This document shows positions 1 through 64,000 of a stretch of 64,000 nucleotides of DNA, piece by piece. Source of the stretch: an uncultured Clostridia bacterium (lineage in GTDB: Bacteria > Bacillota > Clostridia > Oscillospirales > Acutalibacteraceae); contig CALZID010000006.1 in the NCBI GenBank assembly GCA_945787805.1, positions 1 through 64,000 on the forward strand. The letters are read 5' to 3'. The position numbers and the translations under genes are program-made. The notes under the pieces were generated by a model that ran no database searches, was not told the DNA's origin, and saw only the letters and a list, made by a program, of their open reading frames with translations. The stretch's first letter is position 1. The number at the start of each line of letters is the position of its first letter.

Positions 1-55
1 AAAAAACCTTTACTTATAGGGTTTTATGCGGTCTACACTTTTTTTACAACCCCAT
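1..55 (-). repeat. Dispersed 3'-flanking repeat, copy 1
   Basis: A segment just downstream of the fhs stop codon that recurs nearly identically at 36588-36640, downstream of the rubredoxin gene. The exactly shared core is about 35 bp (here roughly 20-54) and includes tatgcggtctacac and tttacaacccca. Both copies have the same orientation relative to the gene they follow. The window edge may cut this copy. Function unknown; a mobile intergenic repeat or shared 3' element is possible. Confidence 0.6.
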
Positions 56-76
56 ACAATGATTTATGATTTTTGT

Positions 77-1747
77 TTAGAAAAGTCCGTCGATTTTTCC
101 GTCTGCGTCAACATCAATTTTATATGCTGCGGGTGCTTTCGGAAGTCCCGGCATTGTCATAATGTCGCCTGTGAGACACACTATGAAGCCTGCGCCTGCG
201 CTGAGTTTAACTTCACGGACAGTCATCATAAAGTTTTCGGGTTTGCCCAGCTTTGTTGGGTCATCTGACAATGAATATTGAGTTTTTGCAACACACACGG
301 GAAGTTTATCCTGACCGAGTGCCTCGATATCTTTAATCGCCTTTTCTGCGGCGGCAGTAAAGATTACACCGTCCGCACGGTAGATTTCGGTTGCAATTTT
401 ATTAAGCTTTTCTTTGATTGGAAGCTTTTCGTCATAGATTGGTGCAAAATCTGCTTTGCCTTCGTCAATAACCGCACAAACCTTTTCTGCAAGGTCCATA
501 CCGCCTTCGCCGCCTTTTGCGAATACTTCGGCGAGAGAAACAGGCACTTGCATTTCTTCGCAGAATTCTTTGATATATGCTATTTCTGCATCTGTATCCG
601 TATGGAATTTATTGATTGCAACTACTACCGGCACATTGTATTTTCTCATATTTTCAATATGAGTTTTAAGGTTTACAATACCCTTTTTAAGTGCTTCTAC
701 ATTTTCATCCTGCAAGTCTGCACGGGCAACTCCGCCGTTATATTTAAGCGCACGGATTGTTGCGACGATTACAACACATTCGGGTTTAAGACCGGCATAA
801 CGGCATTTGATGTCAAGGAATTTTTCTGCGCCAAGGTCAGCACCGAAGCCTGCCTCTGTAATGCAATAATCGGCAAGTTTAAGTGCCAACTTTGTGGCGG
901 TAACAGAGTTACAGCCGTGAGCGATATTTGCAAAAGGTCCGCCGTGCATAATTGCAGGTGTATTCTCAAGTGTTTGCACAAGGTTTGGCTTAATTGCGTC
1001 TTTTAAAAGTGCTGCCATTGCGCCGACTGCGTTAAGGTCTTTTGCAAAAATAGGTTGATTGTCAAGAGAATAAGCCACTAAAATGTTGCCCAGTCTTGTT
1101 TTAAGGTCGGTAATATCTGTTGCAAGGCAGAGAATAGCCATAATCTCACTTGCAACCGTAATCATAAATCCGTCTTCACGGGGAACGCCGTTCACTTTGC
1201 CGCCGAGACCGACGATTACATTACGGAGGGCTCTGTCATTCATATCAAGACAACGCTTAAAGAGAATTCTTCTCTGGTCGATGCGAAGCTCGTTGCCCTG
1301 CTGCAAATGGTTATCAATAATCGCACAAAGAAGATTGTTTGCGGCAGTAATAGCGTGCATATCGCCTGTGAAGTGAAGATTGATATCTTCCATAGGAATA
1401 ACCTGTGAATATCCGCCGCCTGCGGCACCGCCTTTAACGCCGAAAACGGGACCCATTGACGGCTCACGAAGTGCAATGCAGGCGTTCTTGCCGATTTTGT
1501 TCATAGCCTGACCGAGACCGACTGTAACAGTTGTTTTGCCTTCACCCGCAGGAGTGGGGTTAATGGCAGTAACAAGTATGAGCTTTCCGTTTTCTCTGTC
1601 TGCATATTTTTTGTTAAGTGAAAGCGGAAGCTTTGCCTTGTATTTTCCGTAAAGTTCAAGGTCGTCGGCATCAATATTGAGTTTCTTTGCGATTTCTGTA
1701 ATGGGTAAGCAATTTGCCTGTTGAGCAATTTGAATGTCTGTAAGCAT
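77..1747 (-). CDS. fhs: Formate--tetrahydrofolate ligase
   Basis: Ligates formate to tetrahydrofolate with ATP, giving 10-formyl-THF for purine synthesis and one-carbon metabolism. The 556 aa length is the usual size for the family. The P-loop region [14 protein letters not shown] lies near residue 65, followed by conserved [20 protein letters not shown] and the [13 protein letters not shown] block. The start [10 protein letters not shown] has an AGGA-type ribosome site upstream. It is second in a unit with an FNT-family channel (17 bp gap), behind a ZTP riboswitch, so it is probably induced when 10-formyl-THF is short. Full length, no defects seen. Confidence 0.97.
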
Positions 1748-1763
1748 AAAATTTTCCTCCGTT

Positions 1764-2390
1764 TTAATCTCTCTTTATTTTTGTAAGCAAGCAGAAAAGA
1801 TTTCCGCCTACAATATTTCCGAATGTAATTACAAGAAGCGGTATAATCCATTTTGATACGGGCAGTGAAAGCATAAAATAGAACATATCCGCCACACTGT
1901 GTTCAAAGCCCGAAAGTATGAACACACTAACACAAAACACTACCGCCAGCGTACTTGCAAAACCGTTTTCCTTGCTGTGATTTATATATGTATCAACTGC
2001 AATATACATCATTATACCACAGAAAATACCTAAAATAAACAGGCTTAATAAACTGTCGTTTACTTTTATTTCTGCCAAAGAAGTGCAACGGTCAATGATT
2101 TTATCATAAACCCTTGTAAATTTTATAAGAACCGAGGTTATTCCCGTTCCCGCAAAATTACCGAGCCACACAATAGCCACGAAAAGCCAATATGACGGTT
2201 TGTTTTTGCACATATAGGGCGCCTTGCCCGTAAAAAGATTCAACTTAAACACAAGCACCGTAAGAAGCCCAACCGAAAACAGTATTGAGCCGGCAACCGC
2301 ATTTTCGACTGACAAAAACACAACACAGCCGATGCTGATTGCCATACCCGCAAGCACCGCAAAACCGAATTCTTTAAAATGCTTTACCAT
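1764..2390 (-). CDS. Formate/nitrite transporter (FNT) family channel
   Basis: Membrane protein of about 208 aa with six hydrophobic segments and the FNT layout ([11 protein letters not shown] near residue 50, [12 protein letters not shown] near the C-terminus). The family moves small monovalent anions such as formate, nitrite or hydrosulfide. Placement directly before fhs and behind a ZTP riboswitch makes formate the likely substrate, supplying Fhs; this is inference from context. An upstream in-frame ATG exists (13 codons earlier), but [10 protein letters not shown] is chosen because AAGGAGAGA sits a few bases before it. Confidence 0.85.
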
Positions 2391-2430
2391 CTGTTTCTCT
2401 CCTTTTCTATTGAGTAATCCTTTTTGCAAA

Positions 2431-2469
2431 TAAAAAAGGACAACTCAACTTTTTTAAAAAATTGAATTG
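2431..2469 (-). terminator. Riboswitch-linked intrinsic terminator
   Basis: On the minus strand CAATTCAAT (2461-2469) can pair with GTTGAGTTG (2441-2449), with an A/T-rich inner stem, followed by TCCTTTTTT. It lies between the ZTP aptamer and the FNT start, so regulation is probably by transcription termination, with ZTP binding favouring read-through. Confidence 0.75.
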
Positions 2470-2542
2470 CCCAGACGGTCGGCTATTATATATTTTACAT
2501 TCCCCCGTGGTAACCCACGAAATCCGTCAGTCATGTAAAATC
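2466..2542 (-). promoter_or_regulatory. ZTP (pfl) riboswitch aptamer
   Basis: The minus-strand RNA has a closing stem UUUUACAU/AUGUAAAA (2533-2540 with 2493-2500), the segment UGACUGACGG, a CGUGGG/CCACG hairpin followed by GGGGA, and then the separate 3' domain with GCCGACC and the nearly invariant CUGGGC. This order matches the ZTP/ZMP-sensing pfl motif as I know it. That class commonly precedes fhs and purine/one-carbon genes, which agrees with the genes downstream. Confidence 0.88.
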
Positions 2543-2632
2543 ACAGTATCATTATAACTTGTAGAAAGTTAAAAGTCAAGAATAAGTAAAAAAGAACTGC
2601 AAAAAGATAATTCTTTTCACAGTTCTGTAAAT

Positions 2633-5131
2633 TTACTTTTTAATACCAAGTCTTTCTGACGCTTCTTCTCTCATTTTATATTTGAGAATTTTACCCGCCG
2701 CATTCATCGGGAACGCTTTTACAAAGTCAACATAGCGGGGAACTTTATGTCTTGCCATATTAGCATTGATATATGCTTTCATTTCGTCGGCAGTCATTTC
2801 TTCGCCGTCTTTTAAGATGATACAAGCCATAATTTCTTCGCCGTATTGTTCGTCGGGCACGCCGATAACCTGAACATCGCTGACTTTCGGATGAGTGTAA
2901 ATAAACTCTTCGATTTCTTTCGGATAGATATTTTCACCGCCGCGGATAATCATATCTTTAAGACGGCCTGTGATATTATAGTTACCCTCAGGTGTGCGGC
3001 AAGCAAGGTCACCCGTATGAAGCCAACCGTCCTTGTCAATTGCTTCGGCAGTAGCCTTCGGCATTTTATAGTAGCCCTTCATAATATTGTAGCCCCTTGC
3101 TACAAACTCACCGTTGACGCCGTCGGGACAGTCTTTACCTGTTTCGGGGTCAACGATTTTACATTCAACATTGGCAAATGCACTGCCGACAGTTTCTGTG
3201 CGGACTTGTAAAGAGTCATAGTAGCTGCTCATTGTGCAGCCGGGAGATGCTTCTGTCTGGCCGTAAACCGAGACGATTTCTTTCATATTCATTATTTCCG
3301 TTGCACGCTTCATAAGGTCGGCAGGGCAATTTGCACCCGCCATAATGCCTGTTCTGATATATGAGAAATCCGTTTTGGAAAAATCTTCGTGCTGCATCAT
3401 CGCGATAAACATTGTGGGAACGCCGTTAAAGGTTGTAATATGCTCATTATGAACACAAGCAAGCGCCGGCTTCGGTGAGAAATACGGCAACGGATACATT
3501 GTAGCGCCGTGAGTCATTGCGGCTGTCATTGAAAGCACCATACCGAAGCAATGGAACATCGGCACCTGAATCATCATTCTGTCGGCAGTTGACAAATCCA
3601 TATGGTCGCCGATATATTTACCGTTATTTACAACATTGTAATGTGTGAGCATAACGCCCTTGGGGAATCCTGTTGTGCCCGATGTGTATTGCATATTGCA
3701 AACATCGTCCTTGTCAACAGCCGCCGCCATTCTGTAAACTGTTTCAACAGGCACCTGTGACGCACGGGAAATTGCGTCGTCCCAAGTCATACAGCCCTTT
3801 TGCTTGAAGCCGACCGTAATAACATTTCTAAGGAACGGCAAACGACGGGAATGTAATGTATCGCCCGACTGCATTGATTCTAATTCAGGGCAGAGCTTTG
3901 CGATAATCTCACCATAGTGAGTATCCTTTGCGCCTTCTGTCAAAACCAATGTATGAGTGTCTGACTGACGAAGCAAATATTCAACTTCGGCAATTTTATA
4001 AGCGGTATTTACCGTAACTAAAACTGCGCCGATTTTAACGGTTGCCCAGAATGCAATATACCACTGCGGCACATTTGATGCCCAAACCGCAACATGATGC
4101 CCCGCTTTAACGCCCATTGCCACAAGTGCTCGGGCGAAAGTGTCAACATCATCCCTAAATTCACTGTATGTGCGGGTATAGTCAAGTGTTGTATATTTAA
4201 AAGCATATTGGTCGGGAAATTCTTCAACCATTTTGTCAAGAACATCAGAAAAAGTGCAATCTATCAAAAGGTCTTTTTTCCAAACAAATTTACCCGTATG
4301 AGCACGGTTGTAATAGAGTGTTTTTTCATTTCTTGATGTGTCTTTAAACTGGCGCATATAGTTCACAAACTGAGAGAAGATAATCTCCATATCGTCAAGC
4401 TCATCACACCAAGCCGGGTCCCAAACCAATGAAATGAAACCGTCATAGTTAACTGAGCGTAATGCAAGCATCATTTCTGAAATAGGCAGCTCACCTTCGC
4501 CTGCAAGACAGTATTCGATTCCGTTTTCTGTCTTTTTTGCATCGGAGAATTGCACATGGCGAACATAAGCGCCAAGGTTTTTAATAACCTCTTCCGCTGA
4601 CTCACCCGACTCAAAATATGCTGACGAAAGATTCCAAAGCGCCGCCAAATTGTCACAGGCAAAGCCGTCAAGCATATCACGAAGCGCAGAAGTATTTGCA
4701 AAAAGTCCCGATGTTTCAAGCAAGAGTGTTACACCCTTTTCTTCTGCCTGCGGAACAACCTTTCTCAAAAATTCTTCAGCGTGTTTTAATGCTTTTTCAC
4801 TGTCACTTGACGCTTTTGCACGAAGACGGATATACGGAATATGCAAATTCTCTGCAATTTCAAAGCACTTTGTCAATTCTTCTTCGATGTCACCGTCTTT
4901 ATCTGCTAATTCGCCGACCGTATCAAGACAGGGAATTTTCAGGTTTTTATTGTATAAACCGCGGAGTGTTGCCGCCGCTGTGTAATCATGGAATGCGCCG
5001 TCTTTGGCTGTGAAAAGACTGTTGTAAATATTGTGGAGCTCAATACCTTCAAAATGAAGATACTGAGCTATCTCACAAAACTCTTCAAAGGTGATGTCAT
5101 GCCAGCCCTTTGTCGAAAACGAAAGATTCAT
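2633..5131 (-). CDS. TIM-barrel (AP-endonuclease-2-like) / acyl-CoA synthetase fusion
   Basis: An 832 aa two-domain protein. Residues 1-265 resemble the sugar-phosphate isomerase/AP-endonuclease-2 TIM barrel (KGWHDITFEEF start, LLLETSG, VRHVQFSD, GEGELP). Residues 290-832 are an ANL adenylating enzyme: YTSGTTGFPKG (A3), YGQTEASP (A5), TGDLA (A7), GRLKDMIIRGGENIYP (A8) and a C-terminal GKILKYK lysine (A10). The synthetase should activate a carboxylic acid to its acyl-CoA. In the barrel, the strand that usually carries an Asp/His metal pair reads ALWNLSS, so barrel chemistry may be lost. It follows the LeuA-like gene by 3 bp, under the Leu-type T-box; a branched short-chain acid is the inferred substrate. 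Confidence 0.85.
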   Translation of the reverse strand: MNLSFSTKGWHDITFEEFCEIAQYLHFEGIELHNIYNSLFTAKDGAFHDYTAAATLRGLYNKNLKIPCLDTVGELADKDGDIEEELTKCFEIAENLHIPYIRLRAKASSDSEKALKHAEEFLRKVVPQAEEKGVTLLLETSGLFANTSALRDMLDGFACDNLAALWNLSSAYFESGESAEEVIKNLGAYVRHVQFSDAKKTENGIEYCLAGEGELPISEMMLALRSVNYDGFISLVWDPAWCDELDDMEIIFSQFVNYMRQFKDTSRNEKTLYYNRAHTGKFVWKKDLLIDCTFSDVLDKMVEEFPDQYAFKYTTLDYTRTYSEFRDDVDTFARALVAMGVKAGHHVAVWASNVPQWYIAFWATVKIGAVLVTVNTAYKIAEVEYLLRQSDTHTLVLTEGAKDTHYGEIIAKLCPELESMQSGDTLHSRRLPFLRNVITVGFKQKGCMTWDDAISRASQVPVETVYRMAAAVDKDDVCNMQYTSGTTGFPKGVMLTHYNVVNNGKYIGDHMDLSTADRMMIQVPMFHCFGMVLSMTAAMTHGATMYPLPYFSPKPALACVHNEHITTFNGVPTMFIAMMQHEDFSKTDFSYIRTGIMAGANCPADLMKRATEIMNMKEIVSVYGQTEASPGCTMSSYYDSLQVRTETVGSAFANVECKIVDPETGKDCPDGVNGEFVARGYNIMKGYYKMPKATAEAIDKDGWLHTGDLACRTPEGNYNITGRLKDMIIRGGENIYPKEIEEFIYTHPKVSDVQVIGVPDEQYGEEIMACIILKDGEEMTADEMKAYINANMARHKVPRYVDFVKAFPMNAAGKILKYKMREEASERLGIKK

Positions 5132-5134
5132 TTT

Positions 5135-6514
5135 TTATGCCTCCTCATAGACAATCTTGTTAACCGCATTAAGATATGCACGGATACTTGCGCCGATAAT
5201 ATCAGTTGAAATACCGTTGCCTGAATAGAGCTTTCCGCCTGAACGAAGCTTAACAAGGGCTGAGCCCATTGCTTCTTTGCCTTCCGTAACCGAATGAATT
5301 TGGAAATCGTCCAACTCATAATGATGACCGACAATTTTATCAATTGCAAGGAAAGCCGCATCAATAGGACCTGCGCCGATGCAAACCTCTTGAACCTTTT
5401 TATCGTCTTTTTCAAGTGTAAGCTGTGCACTTGCGGAAATAATATTGCCGTTGTTGATAACATAGCTTATCAATTTATAGGTTGCGGGAACCTGCAACGC
5501 CGCACTTGCAACAATTGCTTCAAGCTCTTTGAGTCCGACTTTTTTCTTTGCCGCTACTCTTAAAAACTCTTCATAAACCTTGTTCTGGTCATCGTCTGAC
5601 AAGTCATAGCCGAGATTGGATGCGGCAGCAATAACATCTGCCTGACTGTCTTTTTCATCAAGACAAATTGACTCTGCCTGAGCGCTTGTTACCGTAACTG
5701 CCGCACGCTCTGTATCGGCTGTGTTGCTAATCCAACGGATTTGCTTAACAATTCTTAACAGCTCTGTGTTGGAAAGATTTGTTCTTATACCGTACTTTTC
5801 GCCGCAGTTTTTAACCATTGTTGCAAAAACATCCAACGGTACATTTTCGCCGTCGACGGATGTTTTAACCGTTGCCGCACCCTTGCGAACTGAGAGAATT
5901 GCCTGAGCGGTTGCAAGTCCGTTTTTGTTATTACAACCAACACCAACGGGTACATCAACCCAAGTTGCAACCGTTTCAATATAGTTTGCAAAGTCATCGG
6001 GCATTGATTCTGCCGCACTGTCACAAACAGTAACCGCTGTTGCACCGCTTTCTACTGCGGTTTCAATAAGACTTTTAAGAAATTCAGGCTCTGTTCTTGT
6101 GGCGTCAAGAGCACAGAATTCTACACATTCACATTTTTCTTTTGCCATTTTAACTGTTTTGCCGACCCATTCCGCCATTTTATCGGGTTTCTTGTGGCAA
6201 GTATATTCCATTCCCACGGGAGAAACAGGCAATTCGATACGAATACAAGGATGAGCCGCATTAGTGAGCGCCGATGCTGCCTGTTCAATGCTTTCTTCTG
6301 TTAGTCCCGCCGCAACCGACAGCACACCTTTTTTCACGAAAGATGAGACGGTTTTAACAAATAAAATGTCTGTTCTTGCATCAATGATTGCGGGAATTTC
6401 GATTACATCAACACATAGCTTTTCTAACTGACGGGCAATTTCAATTTTTTCTTTGAAAGAAAAAGCATTTTGCTCACGACAGAGAGTAGCATCAGCAATT
6501 CTGATAGTTTTCAT
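5135..6514 (-). CDS. 2-isopropylmalate synthase-like protein with degenerate active site
   Basis: 459 aa with the LeuA/CimA architecture: a DRE-TIM barrel (1-280), a linker, and a C-terminal LeuA dimerisation/regulatory domain (GAGPIDAAFLAIDKIVG, SVTEGKEAMGSA, GISTDIIGASIRAYLNA). The catalytic motifs are broken. The usual DTTLRDGEQ reads DATLCREQN, and the metal-binding HxHND segment reads GCNNKNGLA, so both metal histidines and the Asp are absent. The GxGER loop is also missing. It may be a pseudoenzyme, a regulator or a changed activity, so leuA is not assigned. First gene behind a T-box whose specifier reads CUC (Leu). Confidence 0.8.
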   Translation of the reverse strand: MKTIRIADATLCREQNAFSFKEKIEIARQLEKLCVDVIEIPAIIDARTDILFVKTVSSFVKKGVLSVAAGLTEESIEQAASALTNAAHPCIRIELPVSPVGMEYTCHKKPDKMAEWVGKTVKMAKEKCECVEFCALDATRTEPEFLKSLIETAVESGATAVTVCDSAAESMPDDFANYIETVATWVDVPVGVGCNNKNGLATAQAILSVRKGAATVKTSVDGENVPLDVFATMVKNCGEKYGIRTNLSNTELLRIVKQIRWISNTADTERAAVTVTSAQAESICLDEKDSQADVIAAASNLGYDLSDDDQNKVYEEFLRVAAKKKVGLKELEAIVASAALQVPATYKLISYVINNGNIISASAQLTLEKDDKKVQEVCIGAGPIDAAFLAIDKIVGHHYELDDFQIHSVTEGKEAMGSALVKLRSGGKLYSGNGISTDIIGASIRAYLNAVNKIVYEEA

Positions 6515-6544
6515 AATAGATATTCATCCTTTCTTCATACAGAA

Positions 6545-6838
6545 AAATCAAAATAAAAAATCCCTGAAACAGCCTAAACTGTTCCAGGGACGAAAGTTTT
6601 TCGCGGTACCACCCTGTTTACCGACTATTCGCATAAATCGGTCAACTCAACAAGTTCTAACAAACTCTTTGCCATGATAACGGGGCAAGCCGGAATCACC
6701 TACACAGTAAACCCTTCAGCAATTCTGCTACGGAATGAGACTTCTTTTTCTTTTCATACTGTCTTTCACCTGCCGACAGCTCTCTGAAATGAATAAACGG
6801 AAAAAGAATAGTTCCCTCAACGCATTTCGAATATATTG
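6545..6838 (-). promoter_or_regulatory. T-box leader 1, specifier probably CUC (Leu)
   Basis: Minus-strand leader with AGGGTGGTACCGCG (6602-6615), the AGAGAG...GGCAGGTG stem-I region, and a terminator stem TCCCTG..CAGGGA ending in TTTTTT (6553-6590). In lower stem I, GGAA/TTCC and TTCTTTTTC/GAAAAAGAA flank an internal loop whose 3' side is GUCUCA. CUC followed by a purine (6737-6739) is the best specifier, a leucine codon, fitting the LeuA-like gene downstream. Confidence 0.9.
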
Positions 6839-6844
6839 TTTGAT

Positions 6845-6873
6845 AGTTTATCACAGCTTTTCTTGTTTGTCAA
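6845..6873 (-). promoter_or_regulatory. Promoter of T-box unit 1
   Basis: TTGACA (6868-6873), a 17 bp spacer and TAAACT (6845-6850) on the minus strand, just upstream of T-box leader 1. The start point is expected near 6838. Confidence 0.7.
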
Positions 6874-6888
6874 GAAAAAATCGGTTTT

Positions 6889-7422
6889 TCAGAACTTAGC
6901 ACCTAACTCCAATGCTTTAAGGTTAGTTTCAAGCATATCCGCACGCTTTGCAGAGATAACCTTTGAAAGTGCGACTTTCATATCATCGGCGTTGAACTCG
7001 CCTAAAATTTCTAACAATTTGCCCATTAAAATCATATTTGCAAGTGTGGGGAATCCGTTTTCGCTTGCAAGACGGGTTGCGGGGATATAATAAACAGTAA
7101 CATCGTCACGCTCAACCTTTCTTTCGATGAGTGTTGAGTCTGCCAAAATAACGCCGCCCGGTACTACTGATTTTTCAAATTTATCCAATGACGGAAGATT
7201 CATTGCAACTAAAATATCGGGATTTGAAATGATTGGTGAGCCGACTGCTTCGTCGCTGATAATAACGCTGCAGCTTGCAGTACCGCCACGCATTTCGGGG
7301 CCGTATGACGGCAACCAACTAACCTGTTTACCGTCTGTAAGACCTTTATATGCAAGGAATTTACCTGCGAAAAGGATACCCTGACCGCCAAAACCTGAAA
7401 GTAACATTTGTTTTGTACTCAT
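6889..7422 (-). CDS. vorC: 2-oxoacid:ferredoxin oxidoreductase gamma subunit (VorC-like)
   Basis: 177 aa, the usual size of the separate gamma subunit of four-subunit 2-oxoacid oxidoreductases. GFGGQGILFAGKFLA at the N-terminus and the GPEMRGGTASCSVIIS block are family hallmarks. In the holoenzyme gamma sits with the alpha subunit. Its start codon overlaps the vorA stop (shared base 7422), indicating coupling. Last gene of the Val-T-box unit. Confidence 0.92.
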   Translation of the reverse strand: MSTKQMLLSGFGGQGILFAGKFLAYKGLTDGKQVSWLPSYGPEMRGGTASCSVIISDEAVGSPIISNPDILVAMNLPSLDKFEKSVVPGGVILADSTLIERKVERDDVTVYYIPATRLASENGFPTLANMILMGKLLEILGEFNADDMKVALSKVISAKRADMLETNLKALELGAKF

Positions 7423-8174
7423 TATTTTTCCTCCCCTGCACTTCTGTCTTTATAAACGCCCAGCGGATAATAAGGAAGCATTTTTTCGTCAATCCATTTA
7501 AGCGCCGCCTGCGGTGTAAGGCCCCAGTTTGTCGGACATGAAGAAACAACTTCAATCAATGAGAAGCCTTTGCCGTCCAACTGATTTTGGAATGCCTTTT
7601 TAATAGCTTTTTTAGCATTACGAACTTGCTTAACGCTGTTTACCGTAACGCGTTCAAGATATTCGGGGCCTTCAAGCTGTGAAAGCATTTCACAAACTCT
7701 GATAGGATAACCGCAGTGATTTACATCTCTGCCGTAAGGTGAAGTTTGTGTAATCTGACCGGGCAATGATGTGGGAGCCATCTGACCGCCCGTCATACCA
7801 TAAATTGCGTTGTTTACGAAAATAACTGTTATATTTTCATTTCTTGCGGCTGCGTGAACGGTTTCTGCCATACCGATTGATGCCAAGTCGCCGTCACCCT
7901 GATATGTGAAAACGATATTGTTTTCGGGGTCTGCACGCTTAACGCCTGTTGCCACTGCCGGTGCACGGCCGTGAGCTGCTTCAATCATATCGCAGTTGAA
8001 ATAGTTATAAGCCATAACAGAGCAACCAACGGGCGCAATACCGATTGTTCTGCCTTCAATGCCTAATTCGTCCATAACTTCTGCTACCAAACGGTGAATA
8101 ATACCGTGGGTACAGCCGGGGCAATAGTGCATTGACATATCATTTAATGCATGGGGTTTATCGAATACAACCAT
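7422..8174 (-). CDS. vorA: 2-oxoacid:ferredoxin oxidoreductase beta subunit, TPP-binding (VorA-like)
   Basis: 250 aa. Carries the beta-subunit signature YCPGCTHGIIHR near the N-terminus, the TPP/Mg motif GDGDLASIGM followed by NNAIYGMTGGQMAPTS, and a C-terminal CPTNWGLTP element. It decarboxylates a 2-oxoacid to the acyl-CoA with ferredoxin reduction, or runs in reverse as a reductive carboxylase. The branched-chain (VOR) type is inferred from the subunit pattern and the T-box control. Overlaps vorB by one base. Confidence 0.92.
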   Translation of the reverse strand: MVVFDKPHALNDMSMHYCPGCTHGIIHRLVAEVMDELGIEGRTIGIAPVGCSVMAYNYFNCDMIEAAHGRAPAVATGVKRADPENNIVFTYQGDGDLASIGMAETVHAAARNENITVIFVNNAIYGMTGGQMAPTSLPGQITQTSPYGRDVNHCGYPIRVCEMLSQLEGPEYLERVTVNSVKQVRNAKKAIKKAFQNQLDGKGFSLIEVVSSCPTNWGLTPQAALKWIDEKMLPYYPLGVYKDRSAGEEK

Positions 8175-9241
8175 TATTTTGCACCTCCGTTTTCTGCTAC
8201 TGCCTTAATTGCTTCCAATACCTGTTCGGGTGAAACAATCATACCACCTACACGGTTGCAAAGTGTAACGGGTACTTTACATTCAGTTGCTAATTTAACA
8301 TCATCAATCATCTGTCCCATTGAAAGTTCAACTGAGATGATGGCCTTTACTTTATCTGCCGCTTTCTTAAACGGAGCAACGGGGAACGGCCACAATGTGA
8401 TTGGTCTAATCATACCCACCTTGATGCCTTGTTTTCTTGCTTCGTTGATAGCGTTCTTTGCTACACGGGAGGTTATACCAAATGCGGCGATTGCATATTC
8501 TGCATCGTCCATAAGGTATTCTTCATACATTGCTTCATTCTCTTTAATGTAGTTATATCTCTCATAACGCTCAAAGTTGAATTTTTCAAGCTCTTCGGGA
8601 ACAAGAGAAAGAGAGTTTACAATATTGTGTTTGCGCTGAAGCTTTGTTCCGACTGTTGCCCAAGGCTTTTCGGGTGCCGGTTTAACTTCAAGGTCAAGTG
8701 AAACAGGCTCCATCATCTGTCCCATTGTACCGTCTGCAAGAATCATTGAAGTCATTCTGTATGTATCGGCAAGTTCAAAGCCTTTAACCGTAAGTTCTGC
8801 CATTTCTTGAACTGATGACGGTGCGAGAACTATCATGTGATAGTCACCGTGACCGCTGCCGCGGGTTGCCTGGAAATAGTCTGACTGGCTTGGCTGAATA
8901 CCTCCGAGACCGGGACCGCCGCGCTGAACATTGACAACGAGTGCGGGAAGGTCGGAGCCTGCCAAATATGAAAGACCTTCACTTTTAAGCGAAATTCCGG
9001 GGCTTGATGATGATGTCATAACACGCTTGCCTGCCGCCGCAACACCGTATACCATATTGATTGCTGCGATTTCACTTTCTGCTTGAAGAAATACACCGCC
9101 GATTTTAGGCATTTTCTTTGCCATATATGCGGCGATTTCTGTTTGTGGTGTGATTGGGTAACCGAAGTAGTGACGACAGCCTGCAATGATAGCGGCTTCT
9201 GCAATTGCTTCGTTACCTTTCATCAATACTTTATCTGCCAT
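8174..9241 (-). CDS. vorB: 2-oxoacid:ferredoxin oxidoreductase alpha subunit (VorB-like)
   Basis: 355 aa alpha subunit. The N-terminal pyrimidine-binding domain contains GCRHYFGYPITPQTE and QAESEIAAINMVYGVAAAGKR, then TSSSSPGISLKSEG and NVQRGGPGLGG. The C-terminal part contains the transketolase-C-like VGMIRPITLWPFP. It binds the substrate next to TPP of the beta subunit. Directly behind the ferredoxin subunit (6 bp gap). The best match in memory is the 3-methyl-2-oxobutanoate (VorB) group rather than pyruvate enzymes. Confidence 0.92.
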   Translation of the reverse strand: MADKVLMKGNEAIAEAAIIAGCRHYFGYPITPQTEIAAYMAKKMPKIGGVFLQAESEIAAINMVYGVAAAGKRVMTSSSSPGISLKSEGLSYLAGSDLPALVVNVQRGGPGLGGIQPSQSDYFQATRGSGHGDYHMIVLAPSSVQEMAELTVKGFELADTYRMTSMILADGTMGQMMEPVSLDLEVKPAPEKPWATVGTKLQRKHNIVNSLSLVPEELEKFNFERYERYNYIKENEAMYEEYLMDDAEYAIAAFGITSRVAKNAINEARKQGIKVGMIRPITLWPFPVAPFKKAADKVKAIISVELSMGQMIDDVKLATECKVPVTLCNRVGGMIVSPEQVLEAIKAVAENGGAK

Positions 9242-9247
9242 ATTTTC

Positions 9248-9454
9248 TCACCTCTCTACCTTAATTACACAGTCGGGACACATAATTGCACAAGATGCGC
9301 AACCGATACAAGCAGATTCGTCTGTAAGCTCTGCCGGGTGATGTCCCTTTTTGTTAATCTTATCGGGTGACAACTGCAAAATGTTTTTCGGACAAGCGTC
9401 AACACAAAGTCCGCAACCCTTACAGTTATCTGTTTTAAAGGTCAATTTAGCCAT
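9248..9454 (-). CDS. vorD: 2x[4Fe-4S] ferredoxin, VOR delta subunit
   Basis: 68 aa with two CxxCxxCxxxCP clusters: CKGCGLCVDACP and CIGCASCAIMCP. In four-subunit oxidoreductases the delta subunit passes electrons between the TPP centre and external ferredoxin. Order delta-alpha-beta-gamma is preserved here, with GGAGCG upstream of the ATG. Confidence 0.93.
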   Translation of the reverse strand: MAKLTFKTDNCKGCGLCVDACPKNILQLSPDKINKKGHHPAELTDESACIGCASCAIMCPDCVIKVER

Positions 9455-9480
9455 ATATATCGCTCCTTCTTTATCACATT

Positions 9481-10146
9481 TTAAAGAATTTTATCTTGTA
9501 ATGTCAAAGCCAAAGGCATTGGCACTTTTTCACACAGTTCACTATTAAGACTCTCTTTGAAGGTTGTTGCAATCAAAGCAAGTCCCGTGGCTTTTGATAC
9601 ACCGTTTGCATATTCAAGTGAATTCAGCACATCGTCTGCGGTGGTTTCTTCACCTAAATTTGAGTTGTTGACGAGTCCCGTGAATTTAATTCCGCAAGCA
9701 AACTCGATTTCACCCATAACTTCAAGTGTATCTGCAACATTTCTTGTGAGAGGTCTGTATTTATTGATTACCATGAGCATCTCATAGTCATTTTCTTTTA
9801 TTATTGCGGGGGCTAATCTGCCAAGTGCCAATGCACCCCGGTCATCACCGCCCACATCAATTAAAACTCTGTGAGAAGTATCATCGGTAATTGAATACAT
9901 TTCTTGCGGTAGTGCGGGAATATCAACATTACTGTTTGCAAATTCCGAACAGATTAGTTTTATACCCGCATCGTTAAATATTTGGCTGCTGTCTTTCGTT
10001 CTGAAATAGGGATTGACAATGTCCAAATCGGCAACAGTCACCTTTTCATACTGTTTTTTCAGCATCAATGCCATATTCACTGCAACATTGGTTTTTCCGC
10101 TGCCGTAATGACCGCACAAAAGAGTTATTCTTTTATCAAGTTTCAT
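9481..10146 (-). CDS. MinD/ParA-type P-loop ATPase
   Basis: About 221 aa. Walker A is GHYGSGKTN near residue 10, followed by the VADLDIVNPYFRT switch region and LIDVGGDDRG (Walker B-like). This places it in the CobQ/CobB/MinD/ParA group; the specific role is unknown. Between the acyl-CoA synthetase and the VOR genes it could help cofactor loading or assembly of the iron-sulfur enzyme, but that is only inference. An ATG at 10158 overlaps the preceding stop as ATGA; the second ATG (MKLDKRITLL) is preferred because GAGG lies 6 bases before it. Confidence 0.75.
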   Translation of the reverse strand: MKLDKRITLLCGHYGSGKTNVAVNMALMLKKQYEKVTVADLDIVNPYFRTKDSSQIFNDAGIKLICSEFANSNVDIPALPQEMYSITDDTSHRVLIDVGGDDRGALALGRLAPAIIKENDYEMLMVINKYRPLTRNVADTLEVMGEIEFACGIKFTGLVNNSNLGEETTADDVLNSLEYANGVSKATGLALIATTFKESLNSELCEKVPMPLALTLQDKIL

Positions 10147-10154
10147 ATTGCGCC

Positions 10155-12440
10155 TCATAATTTGTTACGCTGGATTTTACCGCTTGTTGTCTTAGGAAGC
10201 TCCGTTCTGAATTCAACAATTCTCGGGTACTTATAAGGAGCGGTATGGTCTTTAACATACTTCTGAATCTCCTTTTTAAGCTCTTCTGTCGGCTCCGTGC
10301 CCTTTGTGAGCACAATTACCGCTTTAACTATCTGACCGCGAACTTCGTCGGGGGCTGCACATACGCCGCATTCAAGAACATAGGGAAGCTCCATAATAAC
10401 GCTTTCGATTTCAAAAGGTCCTATTCTGTAGCCCGATGACTTGATAACATCGTCAACTCTGCCCACATACCAATAAAATCCGTCTTCGTCCTGCCAAGCG
10501 GTATCGCCTGTGTGGTAATATCCGTCATGCATAACTTCGTCTGTTTTTTCTTTATCTCTGTAATATTCCGTAAACAAGCCGCAGGGTGCGCCGTTTTGAA
10601 GATTAACAACAATTTCACCGACTTCACCGACGGGAACCTTATTTCCGTCTGCATCCATAAGCGAAACATCATAAATCGGTGCGGGTTTACCCATTGAGCC
10701 GATTTTATGGGGTGCGCCTATAAGATTGCCGATAATCATTGTGCTTTCGGACTGACCGAAGCCTTCAAGAATTTGCAAGCCCGTTGCTTTTTCAAACTGA
10801 CGGTAAACCTCGGGGTTAAGCGCTTCACCCGCTGTTGTCATGTGCTGAACCGATGACAAGTCATATTGTGAAATATCTTGTTTAATCATCATACGAAGCA
10901 TTGTCGGCGGTGCACAGAAAGTAGTAATATGATATTTTGCAAACATGGGAAGAATATCCGCCGCATCAAAACGGTCAAAGTCATAAACAAAGGTGGCTGC
11001 TTCTGCAAACCATTGTCCGTAGAATTTGCCCCACATTGACTTTGCCCAACCTGTATCTGAAATGGTAAAATGCAAACCGTCGGGATTAACATTGTGCCAA
11101 TATTTTGCGGTATGGAAATGCCCCAAAGGATATAAGTGATTATGCACTGCAATTTTGGGATATCCCGTTGTGCCCGATGTAAAGAACATAAGTAACGGGT
11201 CCTTGCCGCAAGGTGCGTCGTCTGTACGGTTATAATGAGTGCTATAAAGCGGGTACTCATCATCGAAGCTGCGCCAACCCTCACGATGACCGTTGACAAT
11301 CAATTTGTTTATAAGCTCAGGGCACTTTTCTGCCGCCAATTCAACCTGATGAGCAGTGTCACCGTCGGCAGTACATATAATAGTATTTACCCCCGCCGAT
11401 TGGAAACGGTATTCAAAGTCATGCTCTTGCAGCTGATTTGTTGCGGGAATTGCAATAGCACCCAGCTTGTTAAGGCCTAAAACTGCAAACCAGAACTGAT
11501 AATGGCGTTTGAGCACCAACATAACTCTGTCGCCTTTTTTGATGCCCAGCGCTTTAAAATAGTTTGCACACTGATTTGAAAGACGCTTCATATCTTTAAA
11601 TGTAAATCGGCTTTCGGTTTTATCGGCGCCGATATGTAACATTGCAAGTTTATTTGGTTTATCTTCTGCAAGTTTATCGACAACATCAAAAGCAAAGTTG
11701 AAGTTTTCAATATTCTTGAATTCAATCTTTATAGGTGTTCCGTCTTCGTTCTTTGTAACATTAACATATTTACGGTAAACGCGGTCTTGTGTATCGGGGT
11801 TCGCTTTCTTTGACGCAACTGCACGCGTGGGTGAAAGCTCAGGGATAGGCTCACCCGTCGGATTAAGAACGATTGCATAGAAAATACAGTCTTTACCGTT
11901 TACCGCAATCATACCGTGGGGTGTGTCACTGTCGTAATACACACTGTCACCGGGGCCTAAAATTTCTTGGTGCTCGCCGATTTGAACAAGCAGATTACCC
12001 TCTACCACGATGTCACATTCCTGACCTGCGTGGGTTGTAAGCTCGATTTCACGCTTTTCTGCGCCTTCTTCAAATTTGCATTTAACATATAATGGCTCTG
12101 CGATACGATTTTGAAAAGCATAAGCCAAGTTATAATATGTCATCCCGTGAGCTTCGGCAATTTCCTGACCTGATTCTTTTCTGGTAACCGTAAATGATTT
12201 AAGATTTGGACTGTAACCCTCAATAATATCTGTTACATTGACACCGAAAGCGATTGCACAACGATAGATAAAGGCAAAGTTTAAGTCGCCGGTACCGTTT
12301 TCACAGTTTCGGTATTCTTCGGCGGTTACACCTGTTTTTGCCGCCATTTCTTCAACAGTGAAGTTTTCGATTTCACGAAGTTCACGAATTCGGCGTGCCA
12401 TTTCTTGAATTTTGTAATCCAAACCATTTATGTGTTCCAT
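10155..12440 (-). CDS. HTH-cupin-acyl-CoA synthetase, paralogue A
   Basis: About 761 aa in three domains: an XRE-type helix-turn-helix (roughly 10-70, MARRIRELREI...VEEMAAKTGV), a cupin (about 115-195, HAGQECDIVVEG and SDTPHGMIAV), and a medium-chain-type acyl-CoA synthetase (about 230-761) with FTSGTTGYPK, GFGQSEST, HTGDTAW, YVGRVDDVIKSSGYRIGP and TTSGKIQRNKL at the very end. Only the synthetase has an obvious reaction, acid + ATP + CoA to acyl-CoA. HTH and cupin could sense ligand or act as non-catalytic regulatory domains. It heads the Val-T-box unit with the VOR genes, which suggests isobutyrate or a similar branched acid. The start at MEHINGLD is preferred for GGAG 6 bases upstream; an ATG also lies at 12452. 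Confidence 0.88.
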   Translation of the reverse strand: MEHINGLDYKIQEMARRIRELREIENFTVEEMAAKTGVTAEEYRNCENGTGDLNFAFIYRCAIAFGVNVTDIIEGYSPNLKSFTVTRKESGQEIAEAHGMTYYNLAYAFQNRIAEPLYVKCKFEEGAEKREIELTTHAGQECDIVVEGNLLVQIGEHQEILGPGDSVYYDSDTPHGMIAVNGKDCIFYAIVLNPTGEPIPELSPTRAVASKKANPDTQDRVYRKYVNVTKNEDGTPIKIEFKNIENFNFAFDVVDKLAEDKPNKLAMLHIGADKTESRFTFKDMKRLSNQCANYFKALGIKKGDRVMLVLKRHYQFWFAVLGLNKLGAIAIPATNQLQEHDFEYRFQSAGVNTIICTADGDTAHQVELAAEKCPELINKLIVNGHREGWRSFDDEYPLYSTHYNRTDDAPCGKDPLLMFFTSGTTGYPKIAVHNHLYPLGHFHTAKYWHNVNPDGLHFTISDTGWAKSMWGKFYGQWFAEAATFVYDFDRFDAADILPMFAKYHITTFCAPPTMLRMMIKQDISQYDLSSVQHMTTAGEALNPEVYRQFEKATGLQILEGFGQSESTMIIGNLIGAPHKIGSMGKPAPIYDVSLMDADGNKVPVGEVGEIVVNLQNGAPCGLFTEYYRDKEKTDEVMHDGYYHTGDTAWQDEDGFYWYVGRVDDVIKSSGYRIGPFEIESVIMELPYVLECGVCAAPDEVRGQIVKAVIVLTKGTEPTEELKKEIQKYVKDHTAPYKYPRIVEFRTELPKTTSGKIQRNKL

Positions 12441-12465
12441 AAGCTTCTCCATTTCCGGGACAAAA

Positions 12466-12750
12466 AAAACACTCGTCCCAAAGTTTATGACTTTGAGACG
12501 AGCGCCGAAAATTCTTCATTGCACCCGCGGTACCACTCAAATTGCAGTTTTCACTGCCACTCAAGGTCTATCAACCTTTATGCCTTTACGCAGCAATCAC
12601 GGAGAGATTCTACTAATCCCAAAAGACTTTCTTTCTCTCGGCTCGGAAGCTACAAACACAAAATCGAACTCGAATGACTTGCACCAACCGTCATTTCTCT
12701 GAAGCTGTCTGTTTTGTGCACTCTTCGTCAGCGCCTTTATTTTTTATCAA
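12466..12750 (-). promoter_or_regulatory. T-box leader 2, specifier probably GUA (Val)
   Basis: Minus-strand TGAGTGGTACCGCG (12526-12539), the GAGAAATGACGGTTGGTG stem-I apical region, and a terminator CTCGTCTCAAAGT..ACTTTGGGACGAG with eight Ts (12463-12503). In lower stem I, GAAG/CTTC and CACAAAA/TTTTGTG flank a loop with AGUG on the 5' side and UUUGUAG on the 3' side. GUA followed by G (12651-12653) is the best specifier, a valine codon, matching the VOR unit downstream. Confidence 0.88.
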
Positions 12751-12755
12751 ATGGT

Positions 12756-12785
12756 ATTTTATCACAAAGCCCATTCTTTTGTCAA
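12756..12785 (-). promoter_or_regulatory. Promoter of T-box unit 2
   Basis: TTGACA (12780-12785), an 18 bp spacer and TAAAAT (12756-12761) on the minus strand, directly before T-box leader 2. Confidence 0.65.
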
Positions 12786-12794
12786 CACATAAAA

Positions 12795-15062
12795 TTATAA
12801 TTTATTTCTTTGAATTTTTCCGCTGATTGTCTTTGGAAGATCTGTTCTGAACTCAACAATTCTCGGGTACTTATAAGGAGCGGTATGCTCTTTAACATAT
12901 GTTTGAATCTCTTTTTTGAGTTCTTCTGTAGGCTCTGTTCCCTTTGTGAGCACGATTACCGCTTTAACCACCTGACCGCGAACTTCGTCGGGAGCGGCAC
13001 ATACGCCGCATTCAAGAACATAGGGAAGCTCCATAATAACGCTTTCGATTTCAAACGGTCCGATTCTGTAGCCCGATGATTTGATAACATCGTCAACACG
13101 GCCCACATACCAATAGAATCCGTCTTCATCACGCCAAGCGGTATCACCTGTGTGGTAATATCCGTCGTGCATAACTTCCTTGGTTTTTTCTTCGTTTCTG
13201 TAATAACCTGCGAACAAGCCGCAAGGTACTTTTTCGGAAATTTTAACTACAATTTCGCCGACTTCACCGTCGGGAACCGGATTTCCGTCAGAATCCATAA
13301 GTGAAACATCATAAAGGGGAACGGGAATACCCATTGAACCGACCTTATGCTTGCCGCCGAGAAGATTTGCGATTGTGAGAGTAAGTTCTGTTTGACCGAA
13401 GCCTTCCATAATCTGCAAGCCCGTTGCGTTTTCAAACTGGCGGTAAACTTCAGGGTTTAAAGCCTCACCGGCTGTTGTCATATGTTTGATTGATGATAAA
13501 TCGTATTTTGAAATATCCTGCTTAATCATCATACGAAGCATTGTCGGCGGTGCGCAGAATGTTGTGATTTGATATTTTGCGAACATGGGAAGAATATCTG
13601 CCGCATCAAAACGGTCAAAGTCATAGGTGAATACTGCGCCTTCGCATAACCACTGACCGTAAAGTTTGCCCCAGAGTGCTTTACCCCAGCCTGTGTCGGA
13701 AATTGTGAAGTGCAAACCGTTGTCACTTACGCCGTGCCAATATTTCGCAGTGATATAATGTCCCAAAGGATATGTATATGTGTGTGCTGCGATTTTTGGA
13801 TATCCTGTTGTGCCCGATGTAAAGAACATAAGCATTAAATCGTCGCCGCAAGGAGTTTCGTCTGTGCGATAATAATGAGCGCTGTAAAGTGGGAATTCTT
13901 CGTTAAAATCATTCCAGCCGTCACGCTTTTCGCCAACAAGAATTTTTGTTTTAAGTGACGGACAATTCTTCTGTGCTTCGTCAACATGAGCAGAAATGCC
14001 GTCATCGGATGTACAAACAATTGCACTGACTTCTGCCGCATTGAAGCGGTATTCCAAATCGTGCACCTGCAACTGATGTGTAGCGGGAATAACAATTGCG
14101 CCCAATTTATGCAAACCGAGTACTGCAAACCAGAATTGATAGTGGCGTTTAAGCACCAACATAACTCTATCGCCTTTTTTAATGCCCAACGATTTAAAAT
14201 AGTTTGCACATTGAGCAGATGCCCGTTTCATATCGTTAAATGTAAATCTTCTTTCAACCTTATTCTTATCAATATGGAGCATTGCAAGTTTATCGGGTGA
14301 TTTTTTTGCAATAGCATCAACAACATCAAATGCAAAGTTGAAGTTCTTTTCGTTATTAAAGTCAATTGATGTTACACGACCGTTTTCGTCTTCGGTAGTA
14401 GTGATGAAATCTTCACATACTAAATGGCGGTTACCTGAACGGGCAGAAACGAGTGTGTCACGAATTACGGTTTCTTTTTCGTTTTCACCGGGTAAAACAA
14501 CTGCTACAAACAAGCAATCCTGACCGTCAACCGCAATCATACCGTGGGGTGTTGAGCTGTTATAATAAATACTGTCGCCTTCGCTTAAATATTCAATCTT
14601 ATCACCGATTTGAATTTTAAGTCTGCCGCTCATAACAAGGTCAAATTCCTGACCTGAATGTTTTGATAAATGAATGGGTTTATTCTGCTGGTCTTCGTTA
14701 TATTCATATTTAACCCAATACGGCTCTGCAATCTTTTTGCGGAATTGAGGTGCGAGATTTTGGATTTCAATACCGTCCTCCTGTGCTGTTGCATGACCTT
14801 TACCCTTTCGAGTAATTGTATATGATGACAAGTGAGCACTGTGACCTTCCAGCAATGCTGTTATGTCAATTCCGAACACCTTTGAGCATTTGTGAAGAAA
14901 TGAAAAAGGAAAGTCCAACTCGCCGTTTTCATAACGAATATATTCTTGCTCGGTAACTTCGGTTTTTTCTGCCATTTCTGTCTGAGTAAAGTCGGCGATT
15001 TCGCGCATTTCACGAATTCTGCCTGCTATCTCGTGCAATTTTTTTGATTCAACTGTTGACAT
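12795..15062 (-). CDS. HTH-cupin-acyl-CoA synthetase, paralogue B
   Basis: About 755 aa and colinear with the neighbouring paralogue: HTH (about 8-65, MAEKTEVTEQEYIRYENG), cupin (about 110-190, HSGQEFDLVMSG, SSTPHGMIAV), then a medium-chain-type synthetase with FTSGTTGYPK, GFGQTELT, HTGDTAW, GRVDDVIKSSGYRIGP and terminal SGKIQRNKL. The C-terminal 140 residues are almost identical to paralogue A, while the N-terminal third has diverged, suggesting local duplication with different specificity or sensing. Own T-box with an Ile-type specifier, so 2-methylbutyrate is an inferred substrate. The ATG MSTVESKK follows AGGAGG by 8 bases; a TTG two codons earlier is less likely. Confidence 0.88.
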   Translation of the reverse strand: MSTVESKKLHEIAGRIREMREIADFTQTEMAEKTEVTEQEYIRYENGELDFPFSFLHKCSKVFGIDITALLEGHSAHLSSYTITRKGKGHATAQEDGIEIQNLAPQFRKKIAEPYWVKYEYNEDQQNKPIHLSKHSGQEFDLVMSGRLKIQIGDKIEYLSEGDSIYYNSSTPHGMIAVDGQDCLFVAVVLPGENEKETVIRDTLVSARSGNRHLVCEDFITTTEDENGRVTSIDFNNEKNFNFAFDVVDAIAKKSPDKLAMLHIDKNKVERRFTFNDMKRASAQCANYFKSLGIKKGDRVMLVLKRHYQFWFAVLGLHKLGAIVIPATHQLQVHDLEYRFNAAEVSAIVCTSDDGISAHVDEAQKNCPSLKTKILVGEKRDGWNDFNEEFPLYSAHYYRTDETPCGDDLMLMFFTSGTTGYPKIAAHTYTYPLGHYITAKYWHGVSDNGLHFTISDTGWGKALWGKLYGQWLCEGAVFTYDFDRFDAADILPMFAKYQITTFCAPPTMLRMMIKQDISKYDLSSIKHMTTAGEALNPEVYRQFENATGLQIMEGFGQTELTLTIANLLGGKHKVGSMGIPVPLYDVSLMDSDGNPVPDGEVGEIVVKISEKVPCGLFAGYYRNEEKTKEVMHDGYYHTGDTAWRDEDGFYWYVGRVDDVIKSSGYRIGPFEIESVIMELPYVLECGVCAAPDEVRGQVVKAVIVLTKGTEPTEELKKEIQTYVKEHTAPYKYPRIVEFRTDLPKTISGKIQRNKL

Positions 15063-15086
15063 AAGCAAATCCTCCTAAAAATAAAA

Positions 15087-15356
15087 AAATCGTCTCAAAG
15101 CTTTTACGCTTTGAGACGAATGTAAAATCATCCGCGGTACCACTCAAATTGCAGCTTTCGCTACCTCTCAAGGTCCAACAACCTTTATGCCTTTACGCAG
15201 CAATCACGGGAAACGCCTACTCCTTAATAAAGTTTCGGATTTCCGGCTCGGAAGTGATGGGTTTTCGGATTTCTGTTGTTGACTCACACCAACCGTCAAC
15301 TCTCTGGAAGCGATACATCCAAACCGTCTTCGTCATAGCCTTTGCTATTAAATTGA
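15087..15356 (-). promoter_or_regulatory. T-box leader 3, specifier probably AUC (Ile)
   Basis: Minus-strand TGAGTGGTACCGCG (15132-15145), GAGAGTTGACGGTTGGTG apical stem I, and a terminator CGTCTCAAAGC..GCTTTGAGACG with TTTTTTT (15084-15119). In lower stem I, GAAG/CTTC and GGTTTGGAT/ATCCGAAAACC flank a loop whose 3' side is CAUCA. AUC followed by A (15256-15258) is the best specifier, an isoleucine codon. Several blocks, including CTTCCGAGCC, are shared with leader 2, so the two leaders probably arose by duplication with specifier change. Confidence 0.88.
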
Positions 15357-15360
15357 AGTT

Positions 15361-15389
15361 ATTATAGCACCGCAAAAAACGGTTGTCAA
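15361..15389 (-). promoter_or_regulatory. Promoter of T-box unit 3
   Basis: Perfect-consensus TTGACA (15384-15389), 17 bp spacer, TATAAT (15361-15366) on the minus strand. Confidence 0.8.
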
Positions 15390-15479
15390 GAAAAAATTTA
15401 AGATTTTTTGCATATTTTGTTTTGGCGCCGATATATATAATTTTAATGTTGAGCTTTAAAAAGCGTATGGATAAATTCA

Positions 15480-15509
15480 TTGACGGATTTGTTTTATATA
15501 TGCTATAAT
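15480..15509 (+). promoter_or_regulatory. Promoter of the nucleotidase gene
   Basis: TTGACG (15480-15485), 18 bp spacer, TATAAT (15504-15509), followed by a GGGGG ribosome site before the ATG at 15545. Confidence 0.75.
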
Positions 15510-15544
15510 TAGGCTGTTCAGAGAAAAAAAGGGGGACATCAATT

Positions 15545-17386
15545 ATGCGTAAAATCATTTCACTGTTATTGATAATTACTATGTGTCTTGGACTGTTCGG
15601 CTGCGGTGCGAAATCGCCTAAGGACGATGTGGTCATTCTCTACACAAACGATATACATACCTACATTGACAAGCCGCTGAGCTATGATATCATTGCAGGC
15701 ATCCGTGATGAATTGGAAAAATCCTACGGTGAAGGCAATGTTCTGCTGGCGGATGCCGGCGACCATGTTCAAGGCACTGCCTATGGCTCTATGGACAAGG
15801 GTGATACCATAATAACACTTATGAATACCGCAGGCTACGATATTGCCACTTTAGGGAACCACGAATTCGACTATGGCATGGAAAAGGCACTTGCCAATGT
15901 AAAAGCTGCCGATTTTCCCTATATTTCCTGCAACTTCTACCATGAAAAAGATGGTGTAAGAGGCGAAAATGTTTTGGAAGCCACGCATACCGTTGAAACC
16001 GCCGGCGGCTTAAAAGTTGCGTTCGTGGGCATAACCACCCCTGAATCCTTCATCAAGTCCACCCCTGCATATTTTCAGGATGAAAGCGGTAACTACATCT
16101 ACGGTATATCCGGCAGTAAAGACAGTGAAGCTTTAATCTCTGATGTGCAGAACGCCATTGACAGTGTAAAAGAAAGTGTGGATGTGGTAATTGCTCTGGG
16201 CCACATGGGTGACGATGCATCTTCTGAATCCTGTACCAGCGAAGATGTTATCGCCGGTGTTTCCGATTTGAACGCTTTTATAGACGGGCACTCACACTCC
16301 ACTGTTGTGGGTAAAGAAGTAACTGACAAGAACGGCGAGTCTGTTATGCTGACGCAAACCGGCGAATACTTTGATGCCATAGGCATGATGGTTATTGACG
16401 GCGAGACCGGTGCGATTACCACCGACCTAATCGGATACAACGAAATTACCGAAGCGGTAAAGGACGAAAACGGCGAAGTTATGAAAGACGAAAACGGTGA
16501 CGATGTCACAAAAGTGATTGGGTATGAATTAGTATCTTCATTATATACAGGTGCCCCCTGGCCCGTGAATTCCCGTGTTGCCGCTATTAAGGACGCATGG
16601 ATGACCGATATAGATACACAATTAGGTGCTAAAATTGGAGAAACTGCTCTGACGCTGGATAACTATGACGCCGACGGTAACCGTCTGGTTCGTTCTCAAG
16701 AGACCAACACAGGCGACTTTTGCGCCGATGCGCTGTACTACCTGTTCGACAACATGGATATTGATGTTGATGTTGCTATCATGAATGGCGGCGGCATACG
16801 CAACAAGGCTGTTACGGGCGAACTGACCTATAAAATTGCCAAAGAAATTCACACCTTCGGCAATGTGGCTTGCCTGCAAACCGTCACAGGTCAACAGTTA
16901 TTGGATGCCCTTGAATGGGGTGCCCGAAGTGCAGGTACCGGCAACGAAAACGGTGAATTTCTGCAGGTTTCCGGTGTTACCTATAAAATCGACGCCGACT
17001 GGCCTGAATCCACGCAAAAGGACGACATGGGCGTTTGGATAGGCGCTCCCACCGGCGGCTACCGTGTCCACAGCGTGAAAGTCTATAACAAGGAAACCAA
17101 TGCTTACGAACCTCTGGATTTGACCGCCAAATACAACCTTGCCGGCTACAACTACACTCTCCGAAATCTGGGAGGCGGCTTCAATATGTTCTCCGGTGTT
17201 GTCAATGTGCTGGACTATGTTATGGAGGACTATATGGTTCTTGCCAACTATATCTCCGCCTTTGAGGGCGGCAGAGTGGACGCCACCAACTCCCCTCTGG
17301 CTGCCAAATATCCCGGAATGCTGCTGGATTATTCGACTGTAAACGGCAGCGGCCGTATCGTTATAGAAAGCACATCTGCGCAATAA
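15545..17386 (+). CDS. 5'-nucleotidase / 2',3'-cyclic phosphodiesterase family lipoprotein
   Basis: 613 aa. Lipoprotein signal with lipobox LFGC ending at Cys19-20. The N-terminal metallophosphatase domain shows ILYTNDIH, LADAGDHVQG, TLGNHEFDYG and GHSHSTV, the dinuclear metal ligands of the family. The C-terminal 5'-nucleotidase domain (about 350-590) has TNTGDFCADALYY and AIMNGGGIRNK. It should hydrolyse extracellular nucleotides at the membrane surface, releasing nucleoside and phosphate for uptake. The codons are visibly richer in G/C third positions than the neighbours, which could mean a different origin. Single-gene unit with its own promoter and terminator. Confidence 0.92.
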   Translation: MRKIISLLLIITMCLGLFGCGAKSPKDDVVILYTNDIHTYIDKPLSYDIIAGIRDELEKSYGEGNVLLADAGDHVQGTAYGSMDKGDTIITLMNTAGYDIATLGNHEFDYGMEKALANVKAADFPYISCNFYHEKDGVRGENVLEATHTVETAGGLKVAFVGITTPESFIKSTPAYFQDESGNYIYGISGSKDSEALISDVQNAIDSVKESVDVVIALGHMGDDASSESCTSEDVIAGVSDLNAFIDGHSHSTVVGKEVTDKNGESVMLTQTGEYFDAIGMMVIDGETGAITTDLIGYNEITEAVKDENGEVMKDENGDDVTKVIGYELVSSLYTGAPWPVNSRVAAIKDAWMTDIDTQLGAKIGETALTLDNYDADGNRLVRSQETNTGDFCADALYYLFDNMDIDVDVAIMNGGGIRNKAVTGELTYKIAKEIHTFGNVACLQTVTGQQLLDALEWGARSAGTGNENGEFLQVSGVTYKIDADWPESTQKDDMGVWIGAPTGGYRVHSVKVYNKETNAYEPLDLTAKYNLAGYNYTLRNLGGGFNMFSGVVNVLDYVMEDYMVLANYISAFEGGRVDATNSPLAAKYPGMLLDYSTVNGSGRIVIESTSAQ

Positions 17387-17439
17387 AGCCGCAAAAGGAG
17401 TCATAAAATTCGACTTTTTTAAACAACATATAATGCATA

Positions 17440-17477
17440 ACTAAAAAGAGCACTCGTCGAGTGCTCTTTTTAGTTAT
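17440..17477. terminator. Bidirectional intrinsic terminator
   Basis: Nearly perfect palindrome aaaaagagcactcg/cgagtgctcttttt with T tracts on both strands. It serves the nucleotidase gene (plus) and the tRNA-Pro gene (minus). Confidence 0.9.
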
Positions 17478-17479
17478 GG

Positions 17480-17552
17480 TCGGAGTGACAGGAGTCGAAC
17501 CTGCGGCATCTTGCTCCCAAAGCAAGCGCGCTACCATCTGCGCTACACCCCG
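17480..17552 (-). tRNA. tRNA-Pro (anticodon UGG)
   Basis: 73 nt minus-strand cloverleaf. The acceptor CGGGGTG pairs with CACTCCG (with G-T/A allowances), D arm GCGC..GCGC, anticodon stem CTTGC/GCAAG with loop TTTGGGA giving anticodon TGG, T arm GCAGG TTCGACT CCTGT, discriminator A. No CCA is encoded. A partial copy of its 5' end lies upstream at 17727-17746. Confidence 0.95.
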
Positions 17553-17823
17553 ATAAATATTAAATTTTAATATTGTTTGCTCAAAAGAAACTTTGAATGT
17601 CGGAGTCGCTTGCGCTTCCTGTTGCAATATAGTCGTCTCACTCGCTTGGAGCGCTTCGTGATACTCCTTATTGCGCCACTCCTTTTTCCTCGCTTCATCC
17701 GCCACCGGCGGCGCTCGGAAACGTCCCCATCTGCGCTACACCCCGATAAATATTAAATTTTAATGTTGTTTGCTCAAAAGAAAATTTGATGTCGGAGCCG
17801 CTTGCGCTTCCTGTTGCAATATA
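17534..17823. repeat. ~97 bp direct duplication including the 5' end of tRNA-Pro
   Basis: The segment 17534-17631 (first 19 nt of the tRNA plus its upstream leader) recurs at 17727-17823 with only a few substitutions and a one-base gap. The spacer 17632-17726 is more GC-rich and not part of the repeat. The second copy lacks the anticodon and T arm, so it is a tRNA remnant rather than a gene. Confidence 0.85.
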
Positions 17824-17861
17824 TCTTTTTTGTCAGCTTTGATAGTATATAATATTTTGTT

Positions 17862-18239
17862 TTAGTTGTCAAGGGTATTTTTCTGTATATCGGTCAAATC
17901 AAAGCTCAAATCCAGCAGCCATTTAATCTGATTTTCGTCCACTGAACCGTCAAGGGCTACGGTAATCCAATTGGTTTTGTTCATGTGATATGCAGGGAAA
18001 AATCCTTTTTCGTTTCTGAGATTGCCTATTAAAATCGGGTCACATTTAAGGTTTAGAACATCAATAATTGCGTCGTCGTGAAGTCCCAGCTTATTTTTTG
18101 GCAAACGCATTAAAAGTGCAAACCATTTTCGGTTGCTTTGGTGACGGAAAACCGCATGCATCGGTGCGGAGTCCCAAGGGTATTCGGCGTCCGTACCGTA
18201 AATCTCTGCAATATATTTTATAAGCTCTTCTCTGTTCAT
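17862..18239 (-). CDS. MmcQ/YjbR family protein
   Basis: 125 aa, the usual length. The family CyaY-like fold shows as WFALLMRLPK, VLNLKCDP, FFPAYHMNKTNWITVALDG and LLDLSFDLT near the C-terminus. These proteins are called DNA-binding on structural grounds, but the biological role is poorly known. Single-gene unit: on the minus strand TTGAAG (18294-18299), 17 bp, TATAAT (18271-18276) gives a clear promoter. Confidence 0.85.
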   Translation of the reverse strand: MNREELIKYIAEIYGTDAEYPWDSAPMHAVFRHQSNRKWFALLMRLPKNKLGLHDDAIIDVLNLKCDPILIGNLRNEKGFFPAYHMNKTNWITVALDGSVDENQIKWLLDLSFDLTDIQKNTLDN

Positions 18240-18270
18240 TTTTACACCCTGTTTGTATATTTATATATTG

Positions 18271-18299
18271 ATTATACCACCCGTTTTTCAGCTCTTCAA
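18271..18299 (-). promoter_or_regulatory. Promoter of the MmcQ/YjbR gene
   Basis: TTGAAG, 17 bp spacer, TATAAT on the minus strand. Confidence 0.65.
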
Positions 18300-18362
18300 G
18301 ACCGTAAAATTTTGAATATTTTTTCTTTAATTGAACAAAATTATTAAAAAGGAGAGTTTTAT

Positions 18363-18659
18363 ATGAACGACAATAAAATTAACGGAAATGAACTTATTAA
18401 AAATACACTTGACGAAATTCCCGAAGCAAAGGCAGACGCCAGACGCATTGTGGGGCTTGTGAAAGAAAACGGACGGGTGACGGGATATCAGTTGTCCGAT
18501 AAAACCGTAGTTGAAAAATCCCGTGCGGTGCAAATGGCAAAGCAAGGCGAAATTGCAGGCGTGGGAGTTGCTCATCGGGGTAATAATGAGTATCTTAAAT
18601 CCATTCCCAACGAAAAAGAAAATGATAATCTCGGCAATCTTCCGTCGGTGACAGTTTAA
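18363..18659 (+). CDS. DUF3892-type small protein
   Basis: 98 aa soluble protein. The core ARRIVGLVKENGRVTGYQLSD...VQMAKQGEIAGVGVAHRG..EYLKS matches the DUF3892 pattern, a short domain of unknown function common in Firmicutes. A 25 aa N-terminal lead and an acidic/Asn-rich tail flank the domain. AAAGGAGAG precedes the ATG, and a terminator follows at once, so it is monocistronic. Confidence 0.75.
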   Translation: MNDNKINGNELIKNTLDEIPEAKADARRIVGLVKENGRVTGYQLSDKTVVEKSRAVQMAKQGEIAGVGVAHRGNNEYLKSIPNEKENDNLGNLPSVTV

Positions 18660-18666
18660 TAAAGAT

Positions 18667-18704
18667 AAACCCTGTAAAGATTTTTCTTTGCAGGGTATTT
18701 TATT
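18667..18704 (+). terminator. Intrinsic terminator after the DUF3892 gene
   Basis: Hairpin ACCCTGTAAAGA/TCTTTGCAGGGT followed by ATTTTATT. Confidence 0.8.
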
Positions 18705-18705
18705 G

Positions 18706-18734
18706 TTGAAAGCCATATAACAATTTGATACAAT
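18706..18734 (+). promoter_or_regulatory. Promoter of the first GH43 gene
   Basis: TTGAAA (18706-18711), 17 bp, TACAAT (18729-18734), overlapping the end of the preceding terminator region. Confidence 0.65.
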
Positions 18735-18768
18735 AGACTTAAAGCAAAGCATAAAGGTGGTCTGTTTT

Positions 18769-19677
18769 ATGGCATATTTATTTGTTCATTTCACAGAAGA
18801 TAAAGGCGATAAGGAATATGTTTGGTTTTCTGTCAGCCGTGACGGTCTTCATTGGACGGACTTAGGTAACGACGAACCCATTCTCAAATCAAATCTTGGC
18901 ACAAAGGGTGTGCGTGACCCATTCATTGTCTATGACGAAAAACTTAAAAGGTATTTTATTATTGCAACCGACCTGCTCACAACAAGCGGGAACTGGTATA
19001 ATTTTTCACACAAGGGCAGTCGCTCACTCATAGTTTGGGAGTCGGAGGATTTAATTCACTGGTCAAAAGAAAGACTTTGTGAAGTGGGAATTAAAAATGC
19101 GGGCTGTGTTTGGGCGCCCGAAGCAGTTTTTTGCAAAGAAGAAGACGCATGGTTTGTTTTCTTTGCTTCTTGTGTGAAAGAAAAAGGCGAGTTACACCAT
19201 AAACAGAGAATTTATGGCTCATTCACAAAAGATTTTAAAGAATTTACTCCCACATTCAAATATATTGATGCAAAAACAGATATTATTGATACCAATATCG
19301 TTTGGGACAACGGTTTTTATTACCGTTTTTCAAAGGACGAAACTAACAAAAAAATCACAATTGAGAGAAGTGAAACTCTCATTTGTGAAAATTGGGAGAA
19401 AATTTATTCGGAAGTGTTTGATAAATTCTGCGGACTTGAAGGTCCCGAAACATATTATCTTGACGATATGCAGAAATGGTGCCTGATTGCGGACCAATAT
19501 CACACTCATAAAGGCTATACTCCATTTTTATGCGAAGACCTGTCAACGGGCAATTTTGTGCAGTTAGCTGAAGACGAATTTAATATGGGCAAACGCAAAA
19601 AGCGTCACGGCGGAGTTATTAAGATTACCGAAGAACAGGCAGAAAAGTTAATTGCGCATTACGGTATTGATGAATAA
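18769..19677 (+). CDS. Glycoside hydrolase family 43-like protein
   Basis: 302 aa from MAYLFVHFTED, chosen because AAAGGTGG lies 8-9 bases upstream (a GTG four codons earlier is less likely). A five-bladed beta-propeller pattern is visible: VRDPFIVYD (blade-1 Asp), CVWAPEAVF, IIDTNIVWDNG (middle acid), LEGPETYYL (catalytic Glu-type) and HGGVIKIT. No signal peptide, so it is probably a cytoplasmic arabinosidase/xylosidase working on imported oligosaccharides. The exact substrate cannot be read from sequence. Confidence 0.82.
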   Translation: MAYLFVHFTEDKGDKEYVWFSVSRDGLHWTDLGNDEPILKSNLGTKGVRDPFIVYDEKLKRYFIIATDLLTTSGNWYNFSHKGSRSLIVWESEDLIHWSKERLCEVGIKNAGCVWAPEAVFCKEEDAWFVFFASCVKEKGELHHKQRIYGSFTKDFKEFTPTFKYIDAKTDIIDTNIVWDNGFYYRFSKDETNKKITIERSETLICENWEKIYSEVFDKFCGLEGPETYYLDDMQKWCLIADQYHTHKGYTPFLCEDLSTGNFVQLAEDEFNMGKRKKRHGGVIKITEEQAEKLIAHYGIDE

Positions 19678-19751
19678 GAATTTACAGCAACAGCGAGTTG
19701 CTTGCTTATAAATATATTCGTTATATAATATTGTTTGAGGTGATTATTGAT

Positions 19752-20189
19752 ATGGATACAAAAACTGTTTTACTTGAATTGAGAACGCAAAAAGGTCTGT
19801 CACAGGATGAGCTTGCAGAAAAAGTCTTTGTTACAAGGCAAGCGGTATCGCGTTGGGAAAACGGTGAAACCATTCCGAACACGGAAACATTGAAATTACT
19901 GTCGAAGTTTTTTGATGTTTCTATCAACACCCTGTTAGGTTCTCCCAGGCAGCTGATTTGTCAATGCTGCGGTATGCCCCTTGATGATTCAACAGTCAGC
20001 AAAGAAACTGACGGTAATTTCAACGAGGAATACTGCAAATGGTGTTACACTGACGGCGAATTCAAATATTCCAGTAAAGAGCAGCTGATTGATTTTTGCG
20101 TGGAGCATATGGCAAATGAAAATTGGCCGGCAGAACAGGTTCGGGCGCATATGGAAGCAGTCGTACCGAAACTCAATCATTGGAAATAA
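19752..20189 (+). CDS. XRE-family regulator with C-terminal zinc ribbon
   Basis: 145 aa. HTH at about 5-60 (LRTQKGLSQDELAEKVFVTRQAVSRWENGETIPN), followed by a cysteine-rich zinc-ribbon domain CQCCGMPLDD...EYCKWCYTDGEF and a helical tail. The HTH-plus-zinc-ribbon architecture recurs in Firmicutes, where the ribbon may sense metal or redox state; the targets are unknown. GAGGTG lies 9 bases before the ATG. Monocistronic, followed by a strong terminator. Confidence 0.8.
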   Translation: MDTKTVLLELRTQKGLSQDELAEKVFVTRQAVSRWENGETIPNTETLKLLSKFFDVSINTLLGSPRQLICQCCGMPLDDSTVSKETDGNFNEEYCKWCYTDGEFKYSSKEQLIDFCVEHMANENWPAEQVRAHMEAVVPKLNHWK

Positions 20190-20205
20190 TGCACGGAAGA
20201 AATAT

Positions 20206-20250
20206 AATCAGGCGGATGTAAGAATTTTTGCATCCGCCTGATTTTTTATT
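20206..20250. terminator. Intrinsic terminator between converging genes
   Basis: Stem TCAGGCGGATG/CATCCGCCTGA (20208-20218 with 20231-20241) followed by TTTTTT on the plus strand. It ends the XRE gene and lies just past the xth stop on the other strand. Confidence 0.85.
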
Positions 20251-21001
20251 AAATATTTATATCAATGCCGACGGGACAGTGGTCACTACCTATTATTTCG
20301 GTATAAATTCGGCTTTCTTTTAAACTTTCGGCAAGGCGATTTGAAACCACAAAATAGTCGATACGCCACCCTACATTCTTTTCTCTTGCATGAAACATAT
20401 AGCTCCACCAGGAATACTCGATTTTATCGGGGTAAAGATAGCGGAAAGAATCAGTAAAGCCCGCATTCAAAAGCTCTGTAAATTTGTTTCTTTCTTCGTC
20501 GGTAAAGCCGGCGCTTTGATGATTTGTTTTTGGATTTTTAAGGTCAATTTCCTGATGCGCCACATTCAAATCTCCGCAATAAATCACGGGCTTCTTGCTG
20601 TCTAATTTCTGCATATATTCACGAAGCGCATCTTCCCAATTCATTCGATAGTCAAGTCTTGTTAGCTCCCTTTGTGAATTGGGTGTATAAACACATAGAA
20701 GATAGAATTTTTCATATTCAAGGGTAATTGCTCTGCCTTCGTGGTCGTGCTCATCTATGCCCAAGCCGTAAGTCACGCTTATTGGCTCGTGCTTTGTAAA
20801 AATCGCAGTGCCCGAATAGCCTTTTTTCTCAGCACTGTACCAATATTGATGATATTCGGGCGTGTTAAATTCCGCTTGTCCCGGCTGCATTTTTGTTTCT
20901 TGAATACAGAAAAAATCTGCGTCTTCACTTTTAAAAAACTCTTCAAAGCCTTTATTAAGGCAAGCTCTGAAGCCGTTTACATTCCATGATATAAATTTCA
21001 T
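20249..21001 (-). CDS. xth: Exodeoxyribonuclease III
   Basis: 250 aa, usual ExoIII/AP-endonuclease length. Motifs: MKFISWNVNGFRA (Asn), FFCIQETKMQ (metal Glu), CVYTPNSQRELTRLDYR, IYCGDLNVAH (Asp/Asn pair), FTDSFRYLYP and the terminal GSDHCPVGIDI (Asp-His). It cuts at abasic sites and removes 3' blocks in base-excision repair. It lies one base downstream of the GH127 gene, so the two are probably co-transcribed despite unrelated functions. Confidence 0.95.
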   Translation of the reverse strand: MKFISWNVNGFRACLNKGFEEFFKSEDADFFCIQETKMQPGQAEFNTPEYHQYWYSAEKKGYSGTAIFTKHEPISVTYGLGIDEHDHEGRAITLEYEKFYLLCVYTPNSQRELTRLDYRMNWEDALREYMQKLDSKKPVIYCGDLNVAHQEIDLKNPKTNHQSAGFTDEERNKFTELLNAGFTDSFRYLYPDKIEYSWWSYMFHAREKNVGWRIDYFVVSNRLAESLKESRIYTEIIGSDHCPVGIDINI

Positions 21002-21002
21002 A

Positions 21003-22778
21003 TTATTTTTCCTTTACAATAAAATATATTCCGTATCTGTTTTGGTGTTGCATATAATGGGGCGAGAATGTAATTTCACGGTCGGTACCTTGAATATTAA
21101 AATTCATAGTCCCCTTTTCTCTTGTAAAATTATCATTCACATTATTAAGCCAGTTTTTTAAACTGATGTCTTTGACGGTTATTTTGTCGTTAATCGTATT
21201 GTCTTCTACGGGAATTGTCACATTAACCCCGGTTGTTGCGGTGTTCATATTGTTATTGCCCAAATTTCCGCTGAGTAAATACGGCCCGTATTTGAATGCA
21301 ACGGCATTTTCGTTGTCGGGCAACGAATGTGATATTATCTGCATTGGGATTGTATATTCAACAGTATCTCCGTCCGCCCATTTCTTTGACAAAGAAATTA
21401 CTCCGTTTTCAGAATTTGTGCTCACTTCTTCACCGTTGATTTTTAGTGTCGGTGCGGCTTTGCACCAGTCGGGCACACGAAGAACGATATTCGCATTTGC
21501 AGAGCCGTTAATTATGAATTTCACTTTTGGCAATTCTGCATTTTGAGTGATTGTCAGCCCTTTTTCTTTCCAATTAACTTTTGATGAAATGAACTGTGTA
21601 ATATAAATACTGTTTTCATCTTTATAATAAATACTGTCATTAAGTTTTGAGAAATTTTCCATACCCGAACCCGTACAACACCAAAAATGATCCGTCGGTG
21701 AACTGTAAACCTTGAAAAATCCCGTTGCCATAGGTTGAAAATATGTAGTCATTCCCGTTTTAGAATTTTGCGATGACAAAATTGCATTTATGAATGTATT
21801 TTCATAATAATCGGCGTATTTTTTGTCCCTTGTAATTTTATAGAGCTCACGGGTAAGTTTAAGCATATTATATGTATTACAGGTTTCGCAGTTGCAATTA
21901 GTACGCTCTGCATCTAATATTTTAGGCTCGCCGAAATGCTCCCACTCACTGTTTCCGCCTGTGATATAAGTGTGACTGTCTATGACTATATCCCAAAAAT
22001 TCTCTGCCACTTTCAGATAATACTCTTCGCCTGTTACTGTATATCTGTTCAGTGCGCCGATGATTTTCGGAATTGTTGTGTTAGCGTGTTTTCCGTTTAA
22101 AATATCTTCGCCTTTATACAGATAATCGAAGAGTGCCGTTTCGTCAAAGCTGTGAGCCGCTGACAAATGCTTTGGGGATTTTGTGTTCTTATAAAGCTCA
22201 TATAAACAGTCGTTCATTCCGCCGTATTCAACATTTAATACGGTAATTTGCATTTTGTCGTTCCATTTTGATGTGCGGCTGTAAACCCAGTCGCCAAGCC
22301 TTGACGCAACCGTGAGCGCCTGCAGGTTTTCGGTTAATTCATAAGCCGAAACGAGCCCTGCAAGGATTTTGTGCATACTGTACCAGGGCACCCAAGTATC
22401 GGCAGTATCACCGTTTTCGATTATTTCATAATGACTTTCGGGAATTGCCGCAAGGTAACCTGTTTCTTTATTTTGACAACGGTTCAAAACTTCTGTAATA
22501 TGGTCTGCAATTGCCTTAAATTCTTTATCGCCTGTTGATAAATATGCCTGTGAAACTGCGGTTAAATAATGCCCCAAGGTATGACCTTGAATTGCTGATG
22601 TTTCCCATCCGCCGTATTTTGTTGCATCACTTTCTACCCCTGCAATATCGCAGAAACCTTTAAGCAATTTATCGGCGTCAAGGGATTTTAGATATTTTAT
22701 TTCAAGTGCAAATGCGTTTTGACAGTAAGTATCAAAAACTTGGACTTCGCTCATTGAAAAATCATTTAACTTAATCAT
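21003..22778 (-). CDS. GH127/GH146-type beta-L-arabinofuranosidase
   Basis: 591 aa. An (alpha/alpha)6-barrel protein of the former DUF1680 group. GGWETSAIQGHTLGHYL and the ITGGNSEWEHFGEP region lead to the zinc and catalytic cysteines in CNCETCNTYNMLKL and FWCCTGSGMENF, which matches the cysteine-nucleophile mechanism of this family. Beta-sheet domains follow from about residue 420. No signal peptide, so it acts in the cytoplasm, probably on arabino-oligosaccharides taken up from plant glycans, alongside the two GH43 genes in this window. Confidence 0.9.
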   Translation of the reverse strand: MIKLNDFSMSEVQVFDTYCQNAFALEIKYLKSLDADKLLKGFCDIAGVESDATKYGGWETSAIQGHTLGHYLTAVSQAYLSTGDKEFKAIADHITEVLNRCQNKETGYLAAIPESHYEIIENGDTADTWVPWYSMHKILAGLVSAYELTENLQALTVASRLGDWVYSRTSKWNDKMQITVLNVEYGGMNDCLYELYKNTKSPKHLSAAHSFDETALFDYLYKGEDILNGKHANTTIPKIIGALNRYTVTGEEYYLKVAENFWDIVIDSHTYITGGNSEWEHFGEPKILDAERTNCNCETCNTYNMLKLTRELYKITRDKKYADYYENTFINAILSSQNSKTGMTTYFQPMATGFFKVYSSPTDHFWCCTGSGMENFSKLNDSIYYKDENSIYITQFISSKVNWKEKGLTITQNAELPKVKFIINGSANANIVLRVPDWCKAAPTLKINGEEVSTNSENGVISLSKKWADGDTVEYTIPMQIISHSLPDNENAVAFKYGPYLLSGNLGNNNMNTATTGVNVTIPVEDNTINDKITVKDISLKNWLNNVNDNFTREKGTMNFNIQGTDREITFSPHYMQHQNRYGIYFIVKEK

Positions 22779-22879
22779 AATGAAATCAACTCTTTATAAA
22801 AGACTAAAATTATTGTAGCATATAATAGCTTTTATCGCAATAATCATAACTGCTTTATTTAAAATTTTAAGCCGCAAAT

Positions 22880-22926
22880 ATAAAAAAGCAGACACACTCT
22901 ATGCACAAATGTGTCTGCATTTTTAT
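22880..22926 (-). terminator. Intrinsic terminator downstream of the DUF2804 gene
   Basis: Stem GCAGACACA/TGTGTCTGC with TTTTTTAT on the minus strand. The rest of 22779-23069 shows no gene. Confidence 0.75.
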
Positions 22927-23069
22927 GTTTATCTATCTTTTCTTATATGTAACCAAAAGTGCAAACCAGCAAGAAGTATTGATTTACACATAAAATCATC
23001 TACTTATATATTTAATACACCTTTTTTCACAAAAAACAAGACTTGAAAAATTTTAAAAATGTTTTAACA

Positions 23070-24155
23070 TTACCATTTGTTTTCAACATATTCGCAGAAG
23101 GCGTACATATCTTTTATTTCGAGTTTGGTGCCGTCATCAAGTGTAACATCACCGTTCCAAAGTCCATGAACCTGATGGGCGTGCATTCTTGCAACTTTTA
23201 CATTCAAATCGGTATGATAGTCGAATGTGGGCGTCATTGTCAGATTAAATCTTCCGTCTTCTGAAATAAATTTCCAAGGCTCTGTATATTTGTCATCCTT
23301 TGGGAAAGTTTCAACATCAATTGCACCGAATTTATGTGCTTTTCCGTCATAGAAAATGCAGGTTTCAGTAGCATTGCTCTCGTTACCGATTGCCCAGGTA
23401 ATTTCAAACCCGAAAAGATGCTTTTCACCGTTTTCGTCAGTTAAATATGTTGAGCCGTTGCCCCAATACCAAACCATTTTATGAATTGTGTTGACTCTGC
23501 CCCAATCAAGAAAGCCGAAGGTATCTTCTTTAGAAAACTCATAAACATCGCTGCCGATTTTAAGAGTACCCTCACAAGGCATACAATTCTGCTTGGTGGT
23601 CATAAAATATTTGTGCGGGTCTTCGTCAAAAGGAAGAACTGTTGTGATGTTTTCAGGTCCCGGCATAATATCCATTTGAAAATCACATTCAACTATACCC
23701 GCTTTAGCAGGACATCTAAACCACAATGTTCTTGAATTTTCCATTGTATTGAAATCAAAATCAGCGCCGCCGATTTTGTCGCGGAAACGGTTGGGAATAT
23801 CCCCTTTTGGCGGCGGAACATGAGAGTTTCCACCCAGGAAAAACTTTGTACAGTCAATAATTTGTTTTCCGTTAACAAGGTCAACAAGCTTTAATCCCAC
23901 ATAGCCGCCCACAGTGATATTGGCAAAGCTCAACTGAACCATATATTTTCCGTTTGAAATCTGATAGAAATCCCATTCTTTGCGGCTCATTGCTTCTTTT
24001 TTAACAAGATTTCTGTCATATTCAAAAACATTATGTCTTGCCCAGCCTTTTGCATTCAATGTACCGTCAGCATTAAGCAACGGTGTATTTTCGGTATATT
24101 CAATCTGCTTTGATTTTTCTTTCCATTCCCAAAACGGAACATAAGTTCTTTCCAT
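23070..24155 (-). CDS. DUF2804-like protein
   Basis: 361 aa, no signal peptide or membrane segment. Rich in aromatic beta-strands (DFDFNTMENSRTLWFRCPA, EDTFGFLDWGRVNTIHKMVWYWGNG). This matches my memory of DUF2804, a family of unknown activity, beta-sheet-rich and somewhat like lipid- or carbohydrate-binding folds. A Gly/Pro-rich loop GGNSHVPPPKGD is notable. Monocistronic; GGGGATATG region precedes the ATG. No function assigned. Confidence 0.65.
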   Translation of the reverse strand: MERTYVPFWEWKEKSKQIEYTENTPLLNADGTLNAKGWARHNVFEYDRNLVKKEAMSRKEWDFYQISNGKYMVQLSFANITVGGYVGLKLVDLVNGKQIIDCTKFFLGGNSHVPPPKGDIPNRFRDKIGGADFDFNTMENSRTLWFRCPAKAGIVECDFQMDIMPGPENITTVLPFDEDPHKYFMTTKQNCMPCEGTLKIGSDVYEFSKEDTFGFLDWGRVNTIHKMVWYWGNGSTYLTDENGEKHLFGFEITWAIGNESNATETCIFYDGKAHKFGAIDVETFPKDDKYTEPWKFISEDGRFNLTMTPTFDYHTDLNVKVARMHAHQVHGLWNGDVTLDDGTKLEIKDMYAFCEYVENKW

Positions 24156-24242
24156 AATACATATCCCCTTATAAAAATTTCTCTTATAACAATATTAATA
24201 CAATTACACTTTTATTGCAATAATATTTCATAATAAAAAGGC

Positions 24243-24283
24243 AAAAACTCTCTAACCCGAAAATGATTAGAGAGTTTATCTTG
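24243..24283 (-). terminator. Intrinsic terminator of the YidC-fusion gene
   Basis: Stem AACTCTCTAA/TTAGAGAGTT followed by TTTT on the minus strand, just past the stop at 24298. Confidence 0.75.
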
Positions 24284-24297
24284 TCTTTTATAAGAAA

Positions 24298-27072
24298 TTA
24301 CGGTGCTGCGTGTTCTTTTAACACAGTTGTTTCTGAATAATATTCCCAATTGTTTTTATCTCGAATATCATCTTGAACGGCTATCCATTTAGACGGCAAG
24401 AATGCGTATCCGTTATTAGTTTGAACACTCCATTCGTCCGACCTGATTAAATACTGTTTATGAGCAGTTTTTTCATCGCTGTTAATGGCTTTTCCGGTAA
24501 ATGGATTTACAGGATTATCAATCAGTCCGTTCATTGCTAATACCGGGACATCCGCATTTGTCATAAAACCGTCATATGTTGAAAAGCCTTTACTGTTAAA
24601 ATCTTTTATCATTAACAATGGGAAATAGCGTGCAAGGTCTTCTGTATTGCCGGTATCATTAGTTATTAATAATGATTCAAGTTGATTTGTTGCTCCGCCA
24701 TGGTCCGCTACTAATATGATTCTTGTATTATCATACACATCATTCTCACGAAGATAATCAAACCACTTGCCTAACTGAATAAATGCAACCATATTAACGT
24801 GATAATGGGCTACTTGGTTGCCATCGGTCATGTAAAGTTGATTACCGTTTACAATATATTTATCTGCAACAGTTGCATTATATTCAGTATTGTCAACAGT
24901 TTTGGCTGGAACAAAATCAGGGGCTTGGAACAACATTGGTTCATGAGTTATATTGTTTGCCAAGAATAAGTATGTATTTTTATTCTCCTTGGATATACGA
25001 GTAATATTCGGCAAATTGGTCAATACATTATATGCTTTCATCGTATTGTTTTTAAGGCCGGTTGCAGTTGCAACACTTTCAACTTTTTGTGTTCCATAGT
25101 TCATGGTTGAAATATTTCCTGAAAGTTGTCTGTAACCACCGTTTTCATAGATTATCGGTTGAATAACCACGGGCATTGTTTTCATAATGCTGAAGCAGAA
25201 GAAATTTCTGTGATTATTCTGCACTACACTCTCTTTAACACCCGGTTCACCGAAAACACCTTCGGTTATATATGCATCAATATCGGGATATTCATCGAAT
25301 ACACTCAAATCAGGAATCCATTGATAATTTGCATAAACAGGGTCGCAGACTGTAACATCAAAGTCATTATTATCGAAAATTACAGGCATTACCTTTAAAG
25401 CCTCGTTATGCTTATCCACAAGCAACTCATTGTCTCGTTTATTCAATTCAACGGGGGTGTATTCATATCCGCCAAGCAATGACGGTACACCAAAGTTTGT
25501 CTTCCAGCCAAAAGATACTACATTTGAAAAATATGTAAAACCGTCAAACTGTTCTTGTAATTCCGGGCGTTCATTAAGTAAATACGGAACATAGGAGCCC
25601 ATTGCTCTGTCAAGCATAATTACAATTACATTTTTACCTTCGGTGCTCAAATCAAAGTTTGCTATGTCACCGGTTTCAAGTGCTTCAGAAGAAATGCTGT
25701 TAACAGATGTTCTGATTGTGTTTATATTAACGACTGACATACCGCCAAGAGCGATTATTGCAGCGATTAAAACACCTGATACAACATTTTTCCATTTTTT
25801 AATTACAAACAATGCCACTAAAGACAATATTACAATAACTATAATATTTAAAACTTGTTCTTTTAGGGCAAATGACATATCATTGTCATATTTAAGCGTT
25901 GAAGACATATTGCCTAAGTTCAAGCCAAAGAACATATAGTTTACAACCATTACAAGGCTCATTATCCAGATGATTTTTTCAAAAATAACCTTGCCGCCGT
26001 CACTTGCAAGCCAATAGAAAACTCTGAACCAAATTAAGAAAAATCCTGCCGCAAAAGCTGCGCTGCTAACCACATACCATAAGGGATGATGGAAATATGA
26101 TATATCAACATATTCCTGCGGAGATGCCGCAATAAAGGTTGTCGGTATAAGCAAGCCTGTAAGCACCGTGATAAAAAGGCAACCCAAGGTAAACACTTTT
26201 TTATTGGGTGTGCCTGCAACATTACTGGGTTTTACTATCTTCTTAAACAACGGCATAAATATAGGAACAAGAAGTATTACGCCGATACCTATTAAGAAAA
26301 TTCTTCTCTTTACAGAAGTGGTTTCATATATAAATCCACCGTAGCCAATCATGGCAACGCCAATTACGGCTGTAAGAATTCTGAGTACCTTTTGGGGATT
26401 TTTAATTTTATAGAAAATATTTTTGAAAAATGAGAAAAGATTGTTAAGCGTCCAATAAAATACAAGTCCTGACGGAGATGTATAAAGAAATACCAAGAAG
26501 AATATTGCCATTGCATATAACTGCACTTTGGTTTTTCTCGGAAAGCCTTTTAAATAAATTGAGCTTGAAACAATGTTGATAAGCGTCATTAAAATCGGCA
26601 AGAAATTGATTGCAATATTACCGATTACTATAAGACCGTCGGGCTCACTTAAATCTTTAATGGGTCCCAGTGAAACACCGTCAAGAATTTCAAGGTGTGA
26701 CAAAAACTGATAAGCCGCCATAAAGAACGGAATTTCCAAAAGCAATGAAACCGAACCGCGAAGAGCGTCAGTCGGTTTATAATTATTCTGGCGATAATAG
26801 GTTTGAAGAATCATCATTCTTTCGTCGCCCGAAAATGTCTTTTTTATGTGTGCAACACCGTCGTGAAGCTTTGCGTCAATATCTCTTGCCGCTTCTTGCA
26901 TTGCATCTGCTCTGCGATAAAGCGGAAGCACCAAAATATTCATTACAAGGCTTAAAAATATGATTGATAAGCCCGGATGTCCCACAAAACTGTTTGCAAC
27001 ACCGAAAATGATTTCAAAAACCAGTTTCAAAGGACCTATTAGCAATGTTTCTAAAATTGAAAAGAATGTCAT
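24298..27072 (-). CDS. YidC/Oxa1-like membrane domain fused to an alkaline-phosphatase-superfamily phosphotransferase domain
   Basis: 924 aa. Residues 1-225 resemble a YidC/Oxa1 insertase core (PLYRRADAMQEAARDIDAKL, PFFMAAYQFLS, SPSGLVFYWTLNNLFSFFKN). About seven further membrane helices follow to residue 460. Residues 475-905 form an extracytoplasmic sulfatase/LTA-synthase-like domain: NVIVIMLDRAMGS (~487), GWKTNFGVPSLLGG (~524, possible Thr nucleophile) and VADHGG (~789, metal ligands). I infer transfer of a phosphoglycerol- or phosphocholine-like group to a cell-surface polymer, with the YidC part as a membrane scaffold or chaperone. It follows the TagF-like gene by one base, and its ribosome site GAGGA lies inside that gene's end. 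Confidence 0.82.
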   Translation of the reverse strand: MTFFSILETLLIGPLKLVFEIIFGVANSFVGHPGLSIIFLSLVMNILVLPLYRRADAMQEAARDIDAKLHDGVAHIKKTFSGDERMMILQTYYRQNNYKPTDALRGSVSLLLEIPFFMAAYQFLSHLEILDGVSLGPIKDLSEPDGLIVIGNIAINFLPILMTLINIVSSSIYLKGFPRKTKVQLYAMAIFFLVFLYTSPSGLVFYWTLNNLFSFFKNIFYKIKNPQKVLRILTAVIGVAMIGYGGFIYETTSVKRRIFLIGIGVILLVPIFMPLFKKIVKPSNVAGTPNKKVFTLGCLFITVLTGLLIPTTFIAASPQEYVDISYFHHPLWYVVSSAAFAAGFFLIWFRVFYWLASDGGKVIFEKIIWIMSLVMVVNYMFFGLNLGNMSSTLKYDNDMSFALKEQVLNIIVIVILSLVALFVIKKWKNVVSGVLIAAIIALGGMSVVNINTIRTSVNSISSEALETGDIANFDLSTEGKNVIVIMLDRAMGSYVPYLLNERPELQEQFDGFTYFSNVVSFGWKTNFGVPSLLGGYEYTPVELNKRDNELLVDKHNEALKVMPVIFDNNDFDVTVCDPVYANYQWIPDLSVFDEYPDIDAYITEGVFGEPGVKESVVQNNHRNFFCFSIMKTMPVVIQPIIYENGGYRQLSGNISTMNYGTQKVESVATATGLKNNTMKAYNVLTNLPNITRISKENKNTYLFLANNITHEPMLFQAPDFVPAKTVDNTEYNATVADKYIVNGNQLYMTDGNQVAHYHVNMVAFIQLGKWFDYLRENDVYDNTRIILVADHGGATNQLESLLITNDTGNTEDLARYFPLLMIKDFNSKGFSTYDGFMTNADVPVLAMNGLIDNPVNPFTGKAINSDEKTAHKQYLIRSDEWSVQTNNGYAFLPSKWIAVQDDIRDKNNWEYYSETTVLKEHAAP

Positions 27073-27073
27073 T

Positions 27074-28309
27074 TTATTTTTCCTCTTTTTCAGCTGTCAA
27101 TTCTTCATATTTATTGATTAGATAATCAACAGTGCGCTCTGCACCCTCGCCGATATGCTCCCAGGTTTCTTCCTTTACTTCTTTTCTGCCTGTAACATAT
27201 CTTTCATCTGTAAGACAAGAGTCAATTAAATCTTTCAAATTATCCATATTATCTTCTGTAAGCTCACGACCGAGTCTCGGAAGTGCAGAAACAGTCCAGA
27301 GCGGTGTATCAAGCCACCATGCATCATAAAGGCTGACATCAAAATTAGGGTTCGTGTAAATTACCGGCTTATCATAAACCAATGAGAAGTCAAAAATAAC
27401 GCCTGAAAAGTCTGAAATAAGAATATCCGAACGGCGAAGCACATCAAAATTATCAGTATCTCTGTTCCATTCGAGCTGCTCCGACTCAGGATATTGAGCA
27501 ATAAGCTTATCAATCATCTCTTTTTCGGATTTGAATGACTGCGGGTGTGGACGGACAATAACATGATATCCTGTTTTAAGCAACACATCGAGTATTTTAC
27601 CGCCATACACACTGAAAATTGCACTTTGTCCCCAAGACGGAGCTAAAAGCACCGTTCTCTCATGCTCGGGTGCAGGACCTTCTTTTTCAAGTCTTGCAAT
27701 CATCTTATCCATATAAGGAATACCGACTTTTACCAGCTCTTTCGGGGGTAATTCACGGATTTTTTCGAGATTTCTGATGTCTTGTGCCTGATATTCACCT
27801 GAAAGTAAAATTGCGTCATAATAGTCGATACCGAACATTCTGTAAAGCGTTATTTCACTTGCGGCATGGGGAATATGAACATAATATTTAACATCTTTTG
27901 AACGCTTCCACTGATAAACATCAAGTCCCGGAGTTGTTGAAAGCACAATTGTTGCCTTTAAGAAATTAAGACGGGCAAAAGCCTTATTCTCACTACCTAC
28001 AAATTCAGCTTTAATATGTTCAAAGTCATTTTGAAGTGCCGGGTCGTCTTCCGACGCAGTCATATATACCACATCTTTGCCACGCTTATCAAGTTCTCGG
28101 CAAATCGGTTCAAAAATTGACCAATATCTTTTATCGTCGGCAAAAATCACAAAGGGAATGCCCTTCACATCCGCTTCGACCTTACCGCTGCCCAATTTAA
28201 AGCGTAATTTAATCCAAAGCATTCTAACAGAATAAAATGCCGCTCCCAAAACACCGATAAGAATGGTGAAGAGCATACTGCCCGTACCGGGGTCTATATA
28301 CAATAACAT
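27074..28309 (-). CDS. CDP-glycerol glycerophosphotransferase family protein (TagB/TagF-like)
   Basis: 411 aa from MLLYIDPGTG (AAGGAG 9 bases upstream; an in-frame TTG six codons earlier is less likely). N-terminal membrane anchor, then a GT-B fold with VHIPHAASEITLYR, LLAPSWGQSAIF, VIVRPHPQS and SDILISDFSGVIFDF, the hallmark C-terminal motifs of teichoic-acid polyol-phosphate transferases. It should add glycerol-phosphate or a similar unit from a CDP-activated donor at the inner face of the membrane. The length is short for a full polymerase, so primase-like TagB activity is equally possible. Confidence 0.85.
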   Translation of the reverse strand: MLLYIDPGTGSMLFTILIGVLGAAFYSVRMLWIKLRFKLGSGKVEADVKGIPFVIFADDKRYWSIFEPICRELDKRGKDVVYMTASEDDPALQNDFEHIKAEFVGSENKAFARLNFLKATIVLSTTPGLDVYQWKRSKDVKYYVHIPHAASEITLYRMFGIDYYDAILLSGEYQAQDIRNLEKIRELPPKELVKVGIPYMDKMIARLEKEGPAPEHERTVLLAPSWGQSAIFSVYGGKILDVLLKTGYHVIVRPHPQSFKSEKEMIDKLIAQYPESEQLEWNRDTDNFDVLRRSDILISDFSGVIFDFSLVYDKPVIYTNPNFDVSLYDAWWLDTPLWTVSALPRLGRELTEDNMDNLKDLIDSCLTDERYVTGRKEVKEETWEHIGEGAERTVDYLINKYEELTAEKEEK

Positions 28310-28385
28310 AGTCAATTTCTCCTTCAAAACACTAAGTAAAACCGAACAATTATTCTACAAAAGTGAACATTAACATATACACTAT

Positions 28386-28414
28386 ATAATATCACATAAA
28401 AATACAAAAAGCAA
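28386..28414 (-). promoter_or_regulatory. Promoter of the TagF-like/YidC-fusion unit
   Basis: TTGCTT (28409-28414), 17 bp spacer, TATTAT (28386-28391) on the minus strand, about 70 bases before the start codon. Confidence 0.6.
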
Positions 28415-28430
28415 CAATTTGCTTCAATAT

Positions 28431-28468
28431 AAAAGGGTATGACTTTTCGCCATACCCTTCGGTAAAAT
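28431..28468 (-). terminator. Intrinsic terminator of the lic-like operon
   Basis: Stem AAGGGTATG/CATACCCTT with TTATATT on the minus strand, directly after the DMT transporter stop at 28474. Confidence 0.75.
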
Positions 28469-28473
28469 ACAAA

Positions 28474-29460
28474 TCAGTTTTCGCTCTTCTTTTTGAAAAT
28501 CTCTTTGAAGTCGGCGGCTGCGAAAATACCGCATACAAGAACAACAATTGTGCAAAGAATAACTGCAAGTGACGGAAGCTGCAAAGCGATAATTGATGTG
28601 AATACAACAGCCCATGCACTGTATGTAATATTAAGTGCCATTGATTTTGAAGCGCCAATCTGTGCGATTGCCTTGTAGTAGAAAAGATAAGAAACGGTTG
28701 CGCAGAAGGCAGCTGCTATTACAATGGGAACAAGCCATTTTTCCGTTCCCGATGCAGAGAAGCTCTTAAAGAGATCTCCCACGAAGCCCCATGCACTTGT
28801 GATTCCGTAACCCTTTACAAGTGAGATTGCCGGTAAAAGAATTATACCGTAAGTAACTGCCGATGTTGTCTGACGAATTTGAAGTGCATATTCGTCTTTG
28901 ACTTCAGGGTCTGTAAGAGATTTTGCAAGGATAACTGCTTCAATACCCCAGCCGAATGAGCACATCAATGCGCCGAGAATACCCAAAGCAAAGTTTGTTG
29001 TTTCGATTGTGGGGTCCCAGCTGAGTCCCAACACGCCTCCGATTGTTGCTACCAGGAAAATCCACTGATACCATTTCATCTTCTCTTTCAGGAAAATGAA
29101 TGCAAGAACCGCACCGATTGCGGGGAAAATAGCACTTGCAACCGCACCGATTGCCGGACCCATATAGTTGACTGACATAACATAGCCCGTCATACCGATA
29201 GGTCCGCCGATAACCGCTGCAAGTACAACGAATTTACCGCTCTTTGTTTTGAAGGCTTTCCAAACATTCGGGAGCTTTCCTCTGACTCCGTTATATGCCG
29301 TTGCCCAGATTGCCGAAAATGTATCGTGTAAAAATGTACTTACAAACGGTGCCAAGAAAATTGCTTCTTCTGTTGTACAGAAAGGACTCATTGCCAATGC
29401 ACTACCGAGAATGATTGTTTCGAGAGCCCATGTTAAACCTGCTAATACGCCTGCTACCAT
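28474..29460 (-). CDS. EamA/DMT-family transporter, LicB-like choline permease
   Basis: 328 aa with about ten membrane helices and two EamA repeats (ASAIFPAIGAVLAFIFLKEKM in the first, YYKAIAQIGASKSMALNIT in the second). DMT proteins of this size in lic loci (LicB) import choline. Placement directly after a choline kinase-like gene supports that substrate. GGAGG lies 9 bases before the ATG. Last gene of the operon. Confidence 0.82.
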   Translation of the reverse strand: MVAGVLAGLTWALETIILGSALAMSPFCTTEEAIFLAPFVSTFLHDTFSAIWATAYNGVRGKLPNVWKAFKTKSGKFVVLAAVIGGPIGMTGYVMSVNYMGPAIGAVASAIFPAIGAVLAFIFLKEKMKWYQWIFLVATIGGVLGLSWDPTIETTNFALGILGALMCSFGWGIEAVILAKSLTDPEVKDEYALQIRQTTSAVTYGIILLPAISLVKGYGITSAWGFVGDLFKSFSASGTEKWLVPIVIAAAFCATVSYLFYYKAIAQIGASKSMALNITYSAWAVVFTSIIALQLPSLAVILCTIVVLVCGIFAAADFKEIFKKKSEN

Positions 29461-29494
29461 AAATTTTTTCCTCCAAAAATTATATTAAAGATTA

Positions 29495-30394
29495 TTATAT
29501 ATTCTTATAAGCTTCTAAAAAGCCTTTAAGTCTTGTATAGCGTTCTGTTGCCCAGTCTTCCATAGGTTGTCCGTCAAAGGGAACTCTTGTTTTTGCCCAA
29601 AGAGTCCAAAGATAGTCAACATAGATTTTGCTTGCAAGGAAATGCTTTTCGTCAATAGCCTCAGGCTCTTTGCCGAGATATTCAGTGAGCAGCATCTTGT
29701 CGCATTCAGCATTAAAGCCTGCTTCGATTGATACATCTGCCAAGTCCCACATACCGTCGTTCATTCCTGCATATTCCCAGTCGATAAGATACATTCTGCC
29801 GTCGCCTACAACCCAGTTTTCACAAAGGGGGTCATTGTGACAAGGAACTTTCTTTGAAGGAATTGCAGAGTCGATTTCTGCCTTAATTTTCATAACCTCT
29901 GCTTTGATTTCGGCATAATCGTCATACATGGGAACACTATTATCATTGATAATTTTTTCATATCCCGCTGCCATTTCAAAAACTTCAAAAGGCACTTTTG
30001 TGTCAGCACCCGATGTGTGCATTGTCTTAAAGATTTCTGCCATTTGCTTAATTCTTTCGGGATTTGCAAGCGAGTCCGCTGACATTGTAACAGCATTTTT
30101 AATGTATTTTGTAACCTTTGAGCCGTCTTCACCGAAATAGAGCATTTCTGCGTCAACGCCTAAGTCACAGGCAAGTTTTGTGCTTGTCATTTCATCTTTG
30201 CGGACAATCATTTCTTCCGTGCCTTCACCGGGAATTCTAACAACATACTCTTCCCCGTTATTAAGGGTAACCTTATATGTATGGTTTGTAAGTCCTCCCA
30301 TTCTTGATAAATCGGCATATTCATCTGTACCGAGAACTTTAAGCAATAAGCCTTTAACTAATGCTATGTCTTCTTTAACGATTTCTTTTGCCAC
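29495..30394 (-). CDS. Choline kinase-like phosphotransferase (LicA-like)
   Basis: 299 aa with the aminoglycoside-phosphotransferase/choline-kinase fold: GGLTNHTYKVTLNNGEEYVVRIPG (nucleotide loop), then the Brenner motif HNDPLCENWVV and LIDWEYAGMNDGMWDLAD. It should phosphorylate choline (or ethanolamine) with ATP, the first step after uptake. GTG start with AGGAGG 8 bases upstream. The LicC-like gene ends 2 bases before it. Confidence 0.88.
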   Translation of the reverse strand: MAKEIVKEDIALVKGLLLKVLGTDEYADLSRMGGLTNHTYKVTLNNGEEYVVRIPGEGTEEMIVRKDEMTSTKLACDLGVDAEMLYFGEDGSKVTKYIKNAVTMSADSLANPERIKQMAEIFKTMHTSGADTKVPFEVFEMAAGYEKIINDNSVPMYDDYAEIKAEVMKIKAEIDSAIPSKKVPCHNDPLCENWVVGDGRMYLIDWEYAGMNDGMWDLADVSIEAGFNAECDKMLLTEYLGKEPEAIDEKHFLASKIYVDYLWTLWAKTRVPFDGQPMEDWATERYTRLKGFLEAYKNI

Positions 30395-30396
30395 TT

Positions 30397-31266
30397 TTAT
30401 ATCCTCCTTAATATTTTTTCTTCATAAGAATATTTATATTTTTGATTATTGTATGTAAACATAAAACCTGCCGCAGAATTATCTGCATCTTTATATGACA
30501 AAACTTCGGTCAAGTCTTTTTCTTCGCAGTTAAGCTCTTTTGCCACGGATTTCAAAATTTCGGAATGAGTATTATTCACATAAGTTGTGTCAAACTCTCT
30601 TAACTCATCGAGAGTATCAAACTCAAAAACAACATCGTCGGAATATTTTCTTATTTTCATTTTCAGTTCGTCAATGTTGTTGATATAAATACTCTCCCAC
30701 AACAAATCTCTTGTTTCGGGAAGGTCATATATTTTTTCTAAAATCTCGACGAATTTTTGGCTGAATGTTTCGTCCCAGAATGTATGGCCTAACATATACC
30801 AGGCATTTTTACCGCCTATTTGAACATCCGTTATAATGCCGTCTTCGTCATAATCCATACACCATTCTTTTGTAGGGCCGTCAGCATAAACCGCCGCATA
30901 ATAGCAATCGCTGACTTCACTTTCAAAGGGGTTTTGTGAAAAATAATTATCGGACGAACAGATATATGTGTTTTTGAGAATATCTTTAACCGCATAGATG
31001 CTTGAATTGTTATTTCTCACAAGATATTCGGAGTTATGAACAAGATGCACACCGAATTTTTCTTTCAGATAATCAAACTGTTCACTCTTATAACCTGTTA
31101 CAATATAGATTTCAGGCACTCCTGCCTCTTGTAACTGACGGATTTGCCTTTCAATTAAGACTTCACCTTTAACGGTAATAAGTGCTTTATGCTTTTCATA
31201 GGATAAGGGGGCAAATCTGCTTGCTGTACCCGCCGCCATTATAACAGCATTGTCAACTTTATACAT
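30397..31266 (-). CDS. CTP:phosphocholine cytidylyltransferase-like (LicC-like)
   Basis: About 289 aa. N-terminal nucleotidyltransferase domain: VIMAAGTASRFAPLSYEKHKALI, then GEVLIERQIRQLQEAGV and ICSSDNYF (metal Asp). It should make CDP-choline from CTP and phosphocholine. The last 60 residues (SEILKSVAKELNCEEKDL...FMFTYNNQKYKYSY) resemble the N-terminal segment of LicA kinases and look like a remnant of a kinase domain, as if this gene arose from a LicC-LicA fusion like its upstream neighbour. The upstream gene overlaps it by a few bases. Confidence 0.85.
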   Translation of the reverse strand: MYKVDNAVIMAAGTASRFAPLSYEKHKALITVKGEVLIERQIRQLQEAGVPEIYIVTGYKSEQFDYLKEKFGVHLVHNSEYLVRNNNSSIYAVKDILKNTYICSSDNYFSQNPFESEVSDCYYAAVYADGPTKEWCMDYDEDGIITDVQIGGKNAWYMLGHTFWDETFSQKFVEILEKIYDLPETRDLLWESIYINNIDELKMKIRKYSDDVVFEFDTLDELREFDTTYVNNTHSEILKSVAKELNCEEKDLTEVLSYKDADNSAAGFMFTYNNQKYKYSYEEKILRRI

Positions 31267-33016
31267 TTTCATTTCCTTTCAATTCGTTCTTTACAATTCT
31301 GTAATATTCTTTTGCAAATCTGTATTGTCTAATGGAATATTCCCCGAATTCTACACCGTGCTTAATTTTATATTCACACCAGTTGCTCCATATAAGACCG
31401 CCAATTGCAATATAGGCATAAATTTTCAACCTTGTCTCATTCGAGCAGCCTTCGGTAAAATAAGCCGAAATTACCCCGTCAACTTGTTTTCTGTCATACA
31501 TTGCATAAAGACAAAACATTGCAATATCTAAATGTGGGTCTTGCATTCCCGCATATTCCCAGTCGATAAGTCTGATTGTTTCCCAATCATCACTGTTATC
31601 GGGTATCATAAAATTATCGTGGACAGCGTCAATGTGAACCAAGGTTTTTTCTTTTTCCAGAGAATCTATAAAGGCTTTCAAAGAAAGAATATTCTGTTTT
31701 GTTTCTTTATAATCTGAATAAACCGACTCGGAGCCGTTCCATAAACTTTCAAAATATTCTATTTTTTCAAACAAATCAAATTCGTGGTCAACCTTAAATT
31801 TTGCATTATGAAATTGCCGAAGCTTTTTCATACAAATTTCCACATCTTTTTGATTGTGGGGATTGCAAAAATGCGTATTTGATATGTATTTTGATATTTT
31901 AAGCCCCGTATTCTCGTTAAGATAAACCACTTCGTCAGCAATGCCTTTGTTCTGTACCGCTTTATAGTTTTTTGCCTCATAAGTATGATTTATAAATTCT
32001 TTGCGGTCGTCGACGGGAATTCTCAAAATATAAGATTCGTTCTTATATGTAAAAGCAAAGGAGCGGTTGGTCATTCCCTTTTTTAATACCGAAATATTTG
32101 TAATTTCATCTTCTTTTGCACCCAAAACTCTTGAAATCTCATCTATGGGTATAAGCACTTGAGCGTCCAGTTCTTGCAAATCGTCAATGCCGTTAATTTC
32201 AACAACATCTTCATCCGAGATGATTTTAGGACCTATCAAAAGTTTATCTTTTTCATAAAGAGCTTCTTCCCAAAATGCACCTTTGTAACGACGGTCGGTG
32301 TTCATTTCTAAAAGCCTTTTGCGAATGATTTCTGCATCACTTTTTAAAAGATAACTTATGCCAATCATCCTGTCGCCCTTAACGCCGAAAGGCAGAACGC
32401 AAAGCTCTTGCTTTCTGTTGACACGAACCGAGCTTTCTTCGTCTTTCGCATCTGATACCATATACCAAGAATAAAGCTCATTATTTTCAAAAGGATTTCT
32501 TTTGCACCACAAATCGCAAGGTACCACATAGCAATTGTCGAGATATTTTTCTGATAAAGCCATAGAATTAAGATTATTCTTATGTAAATAATCGGCATTG
32601 ACTATCAATCGGACGCCGTATTTATCAATAAGATATTCAAACTTTTCTTTGGCAAAGCCCACAACAATATGGATTTCGTAAACTCCGACGGCATGCAGTT
32701 GACAAATCAGCCTTTCAATCAGCACTTCTCCATTCACTTCTAAAAGAGCTTTTGGAATTTCAGCATCAAAAAGCGACTTCTTGATGCCCAGTCCCGCCGC
32801 CAAAAGAATAGCCCGTTTAGGCGAGTTTTGAGATAACAACTTTTTACATTTATCGGTAAGCCGCATATTTTCATCAACAAGACCTTCACCCAGAAGATTT
32901 TGAATTGATTTATTTATTGCCCCCAAGGAACAATTGCAAATATTTGCCAATTCTCTTTGGTTTGAATATTTATGCGACGAGAGCGCCAAAATAACATCTT
33001 CATCTCTTTTGTTCAC
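31259..33016 (-). CDS. Winged-helix / LicC-like / LicA-like three-domain fusion
   Basis: About 585 aa. Residues 1-62 form a winged helix (SNQRELANICNCSLGAINKSIQNLLGEGLV). Residues 65-285 form a nucleotidyltransferase (AILLAAGLGIKKSLFDAEIPKALLEV, with the usual Arg replaced by Lys). Residues 295-585 form a choline-kinase-like domain (GMTNRSFAFTYKNESYILRIP, HIDAVHDNFMI, LIDWEYAGMQDPHLDIA). It could phosphorylate and cytidylylate choline in one protein and also bind DNA to regulate the operon. GTG start at 33016 is chosen because GGAG lies 7 bases upstream; the longer reading frame would overlap the promoter. Confidence 0.82.
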   Translation of the reverse strand: MNKRDEDVILALSSHKYSNQRELANICNCSLGAINKSIQNLLGEGLVDENMRLTDKCKKLLSQNSPKRAILLAAGLGIKKSLFDAEIPKALLEVNGEVLIERLICQLHAVGVYEIHIVVGFAKEKFEYLIDKYGVRLIVNADYLHKNNLNSMALSEKYLDNCYVVPCDLWCKRNPFENNELYSWYMVSDAKDEESSVRVNRKQELCVLPFGVKGDRMIGISYLLKSDAEIIRKRLLEMNTDRRYKGAFWEEALYEKDKLLIGPKIISDEDVVEINGIDDLQELDAQVLIPIDEISRVLGAKEDEITNISVLKKGMTNRSFAFTYKNESYILRIPVDDRKEFINHTYEAKNYKAVQNKGIADEVVYLNENTGLKISKYISNTHFCNPHNQKDVEICMKKLRQFHNAKFKVDHEFDLFEKIEYFESLWNGSESVYSDYKETKQNILSLKAFIDSLEKEKTLVHIDAVHDNFMIPDNSDDWETIRLIDWEYAGMQDPHLDIAMFCLYAMYDRKQVDGVISAYFTEGCSNETRLKIYAYIAIGGLIWSNWCEYKIKHGVEFGEYSIRQYRFAKEYYRIVKNELKGNENV

Positions 33017-33051
33017 GAAATCACTCCAATTCAGTTTTGGTGAACTACTAT

Positions 33052-33079
33052 ATTTTAACACATAAAAAAATTATGTCAA
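33052..33079 (-). promoter_or_regulatory. Promoter of the lic-like operon
   Basis: TTGACA (33074-33079), 16 bp, TAAAAT (33052-33057) on the minus strand. The -10 lies about 35 bases before the GTG start, which argues against the longer start of the fusion gene. Confidence 0.65.
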
Positions 33080-33123
33080 TGGCTAATATGTAAAATAAAC
33101 ATATTCCGACATAATTTTTACTA

Positions 33124-33151
33124 TTGAAAATAGCCAAAAACATTGTATAAT
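33124..33151 (+). promoter_or_regulatory. Promoter of the MATE transporter gene
   Basis: TTGAAA (33124-33129), 16 bp, TATAAT (33146-33151), divergent from the lic-like promoter only 45 bp away. Confidence 0.6.
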
Positions 33152-33191
33152 GATTGAAGTATATAATAATTAAAGTTTGGAGAAGTTAGTT

Positions 33192-34553
33192 TTGGCATTG
33201 AGAAGAACAGTAGACATGACACGGGGGCCATTATTCCGCAATATAATTTCATACACAATCCCCATTATGCTCACGGGATTTCTACAGCTGCTTTTTAATG
33301 CAGCCGACTTAATTATTGTGGGACAATTCTGCGGCAGTATATCCGTTGCCGCAGTCGGTTCAACATCTGCAATTACAAATTTAATTGTCAATCTTTTTAT
33401 CGGTTTATCAGTAGGCTCGGGCGTAGCAGTTGCACAAGCCATCGGTGCAAATGACCAAGAGAAAATACACCGTGCCATTCACACCGCTATTCCTACGGCA
33501 CTTGTCGGCGGTGTGATTTTAACATTTATTGGTGTAACTTTTTCAGAAACTTTTCTTAAATGGATGGGCACTCCCGATAATGTGCTTTCTCTGTCTGCGA
33601 TTTATATGAAGATATATTTTGCGGGAATTGTATTTATAATGATATACAATTTTTGCGCAGCTATTTTAAGGGCAGCCGGCGACACGAAATCCCCGCTGGT
33701 TTTCTTGGCAATTACAGGTGTTATAAATGTTGCGCTCAATGTTATATTTGTCACCGTTTTTGACCTTAATGTTGCAGGTGTTGCTCTTGCTACTACAATT
33801 TCACAGGCTGTTGCTGCAATATTAGTTCTTCTTGCCCTTATAAAAAGAACTGACGCTTGCAAATTACAGCTTTCAAAAATAAGATTTTATAAAGAAGAAC
33901 TTTGGCAAATTGTTAAAATCGGTTTGCCCGCAGGTGTTCAAGGTTCACTGTTTTCAATTTCAAATGTAATTATTCAATCTTCAATAAACTCTTTTGGTGA
34001 AGTTGTTATGTCAGGTAATGCTGCCGCACTTAATATTGAAGGATTTATGTTTGTCGGTCTTAATGCATTCCATCAAACTGCCCTTAACTTCACCGGGCAA
34101 AATATCGGTGCAAAACAATATAAAAGAGCGAAAAAAGTTTTTCTTTTATGTTTAGGCTGCGTCTTTGTAATCGGCGTTATTATTTCCATAGGTGTTTATC
34201 TTGCAGCTGAGTATCTTTTGAAAATATATCTTCCGGACTCGGCAGACGCAGTGGCTTTTGGACTTGTAAGACTGAAATATTTATGCTTGGCTTATTTCCT
34301 TTTAGGTATGATGGATGTTTCAGGCGGTAGTCTTCGGGGAATGGGAGTTTCTGTCACTCCAACGGTGATTTCTGTACTCGGCATTTGCGGTGTGCGTATC
34401 GGCTGGATTTACACCGTATTTCAAATCCCGGAATTTCATACGCCCGAATGTCTTTATTTGTCATACGCAATATCTTGGGTAATAACATTTACAGCACAAA
34501 CTGTTGCATATTTTATTACATATAATAAGAAAAAGAAAATAAATTCAAAATGA
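33192..34553 (+). CDS. MATE-family efflux transporter
   Basis: About 453 aa with twelve predicted membrane helices in two MATE repeats (TRGPLFRNIISYTIPIMLTGFLQLLFNAADLIIVGQF at the N-terminus is the family opening). It exports cations or drugs by Na+ or H+ antiport; in polymer loci related MOP proteins also flip lipid-linked repeats, which is possible here. TTG start preferred for GGAG 9 bases upstream, keeping the usual VDMTRGP lead; an ATG at 33216 is the alternative. Confidence 0.85.
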   Translation: MALRRTVDMTRGPLFRNIISYTIPIMLTGFLQLLFNAADLIIVGQFCGSISVAAVGSTSAITNLIVNLFIGLSVGSGVAVAQAIGANDQEKIHRAIHTAIPTALVGGVILTFIGVTFSETFLKWMGTPDNVLSLSAIYMKIYFAGIVFIMIYNFCAAILRAAGDTKSPLVFLAITGVINVALNVIFVTVFDLNVAGVALATTISQAVAAILVLLALIKRTDACKLQLSKIRFYKEELWQIVKIGLPAGVQGSLFSISNVIIQSSINSFGEVVMSGNAAALNIEGFMFVGLNAFHQTALNFTGQNIGAKQYKRAKKVFLLCLGCVFVIGVIISIGVYLAAEYLLKIYLPDSADAVAFGLVRLKYLCLAYFLLGMMDVSGGSLRGMGVSVTPTVISVLGICGVRIGWIYTVFQIPEFHTPECLYLSYAISWVITFTAQTVAYFITYNKKKKINSK

Positions 34554-34555
34554 CA

Positions 34556-34596
34556 AAGGGGTTGTAAAAGCTTTCGTTTTTACAACCCCTGATAAT
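34556..34596 (+). terminator. Intrinsic terminator after the MATE gene
   Basis: Stem GGGGTTGTAAAA/TTTTTACAACCCC with an AGCTTTCG-containing loop. It shares sequence with the terminators at 36376 and 62816, not only structure. Confidence 0.8.
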
Positions 34597-34623
34597 TTTA
34601 CTGATTTCAATTTTCGACAAAAA

Positions 34624-34652
34624 AAGCGCTCTTTGTGAGCGCCCAACATATT
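34624..34652 (-). terminator. Minus-strand terminator-like hairpin
   Basis: GGCGCTC ACAAA GAGCGC followed by TTTTTTT on the minus strand. No minus-strand gene is visible upstream of it, so it is an orphan, unless the ncRNA region is also transcribed antisense. Confidence 0.55.
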
Positions 34653-34768
34653 TATAATATCAAAAGCAAGGACAAAAGTCAATAGTTTTCGCGAATTTTT
34701 ATCAGCATAATATACAAAATCTGCGAAATACATAATAAAAAAGTGTAAACTTTGTACAAAATTACATA

Positions 34769-34797
34769 TTGCAATCCCTGTATTTTAGTGTTATATT
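34769..34797 (+). promoter_or_regulatory. Promoter of the candidate ncRNA
   Basis: TTGCAA (34769-34774), 17 bp, TATATT (34792-34797). The start point is expected near 34804. Confidence 0.55.
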
Positions 34798-34803
34798 ATA
34801 ATC

Positions 34804-35307
34804 AAAGAAAGGGAAAAGGTGATTCCAATGTACAACTAAACCTAAAAACTAAATGGTTAATTTAAAGAAATAGGTGGTTCCGATGTACAGATAAAAACCT
34901 GATTCAAAACCAAAGAAAAAGGTGGTTGCAATGTTTCGGTAAGAACCTGAATCTCAGATGGTAAATCTTAGTTTAAAAAATAAAAGGTGCAGCAAGCAGC
35001 ACGGACGAAAAGCATTGCTTAGGTTTAAGCCAAAGCGAATTTTATATAGATAAATGCTTGCAAACTAAGTTTTATGATTATGAGATGACTTTCAAGGCCT
35101 TCGTAAAATTCTAAAGCATTAAAGAGTCTCGCTTTTCGAGAATAGTTAAAATGAAATGTCAGAGAGAATGGTAAACAAATGAAGGCAAAATTGAATAGAA
35201 AGAGAGGAAGCTCAAATGATGTTAGATATCAAGAGTGAACAGAAGTAGCCCCCCGGTCCGTGAAAGATGTGTAAAGAAACATCGACCTTGGGGGCTACTT
35301 CTTTTTA
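34804..35307 (+). ncRNA. Candidate structured non-coding RNA, ~500 nt, with three internal repeats
   Basis: A gene-free 850 bp gap holds a self-contained unit with promoter, about 500 nt and a strong terminator (AGAAGTAGCCCCC/GGGGGCTACTTCT, 35241-35302). No ORF of sensible length runs through it. Three repeats (34817-34843, 34872-34900, 34920-34948) share AGGTG.TT.C.ATGT and end in ACCT, so each can form an AGGU/ACCU hairpin. Each also contains ATG plus two codons and TAA after a GGTG. Local hairpins include GTGC/GCAC (near 34987-35002) and TCTCG/CGAGA (35127-35141). The size and complexity recall large ornate bacterial RNAs, but I cannot assign a class. Confidence 0.6.
35241..35307 (+). terminator. 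Terminator of the candidate ncRNA
   Basis: 13 bp perfect stem (35241-35253 with 35290-35302), an inner branch GGTC/GACC and GATGT/ACATC, then a T tract. A second small hairpin (CGTCCCC/GGGGCG, 35318-35331) with TTTTTTT follows. Confidence 0.85.
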
Positions 35308-35346
35308 TGCTTTTTTCGTCCCCTGGGGCGATTTTTTTATATATTG

Positions 35347-35375
35347 TTGAATTGTTTTGCTCTTTATGGTAGAAT
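35347..35375 (+). promoter_or_regulatory. Promoter of the second GH43 gene
   Basis: TTGAAT (35347-35352), 17 bp, TAGAAT (35370-35375). It shows that GH43 is transcribed separately from the ncRNA. Confidence 0.7.
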
Positions 35376-35407
35376 CATAAAAAGCAATACTCGAGGGAGC
35401 GGAAAAT

Positions 35408-36355
35408 ATGCACTTATTAAAAGTTGATAAATCTCATTATGTGGGTCAGGCGGACCCTTATATTTTAAAAAGCAACGGAAGATACTATATCTATGTTACA
35501 GGGCACGACGCAGTTTATGCTTATCATTCGGATAATCTCTTTGACGGTTGGGAATATTACGGTGCTGTTATGACCGTACCCGAGCACGATTCATTCTGGG
35601 CACCCAGTGTTATTGAGTTAGACGGAAAATTCTATATGTATAACTCCATTGAGATTTATAATGACACACCCGACAAGGGCGGACACCGTGGGGCTATGCA
35701 TGTATCCGTTGCCGATAATCCGCTCGGTCCGTTCACAAATACAAAACAAATTTTGCACCCGTTCTCAATTGACTCTCATATTGTAAAAAACGAAGCGGGA
35801 CTTTTTCTTTTCTATTCCGCAAACAGATTTGAGGGTGAGAGAATAGGCACTTGCATTTATGTTGACAAAATGCTGGACCCGTTCACCCCTGCGGGAAATC
35901 CCGTTTTAGTTGTTGAGCCCACACTTGATGAAGACATATATTGCCGTGACCGTTACAAAAAAGGTCAGCATTGGCACACAATTGAAGGTGCTTTTTATTT
36001 CAAAGAGGGCGACTGGCACTATCTTATGTATTCGGGCAACTGCTTTGAACAGCCTACATATTATATCGGCTATGCAAGAGCAAAAACCGATGAAACCGAC
36101 CTTACAAAGATAAAATTTCAAAAATATCCCGACGATAACACATATCACCCCGTACTTAAAGCCAATGAATTTGAAGAGGGCACAGGTCACCATTCAATGA
36201 TTAAAGAAAACGGTCAGTGGTATGCAGTTTATCACGCCCGTGATTATGACGACGGACTCGGTGCAAGTGCTTTTGACGCACGGAATGCCCGAATTTGCAA
36301 GCTGAATGTTGAAGACGGTATAATTACCGCTGAAAGATACAAAGACCATATATAG
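35408..36355 (+). CDS. Glycoside hydrolase family 43-like protein
   Basis: 315 aa without a signal peptide. Propeller motifs: GQADPYILKSNGRYYIY (catalytic-base Asp), SFWAPSVIEL, SIDSHIVKNEAG (pKa-modulating Asp), HTIEGAFYF (acid Glu) and GTGHHSMIKENGQWY. Typical of intracellular arabinofuranosidase/xylosidase-type GH43 enzymes acting on short oligosaccharides. GAGGGAGCGG precedes the ATG. Only distantly similar to the GH43 gene near 19 kb. Confidence 0.88.
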   Translation: MHLLKVDKSHYVGQADPYILKSNGRYYIYVTGHDAVYAYHSDNLFDGWEYYGAVMTVPEHDSFWAPSVIELDGKFYMYNSIEIYNDTPDKGGHRGAMHVSVADNPLGPFTNTKQILHPFSIDSHIVKNEAGLFLFYSANRFEGERIGTCIYVDKMLDPFTPAGNPVLVVEPTLDEDIYCRDRYKKGQHWHTIEGAFYFKEGDWHYLMYSGNCFEQPTYYIGYARAKTDETDLTKIKFQKYPDDNTYHPVLKANEFEEGTGHHSMIKENGQWYAVYHARDYDDGLGASAFDARNARICKLNVEDGIITAERYKDHI

Positions 36356-36373
36356 TAGACCATATATAATAGA

Positions 36374-36418
36374 TAAAGGGGCTGTAAAAAAACGAAAGTT
36401 TTTTTACAGCCCCTTTTG
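36374..36418 (+). terminator. Intrinsic terminator after the second GH43 gene
   Basis: Stem GGGGCTGTAAAAAAAC/GTTTTTTTACAGCCCC with GAAA loop and TTTT. Same sequence family as the terminators near 34560 and 62816. Confidence 0.85.
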
Positions 36419-36442
36419 TGGGGTTAGGAAAAAATGCGTAGA

Positions 36443-36532
36443 ATGGACAAACTGAGCGATAACAAGGCTTTTGCCTTGTTATCGTTTGCCCGACGGCGTA
36501 CAAAGGTACGCCGAGAGGCGAAGTTTGTTCAT
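36443..36532. repeat. Highly structured intergenic element (three-way junction)
   Basis: An outer stem ATGGACAAACT/AGTTTGTTCAT (36443-36453 with 36522-36532) encloses two perfect hairpins: CGATAACAAGGC/GCCTTGTTATCG (36457-36484, TTTT loop) and CGGCGTAC/GTACGCCG (36494-36513, AAAG loop). No ORF, no obvious promoter. It could be a small RNA, a transcript-stabilising structure or a MITE-like interspersed repeat. Confidence 0.6.
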
Positions 36533-36587
36533 AGCATAAAACATTATTTTTTATCTGTTTTTTGATTTAATGATGTTTTGGGTATTA

Positions 36588-36640
36588 AAAAACCTTTATA
36601 TATGGTGTTTTATGCGGTCTACACTTTTTTTACAACCCCA
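36588..36640 (-). repeat. Dispersed 3'-flanking repeat, copy 2
   Basis: Near-identical to the segment at 1-55, with a 35 bp exact core including tatgcggtctacac and tttacaacccca. It lies immediately downstream of the rubredoxin stop, as copy 1 lies downstream of fhs. Confidence 0.65.
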
Positions 36641-36647
36641 TTTCTTT

Positions 36648-36803
36648 TTACTCTTCTGAGAAATTGTCTTTATCTACTCCACAGAGCGGACATACAAAAT
36701 CTTCGGGTAAGTCTGAAAATTTTGTGCCGGGCTGAATTCCGTTTTCAGGCGAACCCAGTTCTTCATCATATACCCAACCGCAGATATCGCAAACATATTT
36801 CAT
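36648..36803 (-). CDS. Rubredoxin
   Basis: 51 aa protein, short but complete: it begins [15 protein letters not shown], continues [20 protein letters not shown] and ends [15 protein letters not shown]. The two CxxC(G) pairs bind a single iron. It passes single electrons, here almost certainly to the flavodiiron protein encoded 18 bases upstream in the same unit, for O2 or NO reduction. GGGGGTGA lies before the ATG. Confidence 0.95.
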
Positions 36804-36821
36804 CGGTTTCACCCCCTTAAA

Positions 36822-37973
36822 TTATAAAATTTCGTCTGCCAATTCCTTTAACTGCTTTTCGCTGTTTTCATCTAACGCAGACATTATTTTAACTTTTGAC
36901 TCAGTGTATGTTATATTTTTGCAGTTTTCTAACATTTTAGTCATTACCTTTGTTGCAACAGGTGCCCACGAGCCGTTTTCGATAAATCCGATTGTACGGT
37001 TTTTATAGCCGCGCTCAACAAGATGATTTATAAATTCACGCATAAACGGGAAAATGTCTGCATTATAAGTTGTTGTTGCCAAAATGATTTTTCCGTATCT
37101 GAAAGCGTCTTCAACCGCTTCTGCCATATCACAACGGGCAAGGTCATTTACTACGACTTTTTTACAGCCGTTTGCTTTAAGCATTTCTGCCAACTTTTCT
37201 ACCGCTTTTCTTGTGTTGCCGTAAACAGATGTATAGGCTATTAACACGCCGTCACTTTCAACACCGTAGCTTGACCAAATATCATAGAGATTTATATAGT
37301 ATTCCAAATTTTCGGTGAGCACGGGTCCGTGCAAGGGACAAATGATTTCTATGTCAAGATTTGAAGCTTTTTTAAGAAGCGCCTGTGTCTGTGCGCCGTA
37401 TTTGCCCACAATGCCTACATAATATCTTCTCGCTTCGCAAGCCCAGTCTTCTTCTGTATCAAGAGCACCGAATTTTCCGAAAGCGTCAGCAGAGAAAAGA
37501 ACCTTATCGGTGCTGTCATACGTTACGATTACTTCGGGCCAATGAACCATCGGTGCAGTAACAAAAGTGAGATTGTGTTTGCCGAGAGAAAGAGTATCAT
37601 TCTCGCCCACCGTGATTTGTCTGTCGGCAAAATCTGTGCCAAAGAACTGTTTCATCATTTTAAAAGCCGTCGCCGAAGCAACAATTTTTGCATTCGGATA
37701 TTCGTTGACAAAATTACGGATGTTTGCCGAGTGGTCAGGCTCCATATGTTGAACAATCAAGTAATCGGGTGTTCTGTCGCCTAAAGCACCCTTAATATTG
37801 CCCAGCCATTCTTCCGTGAATTTTGCATCAACAGAATCCATAATGGCAATTTTTTCGTCAATAATCGCATAAGAATTATATGCCATTCCGTTGGGTACAA
37901 CATATTGACCTTCAAACAAGTCAATTTCACGGTCATTGACGCCTATATATTTAATATCGTTTGTAATATCCAT
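36822..37973 (-). CDS. Flavodiiron protein (FprA-type A flavoprotein)
   Basis: 383 aa with an N-terminal metallo-beta-lactamase-like diiron domain (VQHMEPDHSANI with the HxExDH ligands, MVHWPEVIVTY, SADAFG, CPLHGP) and a C-terminal flavodoxin domain (AYTSVYGNTRKAVEKLAE, ATTTYNADIFPFM, FIENGSWAP). It reduces O2 to water or NO to N2O, protecting the anaerobe. The neighbouring rubredoxin is the probable donor. Promoter on the minus strand: TTGATT (38028-38033), 18 bp, TAAAAT (38004-38009). Confidence 0.95.
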   Translation of the reverse strand: MDITNDIKYIGVNDREIDLFEGQYVVPNGMAYNSYAIIDEKIAIMDSVDAKFTEEWLGNIKGALGDRTPDYLIVQHMEPDHSANIRNFVNEYPNAKIVASATAFKMMKQFFGTDFADRQITVGENDTLSLGKHNLTFVTAPMVHWPEVIVTYDSTDKVLFSADAFGKFGALDTEEDWACEARRYYVGIVGKYGAQTQALLKKASNLDIEIICPLHGPVLTENLEYYINLYDIWSSYGVESDGVLIAYTSVYGNTRKAVEKLAEMLKANGCKKVVVNDLARCDMAEAVEDAFRYGKIILATTTYNADIFPFMREFINHLVERGYKNRTIGFIENGSWAPVATKVMTKMLENCKNITYTESKVKIMSALDENSEKQLKELADEIL

Positions 37974-38081
37974 TGTTTTCTTCCTTTACCGTTTATTTTT
38001 CCCATTTTAACACAATTATGCATATAAAATCAATGGCGAATATAAATTATTTTTATCACATAAGAATTATGGGGTGATAAT

Positions 38082-38555
38082 ATGGATAAAAAAATTTGGA
38101 GAACCTATGAATTGTTCGTCGCATTTACGGTGCTTGTGGGAATTGTTGCGGGACTGTTCACATCAATGGGTATGGAAACCTATAATCAGGCGGTAAAGCC
38201 GGCACTAACACCGCCCGACTTTGTGTTTCCTATTGTGTGGACTGTTCTATATGTCCTTATGGGCATCGGCGCCGCAAGAATTTGGCTTTCGCCACCCACA
38301 AAAGAGAGAAATCACGGACTTATAATTTTTGGTGTTCAACTCTTTTTTAATTTCTTTTGGAGTTTGATTTTCTTTAATTTAGAGGCCTATGGGTTTGCTT
38401 TCTTTTGGCTTTTAATTCTTTGGGCACTGATAATCGGTATGATTTATATTTTCAGTAAAACCGACCGATTGGCAGCCCTTCTTCAAATTCCGTATTTAAT
38501 TTGGGTAACATTTGCAGCTTATCTCAATTTAACGGTATGGCTGCTTAACAGATAA
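38082..38555 (+). CDS. TspO/MBR family protein
   Basis: 157 aa with five membrane helices. Family motifs: KPALTPPDFVFPIVWTVLYVLMGIGAARIW, FNFFWSLIFFNLEAYGFAFFWLL and the final FAAYLNLTVWLLN. TspO proteins bind porphyrins and cholesterol-like ligands; the bacterial function is unsettled. GGGGTGAT lies before the ATG. Confidence 0.92.
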   Translation: MDKKIWRTYELFVAFTVLVGIVAGLFTSMGMETYNQAVKPALTPPDFVFPIVWTVLYVLMGIGAARIWLSPPTKERNHGLIIFGVQLFFNFFWSLIFFNLEAYGFAFFWLLILWALIIGMIYIFSKTDRLAALLQIPYLIWVTFAAYLNLTVWLLNR

Positions 38556-38593
38556 AATATTTCTATTGCCAAAGCTATGGGCAGAGAATGGCA

Positions 38594-38622
38594 TTGACAA
38601 AACATTCAATAGAACATATAAT
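38594..38622 (+). promoter_or_regulatory. Perfect-consensus promoter of the YitT-like gene
   Basis: TTGACA (38594-38599), 17 bp, TATAAT (38617-38622). A terminator-like hairpin starts about 9 bases after the -10. Confidence 0.8.
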
Positions 38623-38629
38623 AAAATCT

Positions 38630-38653
38630 GCTGATTTTCAGCAGGTTTTTTAT
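38630..38653 (+). terminator. Terminator-like hairpin at the start of the YitT-like transcript
   Basis: CTGCTGA/TCAGCAG followed by GTTTTTTAT. It probably ends the tspO transcript. For the transcript starting near 38629 it forms the extreme 5' end. Confidence 0.7.
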
Positions 38654-38671
38654 TTGAAAGAGATGAATAAA

Positions 38672-39364
38672 ATGAAAAAAATCACGCTTCACAGCGAGCT
38701 TGTTTATATTTTTGCAATATTGATTTTATCATTTTCGGTTGCAATGGTTTCTGCGGCGGATTTAGGGCTTTCAATGATTGTTGCCCCCGCCTACATATTA
38801 AGTCAAAAAATAGATTTTTTAACATTCGGGCAAAGCGAATATGTTATTCAGTCAATACTGTTTATTGTTTTTTGCATATTGATGAAAAAGGTTAAGCTTG
38901 TTTATTTCTCATCGTTTTTAAACTGTATTGTCTACGGTGCGGTGCTTGATTTTTGGCGAAAGGTGATTCCTATTTTCAACCCCGAAATCACCCCGCCCGG
39001 CAGTATGAGTATGCCCGTTCGCATTACATTTTTTGTATTGAGCGCCCTTATTACCGCATTTTCAATTGCACTGTTTTTCAGAGTTTATCTTTATCCGCAG
39101 GTTTATGACTTTTTTGTCAAAGGGATTACCGAGCATTTTAAAATAAATCAAACAAAATTCAAAACCGCATTTGATATGTCCTGCCTATTGCTTTCGGTTA
39201 TTATGACGCTTGTTTTCTTTAAAGGCATTGTGGGAATAGGTATCGGCACAATAATATTGGCAATCGTCAACGGAAGTTTAATCGGCGGATTTGGAAAAAT
39301 CATTGATAAGTTTTTTGAGATTAAGCCGATGTTCCCTAACTTTGCAGAGAAATTCAAATTATAA
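38672..39364 (+). CDS. YczE/YitT-like (DUF6198-type) integral membrane protein
   Basis: About 230 aa with five or six helices. Characteristic features are AADLGLSMIVAPAYILSQ after the first helix, a conserved Cys-Ile-Val-Tyr-Gly helix, and GIGIGTIILAIVNGSLIGGFGKIID near the end, as in the YitT/YczE group of unknown transport function. The start MKKITLHSEL is chosen for AAAGAG 9 bases upstream; an ATG three codons earlier is possible. Confidence 0.7.
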   Translation: MKKITLHSELVYIFAILILSFSVAMVSAADLGLSMIVAPAYILSQKIDFLTFGQSEYVIQSILFIVFCILMKKVKLVYFSSFLNCIVYGAVLDFWRKVIPIFNPEITPPGSMSMPVRITFFVLSALITAFSIALFFRVYLYPQVYDFFVKGITEHFKINQTKFKTAFDMSCLLLSVIMTLVFFKGIVGIGIGTIILAIVNGSLIGGFGKIIDKFFEIKPMFPNFAEKFKL

Positions 39365-39365
39365 A

Positions 39366-39403
39366 GAATGAGCACCTACGCAATATAGGTGCTCACTTTT
39401 TTA
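39366..39403. terminator. Bidirectional intrinsic terminator
   Basis: Stem GAGCACCTA/TAGGTGCTC with TTTTTT on the plus strand, lying between the converging YitT-like and galT genes. Confidence 0.85.
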
Positions 39404-40897
39404 TTTCACGCTTGCTATAAACTTTTTGAACTGTGCCCTGCCCTGTTCCGTTCTGTCGAAAACACCGCACTGCCCGAGAATTGCCGTAAATACAATTCCT
39501 ATTTCGTCACGGAGAATTTCATCGCAATTATCCGCATTTATATCACTGTATTTTGCTTTAATCTTTTCTGCCCATTCAGCGTGTTTTGCAATTCTCTCGT
39601 CCGCTTTAATATCTTTATTTTCGAGAATGGCATCTTTTAAAATCGCCATTTCGGTTTTAAGACGGGAGGGAAGCACTGCAAGTCCCATAACTTCAATAAG
39701 ACCTATATTTTCTTTTTTGATGTTATGATATTCAGGGTGCGGATGGTAAAATCCGTCGGGGTATTCTTCTGTTGTGATGTTGTTGCGAAGCACCAAATCA
39801 AGCTCATATTGACCGTCGGTAAAACGGGCAATAGGTGTAATTGTGTTGTGAATTTCACCGTCTGTCAAAGCGAAAATAAATGCTTCTTCGTCCGTATAAT
39901 TACGCCATGTTGCAAGAATTTTGCCGGCTAACTCACAAATTCTGTCGGTATCGTCGCCACGCAAACGGATAACGCTCATCGGCCACTTAACTATACCTGC
40001 TTTTATGTCTTCATATCCCGGGAAAGTGATTTCGTCTTCAATAGGCGCTTTTTCCATAGCAAAGGTATAACTGCCGCCCTGAAAATGCTCGTGGGTGAGA
40101 ATTGAGCCGCCGGCAATCGGCAAGTCAGAGTTGGAGCCGAGAAAATAATGTGGGAATTTCTTAACAAAATCAAAAAGTCTTCTGAATTTCTTTTCAGAAA
40201 TTTTCATTGGGGTATGTGCGTCATCAAACACAATACAATGCTCGTTATAATAAACATAGGGTGAATATTGCAAATAGGCGTCAACACCGTCAAGACAAAT
40301 GGGGATAACCCTATGGTTTTGTCTTGCGGGGTGATTCACACGGCCTGCATAACCCTCATTCTCTTTGCAGAGCATACAGGTGGGATATGAACTGTTCTCC
40401 ATTTTTGTAGCCGCCGCAATCGCCTTTGGGTCTTTTTCGGGTTTTGCCAGGTTGATTGTAATATCAATATCACCGAACTCTGTCTTTGTAATCCATTTAA
40501 CATCGTTTTTAATTCTGTATTCACGGATATAGTCGGATTTTTTTGCAAGGTTATAGTAATAATCGGTTGCTTCTTTCGGTGAAACCGCATATTTTTCTTT
40601 AAATGTTTTAATTACTTCCGACGGTCTTGGGGTAAGCACACCCATAATTTTTGTATCAAACAAATCCTTATAAACCACGGAATCTTCGCAAAGTCCTTTT
40701 TCAACTGCGAAGTCGAGAATTACTTTGAGAATACTTTCAAGGTCTGCATTTTCGTCTGCCTTTGCAATGGAATCCATGGAATCCATATTAAGAATTTCAA
40801 GCACACGGTTTACAGCCCAGATTTTGTCTTCTTTTTCGATTAAATTTTCTCTTACGCCATATTCAATAAGAGATTTTATTGCTTCATAGATATTCAT
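39401..40897 (-). CDS. galT: UDP-glucose--hexose-1-phosphate uridylyltransferase, class II
   Basis: 498 aa, the length of class II (Firmicutes-type) GalT. Markers: GVLTPRPSEVIKTF, CMLCKENEGYAGRVNHPARQNHR, VYYNEHCIVF, GSNSDLPIAGGSILTHEHFQGG (active-site region) and YHPHPEYHNIKKENIGLIEVMGLAVLP. It transfers UMP between UDP-glucose and galactose-1-phosphate in the Leloir pathway. No galK or galE in the window, so it is a detached single gene. Confidence 0.95.
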   Translation of the reverse strand: MNIYEAIKSLIEYGVRENLIEKEDKIWAVNRVLEILNMDSMDSIAKADENADLESILKVILDFAVEKGLCEDSVVYKDLFDTKIMGVLTPRPSEVIKTFKEKYAVSPKEATDYYYNLAKKSDYIREYRIKNDVKWITKTEFGDIDITINLAKPEKDPKAIAAATKMENSSYPTCMLCKENEGYAGRVNHPARQNHRVIPICLDGVDAYLQYSPYVYYNEHCIVFDDAHTPMKISEKKFRRLFDFVKKFPHYFLGSNSDLPIAGGSILTHEHFQGGSYTFAMEKAPIEDEITFPGYEDIKAGIVKWPMSVIRLRGDDTDRICELAGKILATWRNYTDEEAFIFALTDGEIHNTITPIARFTDGQYELDLVLRNNITTEEYPDGFYHPHPEYHNIKKENIGLIEVMGLAVLPSRLKTEMAILKDAILENKDIKADERIAKHAEWAEKIKAKYSDINADNCDEILRDEIGIVFTAILGQCGVFDRTEQGRAQFKKFIASVK

Positions 40898-40962
40898 TAA
40901 AATACCCCCTAAACTTCTAATAATATTATAGAGAAAATTCTTCGTTTTTCAATAGCAAATGT

Positions 40963-42042
40963 CTATTTTTGCGGTACATATTCAAAAGTATATGCCTCAA
41001 ATCCGGCGGAATAAAGCTGCTCGCCGTCATTCATAACCCACATTGCTTCAACATTTTCTGTTGACTCGACAAGCTTTTGGCCATCTTCATAGCTCATAAG
41101 GAACAATGCGGTGGACAAAGCATCACCCATACCCGAATCATTTGTGATTACCGACACCGAACGGTATTTTGTACCGGGCATTAAGGTAACGGGGTCAATA
41201 ATATGATGATAATTCTCACCGTTCACAATATAAAACCTTTGGTATGAGCCGCTTGTAACAATTGACTCCCCTGCCACTTTGACATATTCAATAAACGGTT
41301 TGTCTTTATCATCTCTGTCAGGATTTTCAATGCCCGCTTTCCATTTTTCACCGTTTGCAAGTCCTATCGTCTTAACATTTCCCCCGACATTGAGAAGATA
41401 ACCTGTAACGCCCTTTTCTTCAAGGGCTTTTGCAACCTGTTCAACCGCATAGCCCTTTGCGACTGCGCCCACATCGAGAGTCATTTTAGGGTCGGCAAGA
41501 AACACGGTATTGTTTTCACTGTCAATAATTAAATCGTTAATATCTGTATGCTTTGCGGCTTCTTTAAGCAACTCCATCGGCGGAAGCTCTGCTTCTGCCG
41601 GGTTGTCAAGCCCGTCGTTGCGATAATTATGCCAGATGCTGAGCACACTGCCCATGGCAACATTTACATTTCCGTTTGTTTTTTCATACATTTCCTTGGC
41701 AAAGGTAAGCATATCAATTATTTTTTTGTCAACTGTAACCTTGGTGTGTTTACCGTTATCAAGGTCATTTATTATTGCAAGATTATTTACATCTTTATAT
41801 CTGTTATATATATCAAACAAACGGTGATACTCTGAGAGCAATGCTTTAACATCTTCGCAGACCGCATCAAATTCTTCTTGTGAAGAAGCATAACCTGACA
41901 CGGTTGTAGCAGTATCAAAATAGTCAAAATAGTAATTATTAAATTTTGTTTTTTCTTCGGGATTTTTTTCGCAGCCTGTTAATGCGAACAACTGCGACAA
42001 AGCTAAAATTACTGTCAAAAAAACCGATACTGCTTTTTTCAT
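40963..42042 (-). CDS. apbE: FAD:protein FMN transferase
   Basis: 359 aa from MKKAVSVFL, chosen because AAGGAG lies 6 bases upstream (an in-frame ATG 20 codons earlier lacks one). Lipoprotein signal with LTGC. Family motifs: FDTATTVSGY, DVGAVAKGYAVEQV, GYLLNVGGNVKTIG and SGSYQRFYIVNG...HHIIDPVT. It covalently attaches FMN to Thr of extracytoplasmic proteins. Here the substrates would be RnfG, RnfD and perhaps the repeat lipoprotein encoded 60 bp upstream. Confidence 0.95.
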   Translation of the reverse strand: MKKAVSVFLTVILALSQLFALTGCEKNPEEKTKFNNYYFDYFDTATTVSGYASSQEEFDAVCEDVKALLSEYHRLFDIYNRYKDVNNLAIINDLDNGKHTKVTVDKKIIDMLTFAKEMYEKTNGNVNVAMGSVLSIWHNYRNDGLDNPAEAELPPMELLKEAAKHTDINDLIIDSENNTVFLADPKMTLDVGAVAKGYAVEQVAKALEEKGVTGYLLNVGGNVKTIGLANGEKWKAGIENPDRDDKDKPFIEYVKVAGESIVTSGSYQRFYIVNGENYHHIIDPVTLMPGTKYRSVSVITNDSGMGDALSTALFLMSYEDGQKLVESTENVEAMWVMNDGEQLYSAGFEAYTFEYVPQK

Positions 42043-42102
42043 TCTGAGCTCCTTAAAAAAACGGGGATGTTGCGAACAACACCCCCGAAATATGTATATC
42101 AA

Positions 42103-43161
42103 TTAAGCAACTGTTGCGGCTGCTGTTGCAGCTTTAATCATATCGCCCACTGACATTGTGCATCCTGCTGTTGCAAGGTCGCCTGTAGCATAAGAATCTT
42201 CACCGGCAAATGCTGCAAATTCAGCAGCTGTCTTGCCAACAAGAGCCTTGTCAAACTCTGCAGCCTGAGCATACCATTCGAGAGGCTGGCCTTCGCTGCC
42301 GTCGTGCTTCTTACCGAATTTAGCCATGTTGTAATCGTCACCCTGTTCGAGTTTTGTAACGATTTTAGCATCTTCAGCAAGTGTTGCTGCACCCTTAGCG
42401 TCAAATGAAACTTTACCCTGTGTGCAGTCTGTCTTAGCAACTACAACTTTACCTGCAGCGTCAACAACTGCTGCAACTACTGTTGTGTCAATCTGAGCAA
42501 CGCCGTCTGCATCAGCAGTAGCGTCTTTGCTTGAATGTGAGTTAGCTGCTACAAGAGCAACATTGAGCTTGCAATCTGCTGTTGCTGTTGAATCAACAGC
42601 GTTAGCAACTGCCTTTTCAAGAGCAGCTACGAAATCTGTAACATGGATTGTGCAACCTGCTGTTGCAAGGTCGCCCTGTGCATAACCGTCGTCAGCCATA
42701 AGAGCTTTAACTTCTGCAAGTGTTTTGCCTGTTGCTGCCTTCATGAATTCGTCAGCCTGAGCATTCCATTCAAGAGGCTGGCCTTCGCTGCCGTCGTGCT
42801 TCTTGCCGAACTTAGCCATGTTGTAGTCTGTGCCTTTGTCGTACTTTGTACGAAGGTCTTCAACTGCAACAACTTTGCCTTCTGAAGTCCATGACGGTTT
42901 AATCTGAGCTGTATCAAGGTCGATAGCAACAATCTTATCACCGTCAAGAAGAACTGCAACTGCTGTTGTGTTTACTTCACCTGCGCCGTTTGTTTCGCCG
43001 TCTGCATTTGTTGTTTTGCCGTAGTTTGCAACTACGCCAAGACCGAATTTAAGAGCTGCAGCGGGAGTATCGCCGTTAGGTGTGTCTTTTGTGCAACCTG
43101 CAAGAGCAACAACTGCAAAGAGCATTACTACTGCAAGTGCTACACTAAGAATCTTTTTCAT
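42103..43161 (-). CDS. Tandem-repeat lipoprotein, candidate flavinylated electron carrier
   Basis: 352 aa. Lipoprotein signal ending VVALAGC, then two homologous modules of about 150 aa (roughly 35-185 and 195-350). Each ends with DYNMAKFGKKHDGSEGQPLEW, a QA.EF....GKT.AE helix, and GDLATAGCT. The first half of each module (TTAVAVLLDGDKIVAIDLD; DTTVVAAVVDAAGKVVVAKTD) resembles FMN-binding domains, and DLATAGCT is like the D..SGAT flavinylation site with changes. I infer a surface protein flavinylated by ApbE, like PplA of Listeria. Sequence family not recognised with certainty. Own promoter; AAAGGAG site. Confidence 0.65.
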   Translation of the reverse strand: MKKILSVALAVVMLFAVVALAGCTKDTPNGDTPAAALKFGLGVVANYGKTTNADGETNGAGEVNTTAVAVLLDGDKIVAIDLDTAQIKPSWTSEGKVVAVEDLRTKYDKGTDYNMAKFGKKHDGSEGQPLEWNAQADEFMKAATGKTLAEVKALMADDGYAQGDLATAGCTIHVTDFVAALEKAVANAVDSTATADCKLNVALVAANSHSSKDATADADGVAQIDTTVVAAVVDAAGKVVVAKTDCTQGKVSFDAKGAATLAEDAKIVTKLEQGDDYNMAKFGKKHDGSEGQPLEWYAQAAEFDKALVGKTAAEFAAFAGEDSYATGDLATAGCTMSVGDMIKAATAAATVA

Positions 43162-43225
43162 AGTGATTTTCTCCTTTGAAAATTTTTATTTTTCTGCGGA
43201 CATACTTCCACAGTTTTACAAGATG

Positions 43226-43254
43226 ATTATCCCACAAAAAAATAGTTCTGTCAA
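43226..43254 (-). promoter_or_regulatory. Promoter of the lipoprotein-apbE unit
   Basis: TTGACA (43249-43254), 17 bp, GATAAT (43226-43231) on the minus strand, within the 136 bp gap after the EetB-like gene. It allows expression independent of rnf. Confidence 0.7.
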
Positions 43255-43297
43255 TATTTTCACAATGAAAAATTTAACAGAAACTATTACAATTTTG

Positions 43298-43801
43298 TTA
43301 TATTTTTATTTTTTCAAAACGCTTTATAATTATTGATGCCGCAATGCCTACAAAAATGCCTGCAACAGTACCGGTAACTGCCAGCACTAACATATAATAA
43401 CCTATTTGACTTGTTTCAAAAATAGCCATTGCCACTAAAATTTGACCTAAATTGTGAGCAACGCCGCCAACAATGCTGACGCCCACCGTTGAGAACAAAT
43501 TCAACTTTTTGCAAAGCGTCATTAAACTCAAACTGAGTATTGCACCTGCGGCACTGTAAGCTAAGGTCATAGCATTGCCGAATAAAAGAGCCACCAAAAA
43601 AAGCCTGATTGCAGAAACCGTTATTGCGTCTTTAAGCCCCGTTTTATAGAGTACAAAAATTATTATTATATTGGGAAGTCCTATTTTTATGCCGGGCACT
43701 GCCGACCAAATCGGCGGCAATATGGCTTCAACATAAGACAGTACAAGCGCCACCGCAGTCAGCAAGCCCAACACCGAGTATCTTCTTATCTTATTTTTCA
43801 T
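43298..43801 (-). CDS. Gx transporter/heptaprenyl diphosphate synthase component I-like membrane protein (EetB-like)
   Basis: 167 aa with five membrane helices. SVLGLLTAVALVLSYVEAILPP and PGIKIGLPNIIIIFVLYKTGLKDA at the start and FSTVGVSIVGGVAHNLGQ are hallmarks of this group. In Listeria-type extracellular electron transfer the homologue EetB works with EetA in the membrane. It follows the EetA-like gene by 9 bases. Confidence 0.85.
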   Translation of the reverse strand: MKNKIRRYSVLGLLTAVALVLSYVEAILPPIWSAVPGIKIGLPNIIIIFVLYKTGLKDAITVSAIRLFLVALLFGNAMTLAYSAAGAILSLSLMTLCKKLNLFSTVGVSIVGGVAHNLGQILVAMAIFETSQIGYYMLVLAVTGTVAGIFVGIAASIIIKRFEKIKI

Positions 43802-43810
43802 AAATTACTC

Positions 43811-44212
43811 CTAAACAGCCGCATCAAGTCCGCCGTCGGCGTTTTCATTTGTAATTTCAATAACAAGCTTGTGTGGAAGACAAACAACAGTTTCGCCGAC
43901 AAATGACACCGGTCTTGTTTCAACACAAATTTTATCGGGACAGTCGGCTTCACTGATTGACGCTTTTCCGTCTTTTATGGTGAGTATATTGATATGCTCG
44001 TTATTCTCACCGGTTATTATGGGGACTTCTGTGTTTTCGGCAAGGGGATATGACGCTGTTTGTTTACCGTCAATTTTTACCGAAACCATTGAGCCTTCTT
44101 CTCTGTTCAAGACGAAAAGCAAAAGCCCCGCTGCCGCTATAAAAATTATAGCGACAGCAAGGATTATGTCATTTCTTATTTTTCGATTTTTTTGAGAATT
44201 GTTATTCTTCAT
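43811..44212 (-). CDS. NusG domain II-containing protein (EetA-like)
   Basis: 133 aa: a short basic N-terminus, one membrane helix (ILAVAIIFIAAAGLLLFVL), and an extracytoplasmic NusG-II domain with SEADCPDKICV and GETVVCLPHKLVIEI. Such proteins are found beside Rnf and EET genes. The domain probably contacts redox partners at the outer face. Four bases after rnfB, so in the rnf operon. Confidence 0.88.
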   Translation of the reverse strand: MKNNNSQKNRKIRNDIILAVAIIFIAAAGLLLFVLNREEGSMVSVKIDGKQTASYPLAENTEVPIITGENNEHINILTIKDGKASISEADCPDKICVETRPVSFVGETVVCLPHKLVIEITNENADGGLDAAV

Positions 44213-44216
44213 AAAA

Positions 44217-45032
44217 TCAACCGATTACTCCGTTTTTCATATCAACGACTTTCAAACGACCTGTCGGGCAAACCTTTGCACATTCGCCGCAGTCTTCACA
44301 CTTTGCATAGTCAATAACCGCAAGGTTATCAATGACCTTGATTGCGTCGTGCTGACATGTCTTTTCACATTTTTTACAGCCGATGCAAGCGTTCATACAG
44401 TTTTTACGGGCAACCGCACCCTTTTCTTTGTTACTGCAAGCAACTGCAACAACAACATCTTCGTCAACCAAAGAGATAACTCCCTTAGGACATGTTTTTA
44501 CGCATTTGCCGCAAGCGATACAAACTCTCGGGTCAATATGTGCAAGAGTGTCTTTAACGGAAATTGCGCCGACGGGACATTCTGCCACACAGTCGCCGAG
44601 ACCGATACAACCGAATTTGCAGGAGAACGGTCCGCCGTAAACCATTGCGGCCGCTTTACAGCTTTGAAGTCCTTCATAAATCGTCTTTTGAGCAACCGCA
44701 GAGCAGTCACCGCTACAGTTTACATAAGCAACCTTCGGTTCACTGACACTTACTTCAACGCCCAAAATGTTTGAGAGTTGACCTGCTACATCGGGTCCGC
44801 CCGGAATGCACAAATTTGCTTCTGCCTTGCCCTCTGCTACTGCTTCGGCATAAGAATCACAGCCCGCAAATCCGCAAGCGCCGCAGTTTGCACCCGGAAG
44901 ACATTCACGAACAGCTTTCACAGTTTCATTTTCTTCAACCTTGAAGAAATGTGATGCCAATGCAAGCAAAATACCCGCAAGAATACCGATTGCCGACAAC
45001 ACAAGAAGTGGTATTAAAATACTTGTAATCAT
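44217..45032 (-). CDS. rnfB: Rnf electron-transport complex subunit B
   Basis: 271 aa. N-terminal membrane helix, the Fe-S domain VRECLPGANCGACGFAGCDSYAEAVAEG, then several CxxCxxCxxxCP clusters (CIGLGDCVAECP, CIACGKCVKTCP, CIGCKKCEKTC, CEDCGECAKVCP). It takes electrons from ferredoxin into the complex. Clostridial RnfB proteins carry this extra cluster set. Confidence 0.95.
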   Translation of the reverse strand: MITSILIPLLVLSAIGILAGILLALASHFFKVEENETVKAVRECLPGANCGACGFAGCDSYAEAVAEGKAEANLCIPGGPDVAGQLSNILGVEVSVSEPKVAYVNCSGDCSAVAQKTIYEGLQSCKAAAMVYGGPFSCKFGCIGLGDCVAECPVGAISVKDTLAHIDPRVCIACGKCVKTCPKGVISLVDEDVVVAVACSNKEKGAVARKNCMNACIGCKKCEKTCQHDAIKVIDNLAVIDYAKCEDCGECAKVCPTGRLKVVDMKNGVIG

Positions 45033-45044
45033 ATTTTCCCCTCC

Positions 45045-45641
45045 TTATGCAAGAATATTTTCAACAATTCCGGCAAAGCCGAAGAATGCCATTGAAATAA
45101 ATGATGCTGCTACAAGTGTTACGGGAAGTCCCTTAAAGCTTTCGGGCACTTCACTCTCTTCAATGCGTGAGCGCATTCCCGAGAAGAGTACCATTGCAAG
45201 CAAGAAACCGAGTCCGACACCCAATGAGCTTATCATTGATTCTAAGAAATTGTATCCGTCTGTAATATTGTTGATTGTTACACCTAAAACCGCACAGTTT
45301 GTTGTAATAAGCGGAAGATAAACACCGAGACTCTTATGAAGAGCAGGAATAACCTTCTTCAAGAAAATTTCAATGAACTGAACAAGTGTAGCAATAATGA
45401 GAATGAATGCAATGGTCTGCATATATCCCATATTAAGCGGATTAAGGATAAATGTCTGGATTGGCCATGTTACCGCTGTTGCAACAAGCATAACAAAGAT
45501 AACCGCCGCACCCATACCAACCGACTGATTAACCTTTTTCGATACGCCGAGGAACGGGCAAATACCAAGGAAACGGTTAAGAACATAGTTGTCAACAAGG
45601 ACTGATGACATCAAAATTATAATCAATGCTTTAACATCCAT
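45045..45641 (-). CDS. rnfA: Rnf electron-transport complex subunit A
   Basis: 198 aa with six helices. VLVDNYVLNRFLGICPFLGVSKKV and LPLITTNCAVLGVTINN are the RnfA/NqrE motifs; the two conserved cysteines bind the intramembrane 2Fe-2S cluster shared with RnfE. Part of the ferredoxin-to-NAD Na+/H+ pump. Confidence 0.96.
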   Translation of the reverse strand: MDVKALIIILMSSVLVDNYVLNRFLGICPFLGVSKKVNQSVGMGAAVIFVMLVATAVTWPIQTFILNPLNMGYMQTIAFILIIATLVQFIEIFLKKVIPALHKSLGVYLPLITTNCAVLGVTINNITDGYNFLESMISSLGVGLGFLLAMVLFSGMRSRIEESEVPESFKGLPVTLVAASFISMAFFGFAGIVENILA

Positions 45642-45642
45642 C

Positions 45643-46344
45643 TTATTCGCCCTCCTTTACTGCTTCTGCGCAGCTGCCGTTACATGCTTCCGCTGACGGG
45701 CAACCTGCACATGAGAATTCTTTCTTCTTTATGAGCTTACCCTTTGTAATCTTATTTACAACTGCAATGAGAAGACCATAAACCAAAAGTCCGCCCGGTG
45801 CTTTTGCAAGAAAACCGATTGTTAAACCGTTTTCAACAAGGAACGAAATCTCGTTGCCCGCAAATGAGCCCGTACCGATAACTTCACGGATAATTGACAT
45901 TGAAAGAAGTGCAATTGTGAAGCCGATACCCATTCCGATACCGTCAAGTGCCGATTTGCCCACCGAGTTTTTACCCGCGAACATTTCTGCACGGCCTAAA
46001 ATAATGCAGTTAACTGTAATAAGTGCCAAGTAAACACCCAATGTTTTGTATAAATCGGGAATGAATGCCTGAATAAGCATTTGAACGATTGTTACGAATC
46101 CCGCAATAACAACGATATAGCAAGGAATTCTGACTGTGTCGGGAATGAATTTACGCAACAATGAAATAACAATGTTTGAGCAGATTAATACCGCCATTGT
46201 TGCAAGTCCCATACCCAATGCACCGTCTACTGTGGAGGTTGTTGCAAGGGTTGGACAAGTGCCGAGAATAAGCACGAAAACCGGGTTTTCACGGAGAAGA
46301 CCTTTTAAGAGAATTGACATATTGTTTTGTTTACTCAACTTCAA
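45643..46344 (-). CDS. rnfE: Rnf electron-transport complex subunit E
   Basis: 233 aa with six helices. LRENPVFVLILGTCPTLATTSTVDGALGMG and LALITVNCIILGRAEMFA mark RnfE/NqrD, with the cluster-binding cysteines. C-terminal extra CAGCPSAEACNGSC cysteine tail not found in most homologues. TTG start overlaps the rnfG stop (TTGA) with AAGGAG upstream; the ATG eight codons later is the alternative. Confidence 0.93.
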   Translation of the reverse strand: MKLSKQNNMSILLKGLLRENPVFVLILGTCPTLATTSTVDGALGMGLATMAVLICSNIVISLLRKFIPDTVRIPCYIVVIAGFVTIVQMLIQAFIPDLYKTLGVYLALITVNCIILGRAEMFAGKNSVGKSALDGIGMGIGFTIALLSMSIIREVIGTGSFAGNEISFLVENGLTIGFLAKAPGGLLVYGLLIAVVNKITKGKLIKKKEFSCAGCPSAEACNGSCAEAVKEGE

Positions 46345-47534
46345 GCCACTCCTTCCAAAATCTTAACTGCTTCAAATGCTTTACCCACACCGGTTCTGTA
46401 GCCCTTGGTTGTGAATGTAGCGCCGCTGATAGCAATATCTTTATAGTTTGTTTCGTCTTTACCGTTGTACTGTGTATAGAAATCGGGATTTGCGCAAACC
46501 GAACCGAGACCTTCCGTTTCTGCCTGTTTAACGGTAATACAACTGATAATCTTTCCGTCTTTTGTCATTGCGACCTTGATGTAGATAGGTTCATTTGACA
46601 AGTTCGGGTCATACTGTGCCTCATCGCCGATACCCATGCCCCAGCCTGAAGCATGAACCTCGATGACATAATTGCCGCTCTCTGTCTTAGATACTTTATC
46701 GACATTTGCGGGCATATTGTCATAACCTGAAATATCAACCTCGGTAAGCTTTGAAGCCATCATAATCTTTGCGGCATTTTCGATGTTTGTCTTAACATCG
46801 TCAGGAACATTTGAAACAACCGCTCCGTTTTCGTCAACGCCTACAAATAGGTCTTCTTCGCCCGATTTTGTTACGAACACAAGACCTTTTTCATTATCTG
46901 CCGAATAAACTGCCGAAACATTCTCAAGCACTTCACAGATAAACATTGATGTGAATTTTCCGTCGCCTGCCGGCAATGCTACCGCAAGATTATCTGCAAG
47001 AATCTGTTCCGGAGTGCGAATATCAACACTGCCGCCGCCGAGAATAATTGCGGTGTTGAGTGCATCTTTAACTGCTCCTTTATATGCGCCGGTTGTCATT
47101 GTTGCACCTGAAACAGTTGCGATATCTTCGACTGTGTCAATTTTAGCACCCTTTAATGTGTCGCCATAAGTCTTTTCAGCACCGAGAGTTTCGTTACTTG
47201 AAAGACAAACAGCACCCGTTACATTGCCGTCAGCGTCAACGCCGCACATAATAATCATATCGGGGCCGTAGCCTGTTGCCGAGAGCTTTACTACACAGCC
47301 GCCGTTTGAAGCGGTATAAGCTTCAAGAACTGATTCGGGGAGTGTGTATTGTGTCATATCAACCGGGGTGAAGTCGCCGCCGTCGGGCATTACAACAAGC
47401 AATGCTTCGTTAGCCGCCGCACCCGCATTTTTTTCGATAATCGGAGCGGTTACATAATTTGTTGCCGCCAAAGCAACTGTAACCAATGCGATAATTACTG
47501 TCAAAGAGATAATACTTTTTATGTAGTTTTTCAT
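46341..47534 (-). CDS. rnfG: Rnf electron-transport complex subunit G, with duplicated FMN-binding domain
   Basis: 397 aa, roughly twice the usual size. One N-terminal helix, then two FMN-binding domains with covalent-flavin motifs: VSGATMTTGAY (near 145) and ISGATFTTKGY (near 375). The Thr of each SGAT is the ApbE modification site. Two flavins per subunit would extend the electron path on the outer face. Start codon overlaps the rnfD stop (TAATG). Confidence 0.92.
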   Translation of the reverse strand: MKNYIKSIISLTVIIALVTVALAATNYVTAPIIEKNAGAAANEALLVVMPDGGDFTPVDMTQYTLPESVLEAYTASNGGCVVKLSATGYGPDMIIMCGVDADGNVTGAVCLSSNETLGAEKTYGDTLKGAKIDTVEDIATVSGATMTTGAYKGAVKDALNTAIILGGGSVDIRTPEQILADNLAVALPAGDGKFTSMFICEVLENVSAVYSADNEKGLVFVTKSGEEDLFVGVDENGAVVSNVPDDVKTNIENAAKIMMASKLTEVDISGYDNMPANVDKVSKTESGNYVIEVHASGWGMGIGDEAQYDPNLSNEPIYIKVAMTKDGKIISCITVKQAETEGLGSVCANPDFYTQYNGKDETNYKDIAISGATFTTKGYRTGVGKAFEAVKILEGVA

Positions 47535-48460
47535 TATTTCTTACCTCCAAACAGTTTTCTTGGTGTTAATGAATCAATATAAGGATTCACGATGTTCATA
47601 AGGAGAATTGCAAATGAAACACCTTCCGGATAACCGCCGAAGAAACGAATAAGCACTGTGATTACACCTGCGCCGACACCGAAAATGAGTTTGCCCTTTA
47701 CGGTGGACGGAGATGTTACATAATCTGTTGCCATAAAGAAAGCGCCAATCATAAGACCGCCCGAAAGCACCCATGCAAGTGCTGTTTCAAGGTTGCCGCC
47801 TTCAAGAGCCAATGTGAAAAGGAATGTTGTGCCGATAAAAGCAACGGGAATATGCCATGTGATTACTTTGCGGACTATAAGATAAACACCGCCGATAAGA
47901 AGTGCCAATGCGCAGGTTTCACCGAGAGCACCGCCGCATTTGCCAAGGAATAAATCCATAAGATTGAGTGTCTTGTCTTGTGCAAGTTCAGCAAGAGGTG
48001 TTGCGCCGGATGTTGTATCCAAGCCTTTTGGGAAAACCGCCGCAGTCATTGAGCCGAATGCGATAAGCATAAACACACGAGCCGCAATTGCCGGGTTCAC
48101 AATGTTTTTACCGAGACCGCCGAAGATTCCCTTTACAATGATGATTGCAAAAAGAGAGCCTACTGCCGCTTGCCACAACGGAATGTTTGCGGGAAGATTA
48201 AGTGCTAAAATCAAGCCTGTTACAGTTGCGCTTAAATCCCCTATTGTCTGTTCTTTCTTGATTGTCAAGTTGAAAAGCGCTTCGCCCGCTACCGCCGACA
48301 CTACGCATACTGCGATTACGAGCAATGCGGGAATACCGAAAAGAATAACCGCCGCAACTGTTGCGGGTACAAGAGCAATAATGACATCGAGCATTGTTCT
48401 CATCGTTGAGTTATTGCTATGTATGTGCGGGGACAATGAAATATGAAGTTTGTTTTCCAT
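47534..48460 (-). CDS. rnfD: Rnf electron-transport complex subunit D
   Basis: 308 aa with about nine helices. HIHSNNSTMRTMLDVIIALVPA and DTTSGATPLAEL (covalent FMN site Thr), plus ATDYVTSPSTVKGKLIFGVGAG and FGGYPEGVSFAILLMNIVNPYID, are RnfD/NqrB signatures. Pumps Na+ or H+. Overlaps rnfC and rnfG by single bases. Confidence 0.96.
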   Translation of the reverse strand: MENKLHISLSPHIHSNNSTMRTMLDVIIALVPATVAAVILFGIPALLVIAVCVVSAVAGEALFNLTIKKEQTIGDLSATVTGLILALNLPANIPLWQAAVGSLFAIIIVKGIFGGLGKNIVNPAIAARVFMLIAFGSMTAAVFPKGLDTTSGATPLAELAQDKTLNLMDLFLGKCGGALGETCALALLIGGVYLIVRKVITWHIPVAFIGTTFLFTLALEGGNLETALAWVLSGGLMIGAFFMATDYVTSPSTVKGKLIFGVGAGVITVLIRFFGGYPEGVSFAILLMNIVNPYIDSLTPRKLFGGKK

Positions 48461-49773
48461 TATGCATTACCCTCCTTTTTCTTTGCACGCTCTGCCGCAA
48501 GCATATTCTTTGCCAAACTGTTTGTTTCAACCAAAGGACGCTTTGCCGGGCAAACAAAAGCGCAACAACCGCAGAGCATACAGATATCTGCGCCCAGCTT
48601 TTCGAGTGCTTCGGCATCTTTATTCTTATATGCCTTTGCAATAGCTGCCGGATTGATACCGAAGGGGCAGCTGTTTGTGCACTTGCCACATTTGATACAA
48701 GCAGTTGTTTTTGCGGTTTTTGTTTCTTTTTTATTGAAGGCTACCAAAGCGTTGGTCTGTTTGAGCACCGGCACTGTAAGGTCGGGTACTGCAACGCCCA
48801 TCATAGGTCCGCCATAGATTACTTTTTCGGGGTCTGAGTTAAATCCGCCGCAGAAATCGAACACTTCACCGATAGGAGTACCGATTGCAACAATTACATT
48901 TTTAGGTTCTTTAACTGCGCCGCCGTCAACTGTGATTACTTTTTCTACAAGCGGCATACCTGTTTTTAAGTATTTGCCGATATTTGCCATTGTTGATGAG
49001 TTGCACACAATGCAGCCTACATCTGCGGGAAGCTCGCCGACTTTAACGGTTCTGCCAACGGTATGATAAACGAGAACCTTTTCACCGCCCTGCGGATAAA
49101 CCGACGGAAGAACTTTAACCTGAATTTTATTATTCTTTGCCGAGAGTTCTTTCATTTTTGCAATAGCGGAGGGTTTGTTCTTTTCAATACCGATAACTAT
49201 TTTTTCAAAGCCGAAATATTTATCGGCAGTTTCGATAGCTAACAAAATATCGTCAGCATTTTCTGTCATCGTGATTGAGTCGCTTGTAATATAAGGCTCA
49301 CATTCTGCACCGTTGATTACAAGAGTATCAATTTTTTTGTCTGTTGCGAATTTCACATAAGTCGGAAATCCCGCGCCGCCGAGACCTACAATACCGCTCT
49401 TTTTAACAGCTTCGATAAAATCTTCTTTACTGTTAATCTGCGGTGCCGCCACTGACTCATCGGGAGTCATTTCACCGTCCGACTCAATTGTGATTGCTGA
49501 AGCGGTTTTACCGTTTGAAATCACTGTATCTGCGATACTTTTAACAGTACCCGATACACTTGAATAAACGGAAGAAGAAATAAATCCGTCTTGCTCGGCA
49601 ATCAATGTTCCCACCGATACTGTGTCGCCGACCTTTACCACCGGTTTTGCAGGCTTTCCTATATGCATTGTTGTAAGAAGCGTCACTGTTTTAGGAGCCG
49701 GCATTCTGACTGCTTGCATATCGGCAGTATTTTTTCTGTGAGGCACATGAATACCTTTAAGAGAAAAAGCCAT
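48460..49773 (-). CDS. rnfC: Rnf electron-transport complex subunit C
   Basis: 437 aa from MAFSLKGIHVPHRK (AGGTAGGA upstream). GIVGLGGAGFPTYVKFA is the NADH/FMN-binding (Nqo1-like) motif, VINGAECEPYIT follows, and CIKCGKCTNSCP and CMLCGCCAFVCP bind two 4Fe-4S clusters at the C-terminus. NAD-reducing subunit of Rnf; first gene of the operon. Confidence 0.96.
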   Translation of the reverse strand: MAFSLKGIHVPHRKNTADMQAVRMPAPKTVTLLTTMHIGKPAKPVVKVGDTVSVGTLIAEQDGFISSSVYSSVSGTVKSIADTVISNGKTASAITIESDGEMTPDESVAAPQINSKEDFIEAVKKSGIVGLGGAGFPTYVKFATDKKIDTLVINGAECEPYITSDSITMTENADDILLAIETADKYFGFEKIVIGIEKNKPSAIAKMKELSAKNNKIQVKVLPSVYPQGGEKVLVYHTVGRTVKVGELPADVGCIVCNSSTMANIGKYLKTGMPLVEKVITVDGGAVKEPKNVIVAIGTPIGEVFDFCGGFNSDPEKVIYGGPMMGVAVPDLTVPVLKQTNALVAFNKKETKTAKTTACIKCGKCTNSCPFGINPAAIAKAYKNKDAEALEKLGADICMLCGCCAFVCPAKRPLVETNSLAKNMLAAERAKKKEGNA

Positions 49774-49876
49774 TTTTAGTCCTACCTTTCTTTCTGTCGT
49801 ATCAAAAGCGAAAGTGTTTTTCGGTAAACACAACACCAAAAAGCACATTTCCGCACAATACTTTTTTACCGTTCAT

Positions 49877-49905
49877 ATTATATATTTTTTGTTGATTTCT
49901 GTCAA
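49877..49905 (-). promoter_or_regulatory. Promoter of the rnf operon
   Basis: Perfect-consensus TTGACA (49900-49905), 17 bp, TATAAT (49877-49882) on the minus strand, about 100 bases before rnfC. Confidence 0.8.
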
Positions 49906-49986
49906 CAGAATATTATTGTTATATTTTTGTCAAACCTGGCAGTTTTTGTTTAATTATTTTTTGCAAAAAAAACATTGTAAAAATGA

Positions 49987-50015
49987 TTGACTTTATTCGC
50001 AGAAAAGAGTATCTT
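49987..50015 (+). promoter_or_regulatory. Promoter of the Mrp/Mbh-type operon
   Basis: TTGACT (49987-49992), 17 bp, TATCTT (50010-50015), divergent from the rnf promoter. The remainder of 49774-50070 holds only these two promoters. Confidence 0.55.
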
Positions 50016-50070
50016 TATTAGTGGATTTTTTATACCTATTTATATAGCATCTTAAAGGAGACTTAAAATT

Positions 50071-50544
50071 ATGATAATTCTCTTGTTTTTATTATGGATT
50101 ATGCTGAACGGTCGGTTTTCGGCAGACGCCGGAATGGTTGAAGTGTGCATTGTGGGCGTATTTGTCTGTGCTTTCGCCTACTTCTTCGCTCACAAAGCTT
50201 TGGGCTACACCTTAAAATCCGAACTGCGTTTATTCAAAAAAGCCCCCGTTCTTTTAGCCTACTTTTTCATTCTGATAAAAGAAATCATTATTGCTAATTT
50301 TCAAATGATGAAAATCGTTGTCAGCAAAAAAGCGGAAATTCACCCCGTTATGATTAAGGTTAAGATGCCCCTAAAAACAAATTTTGCGAGAGTGCTTTTG
50401 GCAAACTCCATCACTCTCACCCCCGGTACTATCACCGCTGAATTGGAAGATGATTATTTCACAATACACTGTATTGACTCTTCTTTCGCAGAAGGAATTG
50501 AAAACAGCTCATTTGTAAAGATTTTAGAAAGGTTGGAGAAATAA
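50071..50544 (+). CDS. mrpE: Mrp antiporter subunit E (MnhE/MbhA-like)
   Basis: 157 aa with two N-terminal helices and a soluble C-terminal domain. LLFLLWIMLNGRFSADAGMVEV and RVLLANSITLTPGTITAELEDDYFTIHCID are MrpE signatures. First gene of a ten-gene antiporter operon; AAGGAG lies 8-11 bases before the ATG. Confidence 0.92.
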   Translation: MIILLFLLWIMLNGRFSADAGMVEVCIVGVFVCAFAYFFAHKALGYTLKSELRLFKKAPVLLAYFFILIKEIIIANFQMMKIVVSKKAEIHPVMIKVKMPLKTNFARVLLANSITLTPGTITAELEDDYFTIHCIDSSFAEGIENSSFVKILERLEK

Positions 50545-50545
50545 A

Positions 50546-50851
50546 ATGCTTGAACAGGCTTATTCATATTTGTATCTTGCCGTTTGCATTTGTCTCGGTG
50601 CGGCGGTTTTTGCAACGCTTATCCGTTCAATTACCGCAAAGACCGTTATCGGCAGATTTGTGGGCGTCAATATGCTCACAACAATAGTTTTGATTGTTAT
50701 TTGTATTCTTTCCGTTTTCTTAAAAGAGGGATATCTGACCGATGTTGCCCTTATCTATGCGCTTCTCAGTTGCGTTTCGGTAATTCTTTTGAGTAAAACT
50801 TATATCAACCTTTTCAAAAAAGACGACAATGACAACGGGGGTGAAAAATAA
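50546..50851 (+). CDS. mrpF: Mrp antiporter subunit F
   Basis: 101 aa with three helices; RSITAKTVIGRFVGVNMLTTIVLIVI and DVALIYALLSCVSVILLSK match MrpF/MnhF. Needed for assembly of the antiporter module. One base after mrpE; its stop overlaps the mrpG start. Confidence 0.9.
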   Translation: MLEQAYSYLYLAVCICLGAAVFATLIRSITAKTVIGRFVGVNMLTTIVLIVICILSVFLKEGYLTDVALIYALLSCVSVILLSKTYINLFKKDDNDNGGEK

Positions 50852-51219
50852 TGCTTGAATGGATTCGTTTCTCACTTGTGGCACTGTTTTTCACCGCAGG
50901 AATAATTGTGCTTTTCATATCCATATTCGGAACATTCCGTTTCAACTATTCTCTTAACCGTATGCACTCTGCCGCTATGTGCGACACACTTATACTTATG
51001 CTATTTATCACGGGGCTTATTATTGCATCGGGCATTGACCTTATGTCACTTAAATTCTTATTTATTGTTATTATTCAGTGGTGTACAAGCCCGTTAGTTT
51101 CACACATTTTTGTTAAAGCAAAGCTTCTTACGGATAAGAATATCTGTGAGCATTGTGAAATTCGTATAGATGACGAAGCTCTTCACGAAGAAGAAATAAA
51201 AAGGGAGGAAAATGAATAA
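50851..51219 (+). CDS. mrpG: Mrp antiporter subunit G
   Basis: 122 aa with three helices; FRFNYSLNRMHSAAMCDTLILMLFITGLII is the MrpG core (R-x-H-A...D). Charged tail. TAATG overlap at both ends. Confidence 0.9.
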   Translation: MLEWIRFSLVALFFTAGIIVLFISIFGTFRFNYSLNRMHSAAMCDTLILMLFITGLIIASGIDLMSLKFLFIVIIQWCTSPLVSHIFVKAKLLTDKNICEHCEIRIDDEALHEEEIKREENE

Positions 51220-51527
51220 TGGAAGATATTATTACCGTATTCCGACTTTTGCTTCTCATTTCACTTGTTGTTTGTGCAATTGCGACTGCACTTTCAAAAA
51301 GAGTTATGACTGCGCTTATTATTTTCACATCATACAGTATTGTTATGTCAGTTGTATGGTTACTTTTACGCTCACCCGACCTGGCTATTACAGAAGCCGC
51401 CGTGGGTGCAGGCGTAAACGGCGTTTTGTTTTTTATCACTCTTCGCAAGCTTCATCTTATTGACAAAGATTATGCGGATGACGAAGAAGGAAAAATCGAC
51501 GAAGGGGTGAATGTGAATGAAGAATAA
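51219..51527 (+). CDS. MbhD-like subunit (DUF4040)
   Basis: 102 aa with three helices. SPDLAITEAAVGAGVNGVLFFITLRKL is the DUF4040/MbhD motif, equivalent to the C-terminal part of large MrpA proteins (ND6-like). Its separate gene follows the Mbh rather than the Bacillus Mrp arrangement. Confidence 0.88.
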   Translation: MEDIITVFRLLLLISLVVCAIATALSKRVMTALIIFTSYSIVMSVVWLLLRSPDLAITEAAVGAGVNGVLFFITLRKLHLIDKDYADDEEGKIDEGVNVNEE

Positions 51528-52419
51528 AAAGTTTTCATCTCTTTTAAAAGAATGGTATGAAGGTAATTTAAGCTTTGACGAAAGAATGGATAGCGACATT
51601 CATAAAAAAGAAACGGCAGAGACAGAAGAAAAAGAAATCCGTCTTGTTAAGGATGTTGAAAAAGCCGAAAAAGAGCTCACATCAAAGGGATATAAATTCT
51701 TCTCGGTAATTTTCTGCGTCATTCTTGCGTTAATTCTCATACTTACAGTAAACTTTATGCCGCTTTTCGCAGACGATAGCACCCCTACTGCCAATGAAGT
51801 TTATGAGCATTATGTAGGCGAAGGCAGGGACCAGACGGGTGCCGTCAACACCGTTGCGGGTATGATTTTAGACTACCGTGCATTTGATACTTTGGGTGAA
51901 TCCTTTGTTCTTTTCACCGCTACCTGTGCCGTTCTTCTTTTACTTGAACAGAGTAAGAAGCAAAAGGTAAAAGAAAAAGAATCATTCACATTTTCAAACG
52001 ACCCGATTGTTTGTACAATCGTTAAAATTATTACTCCCATTATCATCGTTTTCGGTGTTTATGTTCTTTTCAACGGGCATATTTCTCCCGGCGGCGGATT
52101 TTCGGGCGGTTCGGTGCTCGGTGCCGGATTTATTCTCTTCGCCATGGCTTACGGTGAAGACAACGCGGCAAAAATTATTACACCTAAAATCATTCGTGTT
52201 ATCACAATTTGCTCTTTGAGTTTTTATTGTCTTGCAAAAAGCTATTCATTCTTCACAGGTAATGAATTTAACGGTATCCACTCAATAATCACTCCCGGTA
52301 CACCCGGTGATATTGTTTCGGGCGGTTTGATTTTACCGCTTAACATTGCAGTCGGATTGGTTGTTTGCTGTACTATGTACAGCTTCTATATGGTTTTCAA
52401 AAGGGGGCGTCTTGATTGA
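51517..52419 (+). CDS. Fused MbhE/MrpB-like antiporter subunit
   Basis: 300 aa. A hydrophilic, highly charged 60 aa N-terminus precedes an MbhE-like segment (VNTVAGMILDYRAFDTLGESFVLFTA, ~115-140) and then MrpB (VFGVYVLFNGHISPGGGFSGGSVLGAGFIL, GLILPLNIAVGL). Two subunits that are separate in Mbh are joined here. Overlaps the previous gene by 11 bases; GGGGTGA ribosome site inside it. Confidence 0.88.
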   Translation: MKNKKFSSLLKEWYEGNLSFDERMDSDIHKKETAETEEKEIRLVKDVEKAEKELTSKGYKFFSVIFCVILALILILTVNFMPLFADDSTPTANEVYEHYVGEGRDQTGAVNTVAGMILDYRAFDTLGESFVLFTATCAVLLLLEQSKKQKVKEKESFTFSNDPIVCTIVKIITPIIIVFGVYVLFNGHISPGGGFSGGSVLGAGFILFAMAYGEDNAAKIITPKIIRVITICSLSFYCLAKSYSFFTGNEFNGIHSIITPGTPGDIVSGGLILPLNIAVGLVVCCTMYSFYMVFKRGRLD

Positions 52420-52793
52420 ATCTTCTCATAAACTATGAAGCGGTAACTTCAATGGTTTTGTTTGCCATCGGTTTTACTATGCTTGTTTTCTCTCGCAACA
52501 TTATGAAAAAGATTCTCGGTCTTAATATTGTTGACACGGGCGTCTATCTTTTTCTTGCGTCAATGGGATATATTGAAGGGAAACTCACTCCCATTGTGCC
52601 TGCAACGGGTGAAGTAAATGCTCTTGACTACATAAACCCTATTCCCCAAGGTCTTGTTCTCACGGGAATTGTTGTGTCTGTCAGCTTTTCGGCACTTATG
52701 TTAGCCCTTACAGTTCGTCTTTATAAAAAATACCGCACATTAAATCTTGATAAGATTTATGAAATGTGCCGCAAGGAGGATGAACAGAAATAA
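52416..52793 (+). CDS. mrpC: Mrp antiporter subunit C (NuoK-like)
   Basis: 125 aa with three helices; ILGLNIVDTGVYLFLASMGYIEG and INPIPQGLVLTGIVVSVSFSALMLAL match MrpC/NuoK. TTG start in a TTGA overlap with the preceding stop, with GGGGG upstream. Confidence 0.92.
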   Translation: MNLLINYEAVTSMVLFAIGFTMLVFSRNIMKKILGLNIVDTGVYLFLASMGYIEGKLTPIVPATGEVNALDYINPIPQGLVLTGIVVSVSFSALMLALTVRLYKKYRTLNLDKIYEMCRKEDEQK

Positions 52794-54301
52794 TGGACTT
52801 TATTATGAATCTTCCTTTTGCGACTATTGTATTGTCGCTTTTCTGTGCGGTTATCTGCTTTGCATTCAAAGATAAAAAGGCGCGTTTTGTTTCATATTTT
52901 CTCTTGATTGCATCGGGAATTATGTCCGCATCGGTTATATTTTATAACCTATCATCTGAAAGCGGTTATTTTGTTTACAGAATGGGGCATTATGACGCTC
53001 CCATCGGCAACGAGATTTCGGCAGGACTTTTAGAACCGTCTTTCCTGCTTCTTTTTGAAGTGGTTATGCTTCTTTCTCTTATGGGTGGCTCGCACCGTAT
53101 TATGCGTGATGTTGAAGAAGAAAAGCAAAAGTATTTTGCCATTATGGTGAACTTAACTCATGCTTCCCTTGCGGCACTTTGCTACACAAACGATATTTTC
53201 ACGGGATATGTTTTTATCGAAGTGTGCACAATTGCTTCTTGCTCACTTTTAATGCTTTCAAAAAGAACAAGAGCGTTAGTCGCCGCAACCCGATATATGA
53301 TTTTCAGTCTTATCGGTTCAAGCTTGGTGCTTGTGGGAATTATCCTGCTCTATTCAATTACGGGGCATCTTCTTTTCCCGCAGCTTTATGAAGCCATCGG
53401 AACACTTTGGTCAACGGGCGAATACACATTCCCGCTTACTATTGCGTTGGGTCTTATTGTGTCAGGTCTTGCAATTAAAAGCGGTATGTTCCCATTCCAC
53501 TTCTGGATGCCCGACACCTATGGCACCGCCACTCCGTCGGCATCGGGTATTTTATCGGGTGTAGTTTCAAAAGGATATATCTTTCTTTTGCTTAAAATTA
53601 TTTTCCGTGTTATCGGATATGAAGTTTTCCTTGACTCAAAGATTCATTACCTTCTCTTCTTATTCGGTATCTGCGGTATGATTGTGGGCTCTGTTTCTGC
53701 AATCAAGACAAATAATATCAATTTTATGATTGCATATTCTTCCGCCGCACAAATCGGTTATATTTATATGGGATTAGGTCTCGGCACAAAGGCGGCAATA
53801 GTTGCGGCGCTGTTCCAGATTGTTGCCCACTCTCTCACAAAGCCCATGCTTTTCCTTTCGGTGTCGGGACTCTCTGACACGGTTGACGGCAAGCAAGATT
53901 TTGCCACATTGCGTTCATCGGCGCACAACAATATAGTTGCGGCTGTTTCTTATTCCGCCGGCGCACTTTCAATGGTGGGTATTCCGATTTTTGCAGGGTT
54001 TATTCCCAAGCTTCTTTTCTCGATTTCTGCTTTCGGTCACGGAATAAAAACATACCTTATGTTAATCGCACTTGCAATCAGTACAATTCTGAATGTTCTT
54101 TACTTTTTGAGAACACTCATAAATATTTACAGTCCCGCCAAGGTGGAATCTGCCCGTAAAACAATTCGGTTTAAAAATGTTCCCACATTCGGGGTTATTG
54201 TGCTTTTAATGTCAGCATTGAACATTTTAGCAGGCCTTCGTTCACAGCCCATTGTTTCACTGTTTGAAAAAGGCCTTGAACTGTTCATAAACATTCGATA
54301 A
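52793..54301 (+). CDS. Mrp subunit D-like proton/cation antiporter protein (1 of 4)
   Basis: 502 aa with about fourteen helices, ND2/4/5-type. FTGYVFIEVCTIASCSLLML has the conserved helix-5 Glu, and GLAIKSGMFPFHFWMPDTYGTATPSASGILSGVVSKGYIF has the helix-7/8 Lys residues of the proton path. Overlaps mrpC by one base. Confidence 0.92.
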   Translation: MDFIMNLPFATIVLSLFCAVICFAFKDKKARFVSYFLLIASGIMSASVIFYNLSSESGYFVYRMGHYDAPIGNEISAGLLEPSFLLLFEVVMLLSLMGGSHRIMRDVEEEKQKYFAIMVNLTHASLAALCYTNDIFTGYVFIEVCTIASCSLLMLSKRTRALVAATRYMIFSLIGSSLVLVGIILLYSITGHLLFPQLYEAIGTLWSTGEYTFPLTIALGLIVSGLAIKSGMFPFHFWMPDTYGTATPSASGILSGVVSKGYIFLLLKIIFRVIGYEVFLDSKIHYLLFLFGICGMIVGSVSAIKTNNINFMIAYSSAAQIGYIYMGLGLGTKAAIVAALFQIVAHSLTKPMLFLSVSGLSDTVDGKQDFATLRSSAHNNIVAAVSYSAGALSMVGIPIFAGFIPKLLFSISAFGHGIKTYLMLIALAISTILNVLYFLRTLINIYSPAKVESARKTIRFKNVPTFGVIVLLMSALNILAGLRSQPIVSLFEKGLELFINIR

Positions 54302-54314
54302 GGGGGATCACAAA

Positions 54315-55748
54315 ATGCTTTTAATAATTTCAGTTTTATTCCCCGTAATCGGCGGTTTGATTTTACCTTTATTTAATAAAATACAAAACAGAAAAATCAA
54401 GTTAAGTCTTGTAGTTTTAATTCAGGCAATTTCGACATTTCTCGGTTTGATGATTATTTTCGGCGGCAAGCTTTCTACGGGCACATTCACATTTGCCCCG
54501 GAACTTTCAATCGGCTTTACCGCTGATTCTCTTGCAAAATTCTTTATTGCACTCACCGTTATCGGTTGGGCACTTGTAACACTCTACGCCTGTGTTTATA
54601 TGAAGCACGAAGAAAATGAAATGAGATTTTTCCTTTTTATGTTCTTATCGGAAGGCGCTATGCTTGGAGCTGCCCTTTCGCAAAATCTTATTTCAATGTA
54701 TGTTTTCTATGAAATGGTAACTCTTTTCTCAATGCCGTTGGTATTGCACTCGCTTTCAAAAGAGTCGATAAATGCGGCAAAGAAATATCTTTATTATTCT
54801 GTTGCCGGCGCATTTTTAGCACTTTTCGGAATATTTGTTCTTGCAACAAATTCGGATACTTTATCTTTCGTTTCAAACAACGGCGTTAATATTACTCCGC
54901 TTGTGCTCACAGGCGTATTCACAATGCTTTTGGGCTTTGGAGCAAAAGCAGGTCTTTTCCCCATGCACGGATGGTTGCCGACGGCTCACCCGGTGGCTCC
55001 CGCCCCCGCAAGTGCGCTGCTTTCGGGTCTTATTGCCAAAGCAGGTGTTCTGGCAATTATCAGAACGGTTTTCTATGTTGTGGGTGCCGAAGCATTGGTG
55101 GGCACTTGGGTGCAAAATGTTGCTCTCATATTCGCATTATTAACCGTGCTTATGGGTTCAATGATGGCTTATCTTGAAAAAGGCTTTAAAAAGCGACTTG
55201 CATTTTCAACCGTCAGCCAGATTTCTTATGCTCTTGTAGGACTCTTTCTTTTCAGTGCCGACGGATTTAAAGGCGCTTTATGGCAGATTGTTTTCCACGC
55301 TGTTGTTAAGGTCGGACTTTTCCTTTGCGCAGGTGCGGTTATCTTTTTGTATGGCAAAACAGAGATTAAAGACCTTGACGGTTTAGGCAAAAAAATGCCG
55401 ATTACCTTCACTTGCTTTACAATTCTTTCGCTTTCACTTATCGGTATTCCGCCAATGGGTGGTTTTTACAGTAAATGGTATCTTGCAACCGCTTCGCTTG
55501 AAGCCACAGAAATCGGCGCTATTTCTTGGATTGCACCGATAATATTGCTAATTTCCGCAATACTTACCGCCGCATATCTTTTAGGAATTTCTATCAAGGC
55601 TTTCTTCGGTAAAGAAGAAAAGGAAGTCGATAAGAAAAAAGAGCCGTTGCTTATGGTTATTCCGATTATCATTTTGACTGTTATTTCTGTAGTCGGCGGC
55701 TTTTTCTCGGTTATAACAAATCAGTTTCTTATGTCGGTTTTATTGTAG
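54315..55748 (+). CDS. Mrp subunit D-like antiporter protein (2 of 4)
   Basis: 477 aa. MYVFYEMVTLFSMPLVLHS (helix-5 Glu), GFGAKAGLFPMHGWLPTAHPVAPAPASALLSGLIAKAGV (Lys pair and His) and HAVVKVGLFLCAGAV are canonical ND-type proton-channel elements. GGGGGATCA before the ATG. Confidence 0.92.
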   Translation: MLLIISVLFPVIGGLILPLFNKIQNRKIKLSLVVLIQAISTFLGLMIIFGGKLSTGTFTFAPELSIGFTADSLAKFFIALTVIGWALVTLYACVYMKHEENEMRFFLFMFLSEGAMLGAALSQNLISMYVFYEMVTLFSMPLVLHSLSKESINAAKKYLYYSVAGAFLALFGIFVLATNSDTLSFVSNNGVNITPLVLTGVFTMLLGFGAKAGLFPMHGWLPTAHPVAPAPASALLSGLIAKAGVLAIIRTVFYVVGAEALVGTWVQNVALIFALLTVLMGSMMAYLEKGFKKRLAFSTVSQISYALVGLFLFSADGFKGALWQIVFHAVVKVGLFLCAGAVIFLYGKTEIKDLDGLGKKMPITFTCFTILSLSLIGIPPMGGFYSKWYLATASLEATEIGAISWIAPIILLISAILTAAYLLGISIKAFFGKEEKEVDKKKEPLLMVIPIIILTVISVVGGFFSVITNQFLMSVLL

Positions 55749-55760
55749 GGGGGTATTGAG

Positions 55761-57215
55761 ATGAATAGTTTATTTTTTGTTGTCCCGATTTTTCTTCCTA
55801 TAATATTGGGCGCTTTATCCTTTGTAATTCCCGAAAACAAAAAACTCATACGAAATATCTTTGTAATGGCAACTATTGTCTGCTCATCGGTTTTTGTATG
55901 GATATTAGCCCTTAACACTCCGCAGGAGTCGCTGGTACTGTTAAACTTTACGGATAATCTGAACTTTGTGCTGCGACTTGACGGTGCAGGCAAGATTTTC
56001 TCCTGTCTTTCGGCAACTCTTTGGCCCTTGACAGCGCTTTATGCTTTTGAATATATGTCACACGAAAAGCGCTTGAAGATGTTTTATTCATTCTTCACAA
56101 TGTCTTTCGGCGCAGTAATGGGTATTGCATATTCAAGCAATATTCTTACAATGTATCTTTTCTATGAGCTGCTCACTCTTTTCACAATTCCACTTGTTAT
56201 GCACGGAATGACCGAGAAGCATAACAGGGCGGCAAGAAAATATATGGCATATTCAATCGGCGGCGCCGCCTTTGCTTTCGCCGGTGTTGCATTTCTTATT
56301 GTAAACGACGCTAACGACTTTATTTTTGGCGGACATATTACTAATCCCCAAGACCCGACTATTGCACTCATTCTCTTTGTATTTGCATTTATGGGATTCG
56401 GTGTTAAAGCGGCTGTTTTTCCGCTTCACAGTTGGTTGCCAACCGCTTCGGTGGCACCCACACCCGTTACGGCACTTCTTCATGCCGTGGCAGTTGTTAA
56501 AGCAGGCGCTTTCGCAATTATCCGTCTGATTTACTATTCATACGGAACAACTTTCATAAAAGGCACTTGGGCACAGAATTTAGTAATGTTTATTGCTATG
56601 TTCACAATTCTTTACGGTTCAATGACTGCGTTAAGACAAAGACATTTCAAACGCAGACTTGCATATTCAACCGTATCAAACCTTTCATATATTGTTTTTG
56701 CGGCAACTATCATGACAAAAGCGGGACTTGTTGCGGCATTCTGCCATCTTCTTTTCCACTCTGTTATTAAAATCGGCGCTTTCTTTGCGGCGGGCGCCGT
56801 GCTTCACAAAACAGAGCGTGAATATATTGAAGAGTTAGAAGGTATCGGCAAAAAAATGCCTCTTACATTCATTTTCTTCGGCATATCCGCACTTTCTCTT
56901 ACGGGTATTCCCCCATTCTGCGGATTTATCAGTAAATGGTATATCGCCATAGCTTCAATAGAAGCAGATAATCCGCTTGCCGTTGCGGGTGTTGTGATAC
57001 TTCTCATATCTGCATTTTTAACTGCGGTTTATATGATTTCACCTGTAATAAAGGCATTTTTCAGCCGCAAAGATTCAGTTAATAATATTGAAAATGTCAA
57101 AGAAGCAAATGCTCTTATGCAAATTCCGATGGGAATTTGTGCGGTGCTTTGCATTGTAATGGGCATTATGGCTACTCCTGTTATTGAAACTATAAAGGGG
57201 GTTTTGGGAATATGA
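55761..57215 (+). CDS. Mrp subunit D-like antiporter protein (3 of 4)
   Basis: 484 aa. Close paralogue of the previous gene in layout: MYLFYELLTLFTIPLVMHG, GFGVKAAVFPLHSWLPTASVAPTPVTALLHAVAVVKAGA, HSVIKIGAFFAAGAVLHKTEREYIEELEGIGKKMPLT. All proton-path charged residues are kept, so it is probably active rather than structural. Confidence 0.92.
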   Translation: MNSLFFVVPIFLPIILGALSFVIPENKKLIRNIFVMATIVCSSVFVWILALNTPQESLVLLNFTDNLNFVLRLDGAGKIFSCLSATLWPLTALYAFEYMSHEKRLKMFYSFFTMSFGAVMGIAYSSNILTMYLFYELLTLFTIPLVMHGMTEKHNRAARKYMAYSIGGAAFAFAGVAFLIVNDANDFIFGGHITNPQDPTIALILFVFAFMGFGVKAAVFPLHSWLPTASVAPTPVTALLHAVAVVKAGAFAIIRLIYYSYGTTFIKGTWAQNLVMFIAMFTILYGSMTALRQRHFKRRLAYSTVSNLSYIVFAATIMTKAGLVAAFCHLLFHSVIKIGAFFAAGAVLHKTEREYIEELEGIGKKMPLTFIFFGISALSLTGIPPFCGFISKWYIAIASIEADNPLAVAGVVILLISAFLTAVYMISPVIKAFFSRKDSVNNIENVKEANALMQIPMGICAVLCIVMGIMATPVIETIKGVLGI

Positions 57216-59173
57216 CTTATTTAACCTTGGGTTGTGTATTTCTTCCCTTTATTATGGCAATAGCCTCCGCTTTGCTTAAAAATGAGAAGCTCAGAAACTT
57301 CATAGTTATTCTCGGCACTTTCACAAGTCTTGGATGTGCAGCTGCTCTTTCTCAAGCGCCCGACAGAATTGTCAGCATCTCATCATTGTATTTTCACATT
57401 GGCGGATTTAACACTGCTTATGCGGTTATTGCGGCGTTTATGTGGTTTGCGGCGGCTTTGCTTTCTCCGCAATATTTTAAAGGACATCATAAGCTATCAA
57501 GATATTATTTCTTCTTCCTTTTAACTATGGGAGCAACCTTGGGAGTTTTTCTCTCGGCTGATTTATTGACAACCTTCATATTCTTTGAAATTATGTCATT
57601 CGCATCATATATGTGGGTTGTTCAAGAAGAAACCAAAGAAGCAATGGAGGCAGGCAAAACCTATCTTGCCATCGCTGTGCTTGGCGGTATGGTCGCTTTA
57701 ATGGGACTTTTCTTGCTTTATAACATCACAGGCACATTGATGATTTCCGACCTTTATTCCGCTGTTTCAATGGCGGGCAAATCCAAAATGCTCTATGCTT
57801 CGGCATTTTGCTTATTGTTCGGTTTCGGTGCAAAGGCCGGTATGTTCCCGTTACATATCTGGCTCCCCAAGGCTCACCCTGTAGCTCCCGCACCCGCAAG
57901 TGCGCTTCTTTCGGGTGTACTCACAAAAACAGGCGTATTCGGTATTTTGGTAGTTACGGGACAAATTCTTCGCGCTGATAAAATCTGGGGCTATACCGTG
58001 CTTGCCCTTGCCACTGTCACAATGGTACTCGGCGCAGTTATTGCGGTATTCTCAAACAATTTAAAGCGCACGCTTGCTTGTTCTTCACTTTCACAAATAG
58101 GATTTATTCTTGTGGGTGTATCAATGATTACACTTTTAGGTGAAGAAAATTCTTTGGCGGCAAACGGAACATTTCTTTATATGATTAACCACTCCATAGT
58201 AAAGCTCGTGCTCTTCCTTGCAGCCGGTGCTATTTATCTGGGCGCCCACACTCTTGACCTTAACAAGTTGAAGGGCTACGGCCGAAACAAACCGATTATT
58301 ATGATTCCTTTCTTAATCGGTGCTTGTTCGCTTGCGGGTATTCCGGGCTTTTGCGGTTATCTTTCAAAAACTCTTGTACACGAAGCAATTGTTGAATATG
58401 CTCAACATTCCCATTTATTTATAATCAATGTTGTTGAATGGTTGTTCCTTTTCTCAGGCGGTTTGACAGCGGCATATATGCTGAAACTCTTTGTTGCAAT
58501 ATTTATTGAAAAACCCACAGAAGGAACTCCAAAGGGTAAAAAACTTTCTCCCCTTTCAGCCGTTTCTCTCATTATTTCTGCAATTGCGCTTCCGATTATC
58601 GGTGTATGCACATCATTGGTTGAAAAGATTACATACCCCATGCTAACCCTTGTTGACGGACAGCATTTTCACCACGAGATACACTATTTCTCATTTACAA
58701 ACTTAAAAGGTGTGCTGATTTCACTTTCAATCGGTATTCTTGTTTATGCTTTATTCATTCGCAAGGTTCTTATTAAAAACGGCGCTTATGTTAATCCCGT
58801 TGAAGACAAGGTTTCCCTTGAAAGACAAGTGTATGTGCCCGTTATCAAAGGGCTCGCAGTTGTTGTGGGTGTAATTTGCAGAGTTTTTGCGGATTCAACT
58901 GATTTTCTTGTGTTCCTTTCCCGAAAGACAGTATTAAGCACTGTCAAGGAGCACCCCGAACACAAGCGCAAATTCTCTTATGCACTCGGCGACATATTAG
59001 ACCGTTTCAAGCACGACAAAGAACACACAAACGCAAATCTCTTTGTGCGTGTTTCAGAAACTGTTTCAAGAACCACACAAAGCATTTCGGCAAATTTCTC
59101 ATTCGCCTTGTTTATGACCTGTCTCGGCGTTTGCGTTATCCTTGTTTTCTTGATAGTTTCTCTTATATCTTGA
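57212..59173 (+). CDS. NuoL/HyfB/MrpA-like antiporter protein (4 of 4)
   Basis: 653 aa, the longest of the four. ND5/HyfB-like core with FFEIMSFASYMWVVQEETKEA (helix-5 Glu), GFGAKAGMFPLHIWLPKAHPVAPAPASALLSGVLTKTGVFG, NHSIVKLVLFLAAGAIYLGA. A C-terminal extension (about 500-653) contains a His-rich loop, a soluble Lys/His segment and a last helix. It may replace the long MrpA or HyfB end. ATGA overlap with the previous gene. No hydrogenase or Nuo peripheral subunits follow. Confidence 0.88.
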   Translation: MTYLTLGCVFLPFIMAIASALLKNEKLRNFIVILGTFTSLGCAAALSQAPDRIVSISSLYFHIGGFNTAYAVIAAFMWFAAALLSPQYFKGHHKLSRYYFFFLLTMGATLGVFLSADLLTTFIFFEIMSFASYMWVVQEETKEAMEAGKTYLAIAVLGGMVALMGLFLLYNITGTLMISDLYSAVSMAGKSKMLYASAFCLLFGFGAKAGMFPLHIWLPKAHPVAPAPASALLSGVLTKTGVFGILVVTGQILRADKIWGYTVLALATVTMVLGAVIAVFSNNLKRTLACSSLSQIGFILVGVSMITLLGEENSLAANGTFLYMINHSIVKLVLFLAAGAIYLGAHTLDLNKLKGYGRNKPIIMIPFLIGACSLAGIPGFCGYLSKTLVHEAIVEYAQHSHLFIINVVEWLFLFSGGLTAAYMLKLFVAIFIEKPTEGTPKGKKLSPLSAVSLIISAIALPIIGVCTSLVEKITYPMLTLVDGQHFHHEIHYFSFTNLKGVLISLSIGILVYALFIRKVLIKNGAYVNPVEDKVSLERQVYVPVIKGLAVVVGVICRVFADSTDFLVFLSRKTVLSTVKEHPEHKRKFSYALGDILDRFKHDKEHTNANLFVRVSETVSRTTQSISANFSFALFMTCLGVCVILVFLIVSLIS

Positions 59174-59230
59174 CAAAACAAGCTCTTTTCATTAAAATTG
59201 ATTTTAGTATTTTAAAAGGCGTGATTTCAG

Positions 59231-60238
59231 ATGAACAAAACTTATATTCCAAAAGGATATAGCCCAAAGCTGAACCGATATGACACCCAAAGGGCAATTG
59301 ACATTACCAAGCAACTCTTTCAGCAGAATTTCTGCAAAGCACTTTCCCTTAAAAGAGTTTCCGCTCCCCTTTTTGTCAATTGCAGTTCGGGTATCAATGA
59401 TAATCTCAACGGTGTAGAGCGTCCCGTAACATTTGATATTCCTGCTATTGACAGTAACGGTGAAATAGTACACTCTCTTGCAAAATGGAAGCGTTTGGCG
59501 CTGAAAAGATATGATTTTTGGATGCATGAAGGTCTTCTTACCGATATGAATGCTATCAGACGCGATGAAGAGCTTGACAATATTCATTCAATCTATGTTG
59601 ACCAATGGGACTGGGAAAAGATTATTGATGACGGTGACCGAAATACAGATTATCTTTGCGATACGGTGCAAAAAATTGTCAATGCCATTTGCGATGTCAA
59701 TGAATTGCTTCAAGAGAAGTTCCCGCAGCTTGATACAAAAATCCAAAGAGAAGTTAAATTTATCACTTCACAGGAGCTTGAAGATTTATACCCCGATTTA
59801 ACTCCCGAAGAGCGTGAATGTGAATACGCAAGAGAATATAAAACAATCTTCATTATGCAAATCGGCGGAGATTTAAAATCAGGTCAGCCCCACGGTAAAC
59901 GCTCGCCCGACTATGACGACTGGGCACTTAACGGCGACATCATTTTCTGGGACGATGTGAGAAATGCTCCCATTGAGATTTCTTCAATGGGTATTCGTGT
60001 AAACGCCGAATCCCTTGACCGTCAATTGACGCTTGCGGGTTGTGACGACAGACGGGAATTACCGTTCCACAAAATGCTTCTCAACAATGAATTACCCCTT
60101 ACCATCGGCGGTGGAATCGGTCAGTCAAGACTTTGTATGTTCCTTTTGGGCTGCGCTCATATCGGCGAAGTTCAATGCTCGCTTTGGGATGAAGAAACAG
60201 TTCGTCTTTGTAAAGAAAATAATATCAGATTACTTTAA
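59231..60238 (+). CDS. asnA: Aspartate--ammonia ligase
   Basis: 335 aa, standard AsnA length. IPKGYSPKLNRYDTQRAIDITKQLF, NDNLNGVERPVTFDI, MNAIRRDEELDNIHSIYVDQWDWEK and GGGIGQSRLCMFLLGCAHIGEVQ define this ammonia-dependent asparagine synthetase. 57 bp after the antiporter operon without a visible terminator, so partial read-through is possible. Converges on asnS. Confidence 0.97.
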   Translation: MNKTYIPKGYSPKLNRYDTQRAIDITKQLFQQNFCKALSLKRVSAPLFVNCSSGINDNLNGVERPVTFDIPAIDSNGEIVHSLAKWKRLALKRYDFWMHEGLLTDMNAIRRDEELDNIHSIYVDQWDWEKIIDDGDRNTDYLCDTVQKIVNAICDVNELLQEKFPQLDTKIQREVKFITSQELEDLYPDLTPEERECEYAREYKTIFIMQIGGDLKSGQPHGKRSPDYDDWALNGDIIFWDDVRNAPIEISSMGIRVNAESLDRQLTLAGCDDRRELPFHKMLLNNELPLTIGGGIGQSRLCMFLLGCAHIGEVQCSLWDEETVRLCKENNIRLL

Positions 60239-60247
60239 AAAAACAAA

Positions 60248-60292
60248 AAATAAAACCGAGAATCGAAACTCTCGGTTTTATTTTTTTGCTTT
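60248..60292. terminator. Bidirectional terminator between asnA and asnS
   Basis: Stem AAAACCGAGA/TCTCGGTTTT with A and T tracts on both sides. Confidence 0.85.
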
Positions 60293-60295
60293 AAA

Positions 60296-61669
60296 TTAAA
60301 AATCACAGTTCTTCGGTGTTCTGCAATAAGGAATAACATCTCGAATGTTTTCCATACCCGTTACATAAATGAGAAGTCTTTCAAAGCCCATACCGAAGCC
60401 TGAATGTGTGCAGCCGCCGTATTTACGAAGATTGCAATACCAGTCAAGTGATTCGGGAGCAATGCCAAGCTCGTTCATACGGGTGATAAGGCGGTCATAT
60501 CTTGTTTCTCTTTGACTGCCGCCCATCAATTCGCCTGCATCGGGAACAAGCAAGTCAACTGCCGCAACTGTGTTCCCGTCATCATTTTGATACATATAGA
60601 ACGCTTTAAATTCCTTTGGCCAGTCATAAACAAAAACAGGCGCATTGAATTTCTTTTCGGTGAGATATTTTTCGTGTTCACGGGCAAGGTCTTCGTCATA
60701 TTCGGGCTTGAATTTGAAGTTTTCTTCGGCATCTGCCTCTTTCAAAATTGTAATTGCGTCTTTAAACGGCAATCTGACAATCTCTGAATCAATGAGCTTT
60801 GTCATTCTCTCACGAAGATTTATTCCGTTGAATTTTTCGAGAAATTCAAGCTCGGCAGGACAACGCTCCATAATCGTTTTGAGAATTGACTTCAAGAAAT
60901 CTTCTTCAATATTCATAAGGTCGAACAAGTCTGCAAAAGCGATTTCAGGCTCAATCATCCAAAATTCTGCCGCATGAGTTCTTGTGTTGGAATTCTCTGC
61001 TCTGAATGTGGGACCGAAAGTATAAATCTTGCTGAATGCAAGGGCAAAGGTTTCGCCTTCTAACTGACCTGTAACCGCAAGTGAAGAATGTTTGCCGAAG
61101 AAATCGTCGGCATAGTCTTTCTTGTCATTATCAAGCGGGTCATAGGTTGTAACCGTAAATGTGTTACCCGCACCCTCGGCGTCGTTTGATGTTAAAAGGG
61201 GTGTATGCACATAAACATATCCGTTATTCTGGAAATATTCGTGAATAGCCATTGAAGCCACACTTCTAACTTTGAACACCGCCTGAAAAAGTCTTGTTCT
61301 CGGACGAAGATATGCGTTTTCTCTTAAAAATTCAAGAGTATGTCTTTTTGGCTGAATCGGATAATCTTCATCACATTCGCCTTTAATTTCAACATTTATC
61401 GGTGAAATTTCGATTGAGCCGTTGTTTTCGTTTACAACAACCTTACCCTCAACTTCGATACAGCATCCGACTTTAACGGTATTTACAAGGCCTTGAAATT
61501 CAGGTGATGCGCTGTCATAAACTACCTGTAATACATTAAAAATTGTTCCGTCATAAAAGTCGATAAAGCCCATATTTTTCTGTTTTCTGTGGTTTCTTAC
61601 CCAACCGTTGAGCTTTACAACCTTACCCACATATTCTTCTTTATTGTTGAACAAATCGCAAATATACAT
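60296..61669 (-). CDS. asnS: Asparagine--tRNA ligase
   Basis: 457 aa class II synthetase. N-terminal OB fold (GKVVKLNGWVRNHRKQKNMGFIDFYDGT), motif 2 (FGPTFRAENSNTRTHAAEFWMIEPE) and motif 3 (GFGMGFERLLIYVTGMENIRDVIPYCRTP). It charges tRNA-Asn; with asnA opposite, Asn synthesis and charging are side by side. AAAGGAG before the ATG. Confidence 0.97.
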   Translation of the reverse strand: MYICDLFNNKEEYVGKVVKLNGWVRNHRKQKNMGFIDFYDGTIFNVLQVVYDSASPEFQGLVNTVKVGCCIEVEGKVVVNENNGSIEISPINVEIKGECDEDYPIQPKRHTLEFLRENAYLRPRTRLFQAVFKVRSVASMAIHEYFQNNGYVYVHTPLLTSNDAEGAGNTFTVTTYDPLDNDKKDYADDFFGKHSSLAVTGQLEGETFALAFSKIYTFGPTFRAENSNTRTHAAEFWMIEPEIAFADLFDLMNIEEDFLKSILKTIMERCPAELEFLEKFNGINLRERMTKLIDSEIVRLPFKDAITILKEADAEENFKFKPEYDEDLAREHEKYLTEKKFNAPVFVYDWPKEFKAFYMYQNDDGNTVAAVDLLVPDAGELMGGSQRETRYDRLITRMNELGIAPESLDWYCNLRKYGGCTHSGFGMGFERLLIYVTGMENIRDVIPYCRTPKNCDF

Positions 61670-61704
61670 TTTAATTCTCCTTTAAGAAGTCAATCTACCG
61701 AATG

Positions 61705-61733
61705 ATTATACTATTATTTAAACTAAAAATCAA
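61705..61733 (-). promoter_or_regulatory. Promoter of asnS
   Basis: TTGATT (61728-61733), 17 bp, TATAAT (61705-61710) on the minus strand. Confidence 0.65.
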
Positions 61734-61760
61734 GATATACAAAAGGGTTTAAGAAAATTA

Positions 61761-61789
61761 TTGAATAATTTTTTCATCTGTGATAGTAT
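61761..61789 (+). promoter_or_regulatory. Promoter of the cysteine synthase gene
   Basis: TTGAAT (61761-61766), 17 bp, TAGTAT (61784-61789), divergent from the asnS promoter. Confidence 0.55.
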
Positions 61790-61824
61790 ATATGAGTTGT
61801 GATAAATTTTGAAAGGTGAATTAT

Positions 61825-62754
61825 ATGGTTTATAACAATATTCTCGAAGCAATCGGCCACACGCCAATCATCAGACTTAACCGTATGGTTGATGAAGATT
61901 CGGCCGAAGTGCTTGTAAAATATGAAGGTCTTAACGTGGGCGGTTCAATAAAGACCAGAACTGCTTACAATATGTTGAAAGCCGCCGAAAAAGAAGGTAT
62001 AATAAACGAGAATACTATAATCGTTGAGCCGACCAGCGGTAATCAAGGTATCGGTCTTGCTCTTGTGGGCGCAGTCAGGGGCTATAAAACTGTTATTGTT
62101 ATGCCCGATTCTGTCAGCGAAGAGAGAAGAAAGCTCGTTAAACATTACGGTGCCGAAGTTATTCTCATTCACGATGACGGTGACATTGGAAAGTGCATTG
62201 ATGAATGTTTGCAGACTGCTGTGAATATGCAGAAAGAAAATCCAAATGTCTATATTCCGCAGCAGTTTTCAAATCCTAAAAACCCCGAAGTGCATAAGCA
62301 CCATACAGGACTTGAAATCTTAGAGCAGGTGGCAGGTGAAATTCACGGCTTTTGTTCGGGAATAGGCACCGGGGGAACTCTCAGCGGTATCGGTGAAGTG
62401 CTGAAAAAGCAATATCCCGATATTGAAATTTGGGCAGTTGAACCGCAAAATGCGGCAATTCTTGCAGGCGGAACAATCGGTACTCACTTGCAAATGGGTA
62501 TCGGAGACGGGCTTATCCCCGATAATCTTAATCAAGAAATTTACAGTGACATATATATCGTCACCGACGAAGAAGCAATTCAGACGGCCCGTGACCTTGC
62601 CAATAAGGAGGGTATTATGTGCGGTATTTCAAGCGGTACTAATGTTGCCGCAGCGCTTAAACTCGCCAAAAAGCTCGGCAAAGGAAAAACAGTTGTAACT
62701 GTTCTTCCCGATACGGCAGAAAGATATTTCAGCACACCGCTTTTTGAAAAATAA
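61825..62754 (+). CDS. cysK: Cysteine synthase (O-acetylserine sulfhydrylase type)
   Basis: 309 aa fold-type II PLP enzyme. Lys near residue 42 in GGSIKTRTAYNM binds PLP, PTSGNQGIGLALVGAVRGYK is the substrate-binding loop, and GIGTGGTLSGIGEVLKK holds the PLP phosphate. It forms cysteine from O-acetylserine and sulfide. The usual KDR is here KTR, so a close relative with other substrates cannot be excluded. ATG chosen with AAAGGTG 7 bases upstream; a GTG three codons earlier overlaps that site. Confidence 0.88.
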   Translation: MVYNNILEAIGHTPIIRLNRMVDEDSAEVLVKYEGLNVGGSIKTRTAYNMLKAAEKEGIINENTIIVEPTSGNQGIGLALVGAVRGYKTVIVMPDSVSEERRKLVKHYGAEVILIHDDGDIGKCIDECLQTAVNMQKENPNVYIPQQFSNPKNPEVHKHHTGLEILEQVAGEIHGFCSGIGTGGTLSGIGEVLKKQYPDIEIWAVEPQNAAILAGGTIGTHLQMGIGDGLIPDNLNQEIYSDIYIVTDEEAIQTARDLANKEGIMCGISSGTNVAAALKLAKKLGKGKTVVTVLPDTAERYFSTPLFEK

Positions 62755-62813
62755 ACAGACAATGAAGTGTTGACTGTCAAAATAACAAAACTCATTATAA
62801 AACAATACACAAA

Positions 62814-62852
62814 ATGGGCTGTAAAAAACTTTCGTTTTTTACAGCCCATAAA
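62814..62852. terminator. Bidirectional terminator between cysK and the surface-protein gene
   Basis: Stem GGGCTGTAAAAAAC/GTTTTTTACAGCCC, of the same sequence family as the terminators at 34556 and 36374. Confidence 0.8.
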
Positions 62853-62865
62853 TTGTTATATTAAA

Positions 62866-64000
62866 TTAAAGAGCAACAACCAAAATTCCAAGAACTGCCA
62901 ATGTTGCAACAACCACTGCCATCCATAAGCCTGTGTTTCCGCCTTCAACTTCTACCGGCGTAACATTTGCCTGCTGGTTATTATTGTTGTTTGCCGGTCT
63001 GTTTTGCGTTGTCGGAGCTTGTGTCGGAGCTTCAGTTGGAGCCTCAGTTGGAGCTTCTGTAGGAGCTTCTGTTGTAGGTTCTGTGGGAGCCTCTGTTGTA
63101 GGCTCTTCAGGTGTTTCACTTCCGCCGCCGATAATTCCGCTGATAAGACCGCCAAGCGTACCGCCGATACCTGTAACTATATCAACAACACCGCCAATGT
63201 CGACTCCGCTGCCGCCATTACCGCCGAGAAGGTCGTCAAGACCGCCTGTAATTGCGCCAATAAGGCCATCTACATCAACCCCCGGAATTTCGGGAATTGT
63301 AATTCCCGGAATTGTAATTTCAGGAATATCTAAATCGGGCATCTCAGGAATTGTAATATCCGGAAGTTGAGTTCCGCCGCCGATATTTTCTTCCATCTCT
63401 GCTTTGTCTTCCCATGTCATAAGCTTTGAAAGAGCTGTATTATAATACAAAAACTGTGGATATTCAGGGTTTGACTCAATTGTATATCTATCGGTACCTG
63501 TAAGAAGCCATACATAGAATTTACCTGTGCCGTCATTCTTATCATAAGAAATGTGGCCCAAATTCTTGATAAACCAAGTTTGTTTCGGTGCCTGACAGGT
63601 TGAAGCATCAATAACATTATCGGGTGAAATCATATTGATTCCGTCAATGTTATTCTTTTGTGTATAACCGTCGCCCAATGTTTCACCAATGTTTGCAACC
63701 TTTGCGAAACCGCTTGCATTGTATGTCTCAATAGTGCCGTCACTGTTCCAATTTGCTGTCGGTGTAACAGGAGCGATATTTCTATTGTAGTTTGCAACGC
63801 TGTAATAATTTACAGAACCGCCCAAACCCGTTTGGATAAGGGTTATTTTTGAACCTGTTCCTGCCATAACTGCTTGGAGCTTAGAAACTATACCTTTAAG
63901 GTTTGAACCTGCATTTTCTAGCATATAGTTCTCGGCAGCGTCATATTTATCTGCCGGAACAAAACTCCAGAAAGAAGGAATGTAACCGAATACGGGGATA
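62866..64000 (-). CDS. Surface protein, C-terminal part (5' end beyond the window)
   Basis: The frame stays open from 62866 to the window edge, so this is the last ~378 residues of a larger protein; the internal ATG at 63924 is not its start. Order: a soluble globular region (to ~220) with Trp/Tyr-rich segments, short repeats with PDITIPEMPDLDIPEITIPG pattern, a Gly-rich stretch, a Pro/Thr/Glu repeat stalk (EAPT units), an Asn/Gln linker, and a C-terminal helix GLWMAVVVATLAVLGILVVAL. This is the layout of a membrane-anchored, wall-spanning surface protein. No sortase LPxTG is seen. Function not recognised. Confidence 0.75.
   Translation of the reverse strand, partial: IPVFGYIPSFWSFVPADKYDAAENYMLENAGSNLKGIVSKLQAVMAGTGSKITLIQTGLGGSVNYYSVANYNRNIAPVTPTANWNSDGTIETYNASGFAKVANIGETLGDGYTQKNNIDGINMISPDNVIDASTCQAPKQTWFIKNLGHISYDKNDGTGKFYVWLLTGTDRYTIESNPEYPQFLYYNTALSKLMTWEDKAEMEENIGGGTQLPDITIPEMPDLDIPEITIPGITIPEIPGVDVDGLIGAITGGLDDLLGGNGGSGVDIGGVVDIVTGIGGTLGGLISGIIGGGSETPEEPTTEAPTEPTTEAPTEAPTEAPTEAPTQAPTTQNRPANNNNNQQANVTPVEVEGGNTGLWMAVVVATLAVLGILVVAL

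Follow-up and report, generated by a model that had tools for sequence, protein, structure and literature searches.

A predicted locus for making branched-chain amino acids from branched acids, led by isoleucine, valine and leucine T-boxes, in an uncultured Clostridia bacterium

In this gut bacterium, the standard biosynthesis of leucine, valine and isoleucine appears to be missing, and a locus is present that very probably turns scavenged short-chain branched acids into these amino acids through amino-acid-gated acid activation and reductive carboxylation by one shared VOR. Within the window, i.e. the whole analysed stretch of 64,000 nucleotides of contig CALZID010000006.1, the sequence contains three separate T-box-led transcription units, all on the minus strand, with specifiers for Ile, Val and Leu. 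In the proposed scheme, for which we infer ligase substrates and direction of flux, an uncharged tRNA (Ile, Val or Leu) would cause the cognate leader to antiterminate, and the ATP-dependent ligase behind it would be made. AmpIle is predicted to activate 2-methylbutyrate, AmpVal isobutyrate and TIMAMP isovalerate; the acyl-CoA would be reductively carboxylated to the 2-oxoacid by the shared VorDBAC, and a branched-chain aminotransferase would produce Ile, Val or Leu. The locus would in this way replace the ilv/leu pathway, with LeuAx placing its Leu branch under feedback by leucine. A salvage of branched acids for amino acid synthesis had been put forward in the first-pass annotation and is supported by the specifiers, the operons, the failure to find the de novo genes, the absence of IlvC from most locus-bearing relatives, the aminotransferase and the substrates of MbcS. 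The accompanying idea of one sensor per branch stands for acid activation and fails for the VOR, which is shared and preceded by the Val T-box only, an arrangement that does not account for its induction in Ile-only or Leu-only shortage.

The Ile unit begins with a promoter (TTGACA-17-TATAAT, 15361..15389, minus strand like every feature below; 12/12 consensus matches), followed by a T-box leader with specifier AUC (15109..15345; RF00230 90.9 bits, E 8.3e-20), an intrinsic terminator (15090..15119; 12-pair stem and T run) and AmpIle (12795..15062), a fusion of HTH, cupin and AMP-binding synthetase domains (Pfam, NCBIfam) whose reading frame is listed from TTG 15068, while ATG 15062 is preceded by AGGAGG. 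The Val unit has the same design, with a promoter (TTGACA-18-TAAAAT, 12756..12785; 11/12 matches), a leader with specifier GUA (12491..12740; 85.5 bits, E 1.9e-18), a terminator (12468..12506; 17-pair stem and T run) and AmpVal (10155..12452), which has the same domains by Pfam and NCBIfam. It continues with a MinD/ParA-like P-loop NTPase gene (9481..10158; weak Pfam/NCBIfam matches) and the genes for VorD (9248..9454), a two-cluster ferredoxin subunit of 68 aa with two CxxCxxCxxxC motifs in a conserved place, VorB (8174..9241; NF005507 537.4 bits against a cut-off of 399), the TPP-binding subunit VorA (7422..8174; PF02775 above cut-off, TIGR02177 below it at 120 bits) and the gamma subunit VorC (6889..7422; PF01558 above cut-off, TIGR02175 below it at 60.4 bits). 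All four VOR subunits are thus found, B including its subfamily model and D by motif only. The Leu unit comprises a promoter (TTGACA-17-TAAACT, 6845..6873; 10/12 matches), a leader with specifier CUC (6583..6829; 122.7 bits, E 1.1e-26), a terminator (6560..6591; 14-pair stem and T run), LeuAx (5135..6514), a LeuA-derived protein with the metal site lost and LeuA_dimer intact (PF00682, PF08502), and TIMAMP (2633..5131), a fusion of a TIM barrel (AP_endonuc_2) with an AMP-binding domain (Pfam, NCBIfam); it extends to 2633, past the range first annotated. Pfam and NCBIfam agree with the gene content initially given for the three units, and the P-loop gene and the N-terminal HTH and cupin domains had been missed.

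The three leaders, each originally described with its own promoter and terminator, are full-length RF00230 matches (1-219; E 1e-18 to 1e-26, with promoters at 10-12 of 12 positions), and the three longest terminator-like stems coincide with them. The Ile and Val leaders fall just below the RF00230 gathering score of 93 and are far beyond chance. Their specifiers, taken by eye from the Rfam alignment, bear out the earlier readings CUC, GUA and AUC, and the covariance-model check of the leaders likewise yields Leu, Val and Ile rather than unrelated amino acids. Rfam finds ten T-boxes across the genome at E<=0.001, and in the seven others (7/7) the specifier position of the Rfam alignment matches the amino acid of the gene: pheS UUC, tyrS UAC, valS GUC, thrS ACC and cysE-cysS UGC, together with a TrpX-like transporter gene (UGG) and a paaK-like gene (UUC), these last two gene matches lying below cut-offs and the other five above. 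The Rfam E-values and the 7/7 fitting readings exclude chance or mis-called T-boxes. For the comparative set of 192 T-box matches from 88 sources, two regex specifier readers were abandoned owing to wrong anchoring in some rows, and a covariance model (R1) was used instead, which was trained partly on these same leaders and includes one badly cut row (the Val leader of L030). Since R1 is one base off in 2/7 of the other own T-boxes (TCA for TTC in the paaK-like gene, GGA for TGG in the TrpX-like gene), the own-genome specifiers are quoted from the Rfam alignment.

A search of related genomes recovered 80 related loci, and with the window included the leaders found in them retain the amino acid of the specifier in 78/78 Ile, 66/66 Val and 36/36 Leu cases. 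Every leader before AmpIle reads ATC (78/78), those before AmpVal read Val throughout (62 GTA, 4 GTC) and those before LeuAx read Leu in 35/35 (32 CTC, 3 CTG), while the single leader before a TIMAMP without LeuAx reads CTG (1/1); third-base variation never alters the amino acid in this comparative set. Among the matches listed, a T-box motif lies within 900 bases upstream of AmpIle in 78/81 cases, of AmpVal in 66/68 and of LeuAx in 35/39, and is lacking from the upstream sequence of the other 3, 2 and 4 genes, respectively, one of these AmpIle genes having just 246 bases of upstream sequence. In other families of the class, 14/14 leaders read ATC or GTA, as do 9/9 further leaders; among 14 stretches taken from further genomes in the class or the genus, two (L114, L115) gave no T-box match. 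Four T-box matches at contig ends, with no gene behind them, read GTA (2) and CTC (2). A match before the P-loop gene in L068 reads GAA and was kept out of the main counts, and a second TIMAMP T-box motif in L063, 663 bases off and in apparent coding sequence, was judged spurious.

A complete ilv pathway, named beforehand as a finding that would speak against the proposal, was searched for in the bacterium's own genome and none was found. Profile searches gave no IlvC, IlvD or LeuB above cut-off, no AHAS above cut-off (a weak match is IolD) and no intact LeuA, the sole other HMGL-like protein of the genome being of the pyruvate carboxylase B/oxaloacetate decarboxylase type. One leuB match of 141 bits is below the leuB cut-off and directly adjoins an aconitase-family gene, so this member of the isocitrate/isopropylmalate dehydrogenase family is taken as isocitrate dehydrogenase. 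A branched-chain aminotransferase (BCAT) is present on another contig. Among locus-bearing genomes, IlvC exceeds its cut-off in 12/81. In a draw of 200 genomes from the family, IlvC occurs in 13/56 with the fused synthetase and in 97/144 without it (p 1.7e-8), and among the fused-synthetase genomes in 8/10 with a single copy and 5/46 with several (p 3e-5), p-values that ignore phylogeny and concern incomplete, mutually related MAGs. Here, 'fused' denotes full-length matches of at least 1000 bits with no in-frame stop, rows cut at contig ends (G142 and G172 among them) or with stops being scored as not fused, and copy number counts matches at E<=1e-100, which may take in unfused paralogs.

AmpVal and AmpIle share 67% identity. 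When 159 synthetase domains are placed on a tree, their labels switch between Ile and Val 3 times, against a mean of 50 after shuffling. Both are MbcS-like: at 447.6 (AmpVal) and 445.8 bits (AmpIle) they stay below the cut-off of 850 of the MbcS equivalog (NF047394). According to PMC10026030, purified S. aureus MbcS has a KM of <10 uM for 2-methylbutyrate and isobutyrate and >500 uM for isovalerate; at 446-448 bits, the transfer of these substrates rests on distant homology. A second layer of control is probably provided by the HTH and cupin domains of the two synthetases. The P-loop gene between AmpVal and vorD accompanies VorD in 69/69 sequences. A promoter-like site lies upstream of vorD in the window and is rare in relatives, with at least 10/12 matches in 7/69 (2.0 expected), and a promoter of the VOR's own was therefore rejected as a general feature. 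Six loci have VorB without AmpVal, two of them in genomes without IlvC. These two loci weigh against the proposed scheme, as do the place of the VOR behind the Val T-box, the genes that lack a leader and the IlvC of 12/81 locus-bearing genomes.

It is quite unlikely that the synthetases supply branched-chain fatty acid synthesis instead, with their acyl-CoAs priming FabH as those of MbcS do and the VOR being incidental. Such a role fits the nearest named family, since MbcS primes branched fatty acid synthesis in S. aureus (PMC10026030), and it fits the fused synthetases that stand without a vor gene in 11/14 stretches of 13-20 kb each from other genomes; however, the synthetases are gated by T-boxes with Ile and Val specifiers, AmpVal lies in one gene run with vorDBAC (complete order in 55/81 sequences), the anticorrelation with IlvC is not predicted by a lipid role, and in one relative T-box(Ile)-AmpIle is followed by ileS. 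A dual use of the synthetases, for amino acids and lipids, is possible. An oxidative VOR in a locus that ferments branched-chain amino acids to branched acids is hardly credible. Although VOR-type enzymes are reversible and serve in amino acid fermentation, T-box leaders turn genes on under amino acid shortage, which fits synthesis rather than breakdown; in addition, AMP-forming ligases consume ATP in the direction from acid to CoA ester, and the de novo pathway was not found in the genome.

On the Leu branch, the ligase, TIMAMP, is unrelated to the AmpIle/AmpVal type. The earlier description of its first gene as LeuA-like holds for the HMGL and LeuA_dimer domains (PF08502 110.6 bits, positions 5-130 of 131), and yet LeuAx is probably not a 2-isopropylmalate synthase. 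It reaches 270.8 bits against the best LeuA equivalog model, under the cut-off of 532, and its metal-site residues are replaced in 37/37 members: the metal-binding HxH and RD motifs occur together in none of them, although one keeps the second His and another has Glu in place of Asp. Together with a leucine domain that is better conserved (66% mean identity) than the barrel (43%), this loss suggests a leucine sensor, so that LeuAx is probably a retired 2-isopropylmalate synthase retained for its leucine-binding domain. A working enzyme of that kind, with Leu made via the valine branch and another role for TIMAMP, is very unlikely: the two domains, the score against the LeuA model and the upstream Leu T-box agree with it, but the substituted metal site, the weaker conservation of the barrel, a genome lacking LeuB above cut-off and one relative (L077), in which a Leu T-box precedes TIMAMP and LeuAx is absent, do not. 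LeuAx and TIMAMP are neighbours in the same direction in 37/37 sequences with both, and LeuAx retains the barrel residues E39, E132, D137, D165 and K217, as would be expected if the two barrels together created a new active site for a C5 acid or the corresponding CoA ester; this is unlikely, given that TIMAMP is least conserved in its TIM barrel (39%, compared with a mean identity of 74% for the AMP domain over 17 sequences including the window), that this barrel has just weak matches to solved chains, and that L077 lacks LeuAx. TIMAMP is proposed as the isovalerate activator from its Leu T-box and by exclusion, and as a guess it would be the partner of the LeuAx leucine feedback. Returning to the sensor reading, a broader arrangement can be put forward tentatively, with a probability just short of even: a dead 2-isopropylmalate synthase would serve as a free-standing leucine sensor over a TIM-barrel/isovalerate ligase while HTH-cupin regulators sit on the sister ligases, each branch being doubly controlled by tRNA charging and a protein sensor, with de novo synthesis given up.

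Isoacids of this kind are given to ruminants in their feed. The locus occurs in numerous MAGs of Clostridia; many of these, judged by their titles, come from herbivore guts. For the old rumen physiology it offers a defined set of genes in which every ligase has a predicted acid and every leader a predicted tRNA signal, and branched-acid synthesis of these amino acids becomes testable gene by gene. The specifier codons serve to assign ligase substrates, and the locus may be a marker of branched-acid dependence in MAGs. If the sensor reading is true, LeuAx would be a clean example of a biosynthetic enzyme retained solely for its feedback-sensing domain.

Rumen ruminococci and other anaerobes have been described since 1962 by Allison, Bryant, Robinson and Peel to carboxylate branched acids to amino acids, and the conversions of isovalerate to Leu, isobutyrate to Val and 2-methylbutyrate to Ile are those proposed for this locus (by titles cited in PMC2812497 and PMC7356843). 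That carboxylation is known as physiology, its chemistry dating from the 1960s, whereas here a gene set with tRNA control is proposed, which was not met in the literature searched. The first-pass annotation named no earlier description of such a three-sensor arrangement, and no account of Leu, Val and Ile T-boxes set before branched-acid ligases and a VOR was found in the literature searched, including the portions covered of PMC10026030, PMC2494555, PMC3766115, PMC2812497 and PMC7356843; the T-box surveys of Vitreschak 2008 and Gutierrez-Preciado 2009 lie outside this scope. S. aureus MbcS resembles the AMP-binding part of AmpIle and AmpVal, but serves lipids, while the latter two carry HTH and cupin domains at the N-terminus and fall far short of the cut-off set for MbcS. 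LeuA has the HMGL barrel and leucine domain in common with LeuAx, in which the metal site is gone and conservation is higher in the leucine domain than in the barrel. The iorAB-paaK genes for phenylacetate to phenylalanine follow a similar design of acid ligase, oxidoreductase and T-box for an aromatic acid, and in this genome genes for an AMP ligase, iorA, iorB, T-box(Phe), a paaK-like gene and a gene for an ACT protein follow one another; that type, however, concerns a single amino acid, uses another ligase family and has no HTH-cupin or LeuA-like part. Finally, the ilv/leu T-box operons of Firmicutes share RNA class and specifier logic with this locus, as in the relative L096, where tandem T-boxes (Leu CTC and Ile ATC by eye) precede ilvA, leuA, leuC, leuD, leuB, ilvB, ilvN, ilvC and ilvD (leuB, ilvC, ilvD and leuA by profile match, the other genes by eye). 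In contrast to these operons, it is acid ligases and a VOR that are regulated here, with a leader for each activation step rather than a single operon.

Three T-box leaders lie on the minus strand of the window, at positions 6583-6829 (Leu unit), 12491-12740 (Val unit) and 15109-15345 (Ile unit), and their specifiers in the Rfam alignment are CUC, GUA and AUC, respectively. The Val and Ile leaders narrowly miss the Rfam gathering score, yet reach E-values of 1.9e-18 and 8.3e-20. A near-consensus promoter accompanies every leader, as does one of the region's three longest terminator-like stems. According to Rfam, the window's own genome (GCA_945787805.1; 1.84 Mb, 98.4% complete, 23 contigs) contains ten T-boxes, including these three. 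At the same place of the alignment the other seven, which served as controls, read UUC (pheS), UAC (tyrS), GUC (valS), ACC (thrS), UGC (cysE-cysS), UGG (a TrpX-like transporter gene) and UUC (a paaK-like gene), the specifier fitting the gene in all seven. The covariance-model check proposed by the first-pass annotation, which had read Leu, Val and Ile by eye, returned the same three amino acids.

The Leu unit encodes LeuAx, a LeuA-derived protein of 459 aa with HMGL-like and LeuA_dimer domains, and TIMAMP (832 aa), in which a TIM barrel (AP_endonuc_2) is fused to an AMP-binding ligase. The Val unit consists of AmpVal, a 765-aa HTH-cupin-AMP-binding fusion, followed by a P-loop NTPase gene (9481-10158, minus strand) with weak MinD/ParA matches and by VorD, VorB, VorA and VorC, the subunits of a 2-oxoisovalerate:ferredoxin oxidoreductase (VOR). 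The Ile unit encodes AmpIle, a 757-aa fusion of the same type that is 67% identical to the Val-type protein. Among solved chains, AmpIle comes nearest to 3etc (632.8 bits), a methanogen enzyme reported to be active on 2-methylbutyrate. For both AmpVal and AmpIle the top NCBIfam model is MbcS (447.6 and 445.8 bits, below the cut-off of 850), while the TIMAMP ligase is only 26% identical to AmpIle and scores best with other ligase models. The KM of purified S. aureus MbcS lies below 10 uM with either 2-methylbutyrate or isobutyrate as substrate, is 144 uM with butyrate and exceeds 500 uM with isovalerate (PMC10026030). Two MbcS-like ligases under Ile and Val control and a different ligase under Leu control are what this substrate range would lead one to expect. 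Elsewhere in the window, a ZTP riboswitch (2462-2544, minus strand; 67.2 bits) lies upstream of a 221-aa gene and a formate--tetrahydrofolate ligase gene (77-1747), the usual setting of this riboswitch.

A scan of genome contigs recovered at least 80 related loci, giving 81 sequences with the window, from metagenome-assembled genomes titled Oscillospiraceae, Ruminococcus, Clostridia and others, many of herbivore gut source. The order AmpIle-AmpVal-P-loop-vorDBAC is complete in 55 of the 81 listed sequences, window included, and many others end at a contig edge; the P-loop gene accompanies VorD in 69/69. LeuAx adjoins TIMAMP in all 37 sequences with both, and this pair is found downstream of AmpIle in 24 of them, upstream of it in 7 and on the opposite strand in 6. 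A stem-I covariance model yielded 192 T-box matches from 88 sources, in which the specifier was read at a single column. The search of relatives for the same trio, likewise suggested by the first-pass annotation, found ATC before AmpIle in 78/78 leaders, Val before AmpVal in 66/66 (62 GTA, 4 GTC) and Leu before LeuAx in 35/35 (32 CTC, 3 CTG), with only synonymous base changes among relatives; the sole leader before a TIMAMP without LeuAx reads CTG. Of the remaining 12 matches, 7 are the controls, 4 lie at contig ends and one, T-box-like, reads GAA before a P-loop gene (L068:7593-7717), at a locus where AmpVal is absent. Among the 81 sequences, the domains of AmpIle are conserved at 78% (ligase), 70% (cupin) and 65% (HTH).

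Across the class, the fusion is matched at E<=1e-240 in 84/391 genomes; in 78 of the 84, as counted from the listing, the best match covers the full length without interruption. Ten short loci from other families carry 14 leaders, all reading ATC or GTA (four additional matches, from the window and a family member, are excluded). Fourteen longer stretches gave 15 T-box matches in twelve of them, one being a 26-bit chance match and 14 reading ATC or GTA, nine of these from further families; two stretches with fused synthetases, from two genomes of one other family (L114, L115), had no T-box match within the stretch fetched. In another family (L119:9635-15501), an Ile T-box and AmpIle are directly followed by ileS (977 bits, cut-off 621). 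The Ile/Val label requires 3 changes on a tree of 159 synthetase domains, compared with about 50 in shuffles, and therefore the specifier tracks the enzyme clade. Some family members (G194, G237 and G225 among others) show full-fusion matches of about 45-56% identity that are interrupted by in-frame stops; regulator and ligase may be encoded there as separate neighbouring genes.

The central proposal of the first-pass annotation, salvage of branched acids for branched-chain amino acid synthesis, stands: the Ile, Val and Leu specifiers are conserved, and IlvC, IlvD, LeuB and AHAS have no match above cut-off in the own genome. The weak AHAS match there is IolD. The only other HMGL-like protein is of the pyruvate-carboxylase-B/oxaloacetate-decarboxylase type, and a branched-chain aminotransferase is present (503 bits, cut-off 307). 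Among the first 36 locus genomes, IlvC is above cut-off in 8, IlvD in 9, LeuB in 7 and class IV aminotransferase in 35; the remaining 45 include IlvC in 4. Six loci have VorB without an AmpVal hit, and IlvC is found in the genomes of four (L020, L021, L042, L069) and not in two (L029, L068). In 200 family genomes, with kinship ignored in each comparison, IlvC occurs in 13/56 with the fused synthetase vs 97/144 without (Fisher p 1.7e-8), in 8/10 with a single copy vs 5/46 with two or more (p 3e-5), and in 28/76 with TIMAMP vs 82/124 others (p 7e-5), TIMAMP itself being present in 48/56 genomes with the fused synthetase and 28/144 without (p 3e-18). One relative has tandem T-boxes before its ilv/leu operon (L096:258-696), which by-eye reading assigns to Leu (CTC) and Ile (ATC).

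Compared with solved LeuAs, LeuAx has GCNNKN for HxHND and DATLCREQ for DTTLRDGEQ, the motifs that carry the metal-binding and catalytic residues of the family. None of the 37 LeuAx proteins combines the metal Asp with the HxH pair (one keeps the second His, one has Glu for Asp), while both motifs persist in two LeuAs of relatives (775-799 bits against a cut-off of 455). Mean identity is highest in the leucine domain (66%; barrel 43%, linker 37%). From these sequence features, we read LeuAx as a putative leucine sensor, with TIMAMP, whose ligase is more conserved than its barrel (74% vs 39%, 17 sequences), as the obvious candidate partner.

The predicted substrates are 2-methylbutyrate for AmpIle, isobutyrate for AmpVal and isovalerate for TIMAMP. 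In the proposed pathway, VOR would have to act on all three acids, though its genes are positioned behind the Val T-box. A promoter-like TTGACA-18-TAAAAT (9478-9507, minus strand) immediately before vorD could uncouple VOR from the Val T-box in the window; such sites are rare in relatives, with at least 10/12 matches at 7/69 loci vs 2.0 expected. Alternatively, basal read-through, or Val shortage alongside that of the others, could supply VOR. The steps after transcription are mostly deduced from homology and context.

The literature searched describes neither the combination nor the HTH-cupin-ligase fusions, nor the retired LeuA. T-box control of amino-acid supply is already known, as is branched-acid carboxylation: rumen microbes have long been known to carboxylate branched acids to branched-chain amino acids (PMC2812497, PMC7356843). 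The own genome also holds an aromatic-acid counterpart (C4:80000-96000), in which an AMP ligase, iorA, iorB, a Phe T-box, a paaK-like gene and an ACT protein stand in a row, and therefore the same design seems to be used for an aromatic acid.
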